The notes under the pieces were generated by a model. That model made no database searches, was not told the origin of the DNA, and saw only the letters and a list, made by a program, of their open reading frames with translations. Positions 1-63,156 of a stretch of DNA of 63,156 nt are shown one piece after another (position 1 is the stretch's first letter; every line of letters begins with the position of its first letter). Both the position numbers and the translations under genes were made by a program. This DNA is from Candidatus Obscuribacterales bacterium (GTDB lineage: Bacteria > Cyanobacteriota > Vampirovibrionia > Obscuribacterales > Obscuribacteraceae), in the NCBI GenBank assembly GCA_020050685.1, contig JAGVKG010000053.1:1-63156 (forward strand). The letters run 5' to 3'.

Positions 1-161
1 CAACGTCACAACCCTGCTGGGCTGCTTTACAAGGTTTCGTCTTACATTAATTACTCCTCCTTGTCACGATTTAACGTGGCGCACTTGAACTTTTTGACGA
101 TATATACGTCTTTATGTATGTATACACCGGGTATATAAAACATGGGTCAGAGGAAAGCAAC
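1..161. other. Left-edge stretch upstream of sbcC, no gene recognised
   Basis: No convincing gene is visible. One plus-strand frame stays open from base 1 to about 137, but it has no start in the window and its residue composition does not suggest a protein. On the minus strand a strong GGAGGAG lies near 53-60, but the nearby ATG is followed at once by TAA. The region probably holds the sbcC promoter; no good -35/-10 pair stands out. Confidence 0.4.
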
Positions 162-3100
162 GTGATACTGCATTCGATAGGCCTGAAAAACTTCATGAGC
201 TACAAAGAGTCCAAGCTCGACTTGAGCTTGGTCAAAGTTGCTTGTCTGACAGGGCTGAACGGGGCAGGCAAGTCAGCATTGTTTGATGCGCTCACTTGGA
301 CTTTGTGGGAGCAGGCGCGTGGAAGCTCGGATGAACTCATGCGCATCGGGCAAAAGGAAATGTCCGTTGAAGTTTCGTTTGAAATTGAAGGGCAATTGTT
401 TCGCGTGATTCGCACCCGCAATCATGGACAAGGGAAGGCCGGCAGCAGAATTCAATCCAAAGGCACTTTGGAGCTGCAGGCTTATATTGCACAGAAGGAT
501 AATGACACAAATGGTGGTAACGGAGGCAAAAGTGATCACGAGGGCAACGGCAATGGCAAGGGCGGCTCACATAAATGGAAAAGTTTAACCAATGCCACCA
601 TGCGCGAAACACAAAAGCGTATCAACGAGCTTTTGAAGATGGATTACTCCACTTTTGCCAACAGCGTTTACCTGCGCCAAGGCAAAGCCGATGAATTTAC
701 CTGCAAGGGTCCCACCGAGCGCAAACAAGTGCTGGCGGAAATTCTTGGCTTGGATTATTTCGACACTCTGCAAAAGTTAGCCAAAGAAGAATTGCAGATT
801 CAGAAAGCGCGGCAGGAAGTTCTCAAAACTGTGCTTGGTGATACTGGGGTAAAAGAAGAAATTCTTGGGAAAAGTCAAACTGAGGTCTCATCTCTACAAA
901 GTAATTTAGAGGAAGTTGAAAATCAAATTGCCGACCTGGAATCGGAACTGGCGGAAAATGAAAAGCAATCGCAAAGTATTGCCATTGCCGAAGAAAGAAT
1001 CAAACACGGCAAAGCCAGACTGAGTGAATTTGAAAATGAAATTCGTGAACTGAAAGAACAAGAGAATGCATTGCTTGCTCATCAAGAGACGATTATGTCA
1101 GTGCTAACCAACGCCGAGCAAATCGAATCTGATTACGCCACATTTGCAAAATACAAAGAAGAACTGGAGTCAATTGACGGCAAATCCTTCGCCTACAACC
1201 AACTGCAAACAGATTTACTCAAACTTCAAGGCGAACTGACCTTTCGTAAATCCAAATTGGAATCCGAATTGGAATATCTTCTGCTTCGCCAATCAGAACT
1301 CTCGGCCAAATTGGCCAAACTTGCCAAGTCGGCAGCCAGTGGTGACAAACTACAATCCGAATATCAAAAGCTGCAGGAGCTTTTGGTATCAGAACAAACT
1401 CTTGCCGGCAAGCAAGAGATGTTTACCAAATACCAAACGCGAATGACGCAACTCAGTCAAGAAATTATTGAATCGCGCATTCACTTGGAAGCCGAGCTAG
1501 ATCAAAAACAAGAATTGCTAACCCAGACAGAATCGCTGTTGGCTTCCGCGAACATTTTGACGCAAGAGTACACGCGCCTACAAGAAGAAGTAGAAAACTT
1601 GGACAAGTTGGAAGCCGAGTTCGAATTGGTCGAACAAAACGGCATGTCGTTCAAAGCAAAACTGGCTTCGTTAGAAAGCGAGATTGCCGACCTAAAACAA
1701 AAACAGGCAGAAAACAATCAAAAGATTGTCGAGCTTCAAGAACATTCTGGCAATGACATTTGTCCCCTTTGTGCATCGGTGATCGTTGACCGTAAATCCG
1801 TGATTGAGCGTTATCACCAAATGAATTCCAACTGGGATCAAGAAATTGCTTCCCGCAAGGAATCAATTTCCGAAGGCCAAACCAAACTGATTGAATTGCG
1901 CCAAGATTATCGGGATTTATCAGGAAGACTCGACACGCGCAAGTCCCTGGACAATGAGATTGGCAAACTGCAAGAAAAACTTTCAGCACTTTCTCAGGCG
2001 GAAGCCACTTGCCAATTCCTCAATGAACAGATAGCCGTATTGAAGAAACGTCTTGAATGCGAGGACTTCGCGCAAACCGAACGGCAAAGTTCAATTGCCA
2101 TCAAGCTGGAACTCGATGCCCTGGATTTTGATCCCATATTCTTTTCCAACTTGCAAGCCCAAATCCGCATGTCGCGCAATGTAGAAATTCGCTGGCAACA
2201 AAGACTGAGAGATTTACAAGAACAAGAAAAGCTTACCAAAGAACTGGAAAGTTTGACTGGCAATATCGAGCAGATCAAGACCAGTTTGGAGAATGGATCT
2301 TTTGCCTGCGACCTGCCAGACAAAATCACCGACATTTCAACGCAACTTTCTCAAACCGATTATGATCCTGACAAGCATCAAAAGCTCAAGCTGGAACTTT
2401 CTTCCCGCCTTCCGGCGCAGGAGGGATACCAGATGCTCAAGAAAGCGGAGCACGAACACGAATTAAGTCAAGACAATTTGAAGCGAATTAAGACCCAACT
2501 GGACAACAAAACGGAACTTATTCAGGAGTTGGAAACTGATTTACAAACAGCAAATCATGCCTTGCTCGAACGACCATCAATCAACTTGAAGATTGTCACC
2601 ATTCAAACAAAACTAGCCGAAGCGCTCAAGGAAAAATCATATATAAAGGAACAGCAAGCCGTTCTCACCGACAAAGTTGCTCGCATTCAACAAGAACTGA
2701 CTGAGACCACCAACAAACACAAAGAGCTCCAAATTATTCAGGACAGCATTGACGACTACACATTTCTGGTAGAGGCATTCGGCAAAAAAGGCATTCAAGC
2801 CATAATCATCGAAAACACCATTCCGGAAATTGAAGCCGAAGCCAATCATCTGCTTTCACAATTATCAGACAATCAAATGCATGTTGCCTTGATCAGCCAG
2901 ACGGAAACCAAACAAGGTAATTTAGTTGAGACTTTAGATCTTGTCATCGCGGACGAACACGGCACCCGTGGCTACGAATTGTATTCGGGCGGTGAAGCTT
3001 TCAAAGTAGACTTTGCAATTCGTCTGGCACTTTCCAGATTGCTAGCGCGTAGATCCGGTGCACCACTAGAAACATTGATCATCGATGAAGGGTTTGGTTC

Positions 3101-3275
3101 GCAAGATCAGCCAAGCCGCAGCAAATTGATCAAAGCAATCAACTCAATCAAGAATGACTTCGCGCGCATTCTCGTGATCACTCACATTGCGGAAGTCAAA
3201 GAAAAGTTCACAAGCGAAATACGCATCACCAAGGAAAGCGGTCACTCGGAAATTGAGATGGCCATCTCAGCCTAA
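162..3275 (+). CDS. sbcC: SbcC/Rad50-type DNA repair ATPase
   Basis: ATPase subunit of the SbcCD (Rad50-Mre11) nuclease, which trims hairpins and double-strand ends in the cytoplasm. From the GTG at 162 the protein has 1037 residues. It has a Walker A (GLNGAGKS, about 31-38), long coiled coils rich in Glu, Gln and Lys, and a central CPLC zinc hook (about 534-537). A C-terminal ABC signature (YSGGEAF, about 940) is followed by Walker B (LIIDEGFG, about 970). This order is diagnostic of Rad50/SbcC. An ATG at 114 lies in frame, but GTG 162 is preferred because AGAGGAAAG sits just before it, whereas the ATG has no ribosome site. The Gly/Asn/Lys-rich insert around residues 110-135 is unusual. The partner nuclease SbcD is not in the window; it may lie to the left. 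Confidence 0.9.
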   Translation: MILHSIGLKNFMSYKESKLDLSLVKVACLTGLNGAGKSALFDALTWTLWEQARGSSDELMRIGQKEMSVEVSFEIEGQLFRVIRTRNHGQGKAGSRIQSKGTLELQAYIAQKDNDTNGGNGGKSDHEGNGNGKGGSHKWKSLTNATMRETQKRINELLKMDYSTFANSVYLRQGKADEFTCKGPTERKQVLAEILGLDYFDTLQKLAKEELQIQKARQEVLKTVLGDTGVKEEILGKSQTEVSSLQSNLEEVENQIADLESELAENEKQSQSIAIAEERIKHGKARLSEFENEIRELKEQENALLAHQETIMSVLTNAEQIESDYATFAKYKEELESIDGKSFAYNQLQTDLLKLQGELTFRKSKLESELEYLLLRQSELSAKLAKLAKSAASGDKLQSEYQKLQELLVSEQTLAGKQEMFTKYQTRMTQLSQEIIESRIHLEAELDQKQELLTQTESLLASANILTQEYTRLQEEVENLDKLEAEFELVEQNGMSFKAKLASLESEIADLKQKQAENNQKIVELQEHSGNDICPLCASVIVDRKSVIERYHQMNSNWDQEIASRKESISEGQTKLIELRQDYRDLSGRLDTRKSLDNEIGKLQEKLSALSQAEATCQFLNEQIAVLKKRLECEDFAQTERQSSIAIKLELDALDFDPIFFSNLQAQIRMSRNVEIRWQQRLRDLQEQEKLTKELESLTGNIEQIKTSLENGSFACDLPDKITDISTQLSQTDYDPDKHQKLKLELSSRLPAQEGYQMLKKAEHEHELSQDNLKRIKTQLDNKTELIQELETDLQTANHALLERPSINLKIVTIQTKLAEALKEKSYIKEQQAVLTDKVARIQQELTETTNKHKELQIIQDSIDDYTFLVEAFGKKGIQAIIIENTIPEIEAEANHLLSQLSDNQMHVALISQTETKQGNLVETLDLVIADEHGTRGYELYSGGEAFKVDFAIRLALSRLLARRSGAPLETLIIDEGFGSQDQPSRSKLIKAINSIKNDFARILVITHIAEVKEKFTSEIRITKESGHSEIEMAISA

Positions 3276-3321
3276 CCTATCGAATGCTTTTGAATCCTAT
3301 ATATAGGTATCTGAGCAAACG

Positions 3322-3483
3322 AATCTGATACCACATTTCTTAAACCGATCTAAGAAAGTGGTGACACATGATACCCTACGAACCTCCGTAGTACCGTGGT
3401 ATCACTCTAATCTTAATTGGAATTAAGACATCACAAAACGATCTGATACCACTACCAAAATGATCCAAAAGTGGTATCAGATC
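3322..3483. repeat. Alternating TGATACCAC/GTGGTATCA repeat cluster
   Basis: In the 460-base gap between sbcC and the TPR gene, the 9-mer TGATACCAC occurs at 3327-3335 and 3444-3452. Its reverse complement GTGGTATCA occurs at 3397-3405 and 3471-3479. A shortened copy, TGATACC, is at 3369-3375. The last pair forms a perfect 14-base inverted repeat (3440-3453 with 3470-3483, 16-base loop). A separate hairpin, TCTTAATT-GG-AATTAAGA, is at 3411-3428. These could be binding sites for a dimeric regulator, a REP-like extragenic element, or a structured RNA. No open frame covers the region. Confidence 0.75.
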
Positions 3484-3735
3484 TAGCTTTCCATCAGATG
3501 AGTAAAAACTCACCAACAAATGGATGAAGTTTTTCTAACAGCACTAAAACAACAAAAAGATCTGAAAATCCCGACGCCTGTTGATCTGCACGCTTTGTAA
3601 CGCAACTTGAAATAATTCCTTTAATGCAGACTTAAGAGTGAGGATACTTGTATCAATTCGATGGTACTGTACTGTCAAATAACAAATTAGCTAATTCGCT
3701 GCTTAGAAACGCGACTAGAAAACATAGGTTCGTTG

Positions 3736-4734
3736 ATGCAAGACGAAGAACTCAGGGCAGCTATTGCTGAGCTCAAGCAACAGCAATTAGACCTCATGTC
3801 CGAAGTAAAAAAGAGACGCAACAAAGATCTGTGGGAAAAACTACAGGCTCTGTCTCCGCTCATGTCTGGTGTGTTGATATCTAGCGTCGGACTTTATTGC
3901 ACTTACACCTACAATCAGCAAGCGTTGAAGCTACAAACAATTCAAACGGTAGAAAAATTCATCCCGCACCTTTTGGGCACCGAAGTAAGCAAGAAGGCTG
4001 CGATTTTGGCAATGTCCTCTTTGGGCAATACGGAAATTGCTGCTAAGTTCGGACAACTCTTCGCCTCCGAAGGAACCGTCTCTGCGTTGAAGTCCATTGC
4101 AGCTTCCGACAACAACAACAACAAAGATCACATCATGGTCAACAAGGCTCTCGCCAACGCACTCGATACGGTGGCAGAACAATACCGTGTTGAGAAACGC
4201 TACGCGCAAGCAGAAGAAGCTTACAAGCAAGCACTCGCACTCAAGGAAAGAACTGGTGGCACTGCCGATCCGGATTATTCATCCAACTTAGAAAAGCTTG
4301 CACAGTTCTACACTGCGCAAGGCAACTACGTTCAAGCCGAACAACTCTTGAAGCGTTCGATCTCGCTCAAGGAAAAACGTTCCGGACAAAACAACGTTGC
4401 AGAAGCTTACAAAAGTCTTGCAGACGTCTACAAGCTCCAAGGCAACTTGGCTGAATACGAGCTGTACATGAAGAAGGCAGCCGGTCTCGATACCAAAGCC
4501 TTGCAAACTGCAAACGATCGCAAACAACAATCGGCAGATCCATCATCTACCGAAACAGTTTCCGGCGACGTGAAAAAAGTAGATCCAAACGAAACCAAAC
4601 TGGAAGAAAAGCAACCAACACCGATTGCTGATCCCGGAACAATTCGCAGCGAACTACCCCAAACACACCAAAACGCCTCAACGACCATGTTCATCGACGA
4701 AGACAACGGCGACTTGTTCAAACCTGCTGCATAA
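3736..4734 (+). CDS. Membrane-anchored tetratricopeptide repeat protein
   Basis: Protein of 332 residues of unknown specific role. One hydrophobic segment lies near residues 40-62, after a charged cytoplasmic start. The rest is probably periplasmic. Residues about 130-250 hold tetratricopeptide units of the kinesin-light-chain type (AEEAYKQALALKE, AEQLLKRSISLKE), which are usually protein-binding scaffolds. The C-terminal 80 residues are rich in Lys, Pro, Thr and Asn and look disordered. A TTG directly before the ATG is in frame; ATG 3736 is preferred, with only a weak AGG upstream. It follows the repeat cluster and ends at a hairpin, so it looks like a single-gene unit. Confidence 0.7.
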   Translation: MQDEELRAAIAELKQQQLDLMSEVKKRRNKDLWEKLQALSPLMSGVLISSVGLYCTYTYNQQALKLQTIQTVEKFIPHLLGTEVSKKAAILAMSSLGNTEIAAKFGQLFASEGTVSALKSIAASDNNNNKDHIMVNKALANALDTVAEQYRVEKRYAQAEEAYKQALALKERTGGTADPDYSSNLEKLAQFYTAQGNYVQAEQLLKRSISLKEKRSGQNNVAEAYKSLADVYKLQGNLAEYELYMKKAAGLDTKALQTANDRKQQSADPSSTETVSGDVKKVDPNETKLEEKQPTPIADPGTIRSELPQTHQNASTTMFIDEDNGDLFKPAA

Positions 4735-4761
4735 TAGATTCGATCAATTAGCAAACACTGG

Positions 4762-4790
4762 GAGGTATGACTTAATGTTCATACCTCTTT
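4762..4790. terminator. Hairpin terminator between convergent genes
   Basis: GAGGTATGA (4762-4770) pairs perfectly with TCATACCTC (4779-4787) across an 8-base loop and is followed by TTT. It sits between the TPR gene (+) and the helix-turn-helix gene (-), 27 bases after the TPR stop, so it probably ends transcription from the left and perhaps from both sides. Confidence 0.65.
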
Positions 4791-4819
4791 AGCTAATCAC
4801 CCGTTCGCAATCTTCATTG

Positions 4820-5164
4820 CTAAGCGGCATCTTTTGGCTGAGCAACCGGGCGAATACGTCCCTGCTTGCCCGACGTTGAGGGTTGAGTCCCCAAACAAAT
4901 ATCGTAGTTCAATTTCATCAGATAATTTGCGATGCGCTCAGTAGAAAAACCAGACATCTTTCCGTTAATGATTTCAGATACGTGTGGTTGCTTAATTCCT
5001 AGCCTTTTGGCTAGCTCCGCTTGAGTCAATTTGCTCTCTGACAAAATTTCTTGCAGTTTGCGAAACAAACAAGCTTTGATGGACAGCTTGATAGACTCTT
5101 GCTCACTAAAGCCAAGATCAACAAAAATATTGCCGCTGCCGGTAGTAAATTTCTTTCCCTTCAT
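4820..5164 (-). CDS. HigA-like XRE helix-turn-helix regulator, apparently orphan
   Basis: DNA-binding protein of 114 residues. The start at 5164 is set by AGGAAGGA six bases upstream; a TTG at 5185 is an unlikely alternative. The first third matches the conserved lead-in of HigA2-type antitoxins (GSGNIFVDLGF). It is followed by an XRE helix-turn-helix (LTQAELAKRLGIKQPHVSEI) and the usual FSTERIANYLMKL segment. In most genomes this family is encoded just after a RelE/HigB-fold toxin. Here the bases upstream to 5395 hold no toxin frame, so it is an orphan antitoxin-type regulator or a solitary repressor. A palindrome at 5234-5251 is a candidate self-regulatory operator. Confidence 0.8.
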   Translation of the reverse strand: MKGKKFTTGSGNIFVDLGFSEQESIKLSIKACLFRKLQEILSESKLTQAELAKRLGIKQPHVSEIINGKMSGFSTERIANYLMKLNYDICLGTQPSTSGKQGRIRPVAQPKDAA

Positions 5165-5233
5165 TGCTGTTCCTTCCTGGACCAAAAGGTCGGCTTCCTT
5201 TCCGGCTCTTTATCCTGTTTCATCAATTGATTA

Positions 5234-5251
5234 TATACTAATTCTAGTATA
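5234..5251. promoter_or_regulatory. Palindromic candidate operator upstream of the HigA-like gene
   Basis: TATACTA (5234-5240) and TAGTATA (5245-5251) form a perfect inverted repeat around ATTC, about 70 bases upstream of the regulator's start. Regulators of this family commonly bind palindromes over their own promoters. The AT-rich arms could also overlap a -10 element, so the assignment is positional only. Confidence 0.4.
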
Positions 5252-5395
5252 ACGCCAAGCAGACACTTCTCATCGAATACAGTGCCGTATAATGCACAAA
5301 AGCGAAGACGCGGAATATAAAATGCGACTTTTGTTCACCATTGGCCGATTTTGTGCCAAACTAGCAAGCAATTAGCATCTGGTGCACTGACGCTC

Positions 5396-6748
5396 ATGAG
5401 ATTTCGAAAAACGATATTTGTCATTGCGCAGATCACTCTTCTCCTATGCGCGCAAAATGCGTGGTGTTTTGAGAGCAATAGTCGCGAAAAAATTGGCTCA
5501 ATCGATCGTTCGGTGTTGCTGGAATTAATTAAGCTGTCGCGATTCAACATCCGCTTTCATCAGGAGGCCAACCGGCATCCAACATGGCGGACATTGACTT
5601 ATGCTGCCGGCAGGGAAGCGGGTACCGCGGTAACTTTTGCCGGCAGTATTGCCGATCTCAAACAGCGCGTGCGTGGTCTGGACGATCCTGATCGAATTTC
5701 CATTCCCGCCTTAAAAAGGATAGTCACTACCTCGCTTATCGGTAATGCTATCAGTGGTTCTGCCTCAGGCTTGGAATTAGCGCAAAACAGTTGGGTGATG
5801 CTGCGTGCGCGTAAGCAAGGATATTCTCCTGATGCGTCCGCTGCTTTTGTCAAAAATATAGTACAGACAACAGATGCCCTGTTTGACGAACGTGACCGCC
5901 TAGCTAAAGCCGATGTCGATGAGCGTGTGCGTCGGGCGTATCAAGTTGAAGGTGTTCTGATGCGCCGCATACGTCAGCAGTTGCTCTTTGAATTTCGCAC
6001 CTGGAGCGCTCATTCCAGAGGGCAGGCGTGGCGGGGAAATTCCTTTTATGCCATTGACGCATTGCAGAATTTTACGCGCATGAGTGCGGCAATAATTGCC
6101 CTGAAAGGATTTTCTCAACCCGATCTGGGTGGGGCAGCGACAATTTCTACGCTCGTGGCCAATTCGCTTGCTACCATCAATCCATTAACCTGTGGACTGA
6201 TTGGCATTGCCATACGAACTTATCAATCGAAAAAACTGGCCAAGGAATTTCCAGCGGATCGTCCGGTTGGGGATAGCGAAAAGTTATTGGCTGAACATCA
6301 ATTGAAAGACCTGCCAAAAGATGTTGCCGGAGAGAAAGAAACTAAATTGCTTGCCGATGCCATGGCAATGAGCGACAGATCACAACGCCTTGATGTAGTT
6401 TTGGATCGTGAAGGCAAGGACATGGACCGCTACCGACGTGTGGCACAACAGCAAACCGTTGCTGGTACAGCAATTGGATTAACCAGTCTGCCGACAGCAA
6501 TCCTGGCCACAATTGCATTTTATGATTATCGGTATGACAGAGATACCACCAATAAATTACTATTTGCCGGGCGAATTCCCGCTGTAGCCGGACAATCATA
6601 TGCGCTGTTTCAAACGCCGTACACAATTGCTGCCGGTATGATAAAAAACCGGAAGTTGAAAAAACGCGGTGAATTGCCGGAACAACTGCTCGCGCAGCGC
6701 CTGAAAAATCTTGATGCCTTGGAAGAGCAACTTAAAGCGACATTTTAA
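5396..6748 (+). CDS. Exported or membrane-associated protein, function unknown
   Basis: I do not recognise this family. From ATG 5396 it has 450 residues and opens with a clear Sec-type signal (MRFRKT, hydrophobic core, then CAQNAWCFES). A frame extension up to 5351 would put the signal about 15 residues inside, so the internal ATG is preferred although its ribosome site is weak. The body is rich in Arg, Ala and Leu with amphipathic helices. Three hydrophobic stretches lie near residues 250-280, 355-380 and 390-420 and may insert in the membrane. It is the first gene of a co-oriented run with the DUF4239 and DUF2252 genes, 86 bases before the former. Confidence 0.6.
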   Translation: MRFRKTIFVIAQITLLLCAQNAWCFESNSREKIGSIDRSVLLELIKLSRFNIRFHQEANRHPTWRTLTYAAGREAGTAVTFAGSIADLKQRVRGLDDPDRISIPALKRIVTTSLIGNAISGSASGLELAQNSWVMLRARKQGYSPDASAAFVKNIVQTTDALFDERDRLAKADVDERVRRAYQVEGVLMRRIRQQLLFEFRTWSAHSRGQAWRGNSFYAIDALQNFTRMSAAIIALKGFSQPDLGGAATISTLVANSLATINPLTCGLIGIAIRTYQSKKLAKEFPADRPVGDSEKLLAEHQLKDLPKDVAGEKETKLLADAMAMSDRSQRLDVVLDREGKDMDRYRRVAQQQTVAGTAIGLTSLPTAILATIAFYDYRYDRDTTNKLLFAGRIPAVAGQSYALFQTPYTIAAGMIKNRKLKKRGELPEQLLAQRLKNLDALEEQLKATF

Positions 6749-6834
6749 TCACAATTGTTAGCAAAGTGCGCCCTGATATGGCTGCGGCTCGCCTAGCTGG
6801 GTATACAGTAATGGGCGCGCCGGTGGACATTACA

Positions 6835-7608
6835 ATGCATTTTATAGATCTGGTCCCCGCCTGGGGTTTGTTCATTTTAACCAGCTTAGTTGTCCTGGCT
6901 GCTTCAGAATGCGGATTTCGTTTGGCGCAAGCCGAGCAGAAGCATGAAAATGAAGCGGTTTCTGGGGCTGTAGTCCAGTCCACGATAGCGTTAGTGGCCT
7001 TTTTACTCGCATTTACATTTGGATTTGCGGCTGAAAGATTTAATGAAAGAAGACTCCTCGTCATCGAGGAAGCAAATGCAATAGGCACCACCTATTTGCG
7101 TGCCGATTTTCTTCCTGAAGCTAATAGAGAGAAGGTCAAAGATATTTTGCGCCAATACGTTGACCTGCGCGTGCTTGCTGTACAAGATCCAAAAAATATT
7201 TCCGAGGCTCTTAAGCAAACCAAGCAAATGCACGCAAAGCTTTGGGAGCAAACGGTCGCGGCGGGCAGACAAGATTTAGACTCCGATATTGTCGCCTTAT
7301 TTATTGAAGCCTTAAACGACACTATCAATCTTCATACGCAAAGAGTAGCTACTGGAATCTATGTGCGAATACCGGATTTTGTTTGGTTGACACTATACGT
7401 GATGATCGTACTTGGTATGGGCTCGATTGGTTATCAGTGCGGAGTAAACAATTCCAAAAACCGGATTGTCACGATTGCGCTTGCTGTGTCATTTTCAATT
7501 GTCACAACAATGATCGCCGACCTAGATAACCCGACGACAGGATTTCTTAAGACCAGCCAGCAACCGTTGATTGATTTAAAAGAAACAATTACTGGAGCAC
7601 GTCAATGA
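6835..7608 (+). CDS. DUF4239 bestrophin-like integral membrane protein
   Basis: Inner-membrane protein of 257 residues from ATG 6835, which has GGTGGA upstream; a GTG at 6766 would add 23 residues. The diagnostic part is the second membrane span and what follows (FLLAFTFGFAAERFNERR, then EEANAIGTTYLRADFL), typical of DUF4239 proteins, which have been compared with bestrophin channels. A first span is at about residues 10-30, and two further spans lie near residues 180-230. A transport or channel role is possible but untested for this family. Its stop overlaps the DUF2252 start by 4 bases (ATGA), so the two are translationally coupled. Confidence 0.8.
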   Translation: MHFIDLVPAWGLFILTSLVVLAASECGFRLAQAEQKHENEAVSGAVVQSTIALVAFLLAFTFGFAAERFNERRLLVIEEANAIGTTYLRADFLPEANREKVKDILRQYVDLRVLAVQDPKNISEALKQTKQMHAKLWEQTVAAGRQDLDSDIVALFIEALNDTINLHTQRVATGIYVRIPDFVWLTLYVMIVLGMGSIGYQCGVNNSKNRIVTIALAVSFSIVTTMIADLDNPTTGFLKTSQQPLIDLKETITGARQ

Positions 7609-9002
7609 GAAAACAAAACCCGAAAGCGGCAGGAGTAATTGCAGACAAGCTCATTAGTGTGGCAGAGCGCAAGTCCAAGGGCAAATTGCTCAGAGAAAAA
7701 GTACCGCGCAAAGATCATCGGCTGTGGTCCGCCGCGCGCAAGGGGCGCGATCCAATTGCCATTATTCAGCAATCAAATGCTGGGCGAGTCACGGAATTGT
7801 TGCCAATTCGTTATGGTCGCATGCTTAAGTCACCGTTTACATTTTTTAGAGGCTCGGCCTCATTGATGGCCTACGATTTGCAATCAACAGCGGCGTCAGG
7901 CATCAGCGTGCAAGCGTGCGGTGATTGTCACCTGCTCAACTTCGGAGTGTTTGCAACGCCTGAGCGAAATCTGATATTGGACATCAATGATTTTGATGAA
8001 ACGCATCCAGCACCCTGGGAATGGGATTTAAAGCGCCTCGCAACCAGTTTCGTCCTGGCTTGCCGCGGCAATGGATTTAAGCCGGCTGTGGCAAAACAAG
8101 CGGCTGAGACAGTTGTGCGCTCCTACAGGGAAGCAATGCATGACATTTCGCAGATGAAGACGCTTGATGTCTGGTATCTAAAAATGGACATCTCAACTTA
8201 TCTTGCCGGTATCAAAGACAAACAATTTCGCAAAGATGCCGATGCCTATGTAGCAAAACAAACACAGAAGTCAGCTGTTGACCACTATGTACCCAAGCTG
8301 ACAACGCAAAAGGATGGACGACCAGTTTTCAAAGATGCCCCGCCGCTTATTTATCACACTCCGGAGCAATGTGACAAAGAGTTTTTGTCAACCATAAAAA
8401 CTGTCTTTCTTGCCTTTCGTGAGACACTCAGTGAAGACCGCCGCGTCTTGCTTGATCGCTACGCTCTTATGGATGTAGCGATGAAGATTGTCGGCATCGG
8501 CAGTGTCGGCACACGCTGCGGCATTATGCTTTTGCTAGCCGGAGAAAATGATCCGCTTGTTTTGCAAGTAAAAGAAGCAAGACCTTCCGTGCTCGAGCCA
8601 TACACACAAAAGAGTGCATACAAACATAACGGGCACAGAGTGGTGGCAGGGCAACGACTGATGCAGTCCCAAAGCGATATCTTTCTCGGTTGGGCCGTAG
8701 GTTTGCACGGTCATCATTTTTACGTTCGGCAATTGCGAGATATGAAAATGTCACCGGTGCCAGAAATCTGGACTCCCGAGCGTGCAATGGAAGTGGCGAG
8801 ATCATTTGGCTGGGTGCTGGCGCGTGCTCACGCTCGATCGGGTGATTCGGCAATAATTGTTGGCTATATGGGCACCGGCACGGCAATGGATGAAGCTATT
8901 GGCCAGTTTGCCATTGCCTATGCCGATCAAACCGAACAAGACCACCGAGAGCTGCTCAAGGCTGTTAAATCAGGACGCTTAGAAGCTTACATTGAGAGAT
9001 AG
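7605..9002 (+). CDS. DUF2252 family protein (first of two)
   Basis: Soluble protein of 465 residues with the full DUF2252 pattern: RYGRMLKSPFTFFRG (about 69-83), ACGDCHLLNFG (104-114), NDFDE (128-132), PWEWDLKRLATSF (137-149) and ARAHARSGD near the end. The GDCHLLNFG...NDFDE pair resembles the HGDxHxxN...D(F)D catalytic and metal-binding motifs of aminoglycoside-phosphotransferase-like kinases. A kinase fold is therefore plausible, but the substrate is unknown. It starts inside the stop of the DUF4239 gene (ATGA). A second copy, similar over its whole length, is at 52895-54301 on the other strand. Confidence 0.85.
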   Translation: MRKQNPKAAGVIADKLISVAERKSKGKLLREKVPRKDHRLWSAARKGRDPIAIIQQSNAGRVTELLPIRYGRMLKSPFTFFRGSASLMAYDLQSTAASGISVQACGDCHLLNFGVFATPERNLILDINDFDETHPAPWEWDLKRLATSFVLACRGNGFKPAVAKQAAETVVRSYREAMHDISQMKTLDVWYLKMDISTYLAGIKDKQFRKDADAYVAKQTQKSAVDHYVPKLTTQKDGRPVFKDAPPLIYHTPEQCDKEFLSTIKTVFLAFRETLSEDRRVLLDRYALMDVAMKIVGIGSVGTRCGIMLLLAGENDPLVLQVKEARPSVLEPYTQKSAYKHNGHRVVAGQRLMQSQSDIFLGWAVGLHGHHFYVRQLRDMKMSPVPEIWTPERAMEVARSFGWVLARAHARSGDSAIIVGYMGTGTAMDEAIGQFAIAYADQTEQDHRELLKAVKSGRLEAYIER

Positions 9003-9040
9003 CCTCAGTCAAGCCGCAATGGCCGGCGTCGACGAATGAT

Positions 9041-12000
9041 CTAAAACGATACTTGCATTGCTGTTTCAGAGCCATCAATATCTTCATCATCACAAACGTC
9101 GTTTGTATCGATAATCGCTTCACCTGTTTCCGATTGCGAATCGGAATGGAAGCCCATTGGCACAAGACCAAAGGTGTTAAAAGTGCCACCTTGCAAGTGT
9201 ATCTCATTTGGTGTTGTTGATGGACCGGCGGTGAAATTCATGGCTCCGCCTTGCAGAGTCAATACAGCTTGATTTGCAGTACTCAGATTTATTGATGGAC
9301 TAGTTGTTGTATTTACTGTAATGGCACCTGTTGTTCCAGTCCCGTTGTTGATTTGGACATTTGTACCCAGAGTAGTCGGAGTAGGTGCCGTTCCGGATGG
9401 CTTCTGGGAAGCCGCCTTCAAATTGGCAGGCAAAACCGTCTGCACGTTTGCAATTGAACCTAGGGCTATGCCACCACCCGTGGAGTTTAGCGATTTGGCC
9501 ACAAATGAATTGCCTGAGCCACCATCTAATTTTTGATTTGCACCGATAAGCAAATTGCCGCCATCTACTTCAAACAAGGCAGCATTACCAATTGTCAAAT
9601 TGGCTGAAGCATAGATTGAGGTGTTGGCACCTATGGAATTGATAACCGTAACATTGCCGGTATCCGAGTTAATGGTTACATCACCGTTAGTTGAGGTGAT
9701 TGTGATTGATCCGGAGGACAAAATGTCGCTTGGCTTTACTATGCCGGGGGGCGTCGGTCCCTTCAGTGTGCCTGCCTTAATTCCCGAGCCCAGTCCCAAA
9801 GTAACCGCGGTGCCTTTTACGGTAACATCGCCGGCATTTGATAATAAGATCGCGCCTGTGCCAAGAGTCACGGCTCCCGCTGTCGATGTCAACTTCATAT
9901 CATTTCGGCTCGACATTCCTGCGGTATTGCTCAAGGTAATGCCACCATTTGCGTCTACAGTAAGGAGTCCGCCGGTTGCGACGTTTATGCCGGAAAATAT
10001 CAGAGCACCCGTACCCAAGGTCAAGGTCAACGGTGTCGTAATATTGACTTTGGTCCCGTTAACCGTTGAATTGTTTGCAATGGAAATTGCCGAGCCTGCC
10101 GGTGCTGTTATCGTTATAGTTGTTCCAGTAATATTTCCTAATGCTGCAGTACCCTGGTATGCCGAAGTAATGGAAACGGTGTTTGGCGCACCGACCGGCA
10201 TCACTGATAGCACCGAATTTAGGATGGTGCCACCGGTTATATTCACGCCGGAACTGTTAATTAGTATATTACCGGTGCCTGTTGACGTGCCAATTTGTCC
10301 GGTCGTGCCCATCGTCAGAATCAAATTGCTACCCCCCTTGGGAGTCATTTGAATTGTTGTAGCCAATATTTTGCCCAAATTGGAAACCGAAGCAAATCCG
10401 CTCATGTTCATTGTTGAATTTCCGGCAGCAGACAAAGTTCCCGTGGCACCAACAGTTAAGCCATTACCAAATAGCAAAGTAGTGCCGGCATTAAATGCCC
10501 ATGTTCCATTTATCGTACTGTTTGTCACTCCTGACAGATCAATCGGCAGCGTTCCGTTAACCGTAATTGTGATTTTGTTGGTATTGTCCGTATCGACCGT
10601 GCTCAGGTTAAAAGACGAAATGTCGGAGGGGAAATCATATGAATTGACGGTTATGCGAGAGTTGCCTCCAGTGGGAGGAGTATTGATTGCTTGCCCGTCT
10701 GCATTCAAGCCGATGGTTTGCTTCTGAGGAGGATTGCCGGGATCGCGAGAAATTGTATATAGCGCCATGGCTGTCGCCGGTGTGATTGTGGTGCGCACTC
10801 CGCTGCCATTGTCCGGACCAATGCCCGTTACCGTTCCACCAACGTTTACGTTATACGCTCCACCAAGAATAGTAATTGTTAATTCGAACTGGTTGAATGG
10901 GGAGCCTCCGGCAACTCTGCTTGCGTTTTTGTTATTAGCAGTGGTTCTGCCATTGGTAATGGCGCCGGTGGTACCATTTATGCCGGCATTCTCGCCTACC
11001 GAGAACATACCACCAGGCAACGCCACAACGCTCTTACGTGTTCGTGTGGTATCAAGATCCACAGGCAGGCTCTGGACAGAATAGGTTTTTATTTCAATCT
11101 TTCCGTTGCGTCCGTTGAATGCACCTTTGCCGAATGAAGCATTGATACTGTTTCCGTTACTCTGTCCGGAAACGACGAGACTGCCCGCCTTGATCACCAA
11201 GTTTCCACCATCACCACTGCGTCCACTCTTGCTGTCGCCGCCACTTATGTCGATATATCCTTTAATAGTTGCATTGCCAATGTTGGATCCGGTGGGGACG
11301 GTGGTGCCTGTTTGCAAGTCGAGGCTACCCCCGTTGCCACCATTGGCTGATCCTTGCGTGCTTCCCCCACCGGCTAATATATTTCCACTAACCCTCAAAA
11401 ATGATTTTGGCGCAAGCACTATGGCACCACCTTTGCCGCCGGTGCCCGTTGTCTTGCTTTGTGTGTTGCCGCCTGAGGCATCAAGGTCACCATTGATGGT
11501 CATAAGACCGCCGGAAGTAAGACTTATTTTGCCGGCATTAGCACCATTGGCGGTTCCAGCGGTAGAACCGCCCTTGGAAATAACGCTGCCGCCCAGCTTG
11601 AGAACACCACCTGCGGTGACAGTTACATTGCCGCCACTGACAGCATTAAGGGCAGAAGAAGTGCTGGCATCGTTAGAGCCGGCAGCATTGATTAGACCGT
11701 TAACTGTTACATCGGAATTTACGCCCTGTAGAGTAACATTGCCAGCACCATTGCCGGTGCCTCCTTGCTTTACGCTCGTGTTTATCAGGCCATTTACGGT
11801 GATACTGCTGTCGGTAACCAAGCTGACCGTGCCTCCATTCAGGCCGGCAGAAGAGGCATCAATTGGTCCATTAACCACAAGAGCCGCATTAACACCAGTT
11901 ACCGGCGTTTTTGCCGATACTCGGCCGCCATAGACAATGCCGTTAAAGATCTGCATCGTGGTTGATATTTCCGGTTCTGCTCCGCTAAGTTGCACATTAC

Positions 12001-15000
12001 CGCCGCCGGTTGCCCCCTTGGTGGTAATGCTGCCGACCTGCACACCGGCTTGTCCAATTAAAGTTACTGCACCACCTGGGCCATTTGCCGAACTGGTATC
12101 AATATTTCCCAGGCTGATGGTGCCTTTGTTTACTGTGCCTGTATGTGCCACGACGGTAACCGCGCCCCCCTGTCCGGTGTATATGCCTGGTTTAGGCGCA
12201 GGTGAAGTGGTGCTTGTATTAATTGCCACGTCAGGAAGCGTCACGCTGCCTCCGGATGGAGACGCTCCGGTAACATTGAAAAGCGTGCTTGTATTTCTGG
12301 TCAGATTTTGATCAGGTGGAGTAAACAAAAAACCGGCCATTAAGGTAAGACTGCCGCCACTGCTTGTTGGTGATGAAAGATTGAGAGTAACTCCGGGATC
12401 AGCAAAAATATTGCCGGATGCAATTACTGCCAAGGATTTACCGTTTGAGTTGACCACCATGCTGGAATTGAGCGTAATGTCGCCACTTGGATTGGTGAGA
12501 GTGCCGCAACCGGACCCGAGTTGACAATCGGGACTAACATTTATTGTCACGGGACCAACTAGGGCGTTGGGATTATCCAGCGAGCATGTATTAACGGTAA
12601 ACTGACTTGAAGTAATTTGTGTGTGCTGCGACAGACTCACTGTCCCGCCTACGGCATTCATTACCGTTCCGGTAGCTCCGCCTTGCATAGTGAAAACACC
12701 ATCAATGTTAAGTTGAGGAAAAGCAATTAAGAAGTTACTGGCATTGAAGATAACTCCATTGGTGGCAGTCACAGTGCCAGTGCCCTCGATCAGAGTAGCC
12801 GCACCAGGCGATCCATTGAAAGTAATGGCACCACTTGTGGCGGTCAAAGCTCCGTCATTGATGGTAACGTGTCCGGATGCTAGTGTGATTGCCGTTCCTG
12901 ATAGCATCGAGTTAATAGAAATGCCATCAAGAGAAGTAAGTCGGACTATTCCGCCTGTAGTTGAATTTCCATGAAATTCTACATCTGCTGACGAGGTGCC
13001 TGTTTGTAATTGTAAATTGGCGGCAGTCACAGGACCATTCACCAGCAGATTGCCCATGGAGCCCATAAGCAATGACCCGGTGACAGTGGAAGGACCTAAT
13101 ATCGGTGTTCCGAGGTCGGCAATTGCCGCGTTTGCCGCGACGACAGTTGTCTCCACGCCGCCGGACGACTTGGCGGCAATTGAAGCATTACCAGTTGTGT
13201 TAACGCCGATGCCACCGGCTGCAACCAAAGGCATGGCAAAATTATTCAGTTGAACCTTGTCTTCCGTACCGGCAAACGACGGTACGTAGACCTTGAACCG
13301 CCCATCAACAATGCCCACTGTCGCTAAATTAAGTGAGGCATTGGTTGTGTTTGGCACGGCCAATGTTTGATCGACAGTGCCGGTATTTGCTTGCACTACT
13401 TTGACCGTGGTTGGTGTGGAGACATACAATTCCGTTCCTTGCGGGTTTACCTGCATCGACAAAATATTGTTTGCTGGTCCGGTCGGCAATGTAATTGTAT
13501 TGAGCAGGGCAAGACTCATAGGATCAATTGCAAATACCTTGCTGCTTGTGTTGTCCGATGCGTATAAGACAGAGCCTGACCCATCCATTGTCGCAGAATT
13601 GAAGTTCGTTGCTCCGGCAATCGGAACAGAAGCACCGAGAGTATTGGTTTGAGTTCTGTATACGTTGACGTTATTGCCATGCGTTACATATAAATTCTGA
13701 CCGTTAGGATCGATAGCCAGAGTTCCTGCCGAAGCAATAGGCACCTGGTGAACAACTTGCTTTGTCGTGCCGTCAATTACAAAAAGAACACCGGAATTAG
13801 TATTAGTTATAGCCATAGCATAAACAAAATTGGTTTTTGGATTTGCCACCATGCCGGTCACCGTGCCGCCAAGATCTATAGTTTGAACCACATTGTTGCC
13901 CTCAACTATGAACAAGAAACCCCGGTTATTACCGGGACTATTGCCGGAGACGAACATCTGACCGGACTTTACACTAAATGCGCCATATGTGAGGTTGCTG
14001 CTTTGCCCCACCTGGAAGCTTGATAGTTGTTGACCTGTTTTTGTATCCAATACAGACGCAACAAAGCCACCCAGTACCAAAACTCTTGAATTGTCCTGGT
14101 TCAATGCCGCTCTTGTGAAACTGTTGGTGAATTTATTAGTAACGTTATTGGCTTTGCCGGAAGCAAGAGTTTGCACTACCTGACCGGTAGTCCCGAAAGC
14201 AAACGATACTTTGCCGCTGACTGTTATGTCTTGGTTCTGGATAATTTTTCCAGTATTTGATTGCAATGTCAGATTAGTTGGAAAGGTAACCGGTGTATCA
14301 ACTACTACATCGTTGTTGCCGTGCAAAACCAATGTTTCAGCTTTGAGCGTATTGGTAATCTGCCGCATGACCACGCCGCCACCATTGGCTTTAATGGTTA
14401 AGCTACCGGCAACGGTTATATTTTGTTTGAGCGGCAAATCAAAATTTCCGGATTCTGTTTCCAATATAAGATTGCCAGGTGCATTTATAGGTACGTTAAA
14501 TTGTATACCTTGCTGATTTTGAATATTTAACACCTGTTGTTTTCCAAACAATCGCAGAGTTCCTGATACGTTTGGATTGGCATTGACAATAATGCTTGGG
14601 TCGTTCGGAAACTCTAGGGCCTGTACAGTAGCGTTTACAGCCGTAAGTACGCCATTGAGTGAAATAGGTCCCGAAGGCACCGCCGAAAGTGTAAACGGTC
14701 CTGAGGCAACAGTGCCTGAAGGTACATTGACAGCGACGGTTGATCCGCTATTGGTTGTGAAATTTGCGCCTGCAATTTGCACATCGCCCGTAGCGGTCAC
14801 TGTATTGGCAATGATAGTGGGAGTTGCGAGTGACATTCCGATGATGTTCATGTTATGTCCGACGACATTTTTTGGCAGAAATATTTGGCCGTGGTCATCA
14901 TTGACAAAGTGTCTATAGGCAAGCAGAGTGATATCACCGTTAACCGTTCCTTGAGCCAAAAACTCCGGACGATTTGGGTTGACAATATTTGCAGCCACGT

Positions 15001-16945
15001 TTATGGAACCCTCATGCTCAGCTGAGGTACCGCTAAATGTAACTTGGGTTCCAGTATAGTTAAGGTTTGAAACACCAGCGGCCATAAATATGTTTCCGGC
15101 AGTAGCGGAAGCTGCTGATGTATTAATTATGCCCACATAGCTAATCGACTTTCCCGCTACCAAGGTGACGTTGCCGCCATTGGTGTTCATATCCCCAGGC
15201 ACAAGCTGTCCATTTCCGACTACTAGGATATTACCCTTACTTGTAGTGCCGATAATTGTGCCGACGTTCGCACTTCCCCAAGTATTGGAAGGGATAAACG
15301 AATTGGCTGATGTCTTTGCTCCTGTCGTTGCATTGAAAACAAGTGGCTGTGCATCAGTAGTTGTTGGTTGCGCGTTAAAGACGGAATAATTGCCACCTTG
15401 AGCACCGGTCGACGAAACATTGGGCAACGCCCAACCTGAAGTTGAGACTCCATCCCCTCCGCCAATTATGGTTATATCGCCGCCATGTCCGCCAGCAAAT
15501 GTTGAATTGGCAGTAACGTTGGCTCTTACCCCTCCCTGGAACATGTCGACATTACCCTTTGTTCCAACCTTGTACGCGATGATGAATATGTTGTTAGCAT
15601 TACCCGTCGAGCTGTTGGTGGAAATATCGGTACTAGAAATTTGAATATCGCCGCCAGTAGTCGAAGCACCGCCTACGGAAATGTCGTTACCATTTTGCGT
15701 GATCGTGACGCCAGCTACGATCATAATGTCACCTAGTCCGCCGGAACTTAGAGTACTCGGACCCGGTAGAAGTCCCATCACGTCGCCTTTTGCTGCAATC
15801 AAAATAGGACCAGGTCCCATATTGCCTGTGATTTGCGCATTACCATTGGGATTCAAGAGCACCGGGTCGCCAGATACATCAAAATTTCCCAATACCAAAT
15901 TATCAGATGGTGCCCATGCCACCACATTGCATGCTTTGGCATTCAATGTGCCTTGAAAATTATCAACATTCAAATTGGCCTTACCGCCACCCGAATTCAA
16001 ATTGACAGCTTTTGCCAGCAATTCACCGCGGGCAATAGACATATCGCTAGTACCGGAGTATTGTGCGTCGCGGAAATTTATCGAGCCATTTAAGGCTTGC
16101 ATACTGCCAGACATATTATTGAATTCAAGGTTGTGCGAAGGCAAAGAATTGACGTTCAAATTTCCCGCCAGAGCCGACATCATTCCAGAATTAGTGATGT
16201 GACCAACGTTCGACATCAGATTCAAATTCTGCGCGCCCTGAAGTGTGCCGGCATTTGTAATCGCTCCACCGGCATTTAAATTTAGATTGCCCGAACTTGA
16301 AACTGCGCCGAAATTTGAAATTGAATTCAATGCATTAAGCGTCAAATCCAAATTGCCATTGTTAAGTCCGTAAAATTCCGGCACCATTGTCGAAATCAAG
16401 GCTCCGGAATTATTCACAATGCTATTTGCAGACATTACTGCGTTAGTCACTGCGCTATTGCTTGAATAAGCAAACAAGCTTCCGTTGTTGATCAAAAATC
16501 CAGTCAAATTCAGTGGAGACTCGGCATTTTGCAAAACGGTGACATTTTGCGGCACCACAAGACATTTAAAGCTATTAGATGAAGCGACAAGACTGCTCAA
16601 CTGGAAAGTTCCACCCACTGCTTGTCCAAGTTCATTGAGCATTAGGCTTTGCTGAGTGCCGGAAACAACCTGGGATAGCGCTGCAAACTGCGCCGGAGTA
16701 ATTGATTGTCCCGCCTGTACTGCCATTGGCGCACCACCAACAAGTATTGAGGCCTCCGTGGCACCATTCAGGTGCTCCGGCATGACCGTCACCGAAGTTC
16801 GTCTCGATGACAGATTCATTGATACAGGAGCTGCTGCGCCTGGTGATTCGTTATGTTCCCAGCACCAACCAGGTGGAATTAAATAAGTAAGAAGAAAAAG
16901 GCACGTGACCACCAACCGCAATGTGCGATTCTCATAGCTATTCAT
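9041..16945 (-). CDS. Giant FHA-like beta-helix surface protein with embedded beta-propeller
   Basis: Secreted protein of 2634 residues. The start at 16945 is fixed by AGGAG upstream and by the signal peptide it begins (MNSYENRTLR, hydrophobic core, PPGWCW). The body is almost entirely Gly/Asn/Thr/Ser/Val repeats of the filamentous-haemagglutinin type (GNLNLNAGGAITNAGT, GGNVTVTAGG), predicting a long right-handed beta-helix. At about residues 930-1240 it switches to six or seven YVTN/NHL-like blades (VLDTKTGQQL, VFAIDPMSLA, YVSTPTTVKVV), a beta-propeller. It then returns to beta-helix. The end is acidic and Asp-rich and shows no autotransporter barrel, LPXTG, PEP-CTERM or T9SS tag. No TpsB-type transporter is nearby. 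Probable role: adhesion or surface structure. It converges with the DUF2252 gene. Confidence 0.8.
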   Translation of the reverse strand: MNSYENRTLRLVVTCLFLLTYLIPPGWCWEHNESPGAAAPVSMNLSSRRTSVTVMPEHLNGATEASILVGGAPMAVQAGQSITPAQFAALSQVVSGTQQSLMLNELGQAVGGTFQLSSLVASSNSFKCLVVPQNVTVLQNAESPLNLTGFLINNGSLFAYSSNSAVTNAVMSANSIVNNSGALISTMVPEFYGLNNGNLDLTLNALNSISNFGAVSSSGNLNLNAGGAITNAGTLQGAQNLNLMSNVGHITNSGMMSALAGNLNVNSLPSHNLEFNNMSGSMQALNGSINFRDAQYSGTSDMSIARGELLAKAVNLNSGGGKANLNVDNFQGTLNAKACNVVAWAPSDNLVLGNFDVSGDPVLLNPNGNAQITGNMGPGPILIAAKGDVMGLLPGPSTLSSGGLGDIMIVAGVTITQNGNDISVGGASTTGGDIQISSTDISTNSSTGNANNIFIIAYKVGTKGNVDMFQGGVRANVTANSTFAGGHGGDITIIGGGDGVSTSGWALPNVSSTGAQGGNYSVFNAQPTTTDAQPLVFNATTGAKTSANSFIPSNTWGSANVGTIIGTTSKGNILVVGNGQLVPGDMNTNGGNVTLVAGKSISYVGIINTSAASATAGNIFMAAGVSNLNYTGTQVTFSGTSAEHEGSINVAANIVNPNRPEFLAQGTVNGDITLLAYRHFVNDDHGQIFLPKNVVGHNMNIIGMSLATPTIIANTVTATGDVQIAGANFTTNSGSTVAVNVPSGTVASGPFTLSAVPSGPISLNGVLTAVNATVQALEFPNDPSIIVNANPNVSGTLRLFGKQQVLNIQNQQGIQFNVPINAPGNLILETESGNFDLPLKQNITVAGSLTIKANGGGVVMRQITNTLKAETLVLHGNNDVVVDTPVTFPTNLTLQSNTGKIIQNQDITVSGKVSFAFGTTGQVVQTLASGKANNVTNKFTNSFTRAALNQDNSRVLVLGGFVASVLDTKTGQQLSSFQVGQSSNLTYGAFSVKSGQMFVSGNSPGNNRGFLFIVEGNNVVQTIDLGGTVTGMVANPKTNFVYAMAITNTNSGVLFVIDGTTKQVVHQVPIASAGTLAIDPNGQNLYVTHGNNVNVYRTQTNTLGASVPIAGATNFNSATMDGSGSVLYASDNTSSKVFAIDPMSLALLNTITLPTGPANNILSMQVNPQGTELYVSTPTTVKVVQANTGTVDQTLAVPNTTNASLNLATVGIVDGRFKVYVPSFAGTEDKVQLNNFAMPLVAAGGIGVNTTGNASIAAKSSGGVETTVVAANAAIADLGTPILGPSTVTGSLLMGSMGNLLVNGPVTAANLQLQTGTSSADVEFHGNSTTGGIVRLTSLDGISINSMLSGTAITLASGHVTINDGALTATSGAITFNGSPGAATLIEGTGTVTATNGVIFNASNFLIAFPQLNIDGVFTMQGGATGTVMNAVGGTVSLSQHTQITSSQFTVNTCSLDNPNALVGPVTINVSPDCQLGSGCGTLTNPSGDITLNSSMVVNSNGKSLAVIASGNIFADPGVTLNLSSPTSSGGSLTLMAGFLFTPPDQNLTRNTSTLFNVTGASPSGGSVTLPDVAINTSTTSPAPKPGIYTGQGGAVTVVAHTGTVNKGTISLGNIDTSSANGPGGAVTLIGQAGVQVGSITTKGATGGGNVQLSGAEPEISTTMQIFNGIVYGGRVSAKTPVTGVNAALVVNGPIDASSAGLNGGTVSLVTDSSITVNGLINTSVKQGGTGNGAGNVTLQGVNSDVTVNGLINAAGSNDASTSSALNAVSGGNVTVTAGGVLKLGGSVISKGGSTAGTANGANAGKISLTSGGLMTINGDLDASGGNTQSKTTGTGGKGGAIVLAPKSFLRVSGNILAGGGSTQGSANGGNGGSLDLQTGTTVPTGSNIGNATIKGYIDISGGDSKSGRSGDGGNLVIKAGSLVVSGQSNGNSINASFGKGAFNGRNGKIEIKTYSVQSLPVDLDTTRTRKSVVALPGGMFSVGENAGINGTTGAITNGRTTANNKNASRVAGGSPFNQFELTITILGGAYNVNVGGTVTGIGPDNGSGVRTTITPATAMALYTISRDPGNPPQKQTIGLNADGQAINTPPTGGNSRITVNSYDFPSDISSFNLSTVDTDNTNKITITVNGTLPIDLSGVTNSTINGTWAFNAGTTLLFGNGLTVGATGTLSAAGNSTMNMSGFASVSNLGKILATTIQMTPKGGSNLILTMGTTGQIGTSTGTGNILINSSGVNITGGTILNSVLSVMPVGAPNTVSITSAYQGTAALGNITGTTITITAPAGSAISIANNSTVNGTKVNITTPLTLTLGTGALIFSGINVATGGLLTVDANGGITLSNTAGMSSRNDMKLTSTAGAVTLGTGAILLSNAGDVTVKGTAVTLGLGSGIKAGTLKGPTPPGIVKPSDILSSGSITITSTNGDVTINSDTGNVTVINSIGANTSIYASANLTIGNAALFEVDGGNLLIGANQKLDGGSGNSFVAKSLNSTGGGIALGSIANVQTVLPANLKAASQKPSGTAPTPTTLGTNVQINNGTGTTGAITVNTTTSPSINLSTANQAVLTLQGGAMNFTAGPSTTPNEIHLQGGTFNTFGLVPMGFHSDSQSETGEAIIDTNDVCDDEDIDGSETAMQVSF

Positions 16946-17555
16946 CGCATCGCTCCTAACTTGTGATTCCAGTAATACGTAGACAAATGCCCAGCACAAA
17001 AGAAACCAACAACAGACGGCTCCAATGGAGCTGCCTGTACTCGTATATTGCGAATGTCATTCCCCCTATATACTTATTGAAATAGCACGGCCGATCTCTA
17101 GATGTCAATAAGTCGTCAACTTCTGTAACGACAAACATTACAATTGCGCAAGAACCGCGCCGAAACTCACTCTTTCTGGGGAGTAAAATGCGAAAACATC
17201 CGATAAAGAACTAATTGGAGGTTTCATGTGAATACGTTGAAAACGGCTACATCACCGCGATTCAAATAACTGATAATCGTTATTGCAGGGACAGAACATT
17301 TACACTAATAACAACAACGCGATGCAATCAACTTCTTACAAAGTTGAACCCACGAACCACAATTGCATTTTGTCTTGCGAAACTTGCAGATGGCACCCTA
17401 TTACCTATACCTACTATTTACGATCTCAATTTATGAGTTATGACTGCTAATTGTGTGGCAAAAGTATGACCTAAAGGTCATAACCCAGCTTCCCGCCTCA
17501 ACGAGATGGCTGATATAGTCGATATAATGGACTAAGTTTAGAATGGGGCACATTA
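16946..17555. other. Long intergenic region between adhesin and antitoxin genes
   Basis: About 610 bases with divergent promoters expected. On the minus strand TTGACA (17108 down to 17103) is followed after 18 bases by TGC-TATTTC, a possible extended -10, which would give the adhesin an untranslated leader of more than 100 bases. On the plus strand TTGGAGG at about 17214 precedes a GTG (17228) that opens only a 13-codon frame. The rest holds the palindrome described separately. A 73-codon frame at 17215-17436 has no ribosome site and is not credited. Confidence 0.5.
17466..17483. promoter_or_regulatory. Palindrome upstream of Phd/VapB-like antitoxin
   Basis: TATGACCT (17466-17473), AA, AGGTCATA (17476-17483) is a perfect 18-base palindrome 72 bases before the antitoxin start. 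A half-site-like TTATGAC lies at 17438-17444. Phd/YefM antitoxins repress their own genes by binding such palindromes, so this is a reasonable operator candidate. Confidence 0.5.
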
Positions 17556-17774
17556 ATGGACATAGACATTCACGCCGCCAAAACAAATCTTTCTCGCTTG
17601 ATTGAAAAGGCCAGCCATGGGGACACGATTGTCATAAGCAAAGCTGGTAAACCTGTGGCAAGGCTGATTGCCTATGAACGGGATCAATTTCCTGTAAAGC
17701 CGGGACTGATGAAGGGGGAAATCTGGATTGCCGACGACTTCGATGCCCCTTTGGAGCTGCTTACTCACGGCTGA
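17556..17774 (+). CDS. Phd/YefM-family (VapB-like) antitoxin without a toxin partner
   Basis: Small protein of 72 residues. The N-terminal half is the Phd/YefM DNA-binding fold (NLSRLIEKASHGDTIVISKAGKPVARL), followed by the toxin-embracing tail typical of VapB partners (GEIWIADDFDAPL). In VapBC loci the tail normally continues to about 80 residues and a PIN-domain toxin follows at once. Here the tail ends abruptly after DAPLELLTHG and the next 700 bases carry a gene on the opposite strand whose stop overlaps this one by 14 bases. The toxin appears lost and the antitoxin tail clipped. It may persist as a regulator or as a shield against related toxins. Its own ribosome site is weak. Confidence 0.75.
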   Translation: MDIDIHAAKTNLSRLIEKASHGDTIVISKAGKPVARLIAYERDQFPVKPGLMKGEIWIADDFDAPLELLTHG

Positions 17775-18465
17775 AGCAAATCAACTTTCCGAACAAGAGC
17801 ATCATGTTGGCCTCGAGAATTTGATTGCTAAACGGCTTATCGGCAATCGTCCAATACACTTTTCCGGATTCCAATTTGCCATTTATCGTCAGCATTGCAG
17901 AATAATTTTTTTCCGCTTTGCTCAATCCAATTGTTTTTGCAGTTGGTACCAAAAACAATTCTATTTTGTCCACTTGCGCTCGCATCACAAGACAGCAAGC
18001 GCCAGAAGATAAGCGGGCTCTGAGATGGGTAACGGTTTCGACCGGTTCACGCAAACCGTTATAACGCACCACTTCGGCAACAACGCTTGGTCTTGTGCAG
18101 GTAATGTAGAGCTCAGTCCAACCGACTTGACCGTTATAACTCAAAGCATAACTGTGCAAAATAGTGTAAATGTGGTTTACCAAATTAGTGGTGGCACGAT
18201 TCAGTCGTGCATCTTCACGCACTTTCCTTCTTTTCACTCCACGTCTATCAGCTAAGTATTCGACAGAATGTTGCGCTAATTGCTTCATCCACTCTTTTTG
18301 TTGAATAGTAAAATTAGTCTGGTAAGAGCCAAGGATCTGATGCGAAAGTTCAGATGCTAAATCTGGGCTCAGCGTCTGGGTTTTCTTAGTGGATTGTTTT
18401 TGCACCTCGTTTGGTAGAACTACTAAATTCTGTTGTCTGAGTTTTACAAGTTTGCTTATAAGCAT
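17761..18465 (-). CDS. Hypothetical protein of 234 residues
   Basis: Not recognised. Start at ATG 18465 with AGGA nine bases upstream; a GTG 15 bases further out is in frame. No signal peptide or membrane span is visible. The N-terminal 90 residues are basic and helical (RRGVKRRKVREDARLNRA). The C-terminal half has alternating hydrophobic residues suggesting beta strands (VGWTELYITC, GACCLVMRAQVDKIELFLV) and three cysteines. It overlaps the antitoxin tail-to-tail by 14 bases. A nucleic-acid-binding role is conceivable from the basic stretch but is not supported further. Confidence 0.55.
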   Translation of the reverse strand: MLISKLVKLRQQNLVVLPNEVQKQSTKKTQTLSPDLASELSHQILGSYQTNFTIQQKEWMKQLAQHSVEYLADRRGVKRRKVREDARLNRATTNLVNHIYTILHSYALSYNGQVGWTELYITCTRPSVVAEVVRYNGLREPVETVTHLRARLSSGACCLVMRAQVDKIELFLVPTAKTIGLSKAEKNYSAMLTINGKLESGKVYWTIADKPFSNQILEANMMLLFGKLICFSRE

Positions 18466-18660
18466 AGGGGAAGTCCTCACTGGGACAAGGGGGGAGTATG
18501 GCGGATTAACAATATAAGCGAGCCAACTGCAAATGTGAATTCACTAAATCGTATGAACGAAATGGCGTATTGAAGCCCGCAAACCGGTGTCATACAAGCG
18601 TCTTCGGGATCACACGAACCCCGTCCAAAAATTTCCAGGCTCAGAATTTCAAATCCGAAC

Positions 18661-19983
18661 CTAATAAGGACGCGAATGGAAGCCGTAAATGGGAGCCAGC
18701 ATGGCAAAGGCACCAAGACAAATTATGGCGTTGAAGATAAGGAGGCTGACGATCAGCTTAGTATTAATTGATGGGGGAAGCTTGGATAAACCTTGAATTA
18801 AGAAGGCGGCGATCGGCACTTCGCAAGCAAACAAATATCTTCCTTGCGGCCCACCTAAGTTTTTCGTCGATGCCCAAATCATGGCAGCTAAGTTTACGAT
18901 GATCACTATGGCTAACATAGACCAAGTGGCTAGTTTGATTTTGTTTTCTTTTGTCCACGCGATTTTGCTTAGCTTCGTCAGTCCATCGATCAAGCCGGTG
19001 AAAGCTGCCACCATGTAGCCGAGATAAATGTAATAGATCGGGCGCCACAGATAACGGTTCATGTAACCGAACATTCCCCAGAAACTAAAGAGCACCGTAC
19101 GCCACCAACGGCGATCTTTTATAATGTGCCATGGGCTAAGGTAATAATTTAAATCGCGATGGAATGTTGTTGCCCAGGTTTTGTACATCGTCTGCGTGCC
19201 GAGAATGTCGCCGGCAAATTCGTGTGCGTTACGGATGAACCACCAAGCGGATAGCAAAACAAATAGACCACCCATGGTGGCAAGAGATGAGAGCAACAAA
19301 CTTATGCTGGTCCCGTGAATCAGCGAGGCTGCCACCATGAATAATCCGACGGTTGGTATCAATGCCACGCCCGAGTATTTGCATAAGGCGATGAATCCTA
19401 GGAGCGCGCCGATGGTGGCCGATCGCTTCAAGGTTATCCCTTGTTTGAGTGTGATGACCATCAAATAAAGAATTGCGGTGGCAATGGCAGAGGTTGTGGA
19501 ATCATTGTTCGCATAAGAATGAACGAGCACGAGTTGCGGGTGAAACACCAAAAGTGCCGGCACTGCCAAAGCGTAAAGGCGCGAACGCCTGAATAATTCT
19601 TTGCCGATGTAATAAGCAAAGGCAATTGTAATTAGTCCGCAGAAGAGACTGCCGAAGCGTTCATACAAAGTAAGTTCGGACAAGGGAAACGGCAATGTCA
19701 TCAAAACATGCGGCAGGTAACCAATTTGCGGCATTGAGCCGTACACGGCAGACGGTCCGCCGGCAATCACTTCTGCGTAGTTTGGTAAGCGCATATGTTC
19801 GCGCAAAAACTTTATCACCCAATAATGCGCAAATTCATCCGGCGCTTCCGCCATTGGCACAGTGAAAATCCACGGCAAACGCACGAACACGGCTGCGAGC
19901 AAAATCGCCAGCAAGTCTTTGTTCAGCCACGATTTTTTCTTCGTGCTTACACTTTTACTTTCTGCCACCGATTCAGCCACCAA
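18661..19983 (-). CDS. DUF2142-type polytopic membrane protein (GT-C-like)
   Basis: Integral membrane protein of 440 residues with roughly ten to eleven hydrophobic spans. After the first span comes APDEFAHYW (about 45-53). The PDE-x-x-H signature in the first periplasmic loop is typical of DUF2142 and resembles the acidic motif of GT-C glycosyltransferases that use polyprenyl-phosphate sugars. A role in sugar transfer to an envelope glycan is therefore likely but unproven. Start TTG 19983, immediately followed by GTG, is placed after GAGG inside the end of uridine kinase. The genes overlap by 11 bases, indicating coupling. The lysine-rich first 20 residues are cytoplasmic. Confidence 0.7.
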   Translation of the reverse strand: MVAESVAESKSVSTKKKSWLNKDLLAILLAAVFVRLPWIFTVPMAEAPDEFAHYWVIKFLREHMRLPNYAEVIAGGPSAVYGSMPQIGYLPHVLMTLPFPLSELTLYERFGSLFCGLITIAFAYYIGKELFRRSRLYALAVPALLVFHPQLVLVHSYANNDSTTSAIATAILYLMVITLKQGITLKRSATIGALLGFIALCKYSGVALIPTVGLFMVAASLIHGTSISLLLSSLATMGGLFVLLSAWWFIRNAHEFAGDILGTQTMYKTWATTFHRDLNYYLSPWHIIKDRRWWRTVLFSFWGMFGYMNRYLWRPIYYIYLGYMVAAFTGLIDGLTKLSKIAWTKENKIKLATWSMLAIVIIVNLAAMIWASTKNLGGPQGRYLFACEVPIAAFLIQGLSKLPPSINTKLIVSLLIFNAIICLGAFAMLAPIYGFHSRPY

Positions 19984-20671
19984 GAGTTTCCTCGCCCGCC
20001 AAAATCAAATCGGCAAGCGAACGCATTGGTTCAACGTAACGGGCATATGCTTCTTCAGCGTGCAAGCTGTGGCGAATAATTTCCAAATGGGTGCGACCGC
20101 GCTCAGCGTCTCTGCGCAATCTTCTTGCCATACGTTGATCGATAGGCGTGTCAATAAAAATGCGCAAGGTAGCAATTTCATGCAATGGGCTGTGAAATGC
20201 AAATATACCCTCGACAACAACAATCTTTGATTTGGGGGCCGCAATAACTTTCTCACCAATTCTGCGGCACGAACGCATGTCGTAAACCGGAACAGTCGTG
20301 TCCTCACCTTTTGCCAATTTCATAATCGCTTGACCACACTCGTCCAGGTTGACAGCAGATGGGTGATCAAAGTCATAACTTCCATCTCCCTGCGCGATCA
20401 TGTCAGGAAGATCTCTGTAGAAATAATCGGTGGAAAGAACGGCAGCTTGCTGGAAGCGCGACGCCAAAGTCGACTTGCCGGAACCCGAACCGCCACAAAT
20501 CGCAATAATTTGAGACGAGTGCTTCGTGTCCATTTCAATCGTTGCCACGCATCCTGACTCTTCTGTGTTTCTCATCTCAACTTCGCCGTCAAGCGACGCC
20601 TCTGCTGGAATAACAGTTACTGCCAACTGCTCTTCGCAGTTGTTTTCCTTTTGGCTGGGCACTTGTTTCAC
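19973..20671 (-). CDS. udk: Uridine kinase
   Basis: Cytoplasmic enzyme that phosphorylates uridine (and cytidine) in pyrimidine salvage. It has 232 residues from a GTG at 20671 with GGAGG nine bases upstream. The P-loop GGSGSGKST is at 60-68. The substrate region STDYFYRDL, the FDHP motif, and VVEGIFAF with the following FIDTPIDQRMARRLRRD lid all match the family. The first 50 residues are an extra segment not needed for the fold; an internal ATG at about 20530 would remove it but has no ribosome site. The downstream membrane protein overlaps its end. A nucleoside transporter (57264-58565) elsewhere in the window would supply substrate. Confidence 0.88.
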   Translation of the reverse strand: MKQVPSQKENNCEEQLAVTVIPAEASLDGEVEMRNTEESGCVATIEMDTKHSSQIIAICGGSGSGKSTLASRFQQAAVLSTDYFYRDLPDMIAQGDGSYDFDHPSAVNLDECGQAIMKLAKGEDTTVPVYDMRSCRRIGEKVIAAPKSKIVVVEGIFAFHSPLHEIATLRIFIDTPIDQRMARRLRRDAERGRTHLEIIRHSLHAEEAYARYVEPMRSLADLILAGEETLGG

Positions 20672-20726
20672 TCTGCATCGCCTCCAGCAAATAACCAGGT
20701 AGCCCTACAATAAAATACCAGTTGCG

Positions 20727-20748
20727 GCGACAAATTGTTAGTTGTCGC
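20727..20748. promoter_or_regulatory. Inverted repeat in the udk/gnd divergent promoter region
   Basis: GCGACAA (20727-20733) and TTGTCGC (20742-20748) form a perfect 7-base inverted repeat around ATTGTTAG. It lies in the 133-base gap between the divergent uridine kinase and gnd genes, about 56 bases upstream of each start. The placement suits an operator that controls one or both directions. Confidence 0.4.
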
Positions 20749-20804
20749 TCGCAGTTTTCAAGCTGATAAACTGTCTTTAAGCTTTGTCAATTAGGAGGTC
20801 AGGG

Positions 20805-22274
20805 ATGGGCGCTAACTCAGATGCCAAGCAAGCCGACATTGGACTCATTGGTCTTGGTGTAATGGGCGAAAATCTCGCCTTAAATATAGAACGCAACGGA
20901 TACACGATTGCTGTCTTCAACCGCCACACGGATAAAGTTGATGCTTTTGTTGCCGACCGCGGCAAAGGTAAAAATGTTATTGGCACAAAAGATGAAAAAA
21001 CTTTTGTCGAATCGTTGAAGCGTCCGCGCAAAATTATTCTGCTTGTCAAAGCTGGCGACGCCGTCGATTCCACCATTGCCAAGATCAAACCGTATTTGGA
21101 AAAAGGCGACATCATAATTGATGGTGGCAATTCGCATTTCCAAGATACGCGCAAGCGCGAGAAGGCGCTGGCGGCAGATGGACTTTACTTTATCGGCTCC
21201 GGTGTGTCTGGCGGAGAAGAAGGGGCGCTTTGGGGACCCTCACTCATGCCGGGCGGAGACAAGGGTGCTTACGAACAGATTCAAGAAATTTGGGAAAAGA
21301 TTGCCGCTAAAGTGGCAAACGATCCTTGCGTCACGTATCTCGGTCCGGATGGGGCAGGCCACTATGTGAAGATGGTGCACAACGGTATTGAATACGGCGA
21401 AATGCAATTAATCGCTGAGTCTTATGATCTGATGAGACGCGGACTTGGATTACCGGTGAGTGAAATCGCTGAAATTTTTGATCGCTGGAATCAAGGCAAA
21501 CTCAATTCATTCTTAATTGAAATTACGGCAGGCATTTTGACTGTCGTGGATAAAGATACGAATAAACCGCTTGTCGATCTTATCGTCGATGAAGCTGGAC
21601 AGAAGGGTACAGGAAAGTGGACGACGGAAATTGCCGCCGAACTTGGTGTGCCTGTGCCGACGATTGAAGCGGCTTGGGCAGCCCGATTGCTTTCGGCTTT
21701 GAAGCCACAAAGAATGGATGCAGCAAGAGTGCTTACTGGTCCGCAAGCGAACAAACTGACTGTCGACAAGAATCAATTCATTCAACAATTGGAAGATGCA
21801 CTTTATGCAGCACGCATTTGTTCCTATGCACAAGGCATGGCTTTGATTGTTGCCGGATCAAATGAATACAATTGGAATATTGATTTGGTTGCCTGCGCAC
21901 GCATCTGGCGTGGTGGCTGTATTATTCGCGCCAAACTGCTGGAAGAAATCATGCAAGCTTATTTGCGCAAGAAAGATATCGTCAATTTATTATTGGATCC
22001 TAAGTTGGGTGCAGCCACTGTTTCTGCACAGGCATCTTGGCGCACTGTAGTTACTCAAGCAATCCAAATTGGTATTCCGATACCGGCATATTCTGCCAGC
22101 CTTGCTTACTTCGACAGTTATCGCACACCAACTTTGCCGCAAAATCTCACCCAAGCTCAGAGAGATTACTTTGGTGCACATACTTACCTCAGAATCGATC
22201 ACGCCGATCAAGGTTTGATTCACACCGATTGGCCAAGCTTGATCAAAGTCAAAGCCGGAACGCCGAAATCTTAG
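20805..22274 (+). CDS. gnd: 6-phosphogluconate dehydrogenase, decarboxylating
   Basis: Converts 6-phosphogluconate and NADP+ to ribulose 5-phosphate, CO2 and NADPH, the last oxidative step of the pentose phosphate pathway. It has 489 residues, normal for the long (GndA) class. A Rossmann motif (GLGVMGENLALNIERNGY) lies near the start. The substrate signature GGEEGALWGPSLMPGG follows, then HYVKMVHNGIEYGEMQ with the catalytic Lys near 188. ATG 20805 is chosen because AGGAGG lies six bases upstream; a TTG at 20784 contains that site and is rejected. It is the first gene of gnd-zwf-opcA-pgl; zwf follows after 67 bases. Confidence 0.95.
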   Translation: MGANSDAKQADIGLIGLGVMGENLALNIERNGYTIAVFNRHTDKVDAFVADRGKGKNVIGTKDEKTFVESLKRPRKIILLVKAGDAVDSTIAKIKPYLEKGDIIIDGGNSHFQDTRKREKALAADGLYFIGSGVSGGEEGALWGPSLMPGGDKGAYEQIQEIWEKIAAKVANDPCVTYLGPDGAGHYVKMVHNGIEYGEMQLIAESYDLMRRGLGLPVSEIAEIFDRWNQGKLNSFLIEITAGILTVVDKDTNKPLVDLIVDEAGQKGTGKWTTEIAAELGVPVPTIEAAWAARLLSALKPQRMDAARVLTGPQANKLTVDKNQFIQQLEDALYAARICSYAQGMALIVAGSNEYNWNIDLVACARIWRGGCIIRAKLLEEIMQAYLRKKDIVNLLLDPKLGAATVSAQASWRTVVTQAIQIGIPIPAYSASLAYFDSYRTPTLPQNLTQAQRDYFGAHTYLRIDHADQGLIHTDWPSLIKVKAGTPKS

Positions 22275-22341
22275 ATCAGGCGGCCTGGTAAATGTTGAAA
22301 GCAATTAATAGGAAATGAAAGCGTAAATAAGTGGAGGCAAA

Positions 22342-23916
22342 ATGTCGGACGCACAAGCAGTACTGAACCCACTGGCCCAGGGCCTGGATTTGGAAAGGCG
22401 CGTCGAACCATTCTCCATGGTTATTTTGGGTGCGCACGGCGATTTAACTAAGCGCAAACTTTTGCCTGCCCTTTATGCCTTATATATTGATGGGCATTTG
22501 CCTATGGATTTTTGCATTGTCGGCATGTCGCGCACGCAAATGAGCGATATGGAATTCCGCCAAGCCATGAAAGATTCACTCAAGCAATTTGCTCCGGAAA
22601 TTGCTTTTGATGAAAATACTTGGGAGCGATTTGCATCCGGTCTTTATTATCTTGCCAGCAACTTCACCGAACCGGGCAGCTTTGATCCGTTGGCAAACTT
22701 GCTTGACGATCTGGGCAAGAAGCATGGTTGTTTAGGCAAGCATGTGTTTTACCTTTCTACGCCGCCTTCTTTATACGTGCCGATTGTGCAAGGGCTGGCA
22801 AGCTCAGGTCTGGCACATAAAGACGATGCAGAAAAGACACCTTGGCCACGCATAGTTGTTGAAAAGCCATTTGGTAGAGACTTAGCTTCGGCTAAAGAAT
22901 TGAACAAACAAATTCACGAAGTGTTTGACGAACGCCAAGTCTTTCGTATCGATCACTATTTAGGCAAAGAGACAGTGCAAAACATCATGGTCTTGCGTTT
23001 TGCTAACGGCATATTTGAGCCACTATGGAACCGCGACCACATTGACCATGTGCAAATTACCAATGCTGAAACTTTAGGCGTTGAAGGTCGTGGTGCTTAC
23101 TACGAAGAAGCTGGCGCATTGCGCGATATGGTGCAAAACCATATGATGCAGCTGTTGTCCCTCGTGGCCATGGAACCACCAATTTCCTTGGGCGCAGAAG
23201 ACATTCGTGACGAGCGCTTCAAAGTTGTTAAGTCCATTCGTCCATTTGATCTGGATAAATTAGATGCAAGCGCCGTGCGCGGGCAATACGGCCCGGGTTG
23301 GGTAGTTGGACAAAAGGTTGTCGGCTATCGGGAAGAAACACGCGTCAATCCCGAGTCAGCCACCGAAACATATGTTGCCCTAAAGCTCTTCATTGACAAT
23401 TGGCGCTGGGCGGATGTTCCTTTTTATGTACGTTCCGGTAAGCGCTTGTCTAAATCCGTTACGGAAATTGCCATTCACTTCCGTCCGGCACCACACGGAC
23501 TTTTCCTCAAAGCACTTTGCCCCGGTCCGGAAAAGGAAATGGAAACGGTCGGACCAAACGTGCTGGTTTTGCAAATTCAACCGGATGAAGGTATATCGCT
23601 CAAGTTTGCCACCAAACTGCCCGGCACAACTACACAATTGCGCTGGCTTTCCATGGACTTTCGTTATGGTACTTCCTTTGGTGTCAGAAGTCCTAGCGCT
23701 TACGAACGGTTGATTTTGGATTGCTTAATCGGTGATGGTTCACTGTTTGCTCGCACCGATGCTGTGGAATCTTCCTGGGCGCTTTTGACTCCGGTTTTGG
23801 AAAAATGGAAACAAGAAACAACACCTGCATTTCCAAATTACCCAGCTGGCTCTTGGGGTCCAACCGCCGCGGACGTTTTAATCGCATCCACCAAACATAG
23901 TTGGCGCAGACTCTAA
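22342..23916 (+). CDS. zwf: Glucose-6-phosphate 1-dehydrogenase
   Basis: Oxidises glucose 6-phosphate to 6-phosphogluconolactone with NADP+. It has 524 residues, the usual size. The N-terminal nucleotide-binding motif is GAHGDLTKRKLLPALY (near 31). The active-site signature RIDHYLGKE is at about 200-208, with the conserved Lys and His. The C-terminal lid follows. The start has GTGGAGG seven bases ahead. Cyanobacterial-type G6PDH enzymes require OpcA for full activity, and opcA follows after 15 bases, so the pair is very probably co-translated and functional. The downstream lactonase and upstream gnd complete the branch. Confidence 0.95.
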   Translation: MSDAQAVLNPLAQGLDLERRVEPFSMVILGAHGDLTKRKLLPALYALYIDGHLPMDFCIVGMSRTQMSDMEFRQAMKDSLKQFAPEIAFDENTWERFASGLYYLASNFTEPGSFDPLANLLDDLGKKHGCLGKHVFYLSTPPSLYVPIVQGLASSGLAHKDDAEKTPWPRIVVEKPFGRDLASAKELNKQIHEVFDERQVFRIDHYLGKETVQNIMVLRFANGIFEPLWNRDHIDHVQITNAETLGVEGRGAYYEEAGALRDMVQNHMMQLLSLVAMEPPISLGAEDIRDERFKVVKSIRPFDLDKLDASAVRGQYGPGWVVGQKVVGYREETRVNPESATETYVALKLFIDNWRWADVPFYVRSGKRLSKSVTEIAIHFRPAPHGLFLKALCPGPEKEMETVGPNVLVLQIQPDEGISLKFATKLPGTTTQLRWLSMDFRYGTSFGVRSPSAYERLILDCLIGDGSLFARTDAVESSWALLTPVLEKWKQETTPAFPNYPAGSWGPTAADVLIASTKHSWRRL

Positions 23917-23934
23917 AGCTTTGAGGACTTCGTG

Positions 23935-25107
23935 ATGGCAAGCACAACTGATACCCTTTCGGCTGAAGAATTTCTTTCCGGCAAAATCACAAGCGTTGAC
24001 GTGCCAGGCATAGAAAGAGAATTGCGCGCGCTATGGGCAAGCGCCCGCGAAGCTCATCCCATACCACAAAATGCTAGTCCGGATGTTGTGCGCGCTTGCA
24101 CTTTGAATTTCATTTTCTTTTCCCGCGAAAAGGGTGCCGAACTTTCTTGTGGAAATGTGCTGGATGAAATTGCTGCCATGCATCCTTGCCGAGCACTGCT
24201 AGCAATTTCACTGGGTGGAGAAGAACCAAAGATTGAAGCTTGGGTCTCAGCACGCTGCCACATGGTACCAGGATCAACGACTGGTCCAACCAAACAGATT
24301 TGCTGCGAGCAAATAACCGTGCGTTCGGAAGGTCCGGGAATTCACAAGCTCTCAAGTGCGGTAATACCACTTTTACTGCCCGACCTGCCTACCTTTATAT
24401 ATTGGCGCTGCCACGAGCTTGACCAATTGCAAATTGATTCTTTCAAATCGGCTTGCGACAAAATCATCATCGACTCGCAAAGCTTGTCTGCCAATTTAAG
24501 TTCATTTGCAGAAGTAGGCGAGTTAATTAAGACAAACTCAAAGCACCTGGTTGTTTCTGATTTAAATTGGCGGCGAATTCACGCCTGGCGTAGAATGATT
24601 GCTTTGCAATTTTCTCAAACAGTCCTCAATTCCTCAGGACCTCAGCAGATTGCGAAAATTAAAATTCAGCATTATGGCGGAATGTCGCAAGCAATTCTTT
24701 TTCTGGCTTGGATGTCCAGCTTATTGGGTTGGCATGTGACAAGCGTGCGCAAGGACGAACAGTCTGGTCCGGACACAAATCTGCATTTGAAATTCAATGA
24801 TCAAATTGAAGTTGAGATCATTGCCAGCTTGCAAGGCTATGTTCCGGCAGGAAATATCAGCGCAGTTGAAATCACTATGCAAAATGGCTATACGCTTTCT
24901 GCTTTATATGAACCGGAATCAGAGTCACCATCCTTGGTGGCTGAACTGAAAAACAACGGACAGCACTTACATAGTACGGTCACTCAAGGACCGTGTTTGA
25001 GTGAAACCAACCTGGTTGGTCTGGAACTGGAAACACTAGTGTGCGATCAAATTTATGGCAAAGCCATTGCCGCAGCTTGCCAAATCGTTAGTCAGATTAC
25101 GAAATAG
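23935..25107 (+). CDS. opcA: Glucose-6-phosphate dehydrogenase assembly/activator protein OpcA
   Basis: OpcA promotes oligomerisation and redox-dependent activation of G6PDH in cyanobacteria and has a paralogue in actinobacteria. This protein has 390 residues. It shows the family's conserved middle (CEQITVRSEGPG, then AVIPLLLPDLPTFIYWR) and later WMSSLLGW. The start is ATG 23935; a GTG directly before it is in frame, and AGGA precedes both. The protein is soluble and carries several cysteines (for example AACQ near the end and CEQ in the middle), relevant because cyanobacterial OpcA is a thioredoxin target. It sits between zwf and pgl. Its presence is one of the better hints of a cyanobacteria-related host. 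Confidence 0.9.
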   Translation: MASTTDTLSAEEFLSGKITSVDVPGIERELRALWASAREAHPIPQNASPDVVRACTLNFIFFSREKGAELSCGNVLDEIAAMHPCRALLAISLGGEEPKIEAWVSARCHMVPGSTTGPTKQICCEQITVRSEGPGIHKLSSAVIPLLLPDLPTFIYWRCHELDQLQIDSFKSACDKIIIDSQSLSANLSSFAEVGELIKTNSKHLVVSDLNWRRIHAWRRMIALQFSQTVLNSSGPQQIAKIKIQHYGGMSQAILFLAWMSSLLGWHVTSVRKDEQSGPDTNLHLKFNDQIEVEIIASLQGYVPAGNISAVEITMQNGYTLSALYEPESESPSLVAELKNNGQHLHSTVTQGPCLSETNLVGLELETLVCDQIYGKAIAAACQIVSQITK

Positions 25108-25133
25108 CCAGAGTATAAACAAAGAGAACGCCA

Positions 25134-25928
25134 ATGCAAACTTTTCAATTAGCCGGTGCCACCATAAACATTTGCCAGAATAAAGAAAAGCTTGCTGAAA
25201 AGTTAGCAACTCATTTTGTCGATTTGGCAAAAGCGTCAATTGAAGCCGATGGACGATTCACAGTTGCCTTGTCTGGTGGCTCGACACCAAAAGCACTTTA
25301 TAGTCTTCTGGCGACAGATGAATATGCTAAGCAAATTGCTTGGGATAAAGTCTTTTTCTTTTGGGGAGACGAACGTTGTGTTCCCCACGACAGCCCCGAT
25401 AGCAACTACCGCATGGTAAATGAAGCATTGCTTACCAAAGTACCAATTCCCAAAGCAAATACATTTACCACAGAAGGGCAAGAGAAAAATCCGGAAGAAG
25501 CAGCTAAGCAATACGAGCAGAAGCTAAAAGAATTTTTCCAGCTCGGTGCAAACAAATATCCGGCATTTGATTTAGTCTTGCTCGGTCTAGGTCCGGAAGG
25601 ACACACCGCATCCATGTTCCCTGGGTCTGTTGCCCTTACTGAGCCACAAAGAATATTCATGACCGTTTATGTGGAAAAGCTCAGCGCCTTTCGACTTACC
25701 TTAACCCTCAATGCCATAAATGCCGCAAAAAACGTTTGCTTCATGGTGGCAGGCGAGGACAAGGCAGATATTTTATCGACAATCATTTCCCAGACGGCTC
25801 GGACATCAGAGAACAAACTACCAGCTGCCTGCATTCAGCCAAGTGCAGGACACCTTGAGTGGTTTATCGATCGAGCCGCCAGTATGAAACTAGGTTTGGA
25901 TATTTTACACACGACAATCGAGGCGTGA
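25134..25928 (+). CDS. pgl: 6-phosphogluconolactonase
   Basis: Hydrolyses 6-phosphogluconolactone to 6-phosphogluconate, joining the Zwf and Gnd steps. It has 264 residues of the DevB/SOL type (NagB-like fold). Visible motifs are LSGGSTPKALY (phosphate-binding, near 45), FFWGDERCVP with DSNYRM, and LGLGPEGHTASMFPG around 150-165, which contains the catalytic His. It starts 26 bases after opcA. Only one base separates its stop from the start of the Hpt gene, so the phosphorelay protein is translated from the same message. Confidence 0.93.
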   Translation: MQTFQLAGATINICQNKEKLAEKLATHFVDLAKASIEADGRFTVALSGGSTPKALYSLLATDEYAKQIAWDKVFFFWGDERCVPHDSPDSNYRMVNEALLTKVPIPKANTFTTEGQEKNPEEAAKQYEQKLKEFFQLGANKYPAFDLVLLGLGPEGHTASMFPGSVALTEPQRIFMTVYVEKLSAFRLTLTLNAINAAKNVCFMVAGEDKADILSTIISQTARTSENKLPAACIQPSAGHLEWFIDRAASMKLGLDILHTTIEA

Positions 25929-25929
25929 A

Positions 25930-26280
25930 ATGGCAGACAGCTCCTTTCAAGAAACATATTCCACTATGCAAGAACTTTATGGTGCCGATGGCTGCCAGGA
26001 AATTCTTGAGTCTTTTATTGATGAATCGAAGAAGTTAATCAGTCAGCTCAAGGCAGCCGATACAGGCGGAGACAACAAAGAATGTGCCAGACTTGCCCAT
26101 CAATTTAAAGGATTAGCGTCCGTGGTCACACACGAAGAGATGATCGCAACCAGCCTTACGTTAGAAAAGTCCGCCAATGAACACGATTGGTCAAAATGGG
26201 CTGAGTTGCTTGCCCAATTGGACGGACATTTGAGCAAATTGCTAACTGATATTAATCAATGCCTCAAGAAAGACAAATAA
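25930..26280 (+). CDS. Stand-alone Hpt phosphotransfer protein
   Basis: A histidine phosphotransfer domain of 116 residues and nothing else. The phospho-accepting His is His57 in AHQFKGLAS, the standard HxxKG motif. It sits on a four-helix Hpt bundle that begins with a conserved LESFIDESKKL helix. Such proteins shuttle phosphate between a hybrid kinase receiver and a final response regulator. It begins one base after pgl and is followed 119 bases later by a hybrid kinase whose own C-terminal Hpt domain is clearly similar (AHQIKGLAS). It may be a duplicated relay module co-expressed with the pentose phosphate genes. Confidence 0.85.
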   Translation: MADSSFQETYSTMQELYGADGCQEILESFIDESKKLISQLKAADTGGDNKECARLAHQFKGLASVVTHEEMIATSLTLEKSANEHDWSKWAELLAQLDGHLSKLLTDINQCLKKDK

Positions 26281-26399
26281 ACCTGAAACCATCGCTAAAG
26301 TTAATCTGGCTGAGCAAGGATAGATTTAATCCGGGCAATAAGTTGTAAGCTGGTTGTGGAATATAGCCAATACACCCCCCAAGATGAGCTGGACGAGCG

Positions 26400-29300
26400 A
26401 TGCAACATCTCCAGCATGTTCAAAGAAAACTCACAATAATTGCCGTAGTGCTTTACGCCAGTTTGGCTGGCTTGGGCTGGGCTTTTGACGTTCAATTTCT
26501 CAAAGGTCCGTTCATCCACTCGGTAGCGCCCTTGCCTCTGGGGCTCCTTTGTCTTGCGCTTGTAGCGATGGGCATGGGTTTAATTTATGAAGAAGAAAAA
26601 TCGCTCAGGTTTTTAGGACAAATCTGCTTGTCCGTAGTAACCATCGTGAGCTTGCTGATTGTTGGCCAGCACAGCTTTGGTTTGCATTTGCCGTCGCACT
26701 GGCTACCATTAGCCATCAAAGCGCAGTTCGGTCCAATTGGCATGTATCCGATTGTCGCTTCCATGTTCACCTTAATGGCACCGACAATCTGGCTCTCCGC
26801 TTGCAAGGATCCATATGCCAAGCTGGCGTCCCAATTACTTTGCTTAGCGAATTTCTTGGTTGGCATGTTCTATTCGGTCGCCTATTTCTATAGTCTGGCT
26901 AGCACGACTGAATTCACTTACATGTCCCCAATGCCGATGCCTATGCCGATTATGTTTCTTCTGCTTTCATTTTCTCTGCTCGTCTCGCAGCCGGAAGTCG
27001 GCTTAATCAAATTGTTTAGTAAAGACACGATTGGCGGCTTAGTTGCTCGTCGTTTGATCTGGGTTGCCATTCTTGCACCATTTATAATCAATTGGGTAAG
27101 AATATTTTTCGAAGGTGCAACGGATAGTCGAATTCCTTATTCCGCACTATCTGCTTGTTTGGTTATCGGCTTATTCGTTGCTGCAATTTATTGGAGTGCA
27201 AACTGGCTGGATAAACTGGACGCGGCTCGCAAGTGGGCAGAAACAGTTAGAGAACAACACGAAGAAAAAACACGCCTAATTATTGATCAGGCTTATGATG
27301 CTTTCGTCGCCATTGATTCTGAGGGATCTATCAGAGATTGGAACAAACAAGCAGAAACCATGTTCGGCTGGACGCGTGAAGAAGTGATGGGAAAAACATT
27401 GGCTGAGACAATTGTACCTGTAACTTATCGCGCACAACACAGCCATGGTATCAGACGTTATGTGGCAACCGGCGAAGGTGCTCTTCTGAACAAGCGCATT
27501 GAAATGCCGGCACTGCATAAAAGTGGACACGAATTCCCGGTAGAACTGGCGATTTTCCCAGTCACAATCGACGGTGAACTGAACTTGTGTGCCTTCCTGC
27601 AAGATATTTCTGAAAGAAAGCGGCTCGAACAATCGATAAAGATGAGCGAAGAGCGCTTTCGCTTACTTGTGGAAGCAGTCAAAGATTACTCGATTATTCT
27701 TTTAGATCCGGATGGCTTGATTATGACCTGGAATGAAGGCGCAAAGCGCATCAAAGGTTATACATCAGAAGAAATTGTCGGCAAGCATCTAAGAGTGTTT
27801 TATACAGCGGAAGAACAAAAGTTTGGCAAGCCAGAACGACATTTAACAGCAGCTTCCATACAAGGACAATTTGAAGATCGTGGCTGGCGCGTGCGAAAGG
27901 ACGGTTCCCGCTTTTTTGCCAATGTGGTTACGACTGCGCTTACAGATGAAAGCGGCAAGATTATTGGCTTTGCGAAAATCACTCGCGATTTGACAGAGCA
28001 AAAGCAAGCAGAAGATCAGATCAAGCAATTGAATGAGGCTCTGGCAAGAAGAATCATTGACTTGGACAAAACCAACCAACAATTGGAAACAGTAAATACA
28101 AATCTGTCTGTGGCTCGCGATCAGGCTCTGCAAGCCTCCGATCTCAAATCCAAGTTTGTCGCCAATATGAGTCATGAAATTCGCACACCAATTAGTTCAA
28201 TCATGGGTATGTCCGAATTGCTCGTCGACACGCATTTATCGGATGAACAACTGTACTTTGCCAAAATCATTCAAGAATCATCGCAGTCTCTCCTGCGTAT
28301 CGTCAACGACATTCTAGACTTTTCCAAAATCGAAGCCGGCAAACTCGAACTGGAGAAGGTGGAATTCTCACCACAAAATCTGGTTCAATCGGTCTATGAA
28401 CTATTCTTGTTGCAAGCGCACGAAAAAGGTCTTTCTCTGGAAATGTCCTGCGATGCTGAAGTGCCAACCAGAGTTGAAGGCGATCCAGGACGCCTCAAAC
28501 AAGTCTTAGTCAATCTTGTCAGCAATGCCATCAAATTTACGGGAAAAGGTGAAATCAAACTTGCAGCTACTGTGGAACAACAACATACAAGATTTGTTTC
28601 CTTGCAATTTTCGGTTAGCGATACCGGTATCGGCATCGACAAACAAATGCAAGACCGCTTATTCTTGCCATTTGAACAAGCAGATGGATCGACAACTCGC
28701 ACCCATGGTGGCACCGGTCTCGGCCTTTCAATTTCCAAACGACTGATTGATCTGATGGGCGGAAATATAAGTTTGGAAAGTGCAATTGGCGTTGGCACCA
28801 CTTTCCGTTTTTCCATTCCATTGCGGCTGATGAGACCACGACCACCAAAAGCACCCTTGTATTTGGCCAACATAGAAACTAGTGCTGGCGAACGCAACTT
28901 TGCACCAGGCAGTAGCCAAGACGAGTCCCCGAATGAAAAATGGATCTTGGTTGTTGAAGACAATCTTGTCTTGCGCAACTTGGCACTTAAACAATTGGAG
29001 CGGCTGGGATTTCCAGCAGTTGCGGTATCATCCGGCTCTAAGGCTTTGGCCGAAGTAAGTACGGGACGTTATCATCTTGCCCTCATGGATTGCCAGATTC
29101 CGGACATCGATGGATTTGAAACAACCTTAGCGATTCGCGCTAGAGAGGAAGCAGAAAAGCTACCGCACTTACCGATTATTGCCATGACTGCCAGTGCAAT
29201 GTATGGCGATCGAGAAAAATGTATCAACGCTGGAATGGACGATTATTTGAGCAAACCAGTTCGCTTGGATCACCTTGAGGACAAACTCAACTATTGGTTG

Positions 29301-29819
29301 AACTTCTATCAGATCGAAAGGTCTGAAGGCGATAAGCCGGCGGAACCCAGTGTTCAGTCGAAAGAGGACTCTCAATTGCCGGACAAAGCCGAATCAAAAT
29401 CACTACCGGCAACCGGACCAAGTAGCGAGACTCAGTCCGATGCGACAAAAGATATGGCTAAAGCTAGGAGAGAGAATCAGAAAGCCTTGGATCTGGAAGC
29501 ACTAGGTCAAACCTATGGCGAAGAGTCGATCAAACAAATTCTCCCCTCGTTCAAAAATGAGATCGTTGACTTGCTTGATAAACTCAAACAGTCATTTGAG
29601 GCAAAGGATGCCTCCGAAGTTGCCAGGTGCGCTCACCAAATTAAGGGACTAGCGTCAGCTTGCTCTGCCGGTGAGATTTCGCGGCACAGCTACGCCATGG
29701 AAGCAGCAATCAAGGATCACAATTGGAAGAAAGCCAAGGTCGAGAAAAAAGCTCTCGAGGGCTCGATTGCCGAAGCCACCACATTCATAAATGAAATTTG
29801 TACTGATACGACGGTTTAG
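26400..29819 (+). CDS. Hybrid sensor histidine kinase (7TM-like, PAS-PAS-HisKA-HATPase-REC-Hpt)
   Basis: Membrane sensor kinase of 1139 residues holding a complete phosphorelay. Residues about 12-265 carry seven or eight hydrophobic helices resembling an integral MASE-type sensor. Two PAS domains follow (about 290-400 and 415-540; WNEGAKRIKGYTSEEIVGK). The HisKA box has His592 (NMSHEIRTP). The HATPase has N, G1 and G2 boxes (LVNLVSNAIKF, DTGIGID, GGTGLGLS). A receiver has Asp897 (LMDCQIPDIDGFE), and a C-terminal Hpt has His1079 (AHQIKGLAS). An acidic Ser/Pro-rich linker separates REC and Hpt. The signal is unknown. The start ATG has only a weak ribosome site. The gene follows the Hpt gene on the same strand. 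Confidence 0.9.
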   Translation: MQHLQHVQRKLTIIAVVLYASLAGLGWAFDVQFLKGPFIHSVAPLPLGLLCLALVAMGMGLIYEEEKSLRFLGQICLSVVTIVSLLIVGQHSFGLHLPSHWLPLAIKAQFGPIGMYPIVASMFTLMAPTIWLSACKDPYAKLASQLLCLANFLVGMFYSVAYFYSLASTTEFTYMSPMPMPMPIMFLLLSFSLLVSQPEVGLIKLFSKDTIGGLVARRLIWVAILAPFIINWVRIFFEGATDSRIPYSALSACLVIGLFVAAIYWSANWLDKLDAARKWAETVREQHEEKTRLIIDQAYDAFVAIDSEGSIRDWNKQAETMFGWTREEVMGKTLAETIVPVTYRAQHSHGIRRYVATGEGALLNKRIEMPALHKSGHEFPVELAIFPVTIDGELNLCAFLQDISERKRLEQSIKMSEERFRLLVEAVKDYSIILLDPDGLIMTWNEGAKRIKGYTSEEIVGKHLRVFYTAEEQKFGKPERHLTAASIQGQFEDRGWRVRKDGSRFFANVVTTALTDESGKIIGFAKITRDLTEQKQAEDQIKQLNEALARRIIDLDKTNQQLETVNTNLSVARDQALQASDLKSKFVANMSHEIRTPISSIMGMSELLVDTHLSDEQLYFAKIIQESSQSLLRIVNDILDFSKIEAGKLELEKVEFSPQNLVQSVYELFLLQAHEKGLSLEMSCDAEVPTRVEGDPGRLKQVLVNLVSNAIKFTGKGEIKLAATVEQQHTRFVSLQFSVSDTGIGIDKQMQDRLFLPFEQADGSTTRTHGGTGLGLSISKRLIDLMGGNISLESAIGVGTTFRFSIPLRLMRPRPPKAPLYLANIETSAGERNFAPGSSQDESPNEKWILVVEDNLVLRNLALKQLERLGFPAVAVSSGSKALAEVSTGRYHLALMDCQIPDIDGFETTLAIRAREEAEKLPHLPIIAMTASAMYGDREKCINAGMDDYLSKPVRLDHLEDKLNYWLNFYQIERSEGDKPAEPSVQSKEDSQLPDKAESKSLPATGPSSETQSDATKDMAKARRENQKALDLEALGQTYGEESIKQILPSFKNEIVDLLDKLKQSFEAKDASEVARCAHQIKGLASACSAGEISRHSYAMEAAIKDHNWKKAKVEKKALEGSIAEATTFINEICTDTTV

Positions 29820-29917
29820 CTCTAGAGAACTGACAAAAATCGCTCTACATCTAGCCAATTTGCTGTAGACTTTTATCTAAAATCTGTTTTTTTAGATGGA
29901 GCAAAATCGGCAAAGAC

Positions 29918-32317
29918 GTGATCAAGTTTATCGCTTCCATAGTCATGCTTACTTGTTTGGCACTGCCCTTCGCTGGATGGTGGCTTGTTTTCCGCCCATT
30001 ACCAGACAGAGATGGTGTGGTGAAATTTTTGCAGCTCGGTGATTCGGCTGTTGTCAACTTTGATGGGCGTGGTGTTCCATATATTCGCGCCGGAAACGAG
30101 CCAGACCTTTACATGGTGCAAGGCTATGTCGTAGCATCCGATCGTTTGTTCCAAATGGATATTTTGAGACGGACGGCTAAAGGTGAATTGGCGGAAGTGT
30201 TTGGCCCGCAAGCAATTGCCTCCGATAAATTGATGCGCACCATTGGTTTCAATCGTCTTGCCCATGATCAAAAGCAAACGCTGTCGCCGACAGTAGCGAA
30301 AGCAGCTTCTGCCTATTGCCAGGGCGTAAACAAATTTATTGCCGATAATTACGACAAACTGCCAATTGAATTTGTGCTCTTGGGATACAAGCCAAAGATT
30401 TGGCAAGCGGAAGATACACTTGCCATCATGAAGTATCTTGATTACATTCAAGATGAGTCTTGGCGATTGGATGATTTGCGCCAACGAGTACTTGACAGGC
30501 TTGGTGCTGAGCTGGCTTCCGATTTGTTTGGCGATTCTTGGTCTTCCACGCCAACCCCACAAATGGCCGAGAAAGCAAACAGCATTGCATATCTAACAGA
30601 TGCCTTGCCTAAGTTAGCTAAGGACTCTTACTTGCATTATGCACCTCATCCAAATATTGGCTCATCAGTTTGGGCAATTGCCTCGGATAGGACCGATACG
30701 CATGGTGCGCTTCTCGCTTGCGACAAGCACAATAAATTGACTAAGCCTGATCTTTGGTACATAGCCTCCTTGTCATCTCCGGGTCTGCATGTTGCTGGTG
30801 CCACCATCCCTGGTGTACCGGGAATTTTGGTCGGTAGAAATGAATTCATTTCTTGGGGCACGACTGCGCTCAAAGCAGACGTGCAAGATTTGTTCTTAGA
30901 GGAATTCAGCCAGCAGTTTAGTGATAAGTACCGCACGAAAAATGGTTGGAAGACTGCATTTGAAATCACTGAAGTGATACCGGTGCGGTTTGCCAAGTCG
31001 CGCGAACACAAAGTGTTGATTACTGAGCATGGTCCGGTGCTTTTGAAGAACCAAGCATCTGCTGTTTCGCTGGCTTGGACAGGGTCTTGGGCACGACCGG
31101 CAGCGCTGGAAACTTTCTATCAAATCAATCGCGCCCAAACTGTCGGCGATTGCCAGCTGGCTCTTGAGGCCTATGCCGGATCGCCGATGAATTTCTTGTT
31201 TGCTGATAAACAAGGCAGTGTGGCCAGCCAAGCAGCTGGTGTAATTCCGGTGCGCGACAAAGGTGGACAAGGTACATTATTAGTTTCTGGTGCCGGTGAA
31301 GTCGGTCAGTGGGGATCAACCATTCCCTACAAGTCCTTGCCCCAAATCACCAATCCCAAGCAACGCTTCTTAGTATCGGCAAATCAAAAGTTGGTTTCGC
31401 AATCGTATCCCTGGCTGCTTGGTCACCAATTCTTGCCACCCTATCGTGCTTGGCGTGCCTTTAGTTTGATTGGTCAAAACGGCAGACGGGCAAATTCGGC
31501 TCCCATCGGTTTACCTGATGTGAATGAAATTCAAGGTGATATGCAAGCACCGCTTTTTGAATTGGTCAGAGCCGAACTTCATCAAGCTGTGGAAGAAAAC
31601 CATATTATCGATAAGAATGTCTTGAGTGCTTTGAACTTATTAGATCACTGGGATGGACAATTGCGGGCTGAATCCCCAGAAGCTGCCATCTACGAGTCGT
31701 TTATTTACACACTTGGACATCGGATTATCGAGACCAAGTTGGGCTCTAATCTGACAGCAGAGTATTTCCAAAATTGGCCGATGTGGGTTTGCTTTGTGGA
31801 ACACTACATGCACGCGAAGCAAGACAAATGGTTACCTAAAGAAGAACGAACCTATTCGGCTTTCCTGATCACAAGCTTCACGGAAGCCATGAAGAATTTG
31901 CGTCTGGCTTGTAATGCAAACGAGCCGGAAAAGTGGGACTGGAAAAACTTGCACAAAGTTTCTTTCCAAAATGCCATCAATCAAGGTCTCAATTGGCCTA
32001 GCCGTGTATTTAACCTTATGCCTCTTGGTGTGGGCGGTGATGATAATTGTTTGAATGCGCTTTCTTGCGATTATGGTACAAGCAAAGATTTGTTTGCTTG
32101 CACGTATGGTCCGGACATGCGTCTTTTGGTAGACATGTCTGACCCGGACAAGTTTTATCAATCGCTTGCTTGTGGGCAGTCCGGCCAATTGCTTTCGGCG
32201 CATGAGCAAGACGAAATCAATGCCTGGCTGCGTGTTGATCCTATGCCTGTTGCATTTTCTGCCAAACAAATAGAACATCAGTCGGAACACAAATTGATTT
32301 TAGTCAATCGCATCTGA
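29918..32317 (+). CDS. Penicillin acylase family (peptidase S45) Ntn-hydrolase
   Basis: Protein of 799 residues from GTG 29918, anchored or exported by an N-terminal hydrophobic segment (IASIVMLTCLALPFAGWW). The family matures by self-cleavage to leave an N-terminal Ser nucleophile on the beta chain. Here NIG-SSVWAIASDR puts it at about Ser249. The alpha-chain pattern DRLFQMDILRRTAKGELAEVFG (about 77-98) is canonical. Known members cleave amide bonds of penicillins, acyl-homoserine lactones or other N-acyl amides; the substrate cannot be told from sequence. The ribosome site is poor. serA follows after only 6 bases, so the two are probably one message. Confidence 0.85.
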   Translation: MIKFIASIVMLTCLALPFAGWWLVFRPLPDRDGVVKFLQLGDSAVVNFDGRGVPYIRAGNEPDLYMVQGYVVASDRLFQMDILRRTAKGELAEVFGPQAIASDKLMRTIGFNRLAHDQKQTLSPTVAKAASAYCQGVNKFIADNYDKLPIEFVLLGYKPKIWQAEDTLAIMKYLDYIQDESWRLDDLRQRVLDRLGAELASDLFGDSWSSTPTPQMAEKANSIAYLTDALPKLAKDSYLHYAPHPNIGSSVWAIASDRTDTHGALLACDKHNKLTKPDLWYIASLSSPGLHVAGATIPGVPGILVGRNEFISWGTTALKADVQDLFLEEFSQQFSDKYRTKNGWKTAFEITEVIPVRFAKSREHKVLITEHGPVLLKNQASAVSLAWTGSWARPAALETFYQINRAQTVGDCQLALEAYAGSPMNFLFADKQGSVASQAAGVIPVRDKGGQGTLLVSGAGEVGQWGSTIPYKSLPQITNPKQRFLVSANQKLVSQSYPWLLGHQFLPPYRAWRAFSLIGQNGRRANSAPIGLPDVNEIQGDMQAPLFELVRAELHQAVEENHIIDKNVLSALNLLDHWDGQLRAESPEAAIYESFIYTLGHRIIETKLGSNLTAEYFQNWPMWVCFVEHYMHAKQDKWLPKEERTYSAFLITSFTEAMKNLRLACNANEPEKWDWKNLHKVSFQNAINQGLNWPSRVFNLMPLGVGGDDNCLNALSCDYGTSKDLFACTYGPDMRLLVDMSDPDKFYQSLACGQSGQLLSAHEQDEINAWLRVDPMPVAFSAKQIEHQSEHKLILVNRI

Positions 32318-32323
32318 GGATTT

Positions 32324-33928
32324 ATGGCCGCAAACCTTACCGCAAAAGTTTTAATTGCCGATGAAGTTAGCCAAGAAGGTATAAACATCCTGGCAGAAAA
32401 GCTTGAGGTTTCTTACCTACCGGAAATCTCACCTGAGCAATTGCTCAAGGATATCGCCAACTACGATGCAGTGCTTGTGCGCAGTCGCAGCAAGATTTCC
32501 AAAGAAGTGATTGCCGCAGGCAAGAAGCTAAAAGTAATTGGCCGGGCAGGTGTCGGTGTCGACAATATCGATGTCGATGCGGCGACCGAACGTGGCATTC
32601 TGGTAATTAATTCACCGGAAGGCAACACCGCATCAGCTGCCGAACATACGCTGGCTATGATGCTTTCCTTGGCAAGACAAGTTGCCGCTGCCGATCATTC
32701 TGTCAAACAAGGTTTGTGGGAAAGAAAACATTTCATTGGTACGGAATTATTCAACAAGACACTGGGTGTAATTGGCTTAGGTAAGATTGGCTCACGCGTT
32801 GCCCAGGCCGCATTGGCATTGGGAATGAAGGTAATTGTTTTCGATCCTCTGGTTTCACCTGAGCGCGCCGCCGCACTGAATTTCAAAAGTGTCAGCTTGG
32901 ATGAGATTTGGGCAAATGCCGATTTCATTACCGTGCATACACCGAAAACCAGAGAAACCGCAAATTTGATCAACGCTGATGTTCTGAGTAAGGTCAAACC
33001 AGGAGTGCGTATCATCAATTGTGCTCGTGGTGGCATTATTGACGAGAATGCTTTGGCAGAGGCAATTAAGGCCGGACGCGTTGCCGGGGCAGCAATTGAT
33101 GTATTCGATAATGAACCGCCGACCGATTCGCCACTCTTAAAATTCAATTCGCAAGTAGTACTGACGCCGCATTTGGGCGCATCAACATTTGAAGCCCAGT
33201 TTAACGTGGCAATTGATCTGGCCGAACAAATTCGTGACTACATACTCACAGGTTCGGCTCGCAGTCCGGTCAATCTGCCTTACATGCGACCGGATGTGGT
33301 CAAATCGTTGGGCAAATATCTTTTCTTAGCGGAAGTTATGGGAGCAATTGCCGGCGAGCTAGCCGAAGGTGGCGTCAAACAAGTTGAGCTGGTTGCCTCG
33401 GGAGCCTTGTCCGAAAAAGAAATTACGCCTTTGACGATTGCTGCCTTACGCGGAATATTTTCCCGCCGCATGGAAGGTGTTACTTATGTAAACGCGCAAT
33501 TAACAGCGCGCAATCATGGTATTGCCGTTAAGGAAACTAAGTTGGCGGAAGGCCAGCGTTATCGCGATGAGCTTGCCATAATCGTCTCAACCGACGGCAG
33601 CCATGCAGCACTTTCCGGCACCATATTGGCGCATGACGAAGCTGTAATTACCAAGATCAACAATTATCCAATTAACCTCACACCATCGCGCTACATGCTT
33701 TTCACATCGCACTCCGATCAGCCAGGCATGGTGGCAAAAGTAGCTGGTGCTCTGGGCGAACAAGACATTAATATCAGCACCATGACAGTGGCCCGCAGTG
33801 GAGCAAGAGAGCAAGCAGTCATGGTTATGACATTAGACGATCCGCTCAATCAAGAGCAAGTCCGCCTGCTCGGCAAACAATCAGGAATCCATATGGCGCG
33901 TTTTGTTGCACTCAATAACCTGATTTAG
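32324..33928 (+). CDS. serA: D-3-phosphoglycerate dehydrogenase
   Basis: First step of serine synthesis: oxidises 3-phosphoglycerate with NAD+. It has 534 residues, the long type with an extra allosteric substrate-binding domain and a C-terminal ACT domain (FTSHSDQPGMVAKVAGALGE, about 465-485) that senses serine. The nucleotide-binding GLGKIGSR is near 150. The catalytic set is Arg near 237 (NCARGGII), Glu near 264 (DVFDNEPP) and His near 283 (PHLGAST). TGAGGA is three bases before the ATG, a short spacing. The gene is squeezed between the acylase (6 bases) and the DUF3160 gene (9 bases), an unusual setting for a housekeeping enzyme. Confidence 0.95.
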   Translation: MAANLTAKVLIADEVSQEGINILAEKLEVSYLPEISPEQLLKDIANYDAVLVRSRSKISKEVIAAGKKLKVIGRAGVGVDNIDVDAATERGILVINSPEGNTASAAEHTLAMMLSLARQVAAADHSVKQGLWERKHFIGTELFNKTLGVIGLGKIGSRVAQAALALGMKVIVFDPLVSPERAAALNFKSVSLDEIWANADFITVHTPKTRETANLINADVLSKVKPGVRIINCARGGIIDENALAEAIKAGRVAGAAIDVFDNEPPTDSPLLKFNSQVVLTPHLGASTFEAQFNVAIDLAEQIRDYILTGSARSPVNLPYMRPDVVKSLGKYLFLAEVMGAIAGELAEGGVKQVELVASGALSEKEITPLTIAALRGIFSRRMEGVTYVNAQLTARNHGIAVKETKLAEGQRYRDELAIIVSTDGSHAALSGTILAHDEAVITKINNYPINLTPSRYMLFTSHSDQPGMVAKVAGALGEQDINISTMTVARSGAREQAVMVMTLDDPLNQEQVRLLGKQSGIHMARFVALNNLI

Positions 33929-33937
33929 ATGTGAAGT

Positions 33938-36262
33938 ATGGTCAAGTCCCTATCACATCGCAAAGAATTTTTTGAGAAATCACCCAAGACGCTCACAAGC
34001 AAGTCCTTGAAACTCCGCTGGTTGAGTTTGGCACTGAGTATATCTTTTGTGGCAAATTCACTTTCGCCTGGTTATGCGGATAATTTGGACGTTACCCAAC
34101 CATTTAAACCAAAATCCATTTCGCCCATTGAACTTAAGCGTAAGGAAGTGATTCCCCAGGATCTTTTTCCTAAAATGGATCTGCCACTGAGCTTTCCACC
34201 ACCAATTCCTTTATTTGGCGTTCAGATCCGCGGCTTGAACGCCGAAGGCATCAATCGCCTGGGACAGAATTACTTTGTCGTTGTGACGAATACTAATTAC
34301 AGCAACATGAATTCTGTTTACCAAGATAATCACCTGCACGGCAAATCCAATTTTGTCACGGCAGACAGTCTTATTCATCCATACTTTGCTTTCACCAATC
34401 GCATTATTGCCCAAATGGTAAAAGATCATTTGGCACCAGATCTTTTGACCCTCCTCAAGTCCATGCTCACGGTTTCACTTGCTGATCTTAAGCAAGCAAC
34501 CGATTTGGAAGTGCGTGATGATATTGAACACAATACTGCACTTTTACTGTTATCCATTCGCCTGTTGGAACCACAATTTGTTTTACCGATAAGCGATAAG
34601 AGTGCAAATAGTTCAGCAAGCAGGCTTGAAGCCATGGCTCAAGCCGATTTGCAATCTATTGAATCAGCAAAGACCACTAAGTCTGCCATTTTTGATCGCG
34701 AAATTGACTTTAGCATCTACAAACCGATTGGTTGGTACACAACTGAGCCCAAGCTAGCTCAGTTTTTCAAATTGAGACAGTGGCTTTCCTCTGTCAGCTT
34801 GCCGGTAACCGATGTAACATATGATATACATGGCGCCACAGGAAACAATTTTAGACGCTCAGTATTGCTTTATCGCAGTTTAGATCAAGCGCGCATAAAT
34901 GGTCAGCCTGTTTTTCCGCTTTACGATAAAATTTGTCGTGCTTGGAAGACACTTGCACCGGAAGTGCAATACGATTTAGGCAAGGCTCTTTTACCTAACG
35001 ATTACAAATCTGTTTTTTCCAGTCTAACGCAAGACTTGAAAGTAACACTGACAAATCTGGCCCAACCTTTTTATCGCACCAAACTTTTGCTCAGCATTCG
35101 CCGTCAGAAACCACTTAACTTGGGTTCTGCCTCAATTTTTGAGCTGGGACAAGAAAATGCTCAAGAAGCAACTAGCGTTAGCTTCCATCTTTTACCAGCA
35201 ATTGGCGAGCCGGAAATTATTTGGTTGCGGCAAATCGCCAAATATTACCCAGGCAATGAAGCGGAAGCAGCTATTTCTTGGCCTCTAGCATTGTATTTCT
35301 TGCATGCTCGTACTGCCGGGCAAGCCAACAATGTTTTAAATGCTTTAGGTGCGCATCTTGATCCACAAATTATCAATGTCTTGCCTGAGCTGGAGAGGCT
35401 AGCGCAAACACCGACATTAGTGCAGGTTGTCCAAAATGCAGCCGATCGCCGTTGGCGAATTTTGGAGACTTACTTTACTAGCTATCCTGATACGGTACAG
35501 ACAGCATTGAAAACCGACAATTGGTACACGCACCGATTGGAATCAGCAATTGGTGGATGGGCCGATAGTTTAATGGCTCTGGCATTTCCTGTCTATTCGC
35601 TAAGACAAGCCAATGCCACCATGAACGCACACGCAAACTCGGCTGCTAATTCTCCTACCCCAACTGCTCTCGAAAACAAACAAGCGAGCAAGCCGGTTTT
35701 CTATCATTATCTAGAACCACAAATTGCAACTTACGGCCGCATCCATGAGGACGGCGAAAAGCTGCTTGCCGACTATACAGCACTTGGTTATTTCCCAGAT
35801 GAATATCGAGAAAGACTAAATGACTTCATTCGTCTTTCTCAGCGCTTGGAAAAAATTGCCATTTTTGAACTTTCGTCACGCCCATTGGCTATGTCAGATG
35901 TGCAACTCTTAGCCAATATTGAAAGTATTTTCGAGAAAGTCACCTTGCCATTGCCAAACACACTGCACGTTTATTTCCCACAAAAAGCTGGTAGACAAAA
36001 TCCAGAAGACAATGGCTTTAACTTCGGTCTTGGCTATGCAGGTTGTGCCTGTGTTATCCTGCAACATGATTTCAAAACCAATTTGGGCCGCGGACCGGTT
36101 TACACTTATTACGAATTGCCCGGTAAAGCAATTACACCTGAGCATTGGTTGCGCAAATTGCAATTTGGACTTGTGAGGACACCGCCTTGGGCTCAGAATT
36201 TTGATTGTGCACAGGAGCCGGAAAGCAAAACACAGGCAACAAAAGTCAAACCACGAGATTAG
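33938..36262 (+). CDS. DUF3160 exported protein
   Basis: Protein of 774 residues with an N-terminal signal (basic stretch, LRWLSLALSISFVANS, then SPGYADN, likely cut near 47). The body matches DUF3160: VVTNTNYSNMNSVYQDN with NFVTADSLIHPYF (about 110-150), IGWYTTEPKLAQFF and a C-terminal NFGLGYAGCACVIL. DUF3160 proteins occur in several environmental phyla and have no assigned reaction. Cell location is probably periplasmic or outer membrane. It starts 9 bases after serA and precedes the S9 peptidase by 34 bases. A shared role with the acylase and peptidase in handling peptides or amides outside the cytoplasm is a guess from position. Confidence 0.82.
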   Translation: MVKSLSHRKEFFEKSPKTLTSKSLKLRWLSLALSISFVANSLSPGYADNLDVTQPFKPKSISPIELKRKEVIPQDLFPKMDLPLSFPPPIPLFGVQIRGLNAEGINRLGQNYFVVVTNTNYSNMNSVYQDNHLHGKSNFVTADSLIHPYFAFTNRIIAQMVKDHLAPDLLTLLKSMLTVSLADLKQATDLEVRDDIEHNTALLLLSIRLLEPQFVLPISDKSANSSASRLEAMAQADLQSIESAKTTKSAIFDREIDFSIYKPIGWYTTEPKLAQFFKLRQWLSSVSLPVTDVTYDIHGATGNNFRRSVLLYRSLDQARINGQPVFPLYDKICRAWKTLAPEVQYDLGKALLPNDYKSVFSSLTQDLKVTLTNLAQPFYRTKLLLSIRRQKPLNLGSASIFELGQENAQEATSVSFHLLPAIGEPEIIWLRQIAKYYPGNEAEAAISWPLALYFLHARTAGQANNVLNALGAHLDPQIINVLPELERLAQTPTLVQVVQNAADRRWRILETYFTSYPDTVQTALKTDNWYTHRLESAIGGWADSLMALAFPVYSLRQANATMNAHANSAANSPTPTALENKQASKPVFYHYLEPQIATYGRIHEDGEKLLADYTALGYFPDEYRERLNDFIRLSQRLEKIAIFELSSRPLAMSDVQLLANIESIFEKVTLPLPNTLHVYFPQKAGRQNPEDNGFNFGLGYAGCACVILQHDFKTNLGRGPVYTYYELPGKAITPEHWLRKLQFGLVRTPPWAQNFDCAQEPESKTQATKVKPRD

Positions 36263-36296
36263 CTAGATGAATTCAAGGGACTAAGGGGAATATCAG

Positions 36297-38255
36297 ATGA
36301 ACACACCAGAATGTACAAGTCAAACCAAAGCTCCCTTTGGCTCATGGAAGTCACCAATTTCTTCTGACCTGGTTGTTTCGAAGACCACTGTGGCTGGTAT
36401 CACTTGCATTGATGGCAACGATTATTACTGGCAAGAGTTTCGCCCGCATGAAGCTGGCCGATATGTAATTGTGAAAAAGACAAACGCAGGTCAAGTTATC
36501 GATGCAATTCCGCCAGGATTTAATTGCAGAAGCCGTGTCCATGAATATGGAGGCGGTGCTTATACAGTGGCAGATGGCGTAATTTATTTTTCTAACGACG
36601 AAGACCAGCGTGTTTACAGGCAGGAAGCAGGCGGCACTCCGACTGCCTTGACCAGCCAGGCTAATAGACGATTTGCCGATTTTATTGTTGATAGAAGACG
36701 CAATCGCTTAATTTGCGTGCAAGAAGATCACAGTATCAAAGGCACAGAACCAATCAACACAATTTGCACCATTGATATTTGGGACGGTAGTATCACGCCC
36801 CTAATCAGCGGCGCGGATTTCTACTCAAATCCACGTTTAAGCCCCGATGGTATGAAGTTGTCTTTTGTCAGCTGGAATCATCCAAACATGCCTTGGGATG
36901 AGAGCAAAGTTTCAGTTGCCACTTTCGATGACGGTGGTGGTATCGAAGCCGTAAAAGTTGTAGCTGGTGGAAAGCAAGAATCTATTTTTCAACCGGAATG
37001 GTCACCAGATGGAACACTTTATTTCATCTCCGATCGCTCAGGCTTCTGGAATTTTTATCGCCATGCAAAAGGAACAATTGAACCGGTTTACAAAGCCGCT
37101 TTTGAATTTGGCATGCCGCAATGGAAGTTCGGATTTAGTTTATATAGCTTCGTTTCTCCTAATCAAATTTTGTGCACCTACACTAAACATGGCACGTGGC
37201 GTCTGGCTGGTTTGAATACAAAAGTCGGCGAACTTGAATCGTTTGACTTGCCTTATTCCGAATATCTCTTCATCACAAGCGTCGGGAAAAGGGCAGTCTT
37301 TCGTGCTGGATCGGCCACGCAGCCATATGCAATATATGAGCTTGATCTGTCCGATCTCAAAATTACCATGCTCAGCACACCAAGCAACTTTGGTATAGAC
37401 CAGAAATATTTTTCTGTTCCGGAAGCAATTGACTTTCCCACCGAAAACGGACAAATTGCTCATGCCTTTTATTACCCACCAGAAAATGGTGATTTTTCTG
37501 GTCCCGATGGTGCCAAACCTCCACTTTTAGTTAAGAGCCACGGTGGACCGACAGGAGCAGCTTCGCAAGTTCTCGATCTGACTACACAGTATTGGACCAG
37601 CCGTGGCTTTGCCGTATTGGATGTGAACTATGGTGGATCAACTGGCTTTGGTAGACCTTATCGCGAAAGACTGAAAGGCAATTGGGGCATTATCGATGTC
37701 GATGATTGTCTCAATGGTGCACGTTATTTAGTCCAACAAAACAAAGTAGATGGAAACAAACTTGCCATAACTGGTGGCTCAGCTGGTGGTTATACAACTT
37801 TGTCGGCCTTGACCTTCCGTGATACTTTCAGAGCCGGCTCAAGCCACTTTGGTATTTCCGATCTGGAATCCATGGCTCGTGATACTCACAAATTCGAGTC
37901 ACGTTATTTAGAAGGATTAGTTGGTAAATATCCTGAACAGAGAAGTGTTTATATGGAGCGTTCACCGATTCATCATGTAGATAAGCTTAGTTGCCCAGTT
38001 GCTTTCTTCCAAGGTTTGGAAGACAAAGTAGTGCCACCAAATCAAGCCCAAATGATGGTCGATGCTTTGCGTGAGAAAAAATTACCAGTTGCCTACGTAA
38101 CATTTGCTGGTGAGCAACATGGCTTCCGTAAAGCATCAACAATTAAGCGCGCACTTGACGGTGAATTTTACTTCTACTCGCAAATCTTCAACTTCAAACC
38201 AGCCGACGACATCGAACCACTAGAGATCGAAAACCTCACACCACAAGTGGTCTAA
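36297..38255 (+). CDS. S9 family prolyl oligopeptidase / acylaminoacyl-peptidase
   Basis: Serine peptidase of 652 residues. The N-terminal beta-propeller (about 30-400) has WD/TolB-like repeats (PRLSPDGMKLSFVSW, PEWSPDGTLYFISDR) that gate access. The C-terminal alpha/beta-hydrolase carries the triad Ser495 (GGSAGGY), Asp576 (GLEDKVV) and His608 (GEQHGFRK), with the oxyanion element SHGGPTG near 415. No signal peptide is seen, so it is probably cytoplasmic and degrades short peptides. AGGGGAA lies upstream of the ATG. It ends the run that starts with the acylase; 34 bases of convergent space separate it from the next gene. Confidence 0.9.
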   Translation: MNTPECTSQTKAPFGSWKSPISSDLVVSKTTVAGITCIDGNDYYWQEFRPHEAGRYVIVKKTNAGQVIDAIPPGFNCRSRVHEYGGGAYTVADGVIYFSNDEDQRVYRQEAGGTPTALTSQANRRFADFIVDRRRNRLICVQEDHSIKGTEPINTICTIDIWDGSITPLISGADFYSNPRLSPDGMKLSFVSWNHPNMPWDESKVSVATFDDGGGIEAVKVVAGGKQESIFQPEWSPDGTLYFISDRSGFWNFYRHAKGTIEPVYKAAFEFGMPQWKFGFSLYSFVSPNQILCTYTKHGTWRLAGLNTKVGELESFDLPYSEYLFITSVGKRAVFRAGSATQPYAIYELDLSDLKITMLSTPSNFGIDQKYFSVPEAIDFPTENGQIAHAFYYPPENGDFSGPDGAKPPLLVKSHGGPTGAASQVLDLTTQYWTSRGFAVLDVNYGGSTGFGRPYRERLKGNWGIIDVDDCLNGARYLVQQNKVDGNKLAITGGSAGGYTTLSALTFRDTFRAGSSHFGISDLESMARDTHKFESRYLEGLVGKYPEQRSVYMERSPIHHVDKLSCPVAFFQGLEDKVVPPNQAQMMVDALREKKLPVAYVTFAGEQHGFRKASTIKRALDGEFYFYSQIFNFKPADDIEPLEIENLTPQVV

Positions 38256-38289
38256 TAACTGATCGCCTGTAACAATTGAATCGGAGTTT

Positions 38290-39132
38290 CTATTTATTAT
38301 TACCGAGTTGTTTGATTGCATCGGTGATGGCTGGATCATCCGGGGCTAGCTTTTGTGCTTGCTCAAAGGCAGTACGCGCCTCAGTGAAGTTTCGCTTGTA
38401 ATAGTTAGCTATGCCTAGATTGAAATACGCGTTTGCATCACTAGGATCGATTTGAATTGCTTTCTTATAAGAAGCCATGGCATTATCAAACTCACCGTTG
38501 GCGGCATAAGACAAACCAAGTTCAACATATGCTGGGGCAAAATTTGCATTGCTGGCAATAAAGTCTTTGAAGTACTGTAATGCCTCTTTGTCTTGCATAG
38601 CTGCAGCTTCAACAAATCGAGCTTGTGCCTCAGCACTTATATCGGGCTTTTTGCCCAATTGCACATCAATCAGCTCAGCTTGCATGCGTCCAGCATCCTC
38701 GCCCACATTTTCCAATTTGATGTTGGCAAAGCTACGGCTGTCTCCCGCCGGCACCGAGTTTGGTATAACAATTTTCCCTTGCGCAATTTCTTTACCAGTC
38801 TTGTTCAAAATTGTGTATTTAATTGCAATATCTTTCACCTGGAAAGGATTGTAATTGTCAACCTGAGCAGAGACTACGGCTGAGCCTTCCTTTTGCATGG
38901 GCTTTTGGAAGCTGACCTCGATGTTCTTCATAGCCGAGAGCTCTTCATAGTTTATAAAATACATTGCCAGTTGATATAAACCATAAGCAACGGCAAGGCC
39001 AATAATAATCAAAACCACTTGTATTGGTCCGCGCTTAGATGCAGGCGTGGATAATTCCGCTGCTTGCTTATCAAAGAAATTTGTCCGGATTTTTCCAGAC
39101 ATTGCTCCTTCGTCAATATCTTTCCGATCCAT
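38290..39132 (-). CDS. FxLYD and TPR domain membrane protein
   Basis: Protein of 280 residues with one transmembrane segment near residues 36-58 (VVLIIIGLAVAYGLYQLAMYF) and an otherwise extracytoplasmic body. Residues about 70-150 form an FxLYD-like beta-sandwich (SAQVDNYNPFQVKDIAIKYTILNKTG, then NSVPAGDSRSFANI). Residues about 180-275 hold three tetratricopeptide units (AYVELGLSYAANGEFDNAMASYKKAIQIDPSD, AYFNLGIANYYKRNFTEARTAFEQAQKLAPDD). Both are binding modules. The ATG has GAGGAG eight bases upstream. It lies 44 bases after the SpoIID gene on the same strand and is probably co-transcribed with it, suggesting a cell-envelope assembly role. Confidence 0.75.
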   Translation of the reverse strand: MDRKDIDEGAMSGKIRTNFFDKQAAELSTPASKRGPIQVVLIIIGLAVAYGLYQLAMYFINYEELSAMKNIEVSFQKPMQKEGSAVVSAQVDNYNPFQVKDIAIKYTILNKTGKEIAQGKIVIPNSVPAGDSRSFANIKLENVGEDAGRMQAELIDVQLGKKPDISAEAQARFVEAAAMQDKEALQYFKDFIASNANFAPAYVELGLSYAANGEFDNAMASYKKAIQIDPSDANAYFNLGIANYYKRNFTEARTAFEQAQKLAPDDPAITDAIKQLGNNK

Positions 39133-39176
39133 AATTTCTTCTCCTCTTAAGTTCTGTCTATCTCATCGAGATCAAA

Positions 39177-40613
39177 TCAGTTGGTTGCCGGATTGGTAGT
39201 CTGATTCAAACTGGTATCAGTTGGTTTTGGCTCCGGCTCAAAATTTTGTTCGGACTCTTGTTTTGGCTCTGGCTTTTGCTCATCAGAAGGTGTTTGCTCA
39301 GAGCCTGTCTTCTCTGCTTCTTGCTGCTCGTCTGTCCTTGTGGCTTCCTGCGGACGCTTCTGCGGTGGCGCAATTTGAATAGGCTTAAGTGGCCTTGTGC
39401 GCAAGTAAGGACCAAAATAATTGATCGTCAAAAGACGCAAATGTCCATCTGGATCTTGATAATACTGTTGCAAAATCAACTCATAACGCCAGCCGGCCTT
39501 GGCCAATGATTGCGCACCGTGTTGGCTAAGACCACGAATGCCATTGCCAGGACCGCGACAAGTAAACACCCAAGCCCCACCTTGATCGTGCACGTCCAAA
39601 ATCCCAGCCGTGGACAAACCAAGAATTCTGGCTAGAGCAACCCCATCCACATCGCGACTTTTCTTTTGCCCAATCACTTGAAGGTGTGTAGCATTTCCTG
39701 TACCATCCCAACGCTTAACAGTGATTGCCATGATTTTCGGAATGCCCGTTAGGCGTTCAAGCGTTGCCTCAGAAACTACATGTTGGCGAATGTTGAGGTT
39801 TTCCATCGCATCACCAACCCAGGCGCGATAGAACCCAGCTTTCACTTTTTTGGAATCAGCCAAGATTCGCCCAAGGGTCATACGCACGGCCATGGTCGAG
39901 GCTGGCGCTTCCCGGGCCATTCCTTTATATGCTTGATCACGCTCATCAGGTACCATGTCAAAACCTTCCGACCGCAACCATTTAGATCCCGAACCTCTGT
40001 GCACAAATGCATAAGAACGAGCTGCCACTGCTTGCGCTTTCAATGCCTCCAAGTGCCAATTTGATGGCATTTCCGAAGGCACAACACCTTGCAAATAATC
40101 TTCCAAATCAAGCACATTAATCACGGTAGCAACAGTGCCATAATTGACGATTTCAAGCACACCGCGATACCAGCGGTTATTAGCCAAAACAATGTAATCG
40201 GAAGCAGCAATTATTGAGCGGCGATCCATTGGCAACGGATAGGCCCGGCCGGTGGACATTTCCACAATGCGTCCGCCTTGAATGTAATAAAACTGCTGTG
40301 GCTTCAAGGCAAAGACAGGACGGTTATCGACAAACAATGCACCTGGTGCCCACAGCGCAATTCTTGCGCTTGGTGTGCGCACGGCAATACCAATTCGCAC
40401 AGGACACGGCCAGGGAGGTAAGGCACGAAAGGCAACTTTAGGAGCGCTGGCATCTGTGGTCTTAGTGGCAAGTTTGGCCAAGGCTATCGGCTGACCGGCA
40501 ACTACGAGTAATAGAACCAGGCAAAGCAAAATAGAGCCGGCATTTTTATGGCGCGCGGCACTGCATTTAGTCCGACTGACCCCAGCCATTGCCCCAAGTA
40601 GTAAATCTCTCAT
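39177..40613 (-). CDS. SpoIID/LytB domain peptidoglycan-modifying protein
   Basis: Exported protein of 478 residues. A signal or anchor (ILLCLVLLLVVAGQPIALA) lies at about 28-46. The SpoIID domain follows, with NVLDLEDYLQGVVPSEMP (near 155-172, including the Glu that is catalytic in B. subtilis SpoIID) and ALKAQAVAARSYAF. The late motif RGLSQHGAQSLAKAGW replaces the common GHGVGMSQYGA. SpoIID enzymes are lytic transglycosylases acting on denuded glycan strands; non-sporulating relatives probably remodel the wall. The last 90 residues are a Pro/Gln/Glu-rich disordered tail. ATG 40613 follows an in-frame TTG and a weak AAAGG. Confidence 0.82.
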   Translation of the reverse strand: MRDLLLGAMAGVSRTKCSAARHKNAGSILLCLVLLLVVAGQPIALAKLATKTTDASAPKVAFRALPPWPCPVRIGIAVRTPSARIALWAPGALFVDNRPVFALKPQQFYYIQGGRIVEMSTGRAYPLPMDRRSIIAASDYIVLANNRWYRGVLEIVNYGTVATVINVLDLEDYLQGVVPSEMPSNWHLEALKAQAVAARSYAFVHRGSGSKWLRSEGFDMVPDERDQAYKGMAREAPASTMAVRMTLGRILADSKKVKAGFYRAWVGDAMENLNIRQHVVSEATLERLTGIPKIMAITVKRWDGTGNATHLQVIGQKKSRDVDGVALARILGLSTAGILDVHDQGGAWVFTCRGPGNGIRGLSQHGAQSLAKAGWRYELILQQYYQDPDGHLRLLTINYFGPYLRTRPLKPIQIAPPQKRPQEATRTDEQQEAEKTGSEQTPSDEQKPEPKQESEQNFEPEPKPTDTSLNQTTNPATN

Positions 40614-40703
40614 CAATAAAGACCTTTGCTTATAAATTCGATAATACTACGAATTGGATTGTCCAAGAGCCCCGCAATGCAAGTTCGCGCTTAGTCTCGT
40701 TAG

Positions 40704-40726
40704 TGATTGGGGGAAATCCCCCATCA
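40704..40726. repeat. GGGGG-AAAT-CCCCC palindrome
   Basis: TGGGGG (40708-40713) and CCCCCA (40718-40723) pair around AAAT, with flanking TGAT/ATCA extending the symmetry. It sits about 95 bases upstream of the SpoIID gene and 167 bases before the next plus-strand gene. Similar GGGG/CCCC palindromes occur at 49836-49847 and 52460-52472. There is no T-run, so a protein-binding site is more likely than a terminator. Confidence 0.6.
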
Positions 40727-40889
40727 GACCGCAAATAAAAATTGCTCGCCTTCATGACTTCGTAGTTTCACCAGTGACCGAAAACACGTGCCCGGCATAG
40801 ACTTACATCACAATTTAGATCCGCATGGCAAGGCGAAATCCCTAGCGCAGGAAATTGCGCACAGGTGCATCAAAGGTGCTCATACATAG

Positions 40890-42170
40890 ATGAAAGTCCA
40901 GGCAAAGCAAATCTATCGTCAAATAGTTCGGCAAGGAGCTCAAAAGCTCAAGGCGTGTGCAGAAGTCACAACAAAGAAATTCGGTCAAATTGGCTATGGT
41001 CAAATCGCCTTTGGTGTTTGCTTAAATATGATCGCCTCGGTCGGGCTGGCAGCACAAGCTGCCGATAAAACCATTTCCGACAAAGCCGATTGGTTGAAAA
41101 GAAATTTGCAAGCAATTAGCACATCGAACAATGCAGAACCAGCAAAGTTAAATGTACCAGAACCGCTCAAGCCACAAACCGAGCGCGCAAGTTCACTAAG
41201 AGCCAAGCTGCCGTCCATGCGTCCGTTTGTACCTAATCGTTATTTGCCCAGGCGCGCTGACCTGGACTGCGCACTCAAACCACAAAGTGCTCGACTGGAC
41301 AATTCCCTTCCCACCGCCCAAGATTTATCAGGCTCTGAACCCATTTATGGTCAAACGCTCACCGGTCAAGTTTCCACAAGCTTTGCCAATTTCAACCAGC
41401 CGAGCAATCAGGCAACCAGCATTTTTAATTCGCCCGAGGCAAGGCAAGCACTACGCAAACAAGCTCAGAAGCTGATCAAACATATTCCCAGCCAAGCTTT
41501 AGCCAAAATTTGGAACGCGCAAACTCATCAAGCACCAAGTCAAGTCCAAATTCCGGTGCCTACCCAAAATATCAACCAGGGGCCAATCGTCGGCACCAAT
41601 TCCGAGCGCACGGTAAGCCAAGCTGCCGGTCTGGTTATGGAAGCTCCGATTCTTTCGCCTGAAGAAAGAAAGGCAGTCGACGCTCTGAATGAAATTGCCA
41701 ACCAAAATGCCCTTGAGCAAGCACAAACTCAAGCAGAAGCTAATCTGCCACCACTTTTGGAACCGACTCCCGGACATACGGCAGGGCCGGCACCATTTCC
41801 TTTGAACTTAATACCACCGTCTGCCCTTGCTGACATCATCGGACGAGGCAAGCATAAAAAGATTGAGGCACCACCAGCTTACTTTGGTTCTTGGCATAAT
41901 CAGAGCCAATTTGCTCGCACCCATCAATTGATGCCCGCCAATTTCCATTCGCACTTAACTGGTCATGCTCAAAAAGCCAGACGCGCTGGCGGCAACTTCA
42001 CCCACTATGCGCAAGCAGTAACAGCGCGCTCTCATGCACGCTCAGTTGGACGTTATATTGGTCGCAAACAACACGCAACGCGCTTCACTGCTGAAATTGC
42101 CAGCCACCGTATTGCGCCCTTATTGTCATATCCTTCTTATGAGAGTTCTTCCAGATATTCGCTCTTCTAG
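40890..42170 (+). CDS. Hypothetical secreted low-complexity protein
   Basis: Not recognised. It has 426 residues with a long basic N-terminus and a hydrophobic stretch (GYGQIAFGVCLNMIASVGLAAQAADK, about 35-59) that resembles a late signal peptide cut after AQA. The mature part is rich in Gln, Pro, Ala and Asn (PSNQATSIFNSPEARQALR, NALEQAQTQAEANLPPLLEP) and contains few predicted secondary elements. The last 100 residues are rich in His and Arg and end in SSRYSLF. A structural or linker role in the envelope is possible. It stands alone after a 276-base gap. Confidence 0.6.
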   Translation: MKVQAKQIYRQIVRQGAQKLKACAEVTTKKFGQIGYGQIAFGVCLNMIASVGLAAQAADKTISDKADWLKRNLQAISTSNNAEPAKLNVPEPLKPQTERASSLRAKLPSMRPFVPNRYLPRRADLDCALKPQSARLDNSLPTAQDLSGSEPIYGQTLTGQVSTSFANFNQPSNQATSIFNSPEARQALRKQAQKLIKHIPSQALAKIWNAQTHQAPSQVQIPVPTQNINQGPIVGTNSERTVSQAAGLVMEAPILSPEERKAVDALNEIANQNALEQAQTQAEANLPPLLEPTPGHTAGPAPFPLNLIPPSALADIIGRGKHKKIEAPPAYFGSWHNQSQFARTHQLMPANFHSHLTGHAQKARRAGGNFTHYAQAVTARSHARSVGRYIGRKQHATRFTAEIASHRIAPLLSYPSYESSSRYSLF

Positions 42171-42242
42171 GTCAAAAAAGTTATAGTTAGTCTAGGTTAC
42201 AAACCAGATTAAACAATGGCCTTTGGCAAAGTGGAGAGGGTA

Positions 42243-42689
42243 ATGAAAAAAGAACTTACGCGCGCAATCATGGCGATGTCTTGTCTTGCCATATTGCTAA
42301 CGTCTATGGTGCCTGCTTATTCTCAGGCGCACAGTGAAAGGCAACCAGGTCCGGATCCGATGGAAATCTATTTGCAAGTCGGGATAGATGCGGATCAAGA
42401 AGCAAAGATCCGTTCCTTAGTGAACAAGTTTGAGGATGATGCATCAAAGCGCTCGCAGGAAGTTTTTAGGCTCTCCAAACAAATTTTTGAACTGTCGATG
42501 CAACCGGACCCGGATGGCAGTGCTGTCATGGACGCACAAGCTGAAATCAATAAAATTCAAAATCAATCTGCCAATGAGAAATTGATTCTCTTATTGAAAA
42601 TTAGACATGTTCTCAAACCGGATCAAAAGAACAAGCTCGTGCAAATCATCAGAACACGCCAGCAAGCTAGAGCCAAAACAACTAATTAG
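42243..42689 (+). CDS. Small periplasmic Spy/CpxP-like (LTXXQ-type) protein
   Basis: Protein of 148 residues from ATG 42243, which has GGAGAGGG upstream; an earlier ATG at 42216 would bury the signal. A signal peptide (MKKELTRAIMAMSCLAILLTSMVPAYSQA) leads to a helical mature part, with QVGIDADQEAKIRSLVNKFEDDASKRSQEVFRLSKQIFEL and a C-terminal ILLLKIRHVLKPDQKNKLVQII. The KPDQKNKL segment corresponds to the L-T-x-x-Q turns of the Spy/CpxP/heavy-metal-sensing group, periplasmic chaperones or stress sensors. Its stop abuts the stop of the opposing phosphatase gene (one base between), so readthrough antisense is expected. Confidence 0.6.
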   Translation: MKKELTRAIMAMSCLAILLTSMVPAYSQAHSERQPGPDPMEIYLQVGIDADQEAKIRSLVNKFEDDASKRSQEVFRLSKQIFELSMQPDPDGSAVMDAQAEINKIQNQSANEKLILLLKIRHVLKPDQKNKLVQIIRTRQQARAKTTN

Positions 42690-42690
42690 G

Positions 42691-43320
42691 TCAGCTAGGC
42701 CGATACGCGGTAAAACAAACAGTAGCAAAGTTCTGGCTGAAATCAACTTTTGTCACTGAGCCGCAAGGAATTGCTAAACGCCAAAAGTTCTCGATTGGCA
42801 TTTCTAAAGCGTGCACCAAAATGGAGCGAATGATACCAGCGTGCGTTACAAGCAAGACGTGCTTGCCCTGGTATTTTGCGATTAATTGCTTGAGATGATC
42901 GCAGGCGCGCTTGCTTAAATCAATTATCGACTCACCATTTGGCGGAGCATTGTGGATTGGATCTTTTGACCAAGCTTGATAAAGCTCCGGTTCTGATTTT
43001 TTCAGATCAAGATAAGTTCGTCCTTCCCAATCACCGACATGCCACTCGTTTAGCCCTGAGATTTTTCCGGCTTCAATACCAATTGATTGAGAGATAATTT
43101 GGGCTGTGGCAAATACTCTTACCGATGGACTGGAAACAAGCACATCCGGTTTTTCTTGCGCAAAATAGCTAGCCAGACTTTCTGCTTGCCGCTTACCTTT
43201 TTCAGTCAGCGGAGCCTGATAGTCGGTATATAATCTGCCGCTTTCCGTTGCCTGTGTGTCGCCATGACGCACCAACCAAAAGGACGTTATCGTTTCTTCC
43301 GGATGCAGTGTCTCGCTCAC
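42691..43320 (-). CDS. Histidine phosphatase family protein (phosphoglycerate-mutase-like)
   Basis: Cytoplasmic protein of 209 residues. It carries the RHG signature LVRHGDTQATESGR with the phospho-accepting His19, a second catalytic region NEWHVGDWEGR and a late VTHAGIIRS whose His (about 160) completes the site. Members include phosphoglycerate mutase, alpha-ribazole phosphatase (CobC) and fructose-2,6-bisphosphatase-like enzymes; sequence alone does not separate them. The start is GTG 43320 with AGGAG eight bases upstream. It lies 76 bases downstream of the class II aldolase gene on the same strand and could share its transcript. Confidence 0.82.
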   Translation of the reverse strand: MSETLHPEETITSFWLVRHGDTQATESGRLYTDYQAPLTEKGKRQAESLASYFAQEKPDVLVSSPSVRVFATAQIISQSIGIEAGKISGLNEWHVGDWEGRTYLDLKKSEPELYQAWSKDPIHNAPPNGESIIDLSKRACDHLKQLIAKYQGKHVLLVTHAGIIRSILVHALEMPIENFWRLAIPCGSVTKVDFSQNFATVCFTAYRPS

Positions 43321-43396
43321 AGCTTCATCTCCTGCTTACCTTTAATTCCACAAGATATTCTCAGTTACAATATTTCGTACACCGTATAGCCAATCT

Positions 43397-44107
43397 TCAA
43401 CGATTATGATCAGTTTCTGCACACGCCGGTCCAGTCAACATTTCTTCCTTAAGAGGATTAGTCAGACCATAAGTGCTTCTGATTGCTAAAAGCCTTTTGA
43501 TTTGCTCGGCTTGCAATCGTTGTTCTCCACCCAGAAGCTTTGCCACCAACATGGTTTGGGCATGGTGCTCCAGTGTTTCAAGTTTAAAAAATGCATCCCA
43601 AATATCGGAACCGACTGTCAAAGCACCATGGTGATCGAGCATGATGGCATCATATTCAGCAATCAACGGTCTGATTGAGAGAGAAACTTCATCGGTGCTT
43701 GGTGTCGCATATGGTGCCGTTGGAATTGTGCCCACCGTGCAAACCACCTCAGGCAGAATGCAGGGTAAAAGCGACTGCTTAGCTACAGTAAAACCGACCG
43801 CTGTTGTGGGATGCGCATGAACCACGGCTTTGATGTCTGCCCGTACATTATAACAGGCAAGATGCATAGCCAACTCTGTGGATGGGCGCAAATCACGCCC
43901 GGTTGGCTCGACCATTTCGCCCTTCATATCGGTTAAAAGCAGCTCATCCGGTCCTAACATGCCTTTACAAACACCCGCTGGAGTCGCCAATACCAGATTA
44001 TCGGCAAGCCGGATGCTGAAATTGCCTTCCATTCCGCAAATGTAATTGCGCAAATAGGCTAAGTGACAGACTTTCGCCAAATGTTCTTTAGCTGAGCGGA
44101 CATCCAT
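43397..44107 (-). CDS. Class II aldolase/adducin family protein
   Basis: Zinc enzyme of 236 residues of the fuculose-/rhamnulose-phosphate aldolase family. It has GMEGNFSIRL near 25-34, the sugar-phosphate-binding TPAG and GR segments, and putative zinc ligands His97, His99 (VVHAHP) and His159 or His160 (LDHHGAL). Glu78 in STELAMHL is the likely catalytic acid. Relatives cleave fuculose 1-phosphate or ribulose phosphates, or act as MtnB in methionine salvage; no neighbouring sugar or mtn genes decide the case. The start ATG 44107 is followed downstream by the phosphatase gene. Confidence 0.82.
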   Translation of the reverse strand: MDVRSAKEHLAKVCHLAYLRNYICGMEGNFSIRLADNLVLATPAGVCKGMLGPDELLLTDMKGEMVEPTGRDLRPSTELAMHLACYNVRADIKAVVHAHPTTAVGFTVAKQSLLPCILPEVVCTVGTIPTAPYATPSTDEVSLSIRPLIAEYDAIMLDHHGALTVGSDIWDAFFKLETLEHHAQTMLVAKLLGGEQRLQAEQIKRLLAIRSTYGLTNPLKEEMLTGPACAETDHNR

Positions 44108-44307
44108 TGATGCTTCCTTATTCGTTAATTACCGGACATATCAACAGTATTTTATTATGAAATGAAAAAATCTTTATTGCTTCTGTATATATATGTAGGA
44201 GTTCTCGATTACTATTTTAGAGGTTTCAAACAGGGAAGCCGATAAGGTGAAAAACTGAAGTTTGTCCTTATTTGCGGCTTTAGTCAAGCGAGAATAATTC
44301 AACATCC

Positions 44308-46074
44308 ATGCGTTGCCCAGAATGTGCTCAGAGAAATTCCGTAGCAGCTACCAAATGCGCCTCCTGCGGGCTTAAGTTCAAGAAAAAACCCGTACCACGC
44401 GGAGCCAAAATATTGGCTGCCGGTCTGGGTGGCATTATCTTGCTTTGGCTGATTGCCGCAGCAGTTGTGCCAATCTTTACCGATCCAGAACAAAACCTAG
44501 CCCGCATTGCTAAGCGCGTTGCCCAAGGTCCTTCCGATGGCAACCAAGCCGAACAGTTGATGAAGGAATTTGATTCTGCACTGAAGAACTACTTAAGCGT
44601 TATTGGCACCAAGCCGGATGCCGAGCTTGTCGGCAAATTGCAAAAGATATTTCCAACCAGCGCATTTGAAGTTCACGTGGTCAATTTGCCACGCAATCTT
44701 CGCATTGTCGAAGTGGACACTGTCTTACAAGCCAATGGTTATTTGGTGATGAAGACTAATGGACAGGCGAAAGTTTTCCCGCTTACGGGTTTGGAAGTGT
44801 TGGATGATGCTCGCTTGATCAATGAGTCTGCCGGACCAATGCTGGTTCTGCTCGGTCATTCCGGTGGACAACCGCCGCATAGACCACACGTAAAAATTTA
44901 TGCCTTGTTGCCTGATGGTATATCGGATGAGACAGAAAAACTTCTGCCGATGATCAAAGGTGAGGGTACTGCCCGTTTTGCTGCCAATGGCCGCGACATC
45001 GTTTTGGATTTGTCCTTGCTTTCCCTGGCGCAAACCGAAAAACTTTTCGCGCGTTCCAATCAAACAGAAGATGGCACAATCCGCCAATCTTTAGATTGGA
45101 AAGACGCCCACTATGTATCGCGCTATGAATATGGCAATTCGCCCTTCGTCGCACTGTATGCGGTAGCTCGCTGCCTTCGATATCCGGATTTGACTCGCGC
45201 GCATGCACAATATCTTGGGGCCGCCGGTCAAGAATTGGTGAAAAACTACAAGTCTAACGATGCGGGTGATTTCCAGGCCGCTCGCTTGGATAGCGCACCA
45301 GGAAGAATTGATTACCGTCTTGCCGGTAATATTGGCAAATTCAATATTGCTGTGGCTCATTCCGGCGGCAACTGGCAAATCATTTCCAGTCGTGTATCGC
45401 AAAAAGGACAGCCAGAACCTACCCAACCATCGCTTTTGATCACAGAAGCCAAACAACCGCAAGTGCAGGTCACATCTGAGCCACAGCACGTAACGGCTAA
45501 GCTTGCCGGTTCCAAGACAAACAACCAGCAAACACGCATTGCAAGTGCAGAATCAACACCACAAGTAGGTGGAGAGAATGCCCAAATTTCAGGAGCTTCA
45601 TCTTCAATAAATTTGCGCACGCAACCAAGCGTTGATGGCAAAGCGATTGAAAAAATTTCGGCAGGCACCAAATTTACTGTCATTGGCAGAGACCAGGGTT
45701 GGTATAAAGTAAGATACCAAGGTAAAGTTGGTTATGTTTATGCCGGTCTGGTTGATTACAACAAGGCCGATGCTTACCGAGCGGTTACAGTCAGCCGTAC
45801 CTCGTCAGTTATCGATGATCGTCACAAACAGCTGACCACTGTTTCCCCAGGCGAGCGTGTAGTGATATTGGGTTCGGCTCGTAACAATAAGTATCGCGTC
45901 CACTTGGTCAATGGACAGATTGGTCTTGTAGATAAGAGAGCGATTGACGGCTCGACAAGTTCTCAGTCTGCCCCTGTGGAATCATCGCCACGCCGCCTTA
46001 CCGTCACAAGTCGCCCGAATCCTGCCCCGGCCCGGGCAATCAGCGCGGACTCACCCCCGCCCATGATGCCCTAA
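44308..46074 (+). CDS. Zinc-ribbon, transmembrane, SH3-domain protein
   Basis: Protein of 588 residues with an unusual order. An N-terminal zinc ribbon (CPEC-x12-CASC, residues 3-20) is cytoplasmic. One transmembrane span follows at about 33-57 (ILAAGLGGIILLWLIAAAVVPIF). A large extracytoplasmic part is next, and near residues 430-490 comes a bacterial SH3 domain (INLRTQPSVDGKAIEKI, GWYKVRYQGKVGYVYAGLV) of the kind that binds peptidoglycan or wall peptides. The tail is Ser/Pro-rich. This layout suggests a link between a cytoplasmic zinc-dependent contact and the wall. It is a lone gene after a 200-base gap and is followed by tRNA-Pro. Confidence 0.75.
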   Translation: MRCPECAQRNSVAATKCASCGLKFKKKPVPRGAKILAAGLGGIILLWLIAAAVVPIFTDPEQNLARIAKRVAQGPSDGNQAEQLMKEFDSALKNYLSVIGTKPDAELVGKLQKIFPTSAFEVHVVNLPRNLRIVEVDTVLQANGYLVMKTNGQAKVFPLTGLEVLDDARLINESAGPMLVLLGHSGGQPPHRPHVKIYALLPDGISDETEKLLPMIKGEGTARFAANGRDIVLDLSLLSLAQTEKLFARSNQTEDGTIRQSLDWKDAHYVSRYEYGNSPFVALYAVARCLRYPDLTRAHAQYLGAAGQELVKNYKSNDAGDFQAARLDSAPGRIDYRLAGNIGKFNIAVAHSGGNWQIISSRVSQKGQPEPTQPSLLITEAKQPQVQVTSEPQHVTAKLAGSKTNNQQTRIASAESTPQVGGENAQISGASSSINLRTQPSVDGKAIEKISAGTKFTVIGRDQGWYKVRYQGKVGYVYAGLVDYNKADAYRAVTVSRTSSVIDDRHKQLTTVSPGERVVILGSARNNKYRVHLVNGQIGLVDKRAIDGSTSSQSAPVESSPRRLTVTSRPNPAPARAISADSPPPMMP

Positions 46075-46093
46075 CCTGAATTTTAGATCCTTC

Positions 46094-46126
46094 TTGACAA
46101 GAACCAAAGAGAACTCATGTTATATT
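46094..46126 (+). promoter_or_regulatory. Possible promoter of tRNA-Pro
   Basis: A perfect TTGACA (46094-46099) and a TATATT (46121-46126) precede the tRNA by about 39 bases. The 21-base spacing is longer than ideal; TGTTAT at 46118 would give 18. No other promoter-like pair is seen before the tRNA. Confidence 0.35.
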
Positions 46127-46164
46127 TAGAGGTGGCTTGCAACTAGCGTTGCAGAAATATATAT

Positions 46165-46238
46165 CGGGACGTGGCGCAGCTTGGTAGCGCGGTTGCTTTG
46201 GGAGCAATAGGTCGCAGGTTCGAATCCTGTCGTCCCGA
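46165..46238 (+). tRNA. tRNA-Pro (anticodon UGG)
   Basis: A 74-base cloverleaf. The acceptor arms CGGGACG (46165-46171) and CGTCCCG (46231-46237) pair fully, with discriminator A at 46238. The anticodon stem GTTGC/GCAAT (46192-46196 with 46204-46208) encloses the loop TTTGGGA, so the anticodon TGG is at 46199-46201 and reads CCA. The T-arm has GTTCGAATC. The 3' CCA is not encoded. A short T-run (46241-46245) follows and may stop transcription. Confidence 0.96.
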
Positions 46239-46254
46239 GATTTTTAAATGATGT

Positions 46255-46425
46255 CTAGCGGCTTTGGGTTCTGCGCGAGTTTAGCGTTTTGGACTGGAGC
46301 GCTTTTCCCTGGCCAAATCCCTTGCCGCCAAAATTTTTCGAATTTTTGCTTTGACTGGGATTATTTGTGGTCTTATCCGCTTTTTGTTCGGCCTGTAGTT
46401 TACGGCGCGGCTTGATATTTGCCAT
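46255..46425 (-). CDS. Small basic protein of 56 residues
   Basis: A short frame from ATG 46425 to TAG 46255. It encodes a very basic, Lys/Gln/Asn/Ser-rich peptide ([19 protein letters not shown], then a Gly-rich [11 protein letters not shown]). GAGGAAA lies ten bases before the ATG. No signal peptide or span is present; composition suggests nucleic-acid or ribosome contact, but the family is not recognised. It faces the tRNA gene tail-to-tail. Confidence 0.45.
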
Positions 46426-46581
46426 GGATGTGTTTCCTCAAAACGCTTACTTGGATGTACTGTAACAGTATCATAGCGGCAGTGATTGACCAACTTAAAT
46501 CGACCAACTGAATAAATTACCGGTGCAAAACCCGCTCCTACTGGGTAAATAATGCTTAGTGAGGCAGTACGGAGATAGGGG

Positions 46582-46812
46582 ATGAAGAGCAAAGTTTTAC
46601 TGCTAGCAGTGCTGACATTATTGATTATGCAGGCATCACAAGCACAAGAGCAAAGGCGAGCCAAGGAAGGGCACCGTTGGTCGGAGTGGGCGCTGAAGCA
46701 CCCGGAATGGTGTGATTATCATCAGAAGAAGGTGCGGTTTTTTAACAACCATCCTGATGCCGCCCAAAGATTTCTCAATCAGTGGTACCAAAACCACCCA
46801 AATGAGAAATAG
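46582..46812 (+). CDS. Small secreted protein of 76 residues
   Basis: ATG 46582 has GGAGATAGGG upstream. A signal peptide (MKSKVLLLAVLTLLIMQASQAQ) leads to about 54 mature residues with a spaced HP pattern: KHPEWCDYHQKKVRFFNNHPDAAQRFLNQWYQNHP in outline, three His-Pro steps about 15-17 residues apart, with several aromatic residues and one Cys. This resembles a tandem helical repeat for binding in the periplasm. The family is not recognised. It is separated from the next gene by 123 bases. Confidence 0.7.
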   Translation: MKSKVLLLAVLTLLIMQASQAQEQRRAKEGHRWSEWALKHPEWCDYHQKKVRFFNNHPDAAQRFLNQWYQNHPNEK

Positions 46813-46935
46813 CAGTTTACGTTTCTGAATCTAAAATCTTGAGCAGTAGGACATTTGACTTGTTACCTATTGCAATAATTCGTTTGACATCAATCATAAG
46901 TGGCATAAGACCTACGTCAAGGAGAGGTCAAAGCT

Positions 46936-47649
46936 ATGCACAAGAAACTTTCGGCATTGGGGTTGAAGACAGTTGTTCTCTCCACGCTATTGCCAATTAC
47001 ATTTTCACCATCTGTCTTTGCGCAAATCAAGATTGCCCAAGCACCACTTGGTGAGCAAATCGAGCAAGACAGGAGCAAAATACGCGAGGACAGAAATCGA
47101 GTGCGGCGCGAGCAAGCTGATGAAAGCCAAGGCGAGCAAGGCACTCAGCAATACATCGATAAAACGCAAGAGTGGGTTCAACAAGCCGATGCTCAAGCTC
47201 AGACAGTACAAAGCAAACTGAATTCGCTCGAACGCGGCAAGTCACAAGCAACACTGGCAAAAATGCTGAACACACCAGGCAACGAACTTTATGTTTTGAA
47301 TACATGGTTGCGAAACGAAGCTGCACAGAAGGCCCAAGCCGAAGCAAACATCCAAAATGCCCAGCGATCGATAGTCAGTCATCGGTCGGCTATCGAACAA
47401 AATCAACATCAATTGAATTCTGATGCAGCCACGCTTGCACGCGATCAAGGGACATATAGAGACGAAATGGACAGTCACGCTGATCTCGTCCGCCAATCTC
47501 ATGATGCACGCTGGCAACATGACTTTCACGGTGCTCATCGTGGTCGCTTTTATACACAAGACGATCAAAGTGCCTATGACGCTGGCTACCACCAAATGCG
47601 TAATCCTTATTGGGGAGTACGGCGCAGCGGATCATTTTCTGGTCAGTAA
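46936..47649 (+). CDS. Secreted coiled-coil protein, function unknown
   Basis: Protein of 237 residues with AAGGAGAGG upstream of ATG 46936. A signal peptide (LKTVVLSTLLPITFSPSVFAQ) is followed by a Glu/Arg/Gln-rich helical region (EQIEQDRSKIREDRNRVRRE and later QKAQAEANIQNAQRSI) likely to form coiled coils over residues 40-180. The C-terminal 60 residues are rich in His, Tyr, Asp and Arg (HDFHGAHRGRFY, then YHQMRNPYWG). The family is not recognised; a periplasmic scaffold is the simplest reading. It is near another small secreted protein gene and has no enzyme signature. Confidence 0.65.
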   Translation: MHKKLSALGLKTVVLSTLLPITFSPSVFAQIKIAQAPLGEQIEQDRSKIREDRNRVRREQADESQGEQGTQQYIDKTQEWVQQADAQAQTVQSKLNSLERGKSQATLAKMLNTPGNELYVLNTWLRNEAAQKAQAEANIQNAQRSIVSHRSAIEQNQHQLNSDAATLARDQGTYRDEMDSHADLVRQSHDARWQHDFHGAHRGRFYTQDDQSAYDAGYHQMRNPYWGVRRSGSFSGQ

Positions 47650-47832
47650 ACACTACCGAACCATCCGCCGCTAAACCAAAAATCAATATGGCAATATGAC
47701 CACAAAGACTTTTTTCAGCTTACACCCCAGGTCTAACCCTATCAACGTCGCCATTAATAAAGCGAGGCACAGGATTATATAATGGGCATAAGACTTGATG
47801 GTTAGCCATCAGGCATATTGCTCGCATTTCTT

Positions 47833-48915
47833 ATGACCCAAGCTCGACCGACAATTGACAGACTATGCTTTCAGAGACTGTTTAGAGGGGTTCTGGTCAT
47901 TTTATCTTTGTTTGGTCTAGTCGACGGTATTACGGCAATTGCTGATAATACTCAAGAAAACACAAGTTCAAGCGAGGATTCATCAGCGAAGACCGATACA
48001 GGACAACCAGGCTCTGGCAGCGGCAAGATGCTTTATGGTACAGCCGAAGTTGCTGTGACTCGCGACAGCAACCAGCGAGCTTGGATTGCCTCGCAGCTTT
48101 ACCGCCGGGGATCGGCTGCATTGGATCAAGGAAATTACCGTTTGGCTGCCGATTGTTTCAAGCAAGCCGGAGTTGGATTTGACCAAATGGGTTTTGAAAA
48201 GCTTCAGGCGCAAACAGCCTTTGCCGAGGCTCAATCACGCAGACTACTTGGAGAGGCGAAGCAATCTGCACGCCTCTATCAAATTGCCGTTGACTTATTC
48301 AACCAATATGATCCGCTCAGTCCTTATCTAAAGGCAGCACTGGACAATCTGGAAAAAGTTTCTCCCAAACTTAAAGGCCAGGTCGAACAAAACAAGGCGC
48401 GGCTGCAAGCGCTAAAAAATCCCAAAGCCATATTGACGGTCGATCGTAATGTCGTTTTGAAGAGCGGGCTTTCCAAATATGGCAGTAATTTATTGGCTGA
48501 AAAACAGACGGCCGACATTCCTTCCGACTATGTACAAAATGTGATTCACAAGGCTTTTCTCAAACTTATCTGTTTAGAAACAGCCGAGCTAGGTTCAAAT
48601 TACATCACAGCCGAAAACCGTTGGTATCCTTTAATTGCCAGTGGAAGAACAGTCACAGTATCAGCATCGTCTGATCTGATGACACCAGTAATTTCCGTAA
48701 AGATCAACGAGCGCTTTTACACCATAGATGTAGACCTGCCTGATTTAGGCTCAAGCAAACGCACAGTGTTTTTGCTGACTGACAAAACTCACATCATTGC
48801 TATTGATCCGGCTACAGAAGACATGTGGCACCTAATCGGTGACTTCAAGCTTGAACCACCAAAATTCACCTGGAAGAAGTTTACCCATTTCAAACCAAAG
48901 CCACCGAAAGCCTGA
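47833..48915 (+). CDS. Exported TPR-like protein
   Basis: Protein of 360 residues from ATG 47833; a TTG at 47818 with a nearby AGG is an alternative start. A hydrophobic segment (LFRGVLVILSLFGLVDGITAI) near residues 18-38 acts as signal or anchor. After a Ser/Thr linker, residues about 90-185 show TPR-like helix pairs (GSAALDQGNYRLAADCFKQAGVGF, FAEAQSRRLLGEAKQSARLYQIAVDLF). The C-terminal 140 residues are beta-rich and unrecognised (VKINERFYTIDVDLPDLG). It converges with the sigma factor gene 28 bases away. Confidence 0.6.
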   Translation: MTQARPTIDRLCFQRLFRGVLVILSLFGLVDGITAIADNTQENTSSSEDSSAKTDTGQPGSGSGKMLYGTAEVAVTRDSNQRAWIASQLYRRGSAALDQGNYRLAADCFKQAGVGFDQMGFEKLQAQTAFAEAQSRRLLGEAKQSARLYQIAVDLFNQYDPLSPYLKAALDNLEKVSPKLKGQVEQNKARLQALKNPKAILTVDRNVVLKSGLSKYGSNLLAEKQTADIPSDYVQNVIHKAFLKLICLETAELGSNYITAENRWYPLIASGRTVTVSASSDLMTPVISVKINERFYTIDVDLPDLGSSKRTVFLLTDKTHIIAIDPATEDMWHLIGDFKLEPPKFTWKKFTHFKPKPPKA

Positions 48916-48943
48916 TCTCGAATTTTTCTCGAGCAGATTTGTG

Positions 48944-49570
48944 CTATGCAGCTTCTCTCAGATAGGGAACGATCTTTTCTTGAATCTTCACACGTGCACG
49001 CGAGATGCGCGACTTAACCGTGCCCAATTCCGACTTGGTGATTTCGGCAATTTCTTCATAGGACAATCCGTGAACGTCTCTCAACAAAGTCGCCATGCGA
49101 AATTGTGGAGGAATTTCCGACATTGCTTCACCGAGAACTGAAGTCAATTCTCGAGCCAGTAGTTTTTCTTCCGGCTGCGCTGATGAATCTTTAATATCGC
49201 GTACGCGTTTTTCTGCACCATCTTCACTGACAACCGGTTCGTCAATCGAAACAATTTGCAGACGTGGACGTTTTCTTAACTCGTCATAAAAGAGATTGGT
49301 AACTATTTGCAATAGCCAGATCTTAAACGAGTTTGGATTCTTGATCTGATCTATACAACGCCAGACACGAATGTAGACTTCTTGCACGAGATCAGAATTA
49401 TCTTTCCAATCCGGAGCCAGGCGATAAAGTCGTCCTTTGATCACACGCTCATAACGCTTAAGAAGATGCGCAAGGGCAACTTCATCAGATCGCTGGCTGG
49501 CAATCACAAGCTCCGTGTCACTCATCTCAGAGTATGGTTTATTGAATCTTTTATTTTCAACTAATCTCAT
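48944..49570 (-). CDS. ECF-type RNA polymerase sigma factor
   Basis: Sigma-70 family protein of 208 residues. GAGGT seven bases before ATG 49570 sets the start over an upstream ATG at 49585. Region 2 (about 30-95) has DNSDLVQEVYIRVWRCIDQIKNPNSFKIWLLQIVTNLFYDELRKR, the -10 recognition and core-binding face. Region 4 (about 145-200) has LRDVHGLSYEEIAEITKSELGTVKSRISRARVKIQ, the -35-binding helix-turn-helix. There is no region 1 or 3, so it is an extracytoplasmic-function type. No anti-sigma gene adjoins it: the downstream gene is convergent and the upstream gene is a small zinc ribbon. Control may therefore be by expression or a distant partner. Confidence 0.88.
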   Translation of the reverse strand: MRLVENKRFNKPYSEMSDTELVIASQRSDEVALAHLLKRYERVIKGRLYRLAPDWKDNSDLVQEVYIRVWRCIDQIKNPNSFKIWLLQIVTNLFYDELRKRPRLQIVSIDEPVVSEDGAEKRVRDIKDSSAQPEEKLLARELTSVLGEAMSEIPPQFRMATLLRDVHGLSYEEIAEITKSELGTVKSRISRARVKIQEKIVPYLREAA

Positions 49571-49928
49571 TTGTTTACCTCGCATAGCAACGCAAGACTA
49601 TTACGTCCCGTCCAAGCAATTGCCGTATCGGTACGCACCACATATGGTGGTATATAGACTATTGAACTTTGCCACTCATCAGTTGCTGTTTACATTCTGC
49701 CATTGCAGTCGGTGACCGGCAATAGGACAAACCCCTAGCTGGTGCGACTTTGAATTCACCTACGCACATACATCCATTATGGCTAATTGCCATGCTTGGA
49801 TGATGGTTTGTGAATCTATTAATGGGGTAGCAATAGGGGATTACCCCAATTCTTCTTAGCGAATGCTTATCAAGAACACCAGATAAAAGCGAGTTTCCAC
49901 CTGCTTTTCAGCAGTTTTATCAGCCAAT
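49571..49928. other. Gap upstream of the sigma factor with G/C palindromes
   Basis: No gene is seen in these 358 bases. They contain GGGG-ATTA-CCCC (49836-49847), which lies inside a larger inverted repeat TGGGGTA (49823-49829)/TACCCCA (49842-49848). A related CAATAGGACAAACCCCTAG is at 49720-49738. The sigma factor promoter must lie here; no clear -35/-10 pair was identified. Confidence 0.5.
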
Positions 49929-50180
49929 TCATCTTGTCGAATGGGGCTGGTTATTACCACTAGCCGCGCCATTAATACCATTGAGACCGGCAAGACTTTC
50001 AATTGCATCTAAATCAGCGCTCTCAGTAGTCTTCGGCACTTCAATTGGCAACAAACTGGACCGATCAATATTGCCACACTGCTGGCAAGTCAGGTCACCA
50101 GATTCGTATCTAAAGTGCGTGTAACAACGCTCACACATATAATCGCCTGGTTTTGGATCGTTATGCAATCTCGCGCTCAT
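49929..50180 (-). CDS. Small zinc-ribbon protein
   Basis: Protein of 83 residues. GGAG eight bases before ATG 50180 and the compact domain that follows favour this start over one 37 residues further out. Residues about 12-36 carry two CxxC pairs (YMCERCYTHFRYESGDLTCQQCGN), a single zinc ribbon. The remaining half is acidic and low in complexity (ESADLDAIESLAGLNG). It is probably a small adaptor or regulator; no partner is evident. The gene diverges from the REC-Hpt gene and precedes the sigma factor on the same strand. Confidence 0.7.
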   Translation of the reverse strand: MSARLHNDPKPGDYMCERCYTHFRYESGDLTCQQCGNIDRSSLLPIEVPKTTESADLDAIESLAGLNGINGAASGNNQPHSTR

Positions 50181-50381
50181 TTTCTGGTCTCCGCAAATTG
50201 GAATTATATAGGTGGACTCAACGCCATATGAGACGCAGGATAAAATCACCAGGTTCCGAAATTTACCCATCGCTTCATATTGAATTAGCACACATTTCAG
50301 TTGCCATGATAAGATCTGGATTGGTAATTAAAAACGGGCAGAGCTCAAATACACCTCTTCTACACAAGGTAGGGGCAATAT

Positions 50382-51212
50382 ATGGCAATGGAAGCAACAG
50401 GGACGGATGGAATTCCGCTGTTAAAACCTCAACGTATCTTGTTAGTTGAAGACAATATCGTCAATCAAAAAGTGGCTTTGATTTTGTTGGAGCAGCTTGG
50501 TCTGGAGACAGATATTGCTGCTAATGGTAAGGAAGCAGTAGAGGCTGTGGCAAAACACAGATATCCTCTCATTCTTATGGATTGCCACATGCCAGAAATG
50601 GATGGCTTTGAAGCAACTGTGGCTATCCGCAAATTAGAAGAACTAGCGGGCTACTATACTCCAATTATTGCTGTAACAGCCTTAGCTATGGCAGGCGACC
50701 GCGAGCGTTGCATTGCTGCAGGAATGAACGACTATATCTCCAAGCCCATAGACAAAGAAGTCCTGCAAATCAAAATCAACCACTGGTTGCGTACAGATGT
50801 TGTCTACAAGACTCAAAAGCTACGGCGAAAAGTATTGCAGCCACATACTAATATGATGCTTCTCGAAGGAGCACCAATCAACCTTAGTGATTTGGAAGAA
50901 TTTTACGGACAGGATCAGTTGGATTCAGTCCTGCAGACATTTATTAGTAATACCGAGGGCATGCTTGCCAAATTGCATTCGCGCATGTTCGAGCGCGAAA
51001 TTTGGTCGACGGCCCGTTTAGCTCACGAACTCAGATCTTCCTGTGCAGCAATTGGCGCAAAACAGTTAAGCCGAATTTGTCTATTTATAGAACAAGCAGT
51101 CGGTCAAGATGATTGGACAGAAGCTAATGATTCCTTGTCCGCTTTAGATCGAAACTTTGCCATTCTGAAAAACTTTATTGAATCCGCATTAGTTGCAGAA
51201 GAAACAGTCTAA
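50382..51212 (+). CDS. Receiver-Hpt two-domain phosphorelay protein
   Basis: Protein of 276 residues. The N-terminal receiver (about 18-140) has the acidic pair VEDN, phospho-accepting Asp67 (LMDCHMPEMDGFE), the Thr switch (VTAL) and the Lys of SKP. A C-terminal Hpt-like bundle follows (about 170-270), whose His215 sits in AHELRSS, not the usual HxxKG, so the Lys-Gly that supports phosphotransfer is replaced by Arg-Ser. The receiver closely resembles that of the hybrid kinase at 26400-29819. There is no DNA-binding output. AGGTAGGGG precedes the ATG. It may be a phosphate sink or shuttle in the same network. Confidence 0.85.
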   Translation: MAMEATGTDGIPLLKPQRILLVEDNIVNQKVALILLEQLGLETDIAANGKEAVEAVAKHRYPLILMDCHMPEMDGFEATVAIRKLEELAGYYTPIIAVTALAMAGDRERCIAAGMNDYISKPIDKEVLQIKINHWLRTDVVYKTQKLRRKVLQPHTNMMLLEGAPINLSDLEEFYGQDQLDSVLQTFISNTEGMLAKLHSRMFEREIWSTARLAHELRSSCAAIGAKQLSRICLFIEQAVGQDDWTEANDSLSALDRNFAILKNFIESALVAEETV

Positions 51213-51313
51213 ATCAGTGTTGACTGGTTCTCATCAAGCTCAAATAGCCTTTCGGGTGATGAGCTCATACTGAGCGACGGAAGAGATACTGATTGGTTCC
51301 TTGATAAAATCTT

Positions 51314-52330
51314 TTACTTAACCACAGTCTTTCTTGCTGCACTTTGAATTGCCGGTTTTTGCACACTTGCCAGCGCGTGACGTATTTTAGGCAAGGCCTT
51401 TTCCGCTGCCGCTTCACCGGCATTTACAGCTCGCTCAAAATCACCTTCTTCTTCTGAGAGGATAGCAATACCGCTAACATCCGGTGAAATTTTTACATCA
51501 GCCTTTTCCACATGATAAGCATCTGTACGACTGAGAACAATACTCGCCAGGCGATTAGCAATTGCACTTACGCGATTGAACTCTTCTGCAGGCACCTCTT
51601 TCAAATGCTCATCAACAGGAACCGCTAACACTAAACTAGGATTAAATTGCCGTGCTGCAATCGTCGGTACATTTGCACTGACACCACCATCAACATATAC
51701 ATCACCATTCACTTTTACCGGCTGAATCAGAGGTGCCATGGCCATACTAGCCAATATTGCTTGCGTCAAATCACCTTTGGTTAGTCTATAGGCCTTTCCA
51801 TCACAGAGATTTGTAGTCACAACACAAAATGGTATGTCCAAGTCTTCAATATTTTTTTTGCCTTCCGGCATGTACTTTTTCATGAACTTAGCCAATTTTT
51901 TGCCACTGACAATTCCAGAGTATGGTCTGCGAAAAACAAATCGCCGCAACCCCTTTCCTATAGCTGAAATTGCCAAACGATCTGTACCGACAATTTTCTT
52001 CAAATGGTTGTCTTTAAAAATCTCCTCAATTCGATCAACCGGAATTCCAGCCGCATACATTCCGCCCACCAAAGCACCGATACTCGATCCAGCGATGCAA
52101 TCAATGGGAATATTTTCTCTTTCTAGAACTCGTAAAACACCAATATGAGCAATACCTCTCATTCCCCCACCACCAAGAGCCAAACCAATCGTCGGTCTTT
52201 GCCGAGGCTTGACAGTCGTTCCACCGTCGCTCTTTACTTTGCCGGTTTCGGCGGACTTGGCTTCAATAGGCAAAAAGCTTGAAGTGCTCGCAATTAGCGA
52301 GCTAATCATTAAATACAATATTTTTTTCAT
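51314..52330 (-). CDS. Patatin-like phospholipase
   Basis: Exported protein of 338 residues with a signal peptide (MKKILYLMISSLIASTSSFL). The patatin fold begins with the oxyanion loop LGGGGMRG (about 52-59). The nucleophile is Ser83 in GSSIG and the catalytic Asp is Asp214 in DGGVSANVP, forming the Ser-Asp dyad that hydrolyses phospholipid or lipid esters. This resembles the RssA/YlbK type of diderms, without the large C-terminal beta-barrel of PlpD proteins. Location is likely periplasmic or membrane-associated. It converges with the REC-Hpt gene. Confidence 0.88.
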   Translation of the reverse strand: MKKILYLMISSLIASTSSFLPIEAKSAETGKVKSDGGTTVKPRQRPTIGLALGGGGMRGIAHIGVLRVLERENIPIDCIAGSSIGALVGGMYAAGIPVDRIEEIFKDNHLKKIVGTDRLAISAIGKGLRRFVFRRPYSGIVSGKKLAKFMKKYMPEGKKNIEDLDIPFCVVTTNLCDGKAYRLTKGDLTQAILASMAMAPLIQPVKVNGDVYVDGGVSANVPTIAARQFNPSLVLAVPVDEHLKEVPAEEFNRVSAIANRLASIVLSRTDAYHVEKADVKISPDVSGIAILSEEEGDFERAVNAGEAAAEKALPKIRHALASVQKPAIQSAARKTVVK

Positions 52331-52454
52331 CTTCTTAAACTCATAATTTCAGGGATATCTGGTTGGCAATAATATTTGCGAGGACGCAGCCAAGTTCAAT
52401 CAGTTCCCATTGCTGAGCCTGCCTGGTCTGTCACGATCAATTAAGAGCACCCGT

Positions 52455-52476
52455 CAATAAGGGTTATCCCCTAATT
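52455..52476. repeat. AGGG-TTAT-CCCT palindrome (GGGG/CCCC family)
   Basis: CAATAAGGGTTATCCCCTAA at 52455-52474 resembles CAATAGGGGATTACCCCAAT at 49831-49850 and the GGGGG/CCCCC palindrome at 40708-40723. Like those, it lies between divergent genes, about 125 bases from the patatin start and about 115 from the start of the small gene on the other side. Confidence 0.5.
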
Positions 52477-52492
52477 TGCTCGACAAGGCTCG

Positions 52493-52521
52493 GGAACTCG
52501 CTTGGCGAAAGATTAGTCTTA
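52493..52521 (+). promoter_or_regulatory. Candidate ECF sigma-type promoter
   Basis: GGAACT (52493-52498) and GTCTTA (52516-52521) are 17 bases apart, matching the general GGAAC...GTC layout of ECF-dependent promoters. It would begin transcription about 60 bases before the strong ribosome site of the 68-residue gene. An ECF sigma factor is encoded at 48944-49570. Based on pattern and position only. Confidence 0.35.
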
Positions 52522-52588
52522 TGCAGTCTGAGAACACTGGGCAGTAGCCCAATCGCAAGAATAGATCCTTCTCTCAGGAGGGTAAGTC

Positions 52589-52795
52589 ATGAAAGTCAAT
52601 GATATAGCTTGTGATATAAGAATCGTCCCGAAAAGCTTGAAGCGCATGTTAAGGGTTCAGTTAAGAGAGTTCATTCATGTTCTGGAAGATTACGAAGTTA
52701 GTCGTACCAGACAACGGTTAGCTGTGCTTTCTAATCCTGCACCAAAGGCGAAAGTTATAAGAGAGTGTCTAGACTTTGGACGGAAAGCCGCCTAG
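52589..52795 (+). CDS. Small basic protein of 68 residues
   Basis: Not recognised. It has one of the strongest ribosome sites in the window, CAGGAGGG, six bases before the ATG. The product is basic and helical (KSLKRMLRVQLREFIHVLEDYEVSRTRQRLAVL), without signal or membrane span, and has two cysteines. A small regulator or adaptor is plausible. It has its own candidate promoter upstream and a long inverted repeat after its stop, so it looks like an independent unit that is strongly translated. Confidence 0.65.
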   Translation: MKVNDIACDIRIVPKSLKRMLRVQLREFIHVLEDYEVSRTRQRLAVLSNPAPKAKVIRECLDFGRKAA

Positions 52796-52824
52796 TTAGG
52801 CAATACCGTTTAGACTTTGTCGTT

Positions 52825-52865
52825 GCATTGTTGGAAGGCACGCCAAATCCAAGTTTCAACAATGC
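52825..52865. terminator. Long hairpin between convergent genes
   Basis: GCATTGTTG (52825-52833) pairs perfectly with CAACAATGC (52857-52865); the pairing can extend to 12 bases with one G-T pair (GGAA/TTTC). The 21-23-base loop contains a further GGC/GCC. It lies 30 bases after the small gene's stop and 30 bases beyond the opposing DUF2252 stop, which suits a two-way transcription end. There is no clear T-run. Confidence 0.45.
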
Positions 52866-52894
52866 GGTTCCTAATCTAATTAATCTTCGTGGTT

Positions 52895-54301
52895 CTAATC
52901 TTCTTCCTCAACTTGTGCCTTGAGACGGCCTGAACGAACAGCAGCAACCAAACGTGTATGATCCTTTTCCGCTTGATCAGCATAAGTTGTAGCAAAATCG
53001 GCAATTGCCCGATCAAACTCGTCATCTTCACCTAAGTAGCCAGAAATTTGCGCTGCATCTCCGGAACGTGCATGGGCTCGAGCCAGAGTAGCACCCATTA
53101 CCTCAGCGATTTCTACTAATTCTTCACCTTCCCAAAGTTCTGCTTCTGGTTTGACTTTCGTATCACGCAATTGGCGAATGTAAAAATGTCTACCGTCTTC
53201 AAATTTTGTCCAACCTAAAAATATGTCCGAGGCAGCTTGCACAATTCTTTGCCCCGCAACCACACGTTGTCCATGATTCTCAAATTCGCTCTTGCCCCAA
53301 AAAGGTTCAAGCACAGACATGTTTGCTTCTTTCAGTTGCAAAAATAGTGGTTCATTATCGGGAGCCAACATCAGAGCTACAGCACAAACTGTGCCAACTG
53401 AGCCAATGCCAACAACCTTGATTGCAACGTCAGCTAACTTATAGCGATCAAACAAGCGTCGCTTATCTTCTTGCAACGATTCTCTGTAGCTTGGCACTGC
53501 CTTGAGAAACTGATCCTTGAATGACTTACCGGCCTTTTCCGCCATATGAAAAATAGTCGGCAAATGATCTTTGATCAGATATTGACCGTTGATTTCTTCA
53601 GTCAACTTGGGGAAGTAATGATCACGAATTGTTCGCTTCATTGCTTCTTTCAAGCGTTTCTTTCTTTCCTTTTGAATTTGGGGATTGGAGGTTTGTTCAA
53701 TCACACTGGGCCAATCAATACGCGCATACCAAATGTCCAAAATACTCATACGAGAATATTCCGCTGTACGCACACGATATGAACGCGCCACAGCCTCGGC
53801 TGCTTCCAGCGCATACTTGGCTTTTGCACCATTATCTCTTGCCACCAAAACAAAACTTGTAGCCAAACGTTTGACGTCCCACTCCCAAGGTGCTGGCAGA
53901 GTCTCGTCAAAATCGTTGAGATCAAAAACAATATTTCTCTCCGGTGTAGCAAAGGCGCCAAAATTAAGGAGATGGCAGTCACCACAAGCCTGCACACGAA
54001 TGCCCGTTTTTACAGCATCAGCCATGTCAGAGGCCATCAAGGCAGCAGCACCGCGGAAAAACGTAAACGGAGAGGCTAACATTCGTCCCCAGCGGATTGG
54101 AACAAGTTCTGGCACTCTTCCGGTGTTGTACGAGTCCAAAAGTTCAATCGGGTCGGGCCTGTTTTTCGGCACTTCCCAAGTTGCATGCAAATTCAGAGGA
54201 ATTGAGGCCTTAAGGGCCTGTCCACGCAAACGCCGATCATCCCGCGGTGAAATTGTATTATCGTGAAGCAGAGCTTCACGATTCTTGTCTTGCTCGAGCA
54301 T
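52895..54301 (-). CDS. DUF2252 family protein (second of two)
   Basis: Protein of 468 residues, clearly paralogous to 7605-9002. It has RWGRMLASPFTFFRG (about 70-84), ACGDCHLLNFG (105-115), NDFDE (129-133), PWEWDVKRLATSF, DRYKLADVAIKVVGIGSVG, QVRQLRD-type RQLRDTK and ARAHARSGD. The kinase-like reading of GDCHLLNFG...NDFDE applies here too. Unlike the first copy it stands without a DUF4239 partner and has an acidic end (QVEEED). AGGGGG is four bases before the ATG, and a terminator-like hairpin (54327-54347) lies just upstream. It shares a strand with the response regulator gene beyond. Confidence 0.85.
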   Translation of the reverse strand: MLEQDKNREALLHDNTISPRDDRRLRGQALKASIPLNLHATWEVPKNRPDPIELLDSYNTGRVPELVPIRWGRMLASPFTFFRGAAALMASDMADAVKTGIRVQACGDCHLLNFGAFATPERNIVFDLNDFDETLPAPWEWDVKRLATSFVLVARDNGAKAKYALEAAEAVARSYRVRTAEYSRMSILDIWYARIDWPSVIEQTSNPQIQKERKKRLKEAMKRTIRDHYFPKLTEEINGQYLIKDHLPTIFHMAEKAGKSFKDQFLKAVPSYRESLQEDKRRLFDRYKLADVAIKVVGIGSVGTVCAVALMLAPDNEPLFLQLKEANMSVLEPFWGKSEFENHGQRVVAGQRIVQAASDIFLGWTKFEDGRHFYIRQLRDTKVKPEAELWEGEELVEIAEVMGATLARAHARSGDAAQISGYLGEDDEFDRAIADFATTYADQAEKDHTRLVAAVRSGRLKAQVEEED

Positions 54302-54326
54302 AGCGCCCCCTGATTAAAACCGCAAA

Positions 54327-54347
54327 ATTGGCAAATCGCTTGCCAAT
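54327..54347 (-). terminator. Terminator-like hairpin between response regulator and DUF2252 genes
   Basis: ATTGGCAA (54327-54334) and TTGCCAAT (54340-54347) form a perfect 8-base stem around a 5-base loop. On the minus strand it is followed by TTTTGCGGTTTT, a T-rich tail. It lies 73 bases after the response regulator stop and only about 26 bases before the DUF2252 ATG, so it may end the first transcript or attenuate the second. Confidence 0.55.
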
Positions 54348-54419
54348 GCGAGACTCTCAAGTAATCTATGCCCAACAAATCATCTTTATAAGGGAATTGT
54401 TGCACTGTGTTAAATGGTT

Positions 54420-55043
54420 TCAGCGGGGGCTCATTTTGGGCAAATGAGTTGAGGAGAATCTGTGCAAGCGAGCCAAAAATTCCGGATCGACAGAGCAAAC
54501 CCCACCCTCACAATGTCCTTGCGCCACTTTCTCTAAAATCTTTTCTTCTTGGCGAGACAAAGCCTCAGACATGTGCACAACGCTGCCATCCCGTCTAAGC
54601 ATTGGCAAAGTGCCAGTAGTCTTTTGCAAGACATCTCGGGCAATTCTCGGATCAAGCCAGACCGAGCCATGCCCAACGTGTCTGATTGTCGCTTCCAAGG
54701 TGTGGGCAAAATCTCGTTTAGAGACATAGCCATTGGCATGCGAACCAAAAGAATCAAAAAATTCCTTACCACCATCGTCAGAGCTAAGCATGATCAGAAG
54801 AACAGATGGAAATTGCTTTTTGATATGTCTGCCAAGTTCAATGCCTTCACAACCAGCCAGCTCACTATCCAATAGGACTACGGTCGGTTTCTTTTCCTCA
54901 ATTTTTGCAAAAGCCGCCTGACCGTCTTCAGCAAAGCCGACAACGTGAAACCCCGGCTTTTCTTTCAAAAAAACACTTAGACCGGCACGTACAGCTGGGT
55001 CGTCATCGACGATTAAGATATCAATGCTCTTTTGATCTGACAT
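54420..55043 (-). CDS. Response regulator with an incomplete LuxR-type output domain
   Basis: Protein of 207 residues. The receiver (about 8-125) is complete: acidic DDD at 13-15, phospho-accepting Asp59 (VVLLDSELAG), a Ser switch and Lys109 in YVSKRD. Residues 162-176 (LSRQEEKILEKVAQG) match the opening helix of a NarL/LuxR helix-turn-helix. What should follow (the recognition helix with T-V-K-x-H) is replaced by an unrelated 31-residue Cys/His-containing tail. Either a frameshift or recombination has removed the DNA-binding half, or it now works by protein contact. The ATG has a weak GGGAAAG site. A hairpin follows the stop. Confidence 0.8.
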   Translation of the reverse strand: MSDQKSIDILIVDDDPAVRAGLSVFLKEKPGFHVVGFAEDGQAAFAKIEEKKPTVVLLDSELAGCEGIELGRHIKKQFPSVLLIMLSSDDGGKEFFDSFGSHANGYVSKRDFAHTLEATIRHVGHGSVWLDPRIARDVLQKTTGTLPMLRRDGSVVHMSEALSRQEEKILEKVAQGHCEGGVCSVDPEFLARLHRFSSTHLPKMSPR

Positions 55044-55094
55044 TCGGTCTTTCCCGTAAAGAGAATTTACGCAGTCATTACCTTACATGCCAAC

Positions 55095-57242
55095 TTAACA
55101 ACAACGTGTAACAGTTAAACCTGGCGAATCGCAAGAATTGTTTGCATATTCGGAATAAACATCTGGCTGGTTTGGGGTTTTATCGTTTGCACCCTGAGCT
55201 TTCTCGCCGCCCTTAGTCAATCTGAACCAAGAACGCACAGATTCGATAATAATCAATAAAACCATGACTAAAAAGGCCATGGCCAAACCGGCATCCAAAT
55301 AGTCGTTAAATATCAAGGTTGGCGCTTGAGCCAAGGCTTGTCCGGAAAGTTCTCCGGCTACCATTTGTGCCGATAACATTTGTGCATGAGCAATAAATCC
55401 TAATTTGGCCTGGTTGCTGAAAACTTTCAGAAGACCGGCGCTAAACGTGACCGAAACAAGCCAAGCAAGTGGAGCAAAAGTAATCCAAGCAAAGCGCGTC
55501 TTGCCCATAGAAATTATTATTGTCGTACCAAGGCAGAGTGCTACCACGGCTAAGAGCTGATTGGCAATGCCGAACAAAGGCCAAAGGGAGTTAATACCAC
55601 CGAGAGGATCGATCACTCCTTGATACAAAAAGTATCCCCAGCCAGAAACAACAATGGCTGACGATAACAAAACAGCCGGATACCAGGATGTGCGGCCAAG
55701 CGGCTTCCAGATTAGTTTGAGAAAGTCTTGCACCAAAAAGCGGCCGACTCTTGTGCCTGCATCCAGGCAAGTAAGAATAAACAAGGCCTCAAACATGATG
55801 GCAAAGTGATACCAAAATGAAACTGAACTTAAGGCACCCGCAACCGGACCGGAAACAATCGCTTTCGATTTTTCTGTCGCAGAAGCAAATATTGAAGCCA
55901 TGCCGACAGCTAAGGTCGGCCCGCCGCCAGTGCGTGACCATAAAGAGGCCTCACCGCAATCATCAGAAAGTTTCTGCATCTGAGAAACTGTGACAGGATA
56001 TCCCCAAGAAGAGATTTTCTGACAAGCGACCACAGGCGATTCACCAATCACACCTTTTGGCCCATTGATGGCAAAGTAAGTGCCTGGTGAAATAGTTGAG
56101 GCAGCAATAATTGCCATGATTGCTACAGTCGCCTCACAAAGCATTGAACCATAGCCAATTGCACGCGCGTGAGTTTCTTTAGCAATCATCTTTGGTGTTG
56201 TCCCGGACGAAACTAAAGAGTGAAATCCGGAAATCGCTCCGCAAGCAATTGTAATGAAACAAAATGGAAATACATTGCCGGCAAATAGCGGCCCTTGTCC
56301 ATTAACAAACACAGTCAAAGGTGGCATTTGCAAAACTGGCTTAACAAGAACAATCCCCAATCCCAGAAGCAGGATGGTGCCAATTTTGATAAAGGCAGAT
56401 AAGTAATCACGTGGTGCTAAAAGTACCCAGACCGGCAAGACAGAGGCAATAAAGCCATAGGTCATAATCGCATAACAAAGACTGGGTGCCGAAAGTGTAA
56501 ACCATGAGGCAAGCATTGGCTCGTTGGCGACCCACTTGCCTGCCACCACGGCAAGTATCGTCAGCACTACACCAATTAAGGATCCTTCCAAAATTTTGCC
56601 GGGACGAATTGCCCGCATGTAAAAGCCGACCAGAATGGCAATTGGTACTGTCGCAAGCAAAGTGAAAGCGCCCCATGGACTTGATTTGAGGGCATTGACT
56701 ACCACAAGGGCTAAAACGGCCATCAAGATAACCATGATCATCAATATGGCCACTAATGCCACCATGCCAGCAAAGGGACTGATTTCGTCGCGCACCATTT
56801 GAGCAAGCGAACGACCACCTCGGCGCATTGAACCACACAAAATGACAAAGTCTTGCACAGCACCAGCTAAGACAACTCCAAAGATTATCCAGAGCGTGCC
56901 AGGTAAAAAGCCAAACTGTGCCGCTAATATTGGCCCGACCAAAGGACCAGCCCCAGCAATAGCCGCGAAGTGATGACCAAACAAGACCCATTTATTGGTT
57001 GGCACAAAATCATGACCATCATTGACCTTTTCGGAAGGCGTTTGATTTGCGTCATTCAGAACAAAAACGCGGTCGGCAATAAACTTGCTGTAAAAGCGAT
57101 AAGCAAGAGCAAAGGTCAAGACAGCCGCTGTTAAGAGCCACATGGCGTTTGGTGCTTCACCACGAGCGATTGCTAGCTGATAGAAAGCAAATGCACCACC
57201 AAGCGCGCACGAAAGCCAAGCAATTGTCGAAAGCCATTTCAT
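55095..57242 (-). CDS. cstA: Carbon starvation protein CstA-type transporter
   Basis: Integral membrane protein of 715 residues with about 15-18 hydrophobic spans. The family signature [21 protein letters not shown] is at about 80-100, followed by GAVQDF and [10 protein letters not shown]; later come [15 protein letters not shown] and [12 protein letters not shown]. CstA/YjiY proteins take up peptides or pyruvate during carbon starvation. The start ATG 57242 has GGAG seven bases upstream; a TTG at 57254 includes that site and is rejected. It is 21 bases downstream of the nucleoside transporter on the same strand, so scavenging of two nutrient classes may be co-expressed. Confidence 0.93.
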
Positions 57243-57263
57243 GGTTAGCTCCAAAAAATATGA

Positions 57264-58565
57264 TTAGGTTAAAAGTCCAGCCAATGCCGCGGAAAGATAG
57301 CTAGCCAAAGTACCGCATGCCAATGCTTTCATACCAAGGCGAGCCAAGTCGTGTCTTCTTTGAGGAGCAATTTCACCGATGCCACCAATTTGCATGGCAA
57401 CCGAGCTGAAGTTGGCAAAACCACACAAAGCAAAAGTTGCAATTGTTTCTGATTGCGGGCCAAGATGCATAGCTGTGTGACCTTTGAGAATTGCCGACAT
57501 ATCGGTGTAGGCAACAAATTCGTTGATTGAAAGTTTTTCTCCCATCAAGCGTCCAACAGTATGAGCTTCAGACCAAGGCACTCCCAATAACCAAGCAAAA
57601 GGAGCAAAAACTATACCGAACAAATCTTGCAATTTTAGTTCTGGCAAATTCAAACCAAACAAATGTGGATCGGCACCGAATGCCACCAACTGTTTGCCGA
57701 CAAGACTCAAGCCGGCATCAGTCATGGCAATTAAGGCAATGAAAGCCAGAAGCATAGCTGCTACATTCAAACCAATCCGCAAGCCATCGCCAGCACCATG
57801 AGCAGCTGCATCAATTAAATTGACGTTGTGGCTTTTCACTTCAATTTGCACTGTGCCTTTGGTTTTTGATTCTTCTGTTTCCGGCCAAACAATTTTGGCA
57901 ATCACCAAGGCTCCTGGTGCAGCCATGATTGAGGCTGTGAGCAAATAAGAGGCTTTGATACCCATACCGATATAAACAGCCAAAACTCCGCCGGCAACGC
58001 AAGCCATACTGCCAGACATGGCTGCCAAAAGTTCAGACATTGTCATAGTCGGCACATAAGGACGAATTAGAAGCTGTGCTTCCACTTGGCCAACAAAAAC
58101 AGAAGCAGCATTGGAAAGTGCTTCCGATCCGGATGCACCCATAATAAATGCCACCACTTTGGCTACGACCTGGACAATGCGTTGCATGATGCCGAGGTAA
58201 TAAGAAATAGACACCAAGCAAGAAACAAATATGATGGTTGGAATCACACGGAAAGCAAAAATGTAATCCGAACCTGGGCCAAATGTTTTCACCAGCGCTT
58301 CCGGATTAGTTACCAGAGGGCCAAACAAAAATCCAGCACCTGCATCAGAGAAATGCAAACATGCCGTGATGAAATCACCAATTGATTGAAAGAGATGTTG
58401 TCCGATATCGGACTTAAGCACAAACAGTGCCATCACAAGTTGCAAGATCAATCCGGAAATCACCAGCCGATAATTGATCGCCTTACGATTGTTGGACATT
58501 AGGTATGCCAAACCCAGGATTGAAGCAATCCCTACAAAACCCATGCATTTCGATTCCACGATCAT
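57264..58565 (-). CDS. Concentrative nucleoside transporter (NupC/CNT family)
   Basis: Membrane protein of 433 residues with about ten spans. Diagnostic segments are SNAASVFVGQVEAQLLIRPY (about 155-175) and MTMSELLAAMSGSMACVAGGVLAVYI (about 178-203), the pair that forms the nucleoside and cation site in CNT proteins. The late part has INEFVAY and the paired FALCGFANFSSVAMQIGGIG. It imports nucleosides with Na+ or H+. GGAGAG precedes ATG 58565. cstA follows 21 bases downstream. Uridine kinase at 19973-20671 could trap the imported uridine. Confidence 0.92.
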   Translation of the reverse strand: MIVESKCMGFVGIASILGLAYLMSNNRKAINYRLVISGLILQLVMALFVLKSDIGQHLFQSIGDFITACLHFSDAGAGFLFGPLVTNPEALVKTFGPGSDYIFAFRVIPTIIFVSCLVSISYYLGIMQRIVQVVAKVVAFIMGASGSEALSNAASVFVGQVEAQLLIRPYVPTMTMSELLAAMSGSMACVAGGVLAVYIGMGIKASYLLTASIMAAPGALVIAKIVWPETEESKTKGTVQIEVKSHNVNLIDAAAHGAGDGLRIGLNVAAMLLAFIALIAMTDAGLSLVGKQLVAFGADPHLFGLNLPELKLQDLFGIVFAPFAWLLGVPWSEAHTVGRLMGEKLSINEFVAYTDMSAILKGHTAMHLGPQSETIATFALCGFANFSSVAMQIGGIGEIAPQRRHDLARLGMKALACGTLASYLSAALAGLLT

Positions 58566-58638
58566 TCTATCTCTCCGGTTGGTGTGGTAACTCTCTTTCT
58601 AGTTTCAACTCTTGTTTCCAAATTTACTTTCACTTCTC

Positions 58639-59106
58639 TTAGTCAATTAAATCCATAGGGTCATCGGGATCGGATTTCAATTCAGGTTGCATTTCTTGCT
58701 TGGGCACTAATTCCACTCCCAAATAACCTTGTCCCCGAATTGTTATCCAATGACGGAAAGGTCTGAAGCCTTTCTTTTGCACATCGACAAGATGCCTGCC
58801 ATCAGCCACTCTCACCCAAAACGTTCCGCCACCTAAATCCTGTGCGCGAGATCGGGTCATGGTGCCGCTTGGTTTACCATCAATAAATACTTGCGCATCG
58901 ATAGTGTTTGAATCGCCATTCAAAAGCAAGTTATAGTCCTTGCCAGAATTATCTCTGGTTTCAAACCAAAGCAAACCAAGAACTAAAACAACAATCAAAA
59001 GCCAAATTCTCAGAGCCCAATTGCGAGCCGGCACAATCTGATTGATTGTCTCAGCTTGCTTGACTGAATCTTCTATTGGATCTTGATTTGGGGAAGTGGT
59101 TTGCAT
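58639..59106 (-). CDS. Membrane-anchored PEGA-like domain protein
   Basis: Protein of 155 residues with one transmembrane span at about 30-48 (WALRIWLLIVVLVLGLLWF). The extracytoplasmic beta-rich domain has AQVFIDGKPSGTM and GRHLVDVQKKGFRPF, the typical alternation of PEGA surface-layer-associated repeats. The tail is acidic (DPDDPMDLID). It begins 8 bases after the stop of the PBP1A gene on the same strand and so is almost certainly co-translated with it. A role in binding or steering wall synthesis is a reasonable inference. Confidence 0.7.
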   Translation of the reverse strand: MQTTSPNQDPIEDSVKQAETINQIVPARNWALRIWLLIVVLVLGLLWFETRDNSGKDYNLLLNGDSNTIDAQVFIDGKPSGTMTRSRAQDLGGGTFWVRVADGRHLVDVQKKGFRPFRHWITIRGQGYLGVELVPKQEMQPELKSDPDDPMDLID

Positions 59107-59114
59107 GATTGCCT

Positions 59115-60998
59115 TTACGGAACGAGAGGAACTTGATTCGGCTCACTTTGTCCACCAGGAGCAGGAGCAGTGGGCGGCATGGTTGACGAGGTTCCCGGTT
59201 GGGGTTGAGCTTGCGGCGCTTGTTTAACCGCATCTTGAGTCTCAACTGACTCCGGCATTGCCTGATGCATATGCTCCGCGTCTTGTGGCTCTGCATATTG
59301 CGCCTGAGGAAGTTCATTGGCTGGCAGTGGCGCTTGTGATTCACCAGGAACTTCAGTTGCACCTTCCATCTTGGTGGGAGCAATAAATGAACCAGGTGGA
59401 GTGGGATACTTCTCGTAATAAGCCTTATTGTAATCGCGCCAAATCTTAGCCATGACTGTGCCACCAGTCACGTAAGTTCCGGGAATCGGCAAGTTGTCGT
59501 CATTGCCTCCCCAAACCGCAGTAGCCATATCTGGTGTAAAACCAATAAACCAAATATCTTTGGCCTCATCGGCAGTTCCGGTTTTACCGGCCACTGGTCT
59601 ATCGGCAAGTCTTGCTTGCGTACCGGTGCCATAGCGGACCACGTCTTGCAATATATCAACCAAATTATAAACAGGCTCAGGATCAAAAACTTTGTCTACC
59701 TTCGGTTCAAAAACTTCAATTACTTGACCTTTGCTATTCTCAATCCGGCGAATAATTTGTGGTTTGATTGCCACTCCCGCCCGGGCCAAGGTGGCATAAG
59801 CACCAGCCATTTCCAAAGGTGAAACAGCGGAGCTGCCTAAAGCCAAGGACAAATTCGGATCAAGCTTGGAAGTGATACCAGCCAAACGGGCTGTCTCAAC
59901 AATTGAATTGACATCAGCCAATTGGGCAACACGGACTGAGCAGACATTACGCGATAGAGTTAATGCTTTGCGTATGGTAATTTTGCCCATGAATTTATGG
60001 TCGAAATTTTTTGGACTGTAATCCGGCAAGCCCCAAGGTTGATGAATAACCAATGGTTCATCGGCAATTATCGAATCCGGTGTCAGAATTCCTTTGATGA
60101 AGGCAGTGAGATAAACAAATGGTTTAAACGATGAACCAGCTGTATGCGGATTAGTAGCGCGGTTCCACTGATTCTTCCAAAAATTACCGACACCACCAAC
60201 CAGTGCTACCACTGAACCATCACGGACAGAAACCGAAACCAATGCACCTTGAGTTACACCCTTTGGTGCATGTTTGATTCCCTCGCTCAAAGTTTGCTCA
60301 GCAATTTCTTGAGCGGCCGGATCCAAGCAAGTATAAACACGCAATCCTTGCTTGCTCATTTCTGCTTGGCTAAAGCGTGAGCGCAAAATTTGCAAAACCT
60401 CACTGATGTAAAAAGGAAACCGCTCGAGCGAGTTGGTGCCTTTTTTGAATGCAAGCTTTTGCTCTTTGGCCGCTTTTGCTTGCTTAGCTGTTATGTAACC
60501 ATACTCAACCATCTTGTCCAGGATTTCATGCTGACGAGAAATTGCCTGCGCTCGATTGGCAGATGTAGAAAGTTCCGATGGTGCCTTAACCAAACCAGAT
60601 AAAAAAGCAGCTTCCGGTAATGTCAGCTCAGCTGCACTTTTATCAAAATAACGATAAGCGGCTCTTTGAATGCCATAAGCACCATTGCCAAAATAAACTT
60701 GGTTGAGATACATTTCCAAGATGCGGTCTTTGGAATAAGTGCGTTCCAACTGCCAGGCCATAACGGCCTCTTTCACCTTTCTTTCGATATTACGTCTTGG
60801 CTCTTCAAAGAAAAGATTTTTCACTAATTGCTGAGTAATTGTTGAGCCACCTTCAACAACTTTGCCAGCTTGCATGTTGGCAAAAAATGCCCGGAAGATA
60901 CTTATTGGGTTAACACCATGATGCTCATAAAAATGGTGATCTTCTGCCGCTAAAATTGCTTGCTGCATTTGGGTGGAGATTTGACTGAGTGGTACCAC
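59115..60998 (-). CDS. Penicillin-binding protein 1A, catalytic part (downstream of an in-frame stop)
   Basis: Class A PBP, 627 residues from the GTG directly after a TAA. It carries a glycosyltransferase-51 domain with its catalytic Glu at 19 (AEDHHFYEHHG), then GGSTITQQLVKN and RKVKEAVMAWQLE. The transpeptidase has GSSFKP (near 290), SRN and KTGTA (near 470). The last 90 residues are a Gln/Pro/Ala-rich tail. The normal membrane anchor and the sequence before VVPLSQIS are in the same frame on the other side of the TAA (60999-61271), so this is the larger piece of one gene. Alone it would lack an anchor and signal. Reinitiation at GTG, a sequencing error or a true mutation are possible. Confidence 0.88.
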   Translation of the reverse strand: MVPLSQISTQMQQAILAAEDHHFYEHHGVNPISIFRAFFANMQAGKVVEGGSTITQQLVKNLFFEEPRRNIERKVKEAVMAWQLERTYSKDRILEMYLNQVYFGNGAYGIQRAAYRYFDKSAAELTLPEAAFLSGLVKAPSELSTSANRAQAISRQHEILDKMVEYGYITAKQAKAAKEQKLAFKKGTNSLERFPFYISEVLQILRSRFSQAEMSKQGLRVYTCLDPAAQEIAEQTLSEGIKHAPKGVTQGALVSVSVRDGSVVALVGGVGNFWKNQWNRATNPHTAGSSFKPFVYLTAFIKGILTPDSIIADEPLVIHQPWGLPDYSPKNFDHKFMGKITIRKALTLSRNVCSVRVAQLADVNSIVETARLAGITSKLDPNLSLALGSSAVSPLEMAGAYATLARAGVAIKPQIIRRIENSKGQVIEVFEPKVDKVFDPEPVYNLVDILQDVVRYGTGTQARLADRPVAGKTGTADEAKDIWFIGFTPDMATAVWGGNDDNLPIPGTYVTGGTVMAKIWRDYNKAYYEKYPTPPGSFIAPTKMEGATEVPGESQAPLPANELPQAQYAEPQDAEHMHQAMPESVETQDAVKQAPQAQPQPGTSSTMPPTAPAPGGQSEPNQVPLVP

Positions 60999-61271
60999 TT
61001 AGCGATCTTCATCACCTTCCACCGTGCAAACCAGCTTGTCCGAGCGATCAAAAATTTGGATCGCTTCAATTGGCTCGTATTTTTCCAGAATGGAAACATC
61101 GGGCAGAAGTCGGATTTGTCCCCAAAGCGATGCTCCAAGATATCCCATTGCTAAGGTGAGCAAAACGCACAAAAAGAAAAAGCCCTTCCTCAGCAAACCC
61201 CAAAGTGTTAACTTGCGTTTGCCGGACTTGCCGCCGGAGCGTTTGTTGCCTTTTGTTCTGAGACGGGCCAA
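60999..61271 (-). pseudogene. PBP1A N-terminal fragment: anchor and start, closed by TAA
   Basis: A 90-residue frame in the same phase as the catalytic part. It has a basic cytoplasmic start (KGNKRSGGKSGKRKL), a transmembrane span at about 28-50 (GFFFLCVLLTLAMGYLGASLW) and the lead-in to the glycosyltransferase (EAIQIFDRSDKLVCTVEGDEDR), just as in intact PBP1A proteins. The TAA at 60999-61001 then interrupts where the family continues into VPLSQI. The start is unclear: TTG 61271 has only an AGG close by. A different frame opens at ATG 61323 (MTKFSNFAFEDLAEYKAFG), so a second lesion near 61270 is possible. Confidence 0.75.
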
Positions 61272-61463
61272 AAGCCTTGTACTCCGCTAGATCTTCAAAA
61301 GCGAAATTACTAAATTTCGTCATGCGCTTTTGCGGTCATCATTATATACCTTTACAAGTGTCGGATATACGTTCAAAGCCTGGGCTTAATAGATTTGCAT
61401 CCAAATTCATCACCTCTTGACAAATGCCGATCAAGATTGAAGATAATTGTCAGACTGACCAAA

Positions 61464-61497
61464 CAAAAAGACGTAAGCTTTCACCTACGTCTTTTTG
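61464..61497 (-). terminator. Terminator downstream of xer recombinase
   Basis: CAAAAAGACGTA (61464-61475) and TACGTCTTTTTG (61486-61497) form a perfect 12-base stem around a 10-base loop. It begins 19 bases beyond the recombinase stop. On the minus strand the stem ends in a T-run (TCTTTTTG followed by TTTGG). The flanking A and T runs make it work in either direction. Confidence 0.75.
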
Positions 61498-61515
61498 CTT
61501 CAGGTTTAACCGAGC

Positions 61516-62463
61516 TTATGCTCTTGGGTGACTGGACATGTAAATTTTGCGCAGTCTATCCAAACTCACGTGCGTATAAATTTGCGTGGTGCTAATGGAA
61601 GAGTGTCCAAGTAAGTCTTGTACTACTCGTAAGTCAGCGCCCCCTTCCAGAAGATGGGTAGCAAATGTATGACGCAGTGTGTGTGGTGTGATGGTCTTAT
61701 TGATGCCGGCCTTACGCGCATGTTTGAGAACAATACGGTGGACCGAACGGGTCGAAAGTGGTGTGAACTCTCGGCTGATAAACAATGGATCTGTCACTTG
61801 TGGCTGTCTGCCTTGAGCAAGTTTTGCCCAGTGTTCAGTCAACCAACGTGATACCCAGCTGTTAGCAGATTGATTTAGCAAGACAACTCGCTCACGCGAT
61901 CCTTTACCAAAAGCTTTAATTTCCATGGTTTCAGGGTTGTAATCTTGCACGGTCAAACCACAAAGCTCGCTGACTCTCATGCCGGTAGCATAAAGAGTTT
62001 CAAGGATGGCACGATCGCGTACACCAAGAGAACTCGAGTCTGGCGACATGAAAAGTCTTGCTACTTCTTCACGATCGAGGCAAGAGGGTAGCCTGCGGAC
62101 GAGCTTTGGTCCACGCAAGGGTTTCGAAGGGTCAAAATCAATAATCTGTTCCCGGCGCAGGTACTTACAAAATGTGCGAATGGCAGAGATTTTGCGAGCC
62201 ACTGTCGGTCTGGAATAACGATCTTGAATATCGCGCACATAACTTCTGAGAGCATCCGCTTCTAAAACACCTGAAGTCATTTCGGTCATGACCACACCCG
62301 GTGCACTGGTCACTGGGCTTTCGCCATTTTCAGGCGAGGTGTTCAAAAGCTGCTTTAGGTCATTGATGTATGCGCGGATTGTATGAGACGAGTAATTACG
62401 CTCGACTTCTAAATAACCGGCAAACTGGTTGAGCCACCCAAGAACCCCTGGTTGGTAAGTCAA
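61516..62463 (-). CDS. Tyrosine recombinase XerC/XerD
   Basis: Site-specific recombinase of 315 residues, probably the chromosome-dimer resolvase acting at dif. The N-terminal SAM-like domain (about 8-105) has RNYSSHTIRAYINDL. The catalytic domain has Arg163 (ATGMRVSEL), Lys187 (FGKGSRER), His261 and Arg264 (HTLRHTFATH), His287 (LLGHSSI) and nucleophile Tyr296 (TQIYTHV), the complete set. It has an insert of about 25 residues (PENGESPVTSAPGVV) in the N-terminal domain. The start is TTG 62463 with AAGAAGG six bases upstream. It is not beside integration-type genes, which favours the housekeeping role. XerC and XerD cannot be told apart here. Confidence 0.9.
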   Translation of the reverse strand: MTYQPGVLGWLNQFAGYLEVERNYSSHTIRAYINDLKQLLNTSPENGESPVTSAPGVVMTEMTSGVLEADALRSYVRDIQDRYSRPTVARKISAIRTFCKYLRREQIIDFDPSKPLRGPKLVRRLPSCLDREEVARLFMSPDSSSLGVRDRAILETLYATGMRVSELCGLTVQDYNPETMEIKAFGKGSRERVVLLNQSANSWVSRWLTEHWAKLAQGRQPQVTDPLFISREFTPLSTRSVHRIVLKHARKAGINKTITPHTLRHTFATHLLEGGADLRVVQDLLGHSSISTTQIYTHVSLDRLRKIYMSSHPRA

Positions 62464-63023
62464 AGCAAGCCTTCTTTCTAGTACTGTCTGGTGGCATTAT
62501 TATAAGGCTCTTATATGCTTTGTAAAGCCTCCTGACATTCAAATCTTCACGAATTTTGCAATAAAAATCTCAAAAGACCAGTGATAACCCGGTGAAGGCT
62601 TCAGGCTTTGAGCCTTTGAAGATTCCATGGGTAAAAGCTAAATTGAAGGAACACCAAGCCAGACCGGCCTTAAATCCAGATCAATCCCTCCAGGCTGGAT
62701 AAAAAGCAGACTCAAATAACTAAAACTTGGCACAATGGGAATAGAGGGACTAGGGCCAAGATCAATATCTATATATTGGAATGGAGGGAAGAGACAGATA
62801 ATTTTTTGAGAAATCGGCGCGATTGCCAGCTAGTGTTGCTCTTGCCGGATCTAATCTTCTTGTTATACTTAATAAGACGTTAAGATTCCCAGAATAAAAA
62901 AGTAAATTTAGAGTAGAAATTTTGGGCGAGTAACTTACTAGAAATGAGCTGGCATGTAGAAAGTAAAGTCGCGGCATAACTTCCCGCCGGATTAGGTCAA
63001 CCTACTACATAAACGACTCACCT
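62464..63023. other. Noncoding stretch before the right-edge gene
   Basis: 560 bases without a supported gene. A hairpin CTTCAGGCT/AGCCTTTGAAG spans 62599-62621, with an alternative AAGGCT/AGCCTT pairing, and a weaker TCCAG/CTGGA pair lies near 62675-62699. These might be leader structures of the recombinase message. The 72-codon minus frame at 62762-62977 lacks a ribosome site and a recognisable product. Confidence 0.45.
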
Positions 63024-63156
63024 ATGACAAGCACATCATTTAGACCATCAAGTTATCAGCAACCGCCTCGTGACCCCACGACGACGGCCCTCTTATCCAT
63101 AATTCCAGGATTAGGGCAGTTGGCAAACGGCGAGACACGCAAAGGTTTTCTCTTCC
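63024..63156 (+). CDS. Partial gene: small membrane protein with IPGLGQ motif
   Basis: An open frame from ATG 63024 runs off the right edge; 44 codons are seen. After a Ser/Pro/Thr-rich start (QQPPRDPTTTA) comes LLSIIPGLGQLANGETRKG, then FLF. The L-S-x-I-P-G-L-G-Q-x-x-N-G-x-x-x-K-G pattern is the hallmark of TM2-like and related small bacterial membrane proteins. No good ribosome site is visible, so the start is tentative. Confidence 0.6.
   Translation, partial: MTSTSFRPSSYQQPPRDPTTTALLSIIPGLGQLANGETRKGFLF

Follow-up and report, generated by a model that had tools for sequence, protein, structure and literature searches.

A YVTN-type beta-propeller embedded in a giant FHA-like protein, and its recurrence in the order Obscuribacterales

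Long beta-helix exoproteins are known mainly together with a dedicated TpsB transporter, and beta-propellers are wheel-shaped domains that often bind other molecules. The TpsA exoproteins (FHA, EtpA, and HxuA) have a long right-handed beta-helix, and the helix of HxuA bears functional insertions, the longest of which has 67 residues (512-578; PMC4873976). The insert in the 2634-residue protein described here, which is encoded by a Candidatus Obscuribacterales bacterium (assembly GCA_020050685.1), is by comparison an entire propeller, some 315 residues long. Its repeat type and fold are the same as those of the YVTN propeller 1l0q and of YncE, but neither of these lies within a beta-helix shaft, and the embedded propeller differs from them also by its degenerate blades. 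Free-standing YVTN proteins of Obscuribacterales (frames of about 480-610 codons) are matched by the same propeller profile as the embedded one, but these frames are of ordinary length, with no room for an N-terminal domain and a beta-helix body. Among open-licence papers, no account of the family was found.

The gene lies in a window (the whole stretch of DNA that was analysed) of 63,156 nucleotides, where an uninterrupted minus-strand frame of 2634 codons starts with the ATG at 16945 and ends with the stop at 9041-9043. Its features, and what each assignment is based on, are as follows.

9041..16945, minus strand: whole gene, 2634 aa (ATG at 16945, frame without stops)
16856..16945, minus strand: signal-peptide-like start, residues 1-30 (translation read by eye)
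15764..16831, minus strand: conserved family N-terminal domain, residues 39-394 (family profile, AlphaFold2, and VIA)
14195..15763, minus strand: beta-helix body, part 1, residues 395-917 (AlphaFold2 models and paralogue alignment)
13232..14179, minus strand: YVTN-type beta-propeller of seven degenerate repeats, residues 923-1238 (profile, model, and inspection)
9191..13231, minus strand: repeat body, part 2, residues 1239-2585, putative beta-helix (paralogue alignment; strands weakly modelled directly behind the propeller)
9044..9190, minus strand: C-terminal end, with the conserved tail GEAIIDTNDVCDDEDIDGSETAMQVSF within residues 2586-2634 (tail profile)

Gly, Asn, Ser, and Thr are abundant in the protein, which, read by eye, begins with a basic n-region (NRTLR) followed by the hydrophobic LVVTCLFLLTYLIPP within residues 1-30, a start similar to those of its paralogues. 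Against Pfam, the full-length protein gave no match at E 1, and its N-terminal 315 residues alone matched DUF5649, a repeat family, weakly (9e-4, under the curated cut-off). The forward-strand open reading frames inside the gene were set aside as mechanical. Elsewhere in the window, gnd, zwf, an opcA-like gene, and pgl stand in a row at 20784-25928, which by inspection is a Cyanobacteria-like pentose phosphate cluster.

Our preferred reading, which we consider probable, is that of a very long exported beta-helix protein belonging to a lineage-specific Obscuribacterales family, in which the embedded propeller serves as a swappable binding module on a surface rod.

The embedded propeller

An earlier note on this DNA had described an FHA-like body broken by a propeller at about residues 930-1240, and this description has stood. 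Seven repeats of about 42 residues can be laid out by inspection at residues 923-1238, and a propeller profile made from 14 propellers of relatives, with the 2634-residue protein left out, matched the latter at 95.5 bits (E 4e-29). Only one of 200 shuffled copies came within the reporting threshold (1.6 bits), and propeller-free paralogues reached at most 0.8 bits. The nearest solved relative of the profile, by sequence, is 1l0q (E 8.5e-154). Among curated models, the NCBIfam family YncE, whose propeller is 7-bladed, gave 9.5e-13 over residues 1031-1208, far below its equivalog cut-off, and the middle region alone gave a weak SMP-30-like propeller match in Pfam (3.5e-4, under the curated cut-off). 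The YVTN repeat model TIGR02276 reached 20.4 bits in the 2634-residue protein, under the cut-off of 27.85 that the relatives pass, and for this reason we call the blades degenerate. A single plasmid match to the propeller was seen, and it was marginal.

The structural evidence comes from an AlphaFold2 run that covered residues 780-1420 and used an alignment of 14 relatives. The mean pLDDT was 62 and the pTM 0.47 overall, a value at which the placement of helix against propeller in the model is unreliable; the propeller core (about residues 1020-1149) reached about 84-91. The top Foldseek match of this model was again 1l0q (E 5.1e-12), the YVTN propeller from a surface-layer protein of an archaeon, and with VIA the model residues from about 974 to 1242 aligned to NHL, designed six-bladed, and YncE propellers at Z 22-26 (maximum 25.6). 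The prediction over the region 900-1260, which the earlier note had proposed as a check of its reading, thus gave a propeller and no continuous beta-helix. The blades number seven by sequence, and the first of them is not resolved in the model, so that the count is six or seven. The propeller embedded in the FHA-like body is real and above chance, and profile and model together place it about one third along the length of the rod.

Shaft, N-terminal domain, and the search for an exporter

AlphaFold2 was also run on residues 30-680 with 15 paralogues, and here the model was nearly all beta with a helical-repeat pattern (mean pLDDT 85, pTM 0.84). In the model of residues 780-1420, strand repeats were seen at residues 799-917 (pLDDT about 60-82) and just past the propeller (pLDDT about 50-70). 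Residues 1448-2634 align with a comparable stretch of a paralogue of 10,226 codons and with further paralogues, and judging from this likeness the beta-helix would continue beyond residue 1320.

Compared with VIA, the N-terminal model is nearest to the secretion domain of EtpA (Z 17.5 over 245 residues, 3.9 A) and to HxuA (Z 17.1), in both cases N-terminus to N-terminus; FHA followed at Z 17.0 in a shifted register, and unrelated beta-helices (polygalacturonases) gave Z 13.5. The best Foldseek E for this model was 0.13, and a profile of 17 N-terminal domains matched no PDB sequence at E 1. Because of these two results we propose for the N-terminal domain a predicted TPS-like fold only, and do not claim membership of the TPS family. 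The long right-handed beta-helix predicted here, and perhaps the fold of the N-terminal domain, which is nearest to EtpA and HxuA, would be what the protein has in common with the TpsA exoproteins. The Obscuribacterales family differs from them in three respects. The Pfam TPS family was matched neither by the whole protein (E 1) nor by its first 315 residues (E 10). A conserved NPNG motif, the role of which in TPS domains has been described (PMC5422565), was not found, NPNG being present in only 2 of the 17 N-terminal domains and late in both (stretch positions 365 and 383). The third respect is the TpsB partner.

The earlier note had seen no barrel and no TpsB partner nearby, and had suggested a genome search for an Omp85 or TpsB transporter, which found neither in the source genome and bore out its observation: the ShlB (TpsB) profile had no match there. 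Among 53 genomes of the order, the same profile gave three weak matches (E 2e-4 to 5e-4), all of them overlapping a BamA-like gene, and no match in any of the 22 with a completeness of 90% or more and a contamination of 5% or less. Across the phylum it was positive in 160 of 194 genomes, other families of the same class among them, which indicates that the search method works. On present sequences the order appears to have no convincing TpsB, while a very diverged one is conceivable. Omp85/BamA was detected in 45 of the 53 genomes, as a single gene in nearly all of them, and judging from the presence of this gene Obscuribacterales are diderm, consistent with the published view of Melainabacteria (PMC4040986). 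Omp85/BamA was not found in the source assembly, which is rated 98.7% complete, and this is most likely due to a gap or to divergence; a single-membrane envelope, which the missing gene might suggest, was set aside in view of the 45 genomes that have it.

These results bear directly on the reading of the protein as an ordinary TpsA, with a TpsB that is too diverged to detect or lies in an assembly gap and a propeller that is merely an accessory domain. We regard this as rather unlikely. The likeness of the N-terminal domain to the TPS domains of EtpA and HxuA speaks for it, and a source assembly without even the Omp85/BamA of most of the order tells us that gaps or divergence exist; but a profile that finds TpsB across most of the phylum met only BamA-like sequence in the order and nothing in its 22 best genomes, and neither the Pfam match nor the conserved NPNG expected of a TPS domain is there.

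The exporter that was not found, together with the YncE propeller as top NCBIfam family match, would also agree with a repeat protein that remains in the envelope or on it, structural or periplasmic in kind, and whose propeller, like that of YncE, serves for binding or as a scaffold within the periplasm and is no surface head. At the usual coil rise, some 2300 residues of beta-helix would make a rod tens of nanometres long, and such a rod, with paralogues of up to 14,495 codons, is too long to span the periplasm end-on. We regard this alternative as improbable.

Recurrence of the architecture in Obscuribacterales

The N-terminal domain is present in 38 of the 53 Obscuribacterales genomes. The source genome has 39 matches to it, and its 28 distinct listed frames have a combined length of 102,474 codons (7.3% of 4.2 Mb), an approximate share given that frame lengths were taken from stop to stop and that some frames are ended by contig ends. 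The longest frame of the source genome (G000:C34:129690; L120, L121, L122), stop-free over 14,495 codons, has the same N-terminal domain and the VDTGD tail described below, and other giant frames of the family have 10,226 and 8,837 codons. Two adjoining giant frames (L113 and L114; 6195 and 3939 codons) have nearly identical ends, and a recent duplication is likely. No conserved neighbour gene was found beside the paralogues, and a link to CHAT peptidases, considered for a CHAT gene some 5 kb away from one of the paralogues, was discarded, since the genome has only two CHAT genes and the family no conserved neighbour.

The YVTN model also matches large frames of other genera and, in the source genome, three more, one on contig C49 (1691 codons) and two on C53 (1808 and 6972 codons); most of the frames retrieved bear the N-terminal domain. 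The domain and a propeller occur together in three other frames of the source genome and in frames of seven other genomes. In all, a propeller was detected in 14 of 82 frames with the N-terminal domain, or in 14 of 72, from several genera, after removal of duplicate stretches, a count which includes the 6972-codon frame, retrieved in two pieces, and in which incomplete members may hide more propellers. Between the N-terminal domain and the propeller lie only about 210 residues in some frames and about 1000 or more in others, and one frame of another genus (L068; 714-17255, minus strand, 5514 codons) has three complete propellers, at residues 789-1089, 1405-1702, and 2056-2353. The earlier note had called a propeller within an adhesin shaft unusual. 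Helix plus propeller has turned out to be no oddity of a single protein: this modular arrangement is seen repeatedly in a family of giant proteins that spans the order.

On a quick tree of the N-terminal domains, the propeller trait required 11 changes, compared with 13 when the labels were shuffled, and well-supported branches force at least five of the 11. The propellers have therefore been gained or lost repeatedly, and, as they stand at different positions, they act like modules that can be exchanged along a shared shaft. Such frequent shifts between presence and absence, with blades under the YVTN cut-off where those of the relatives are far above it, might also be expected of a decayed passenger, that is, a functionless insertion in a rapidly recombining repeat gene, but the intact frame, the seven discernible repeats, and the confident model core leave this reading little probability.

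The propellers of five frames from different genera (L071, L072, L074, L075, and L076) share, in one of their blades, a conserved CPC motif (GPCPCGTK or a close variant), which may have a metal or disulfide role.

Proposed function and the C-terminus

In the preferred reading of an exported rod with a binding module, the protein would probably exit the cytoplasm via Sec by its N-terminal signal peptide, and the TPS-like N-terminal domain is predicted to start and cap the folding of the long right-handed beta-helix. The architecture suggests a surface location, and the propeller would most likely be an extracellular binding module held off from the cell. The idea of a "binding head" is plausible, and since the blades are degenerate, this particular propeller may have lost its ligand. 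The likeliest function, as far as can be judged from such an architecture, would be to adhere, or to capture a ligand some way out from the cell.

Pfam recognised no outer-membrane barrel family in the last 319 residues, and the chain ends in an acidic tail. The last ~25 residues (GEAIIDTNDVCDDEDIDGSETAMQVSF) match the tail of about 20 paralogues of the source genome, which have VDTGD followed by acidic residues. The tail profile gave 19 matches at E <1e-8, all in large frames, and those checked are family members. The tail appears to be family-specific, and it corresponds to no recognised sorting domain or anchor. It was considered as a general sorting tag, which is not supported, the strong matches being confined to large family-like frames. 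The earlier statement that the protein has no sorting tag needs some qualification: no recognised sorting domain is present, but the conserved tail is a candidate docking or processing element. Another ending, a domain of FecR-like appearance by eye that is followed by KxAAxL...GPY, is found in family members of other genera and in five long frames of the source genome.

A wider proposal, which we put forward only tentatively, is that Obscuribacterales make giant TPS-like shafts with swappable heads that are exported without TpsB via an undescribed exporter, and that the C-terminal tails (VDTGD-acidic, or FecR-like with KxAAxL..GPY) aid export or attachment. If confirmed, this would point to an unknown route across the diderm envelope and to adhesins of modular build in a branch of Cyanobacteriota that has hardly been studied. 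It would concern the whole order, in which a large share of some genomes is given to such proteins, repeatedly decorated with propellers, and TpsB was not found.

The FecR-like C-terminal domain has no Pfam or NCBIfam match, and its name comes from inspection alone. Ending in KxAAxL...GPY, it is found order-wide in the last 260 residues of family frames (L067, L069, L072, L113, L115, L133, and others).
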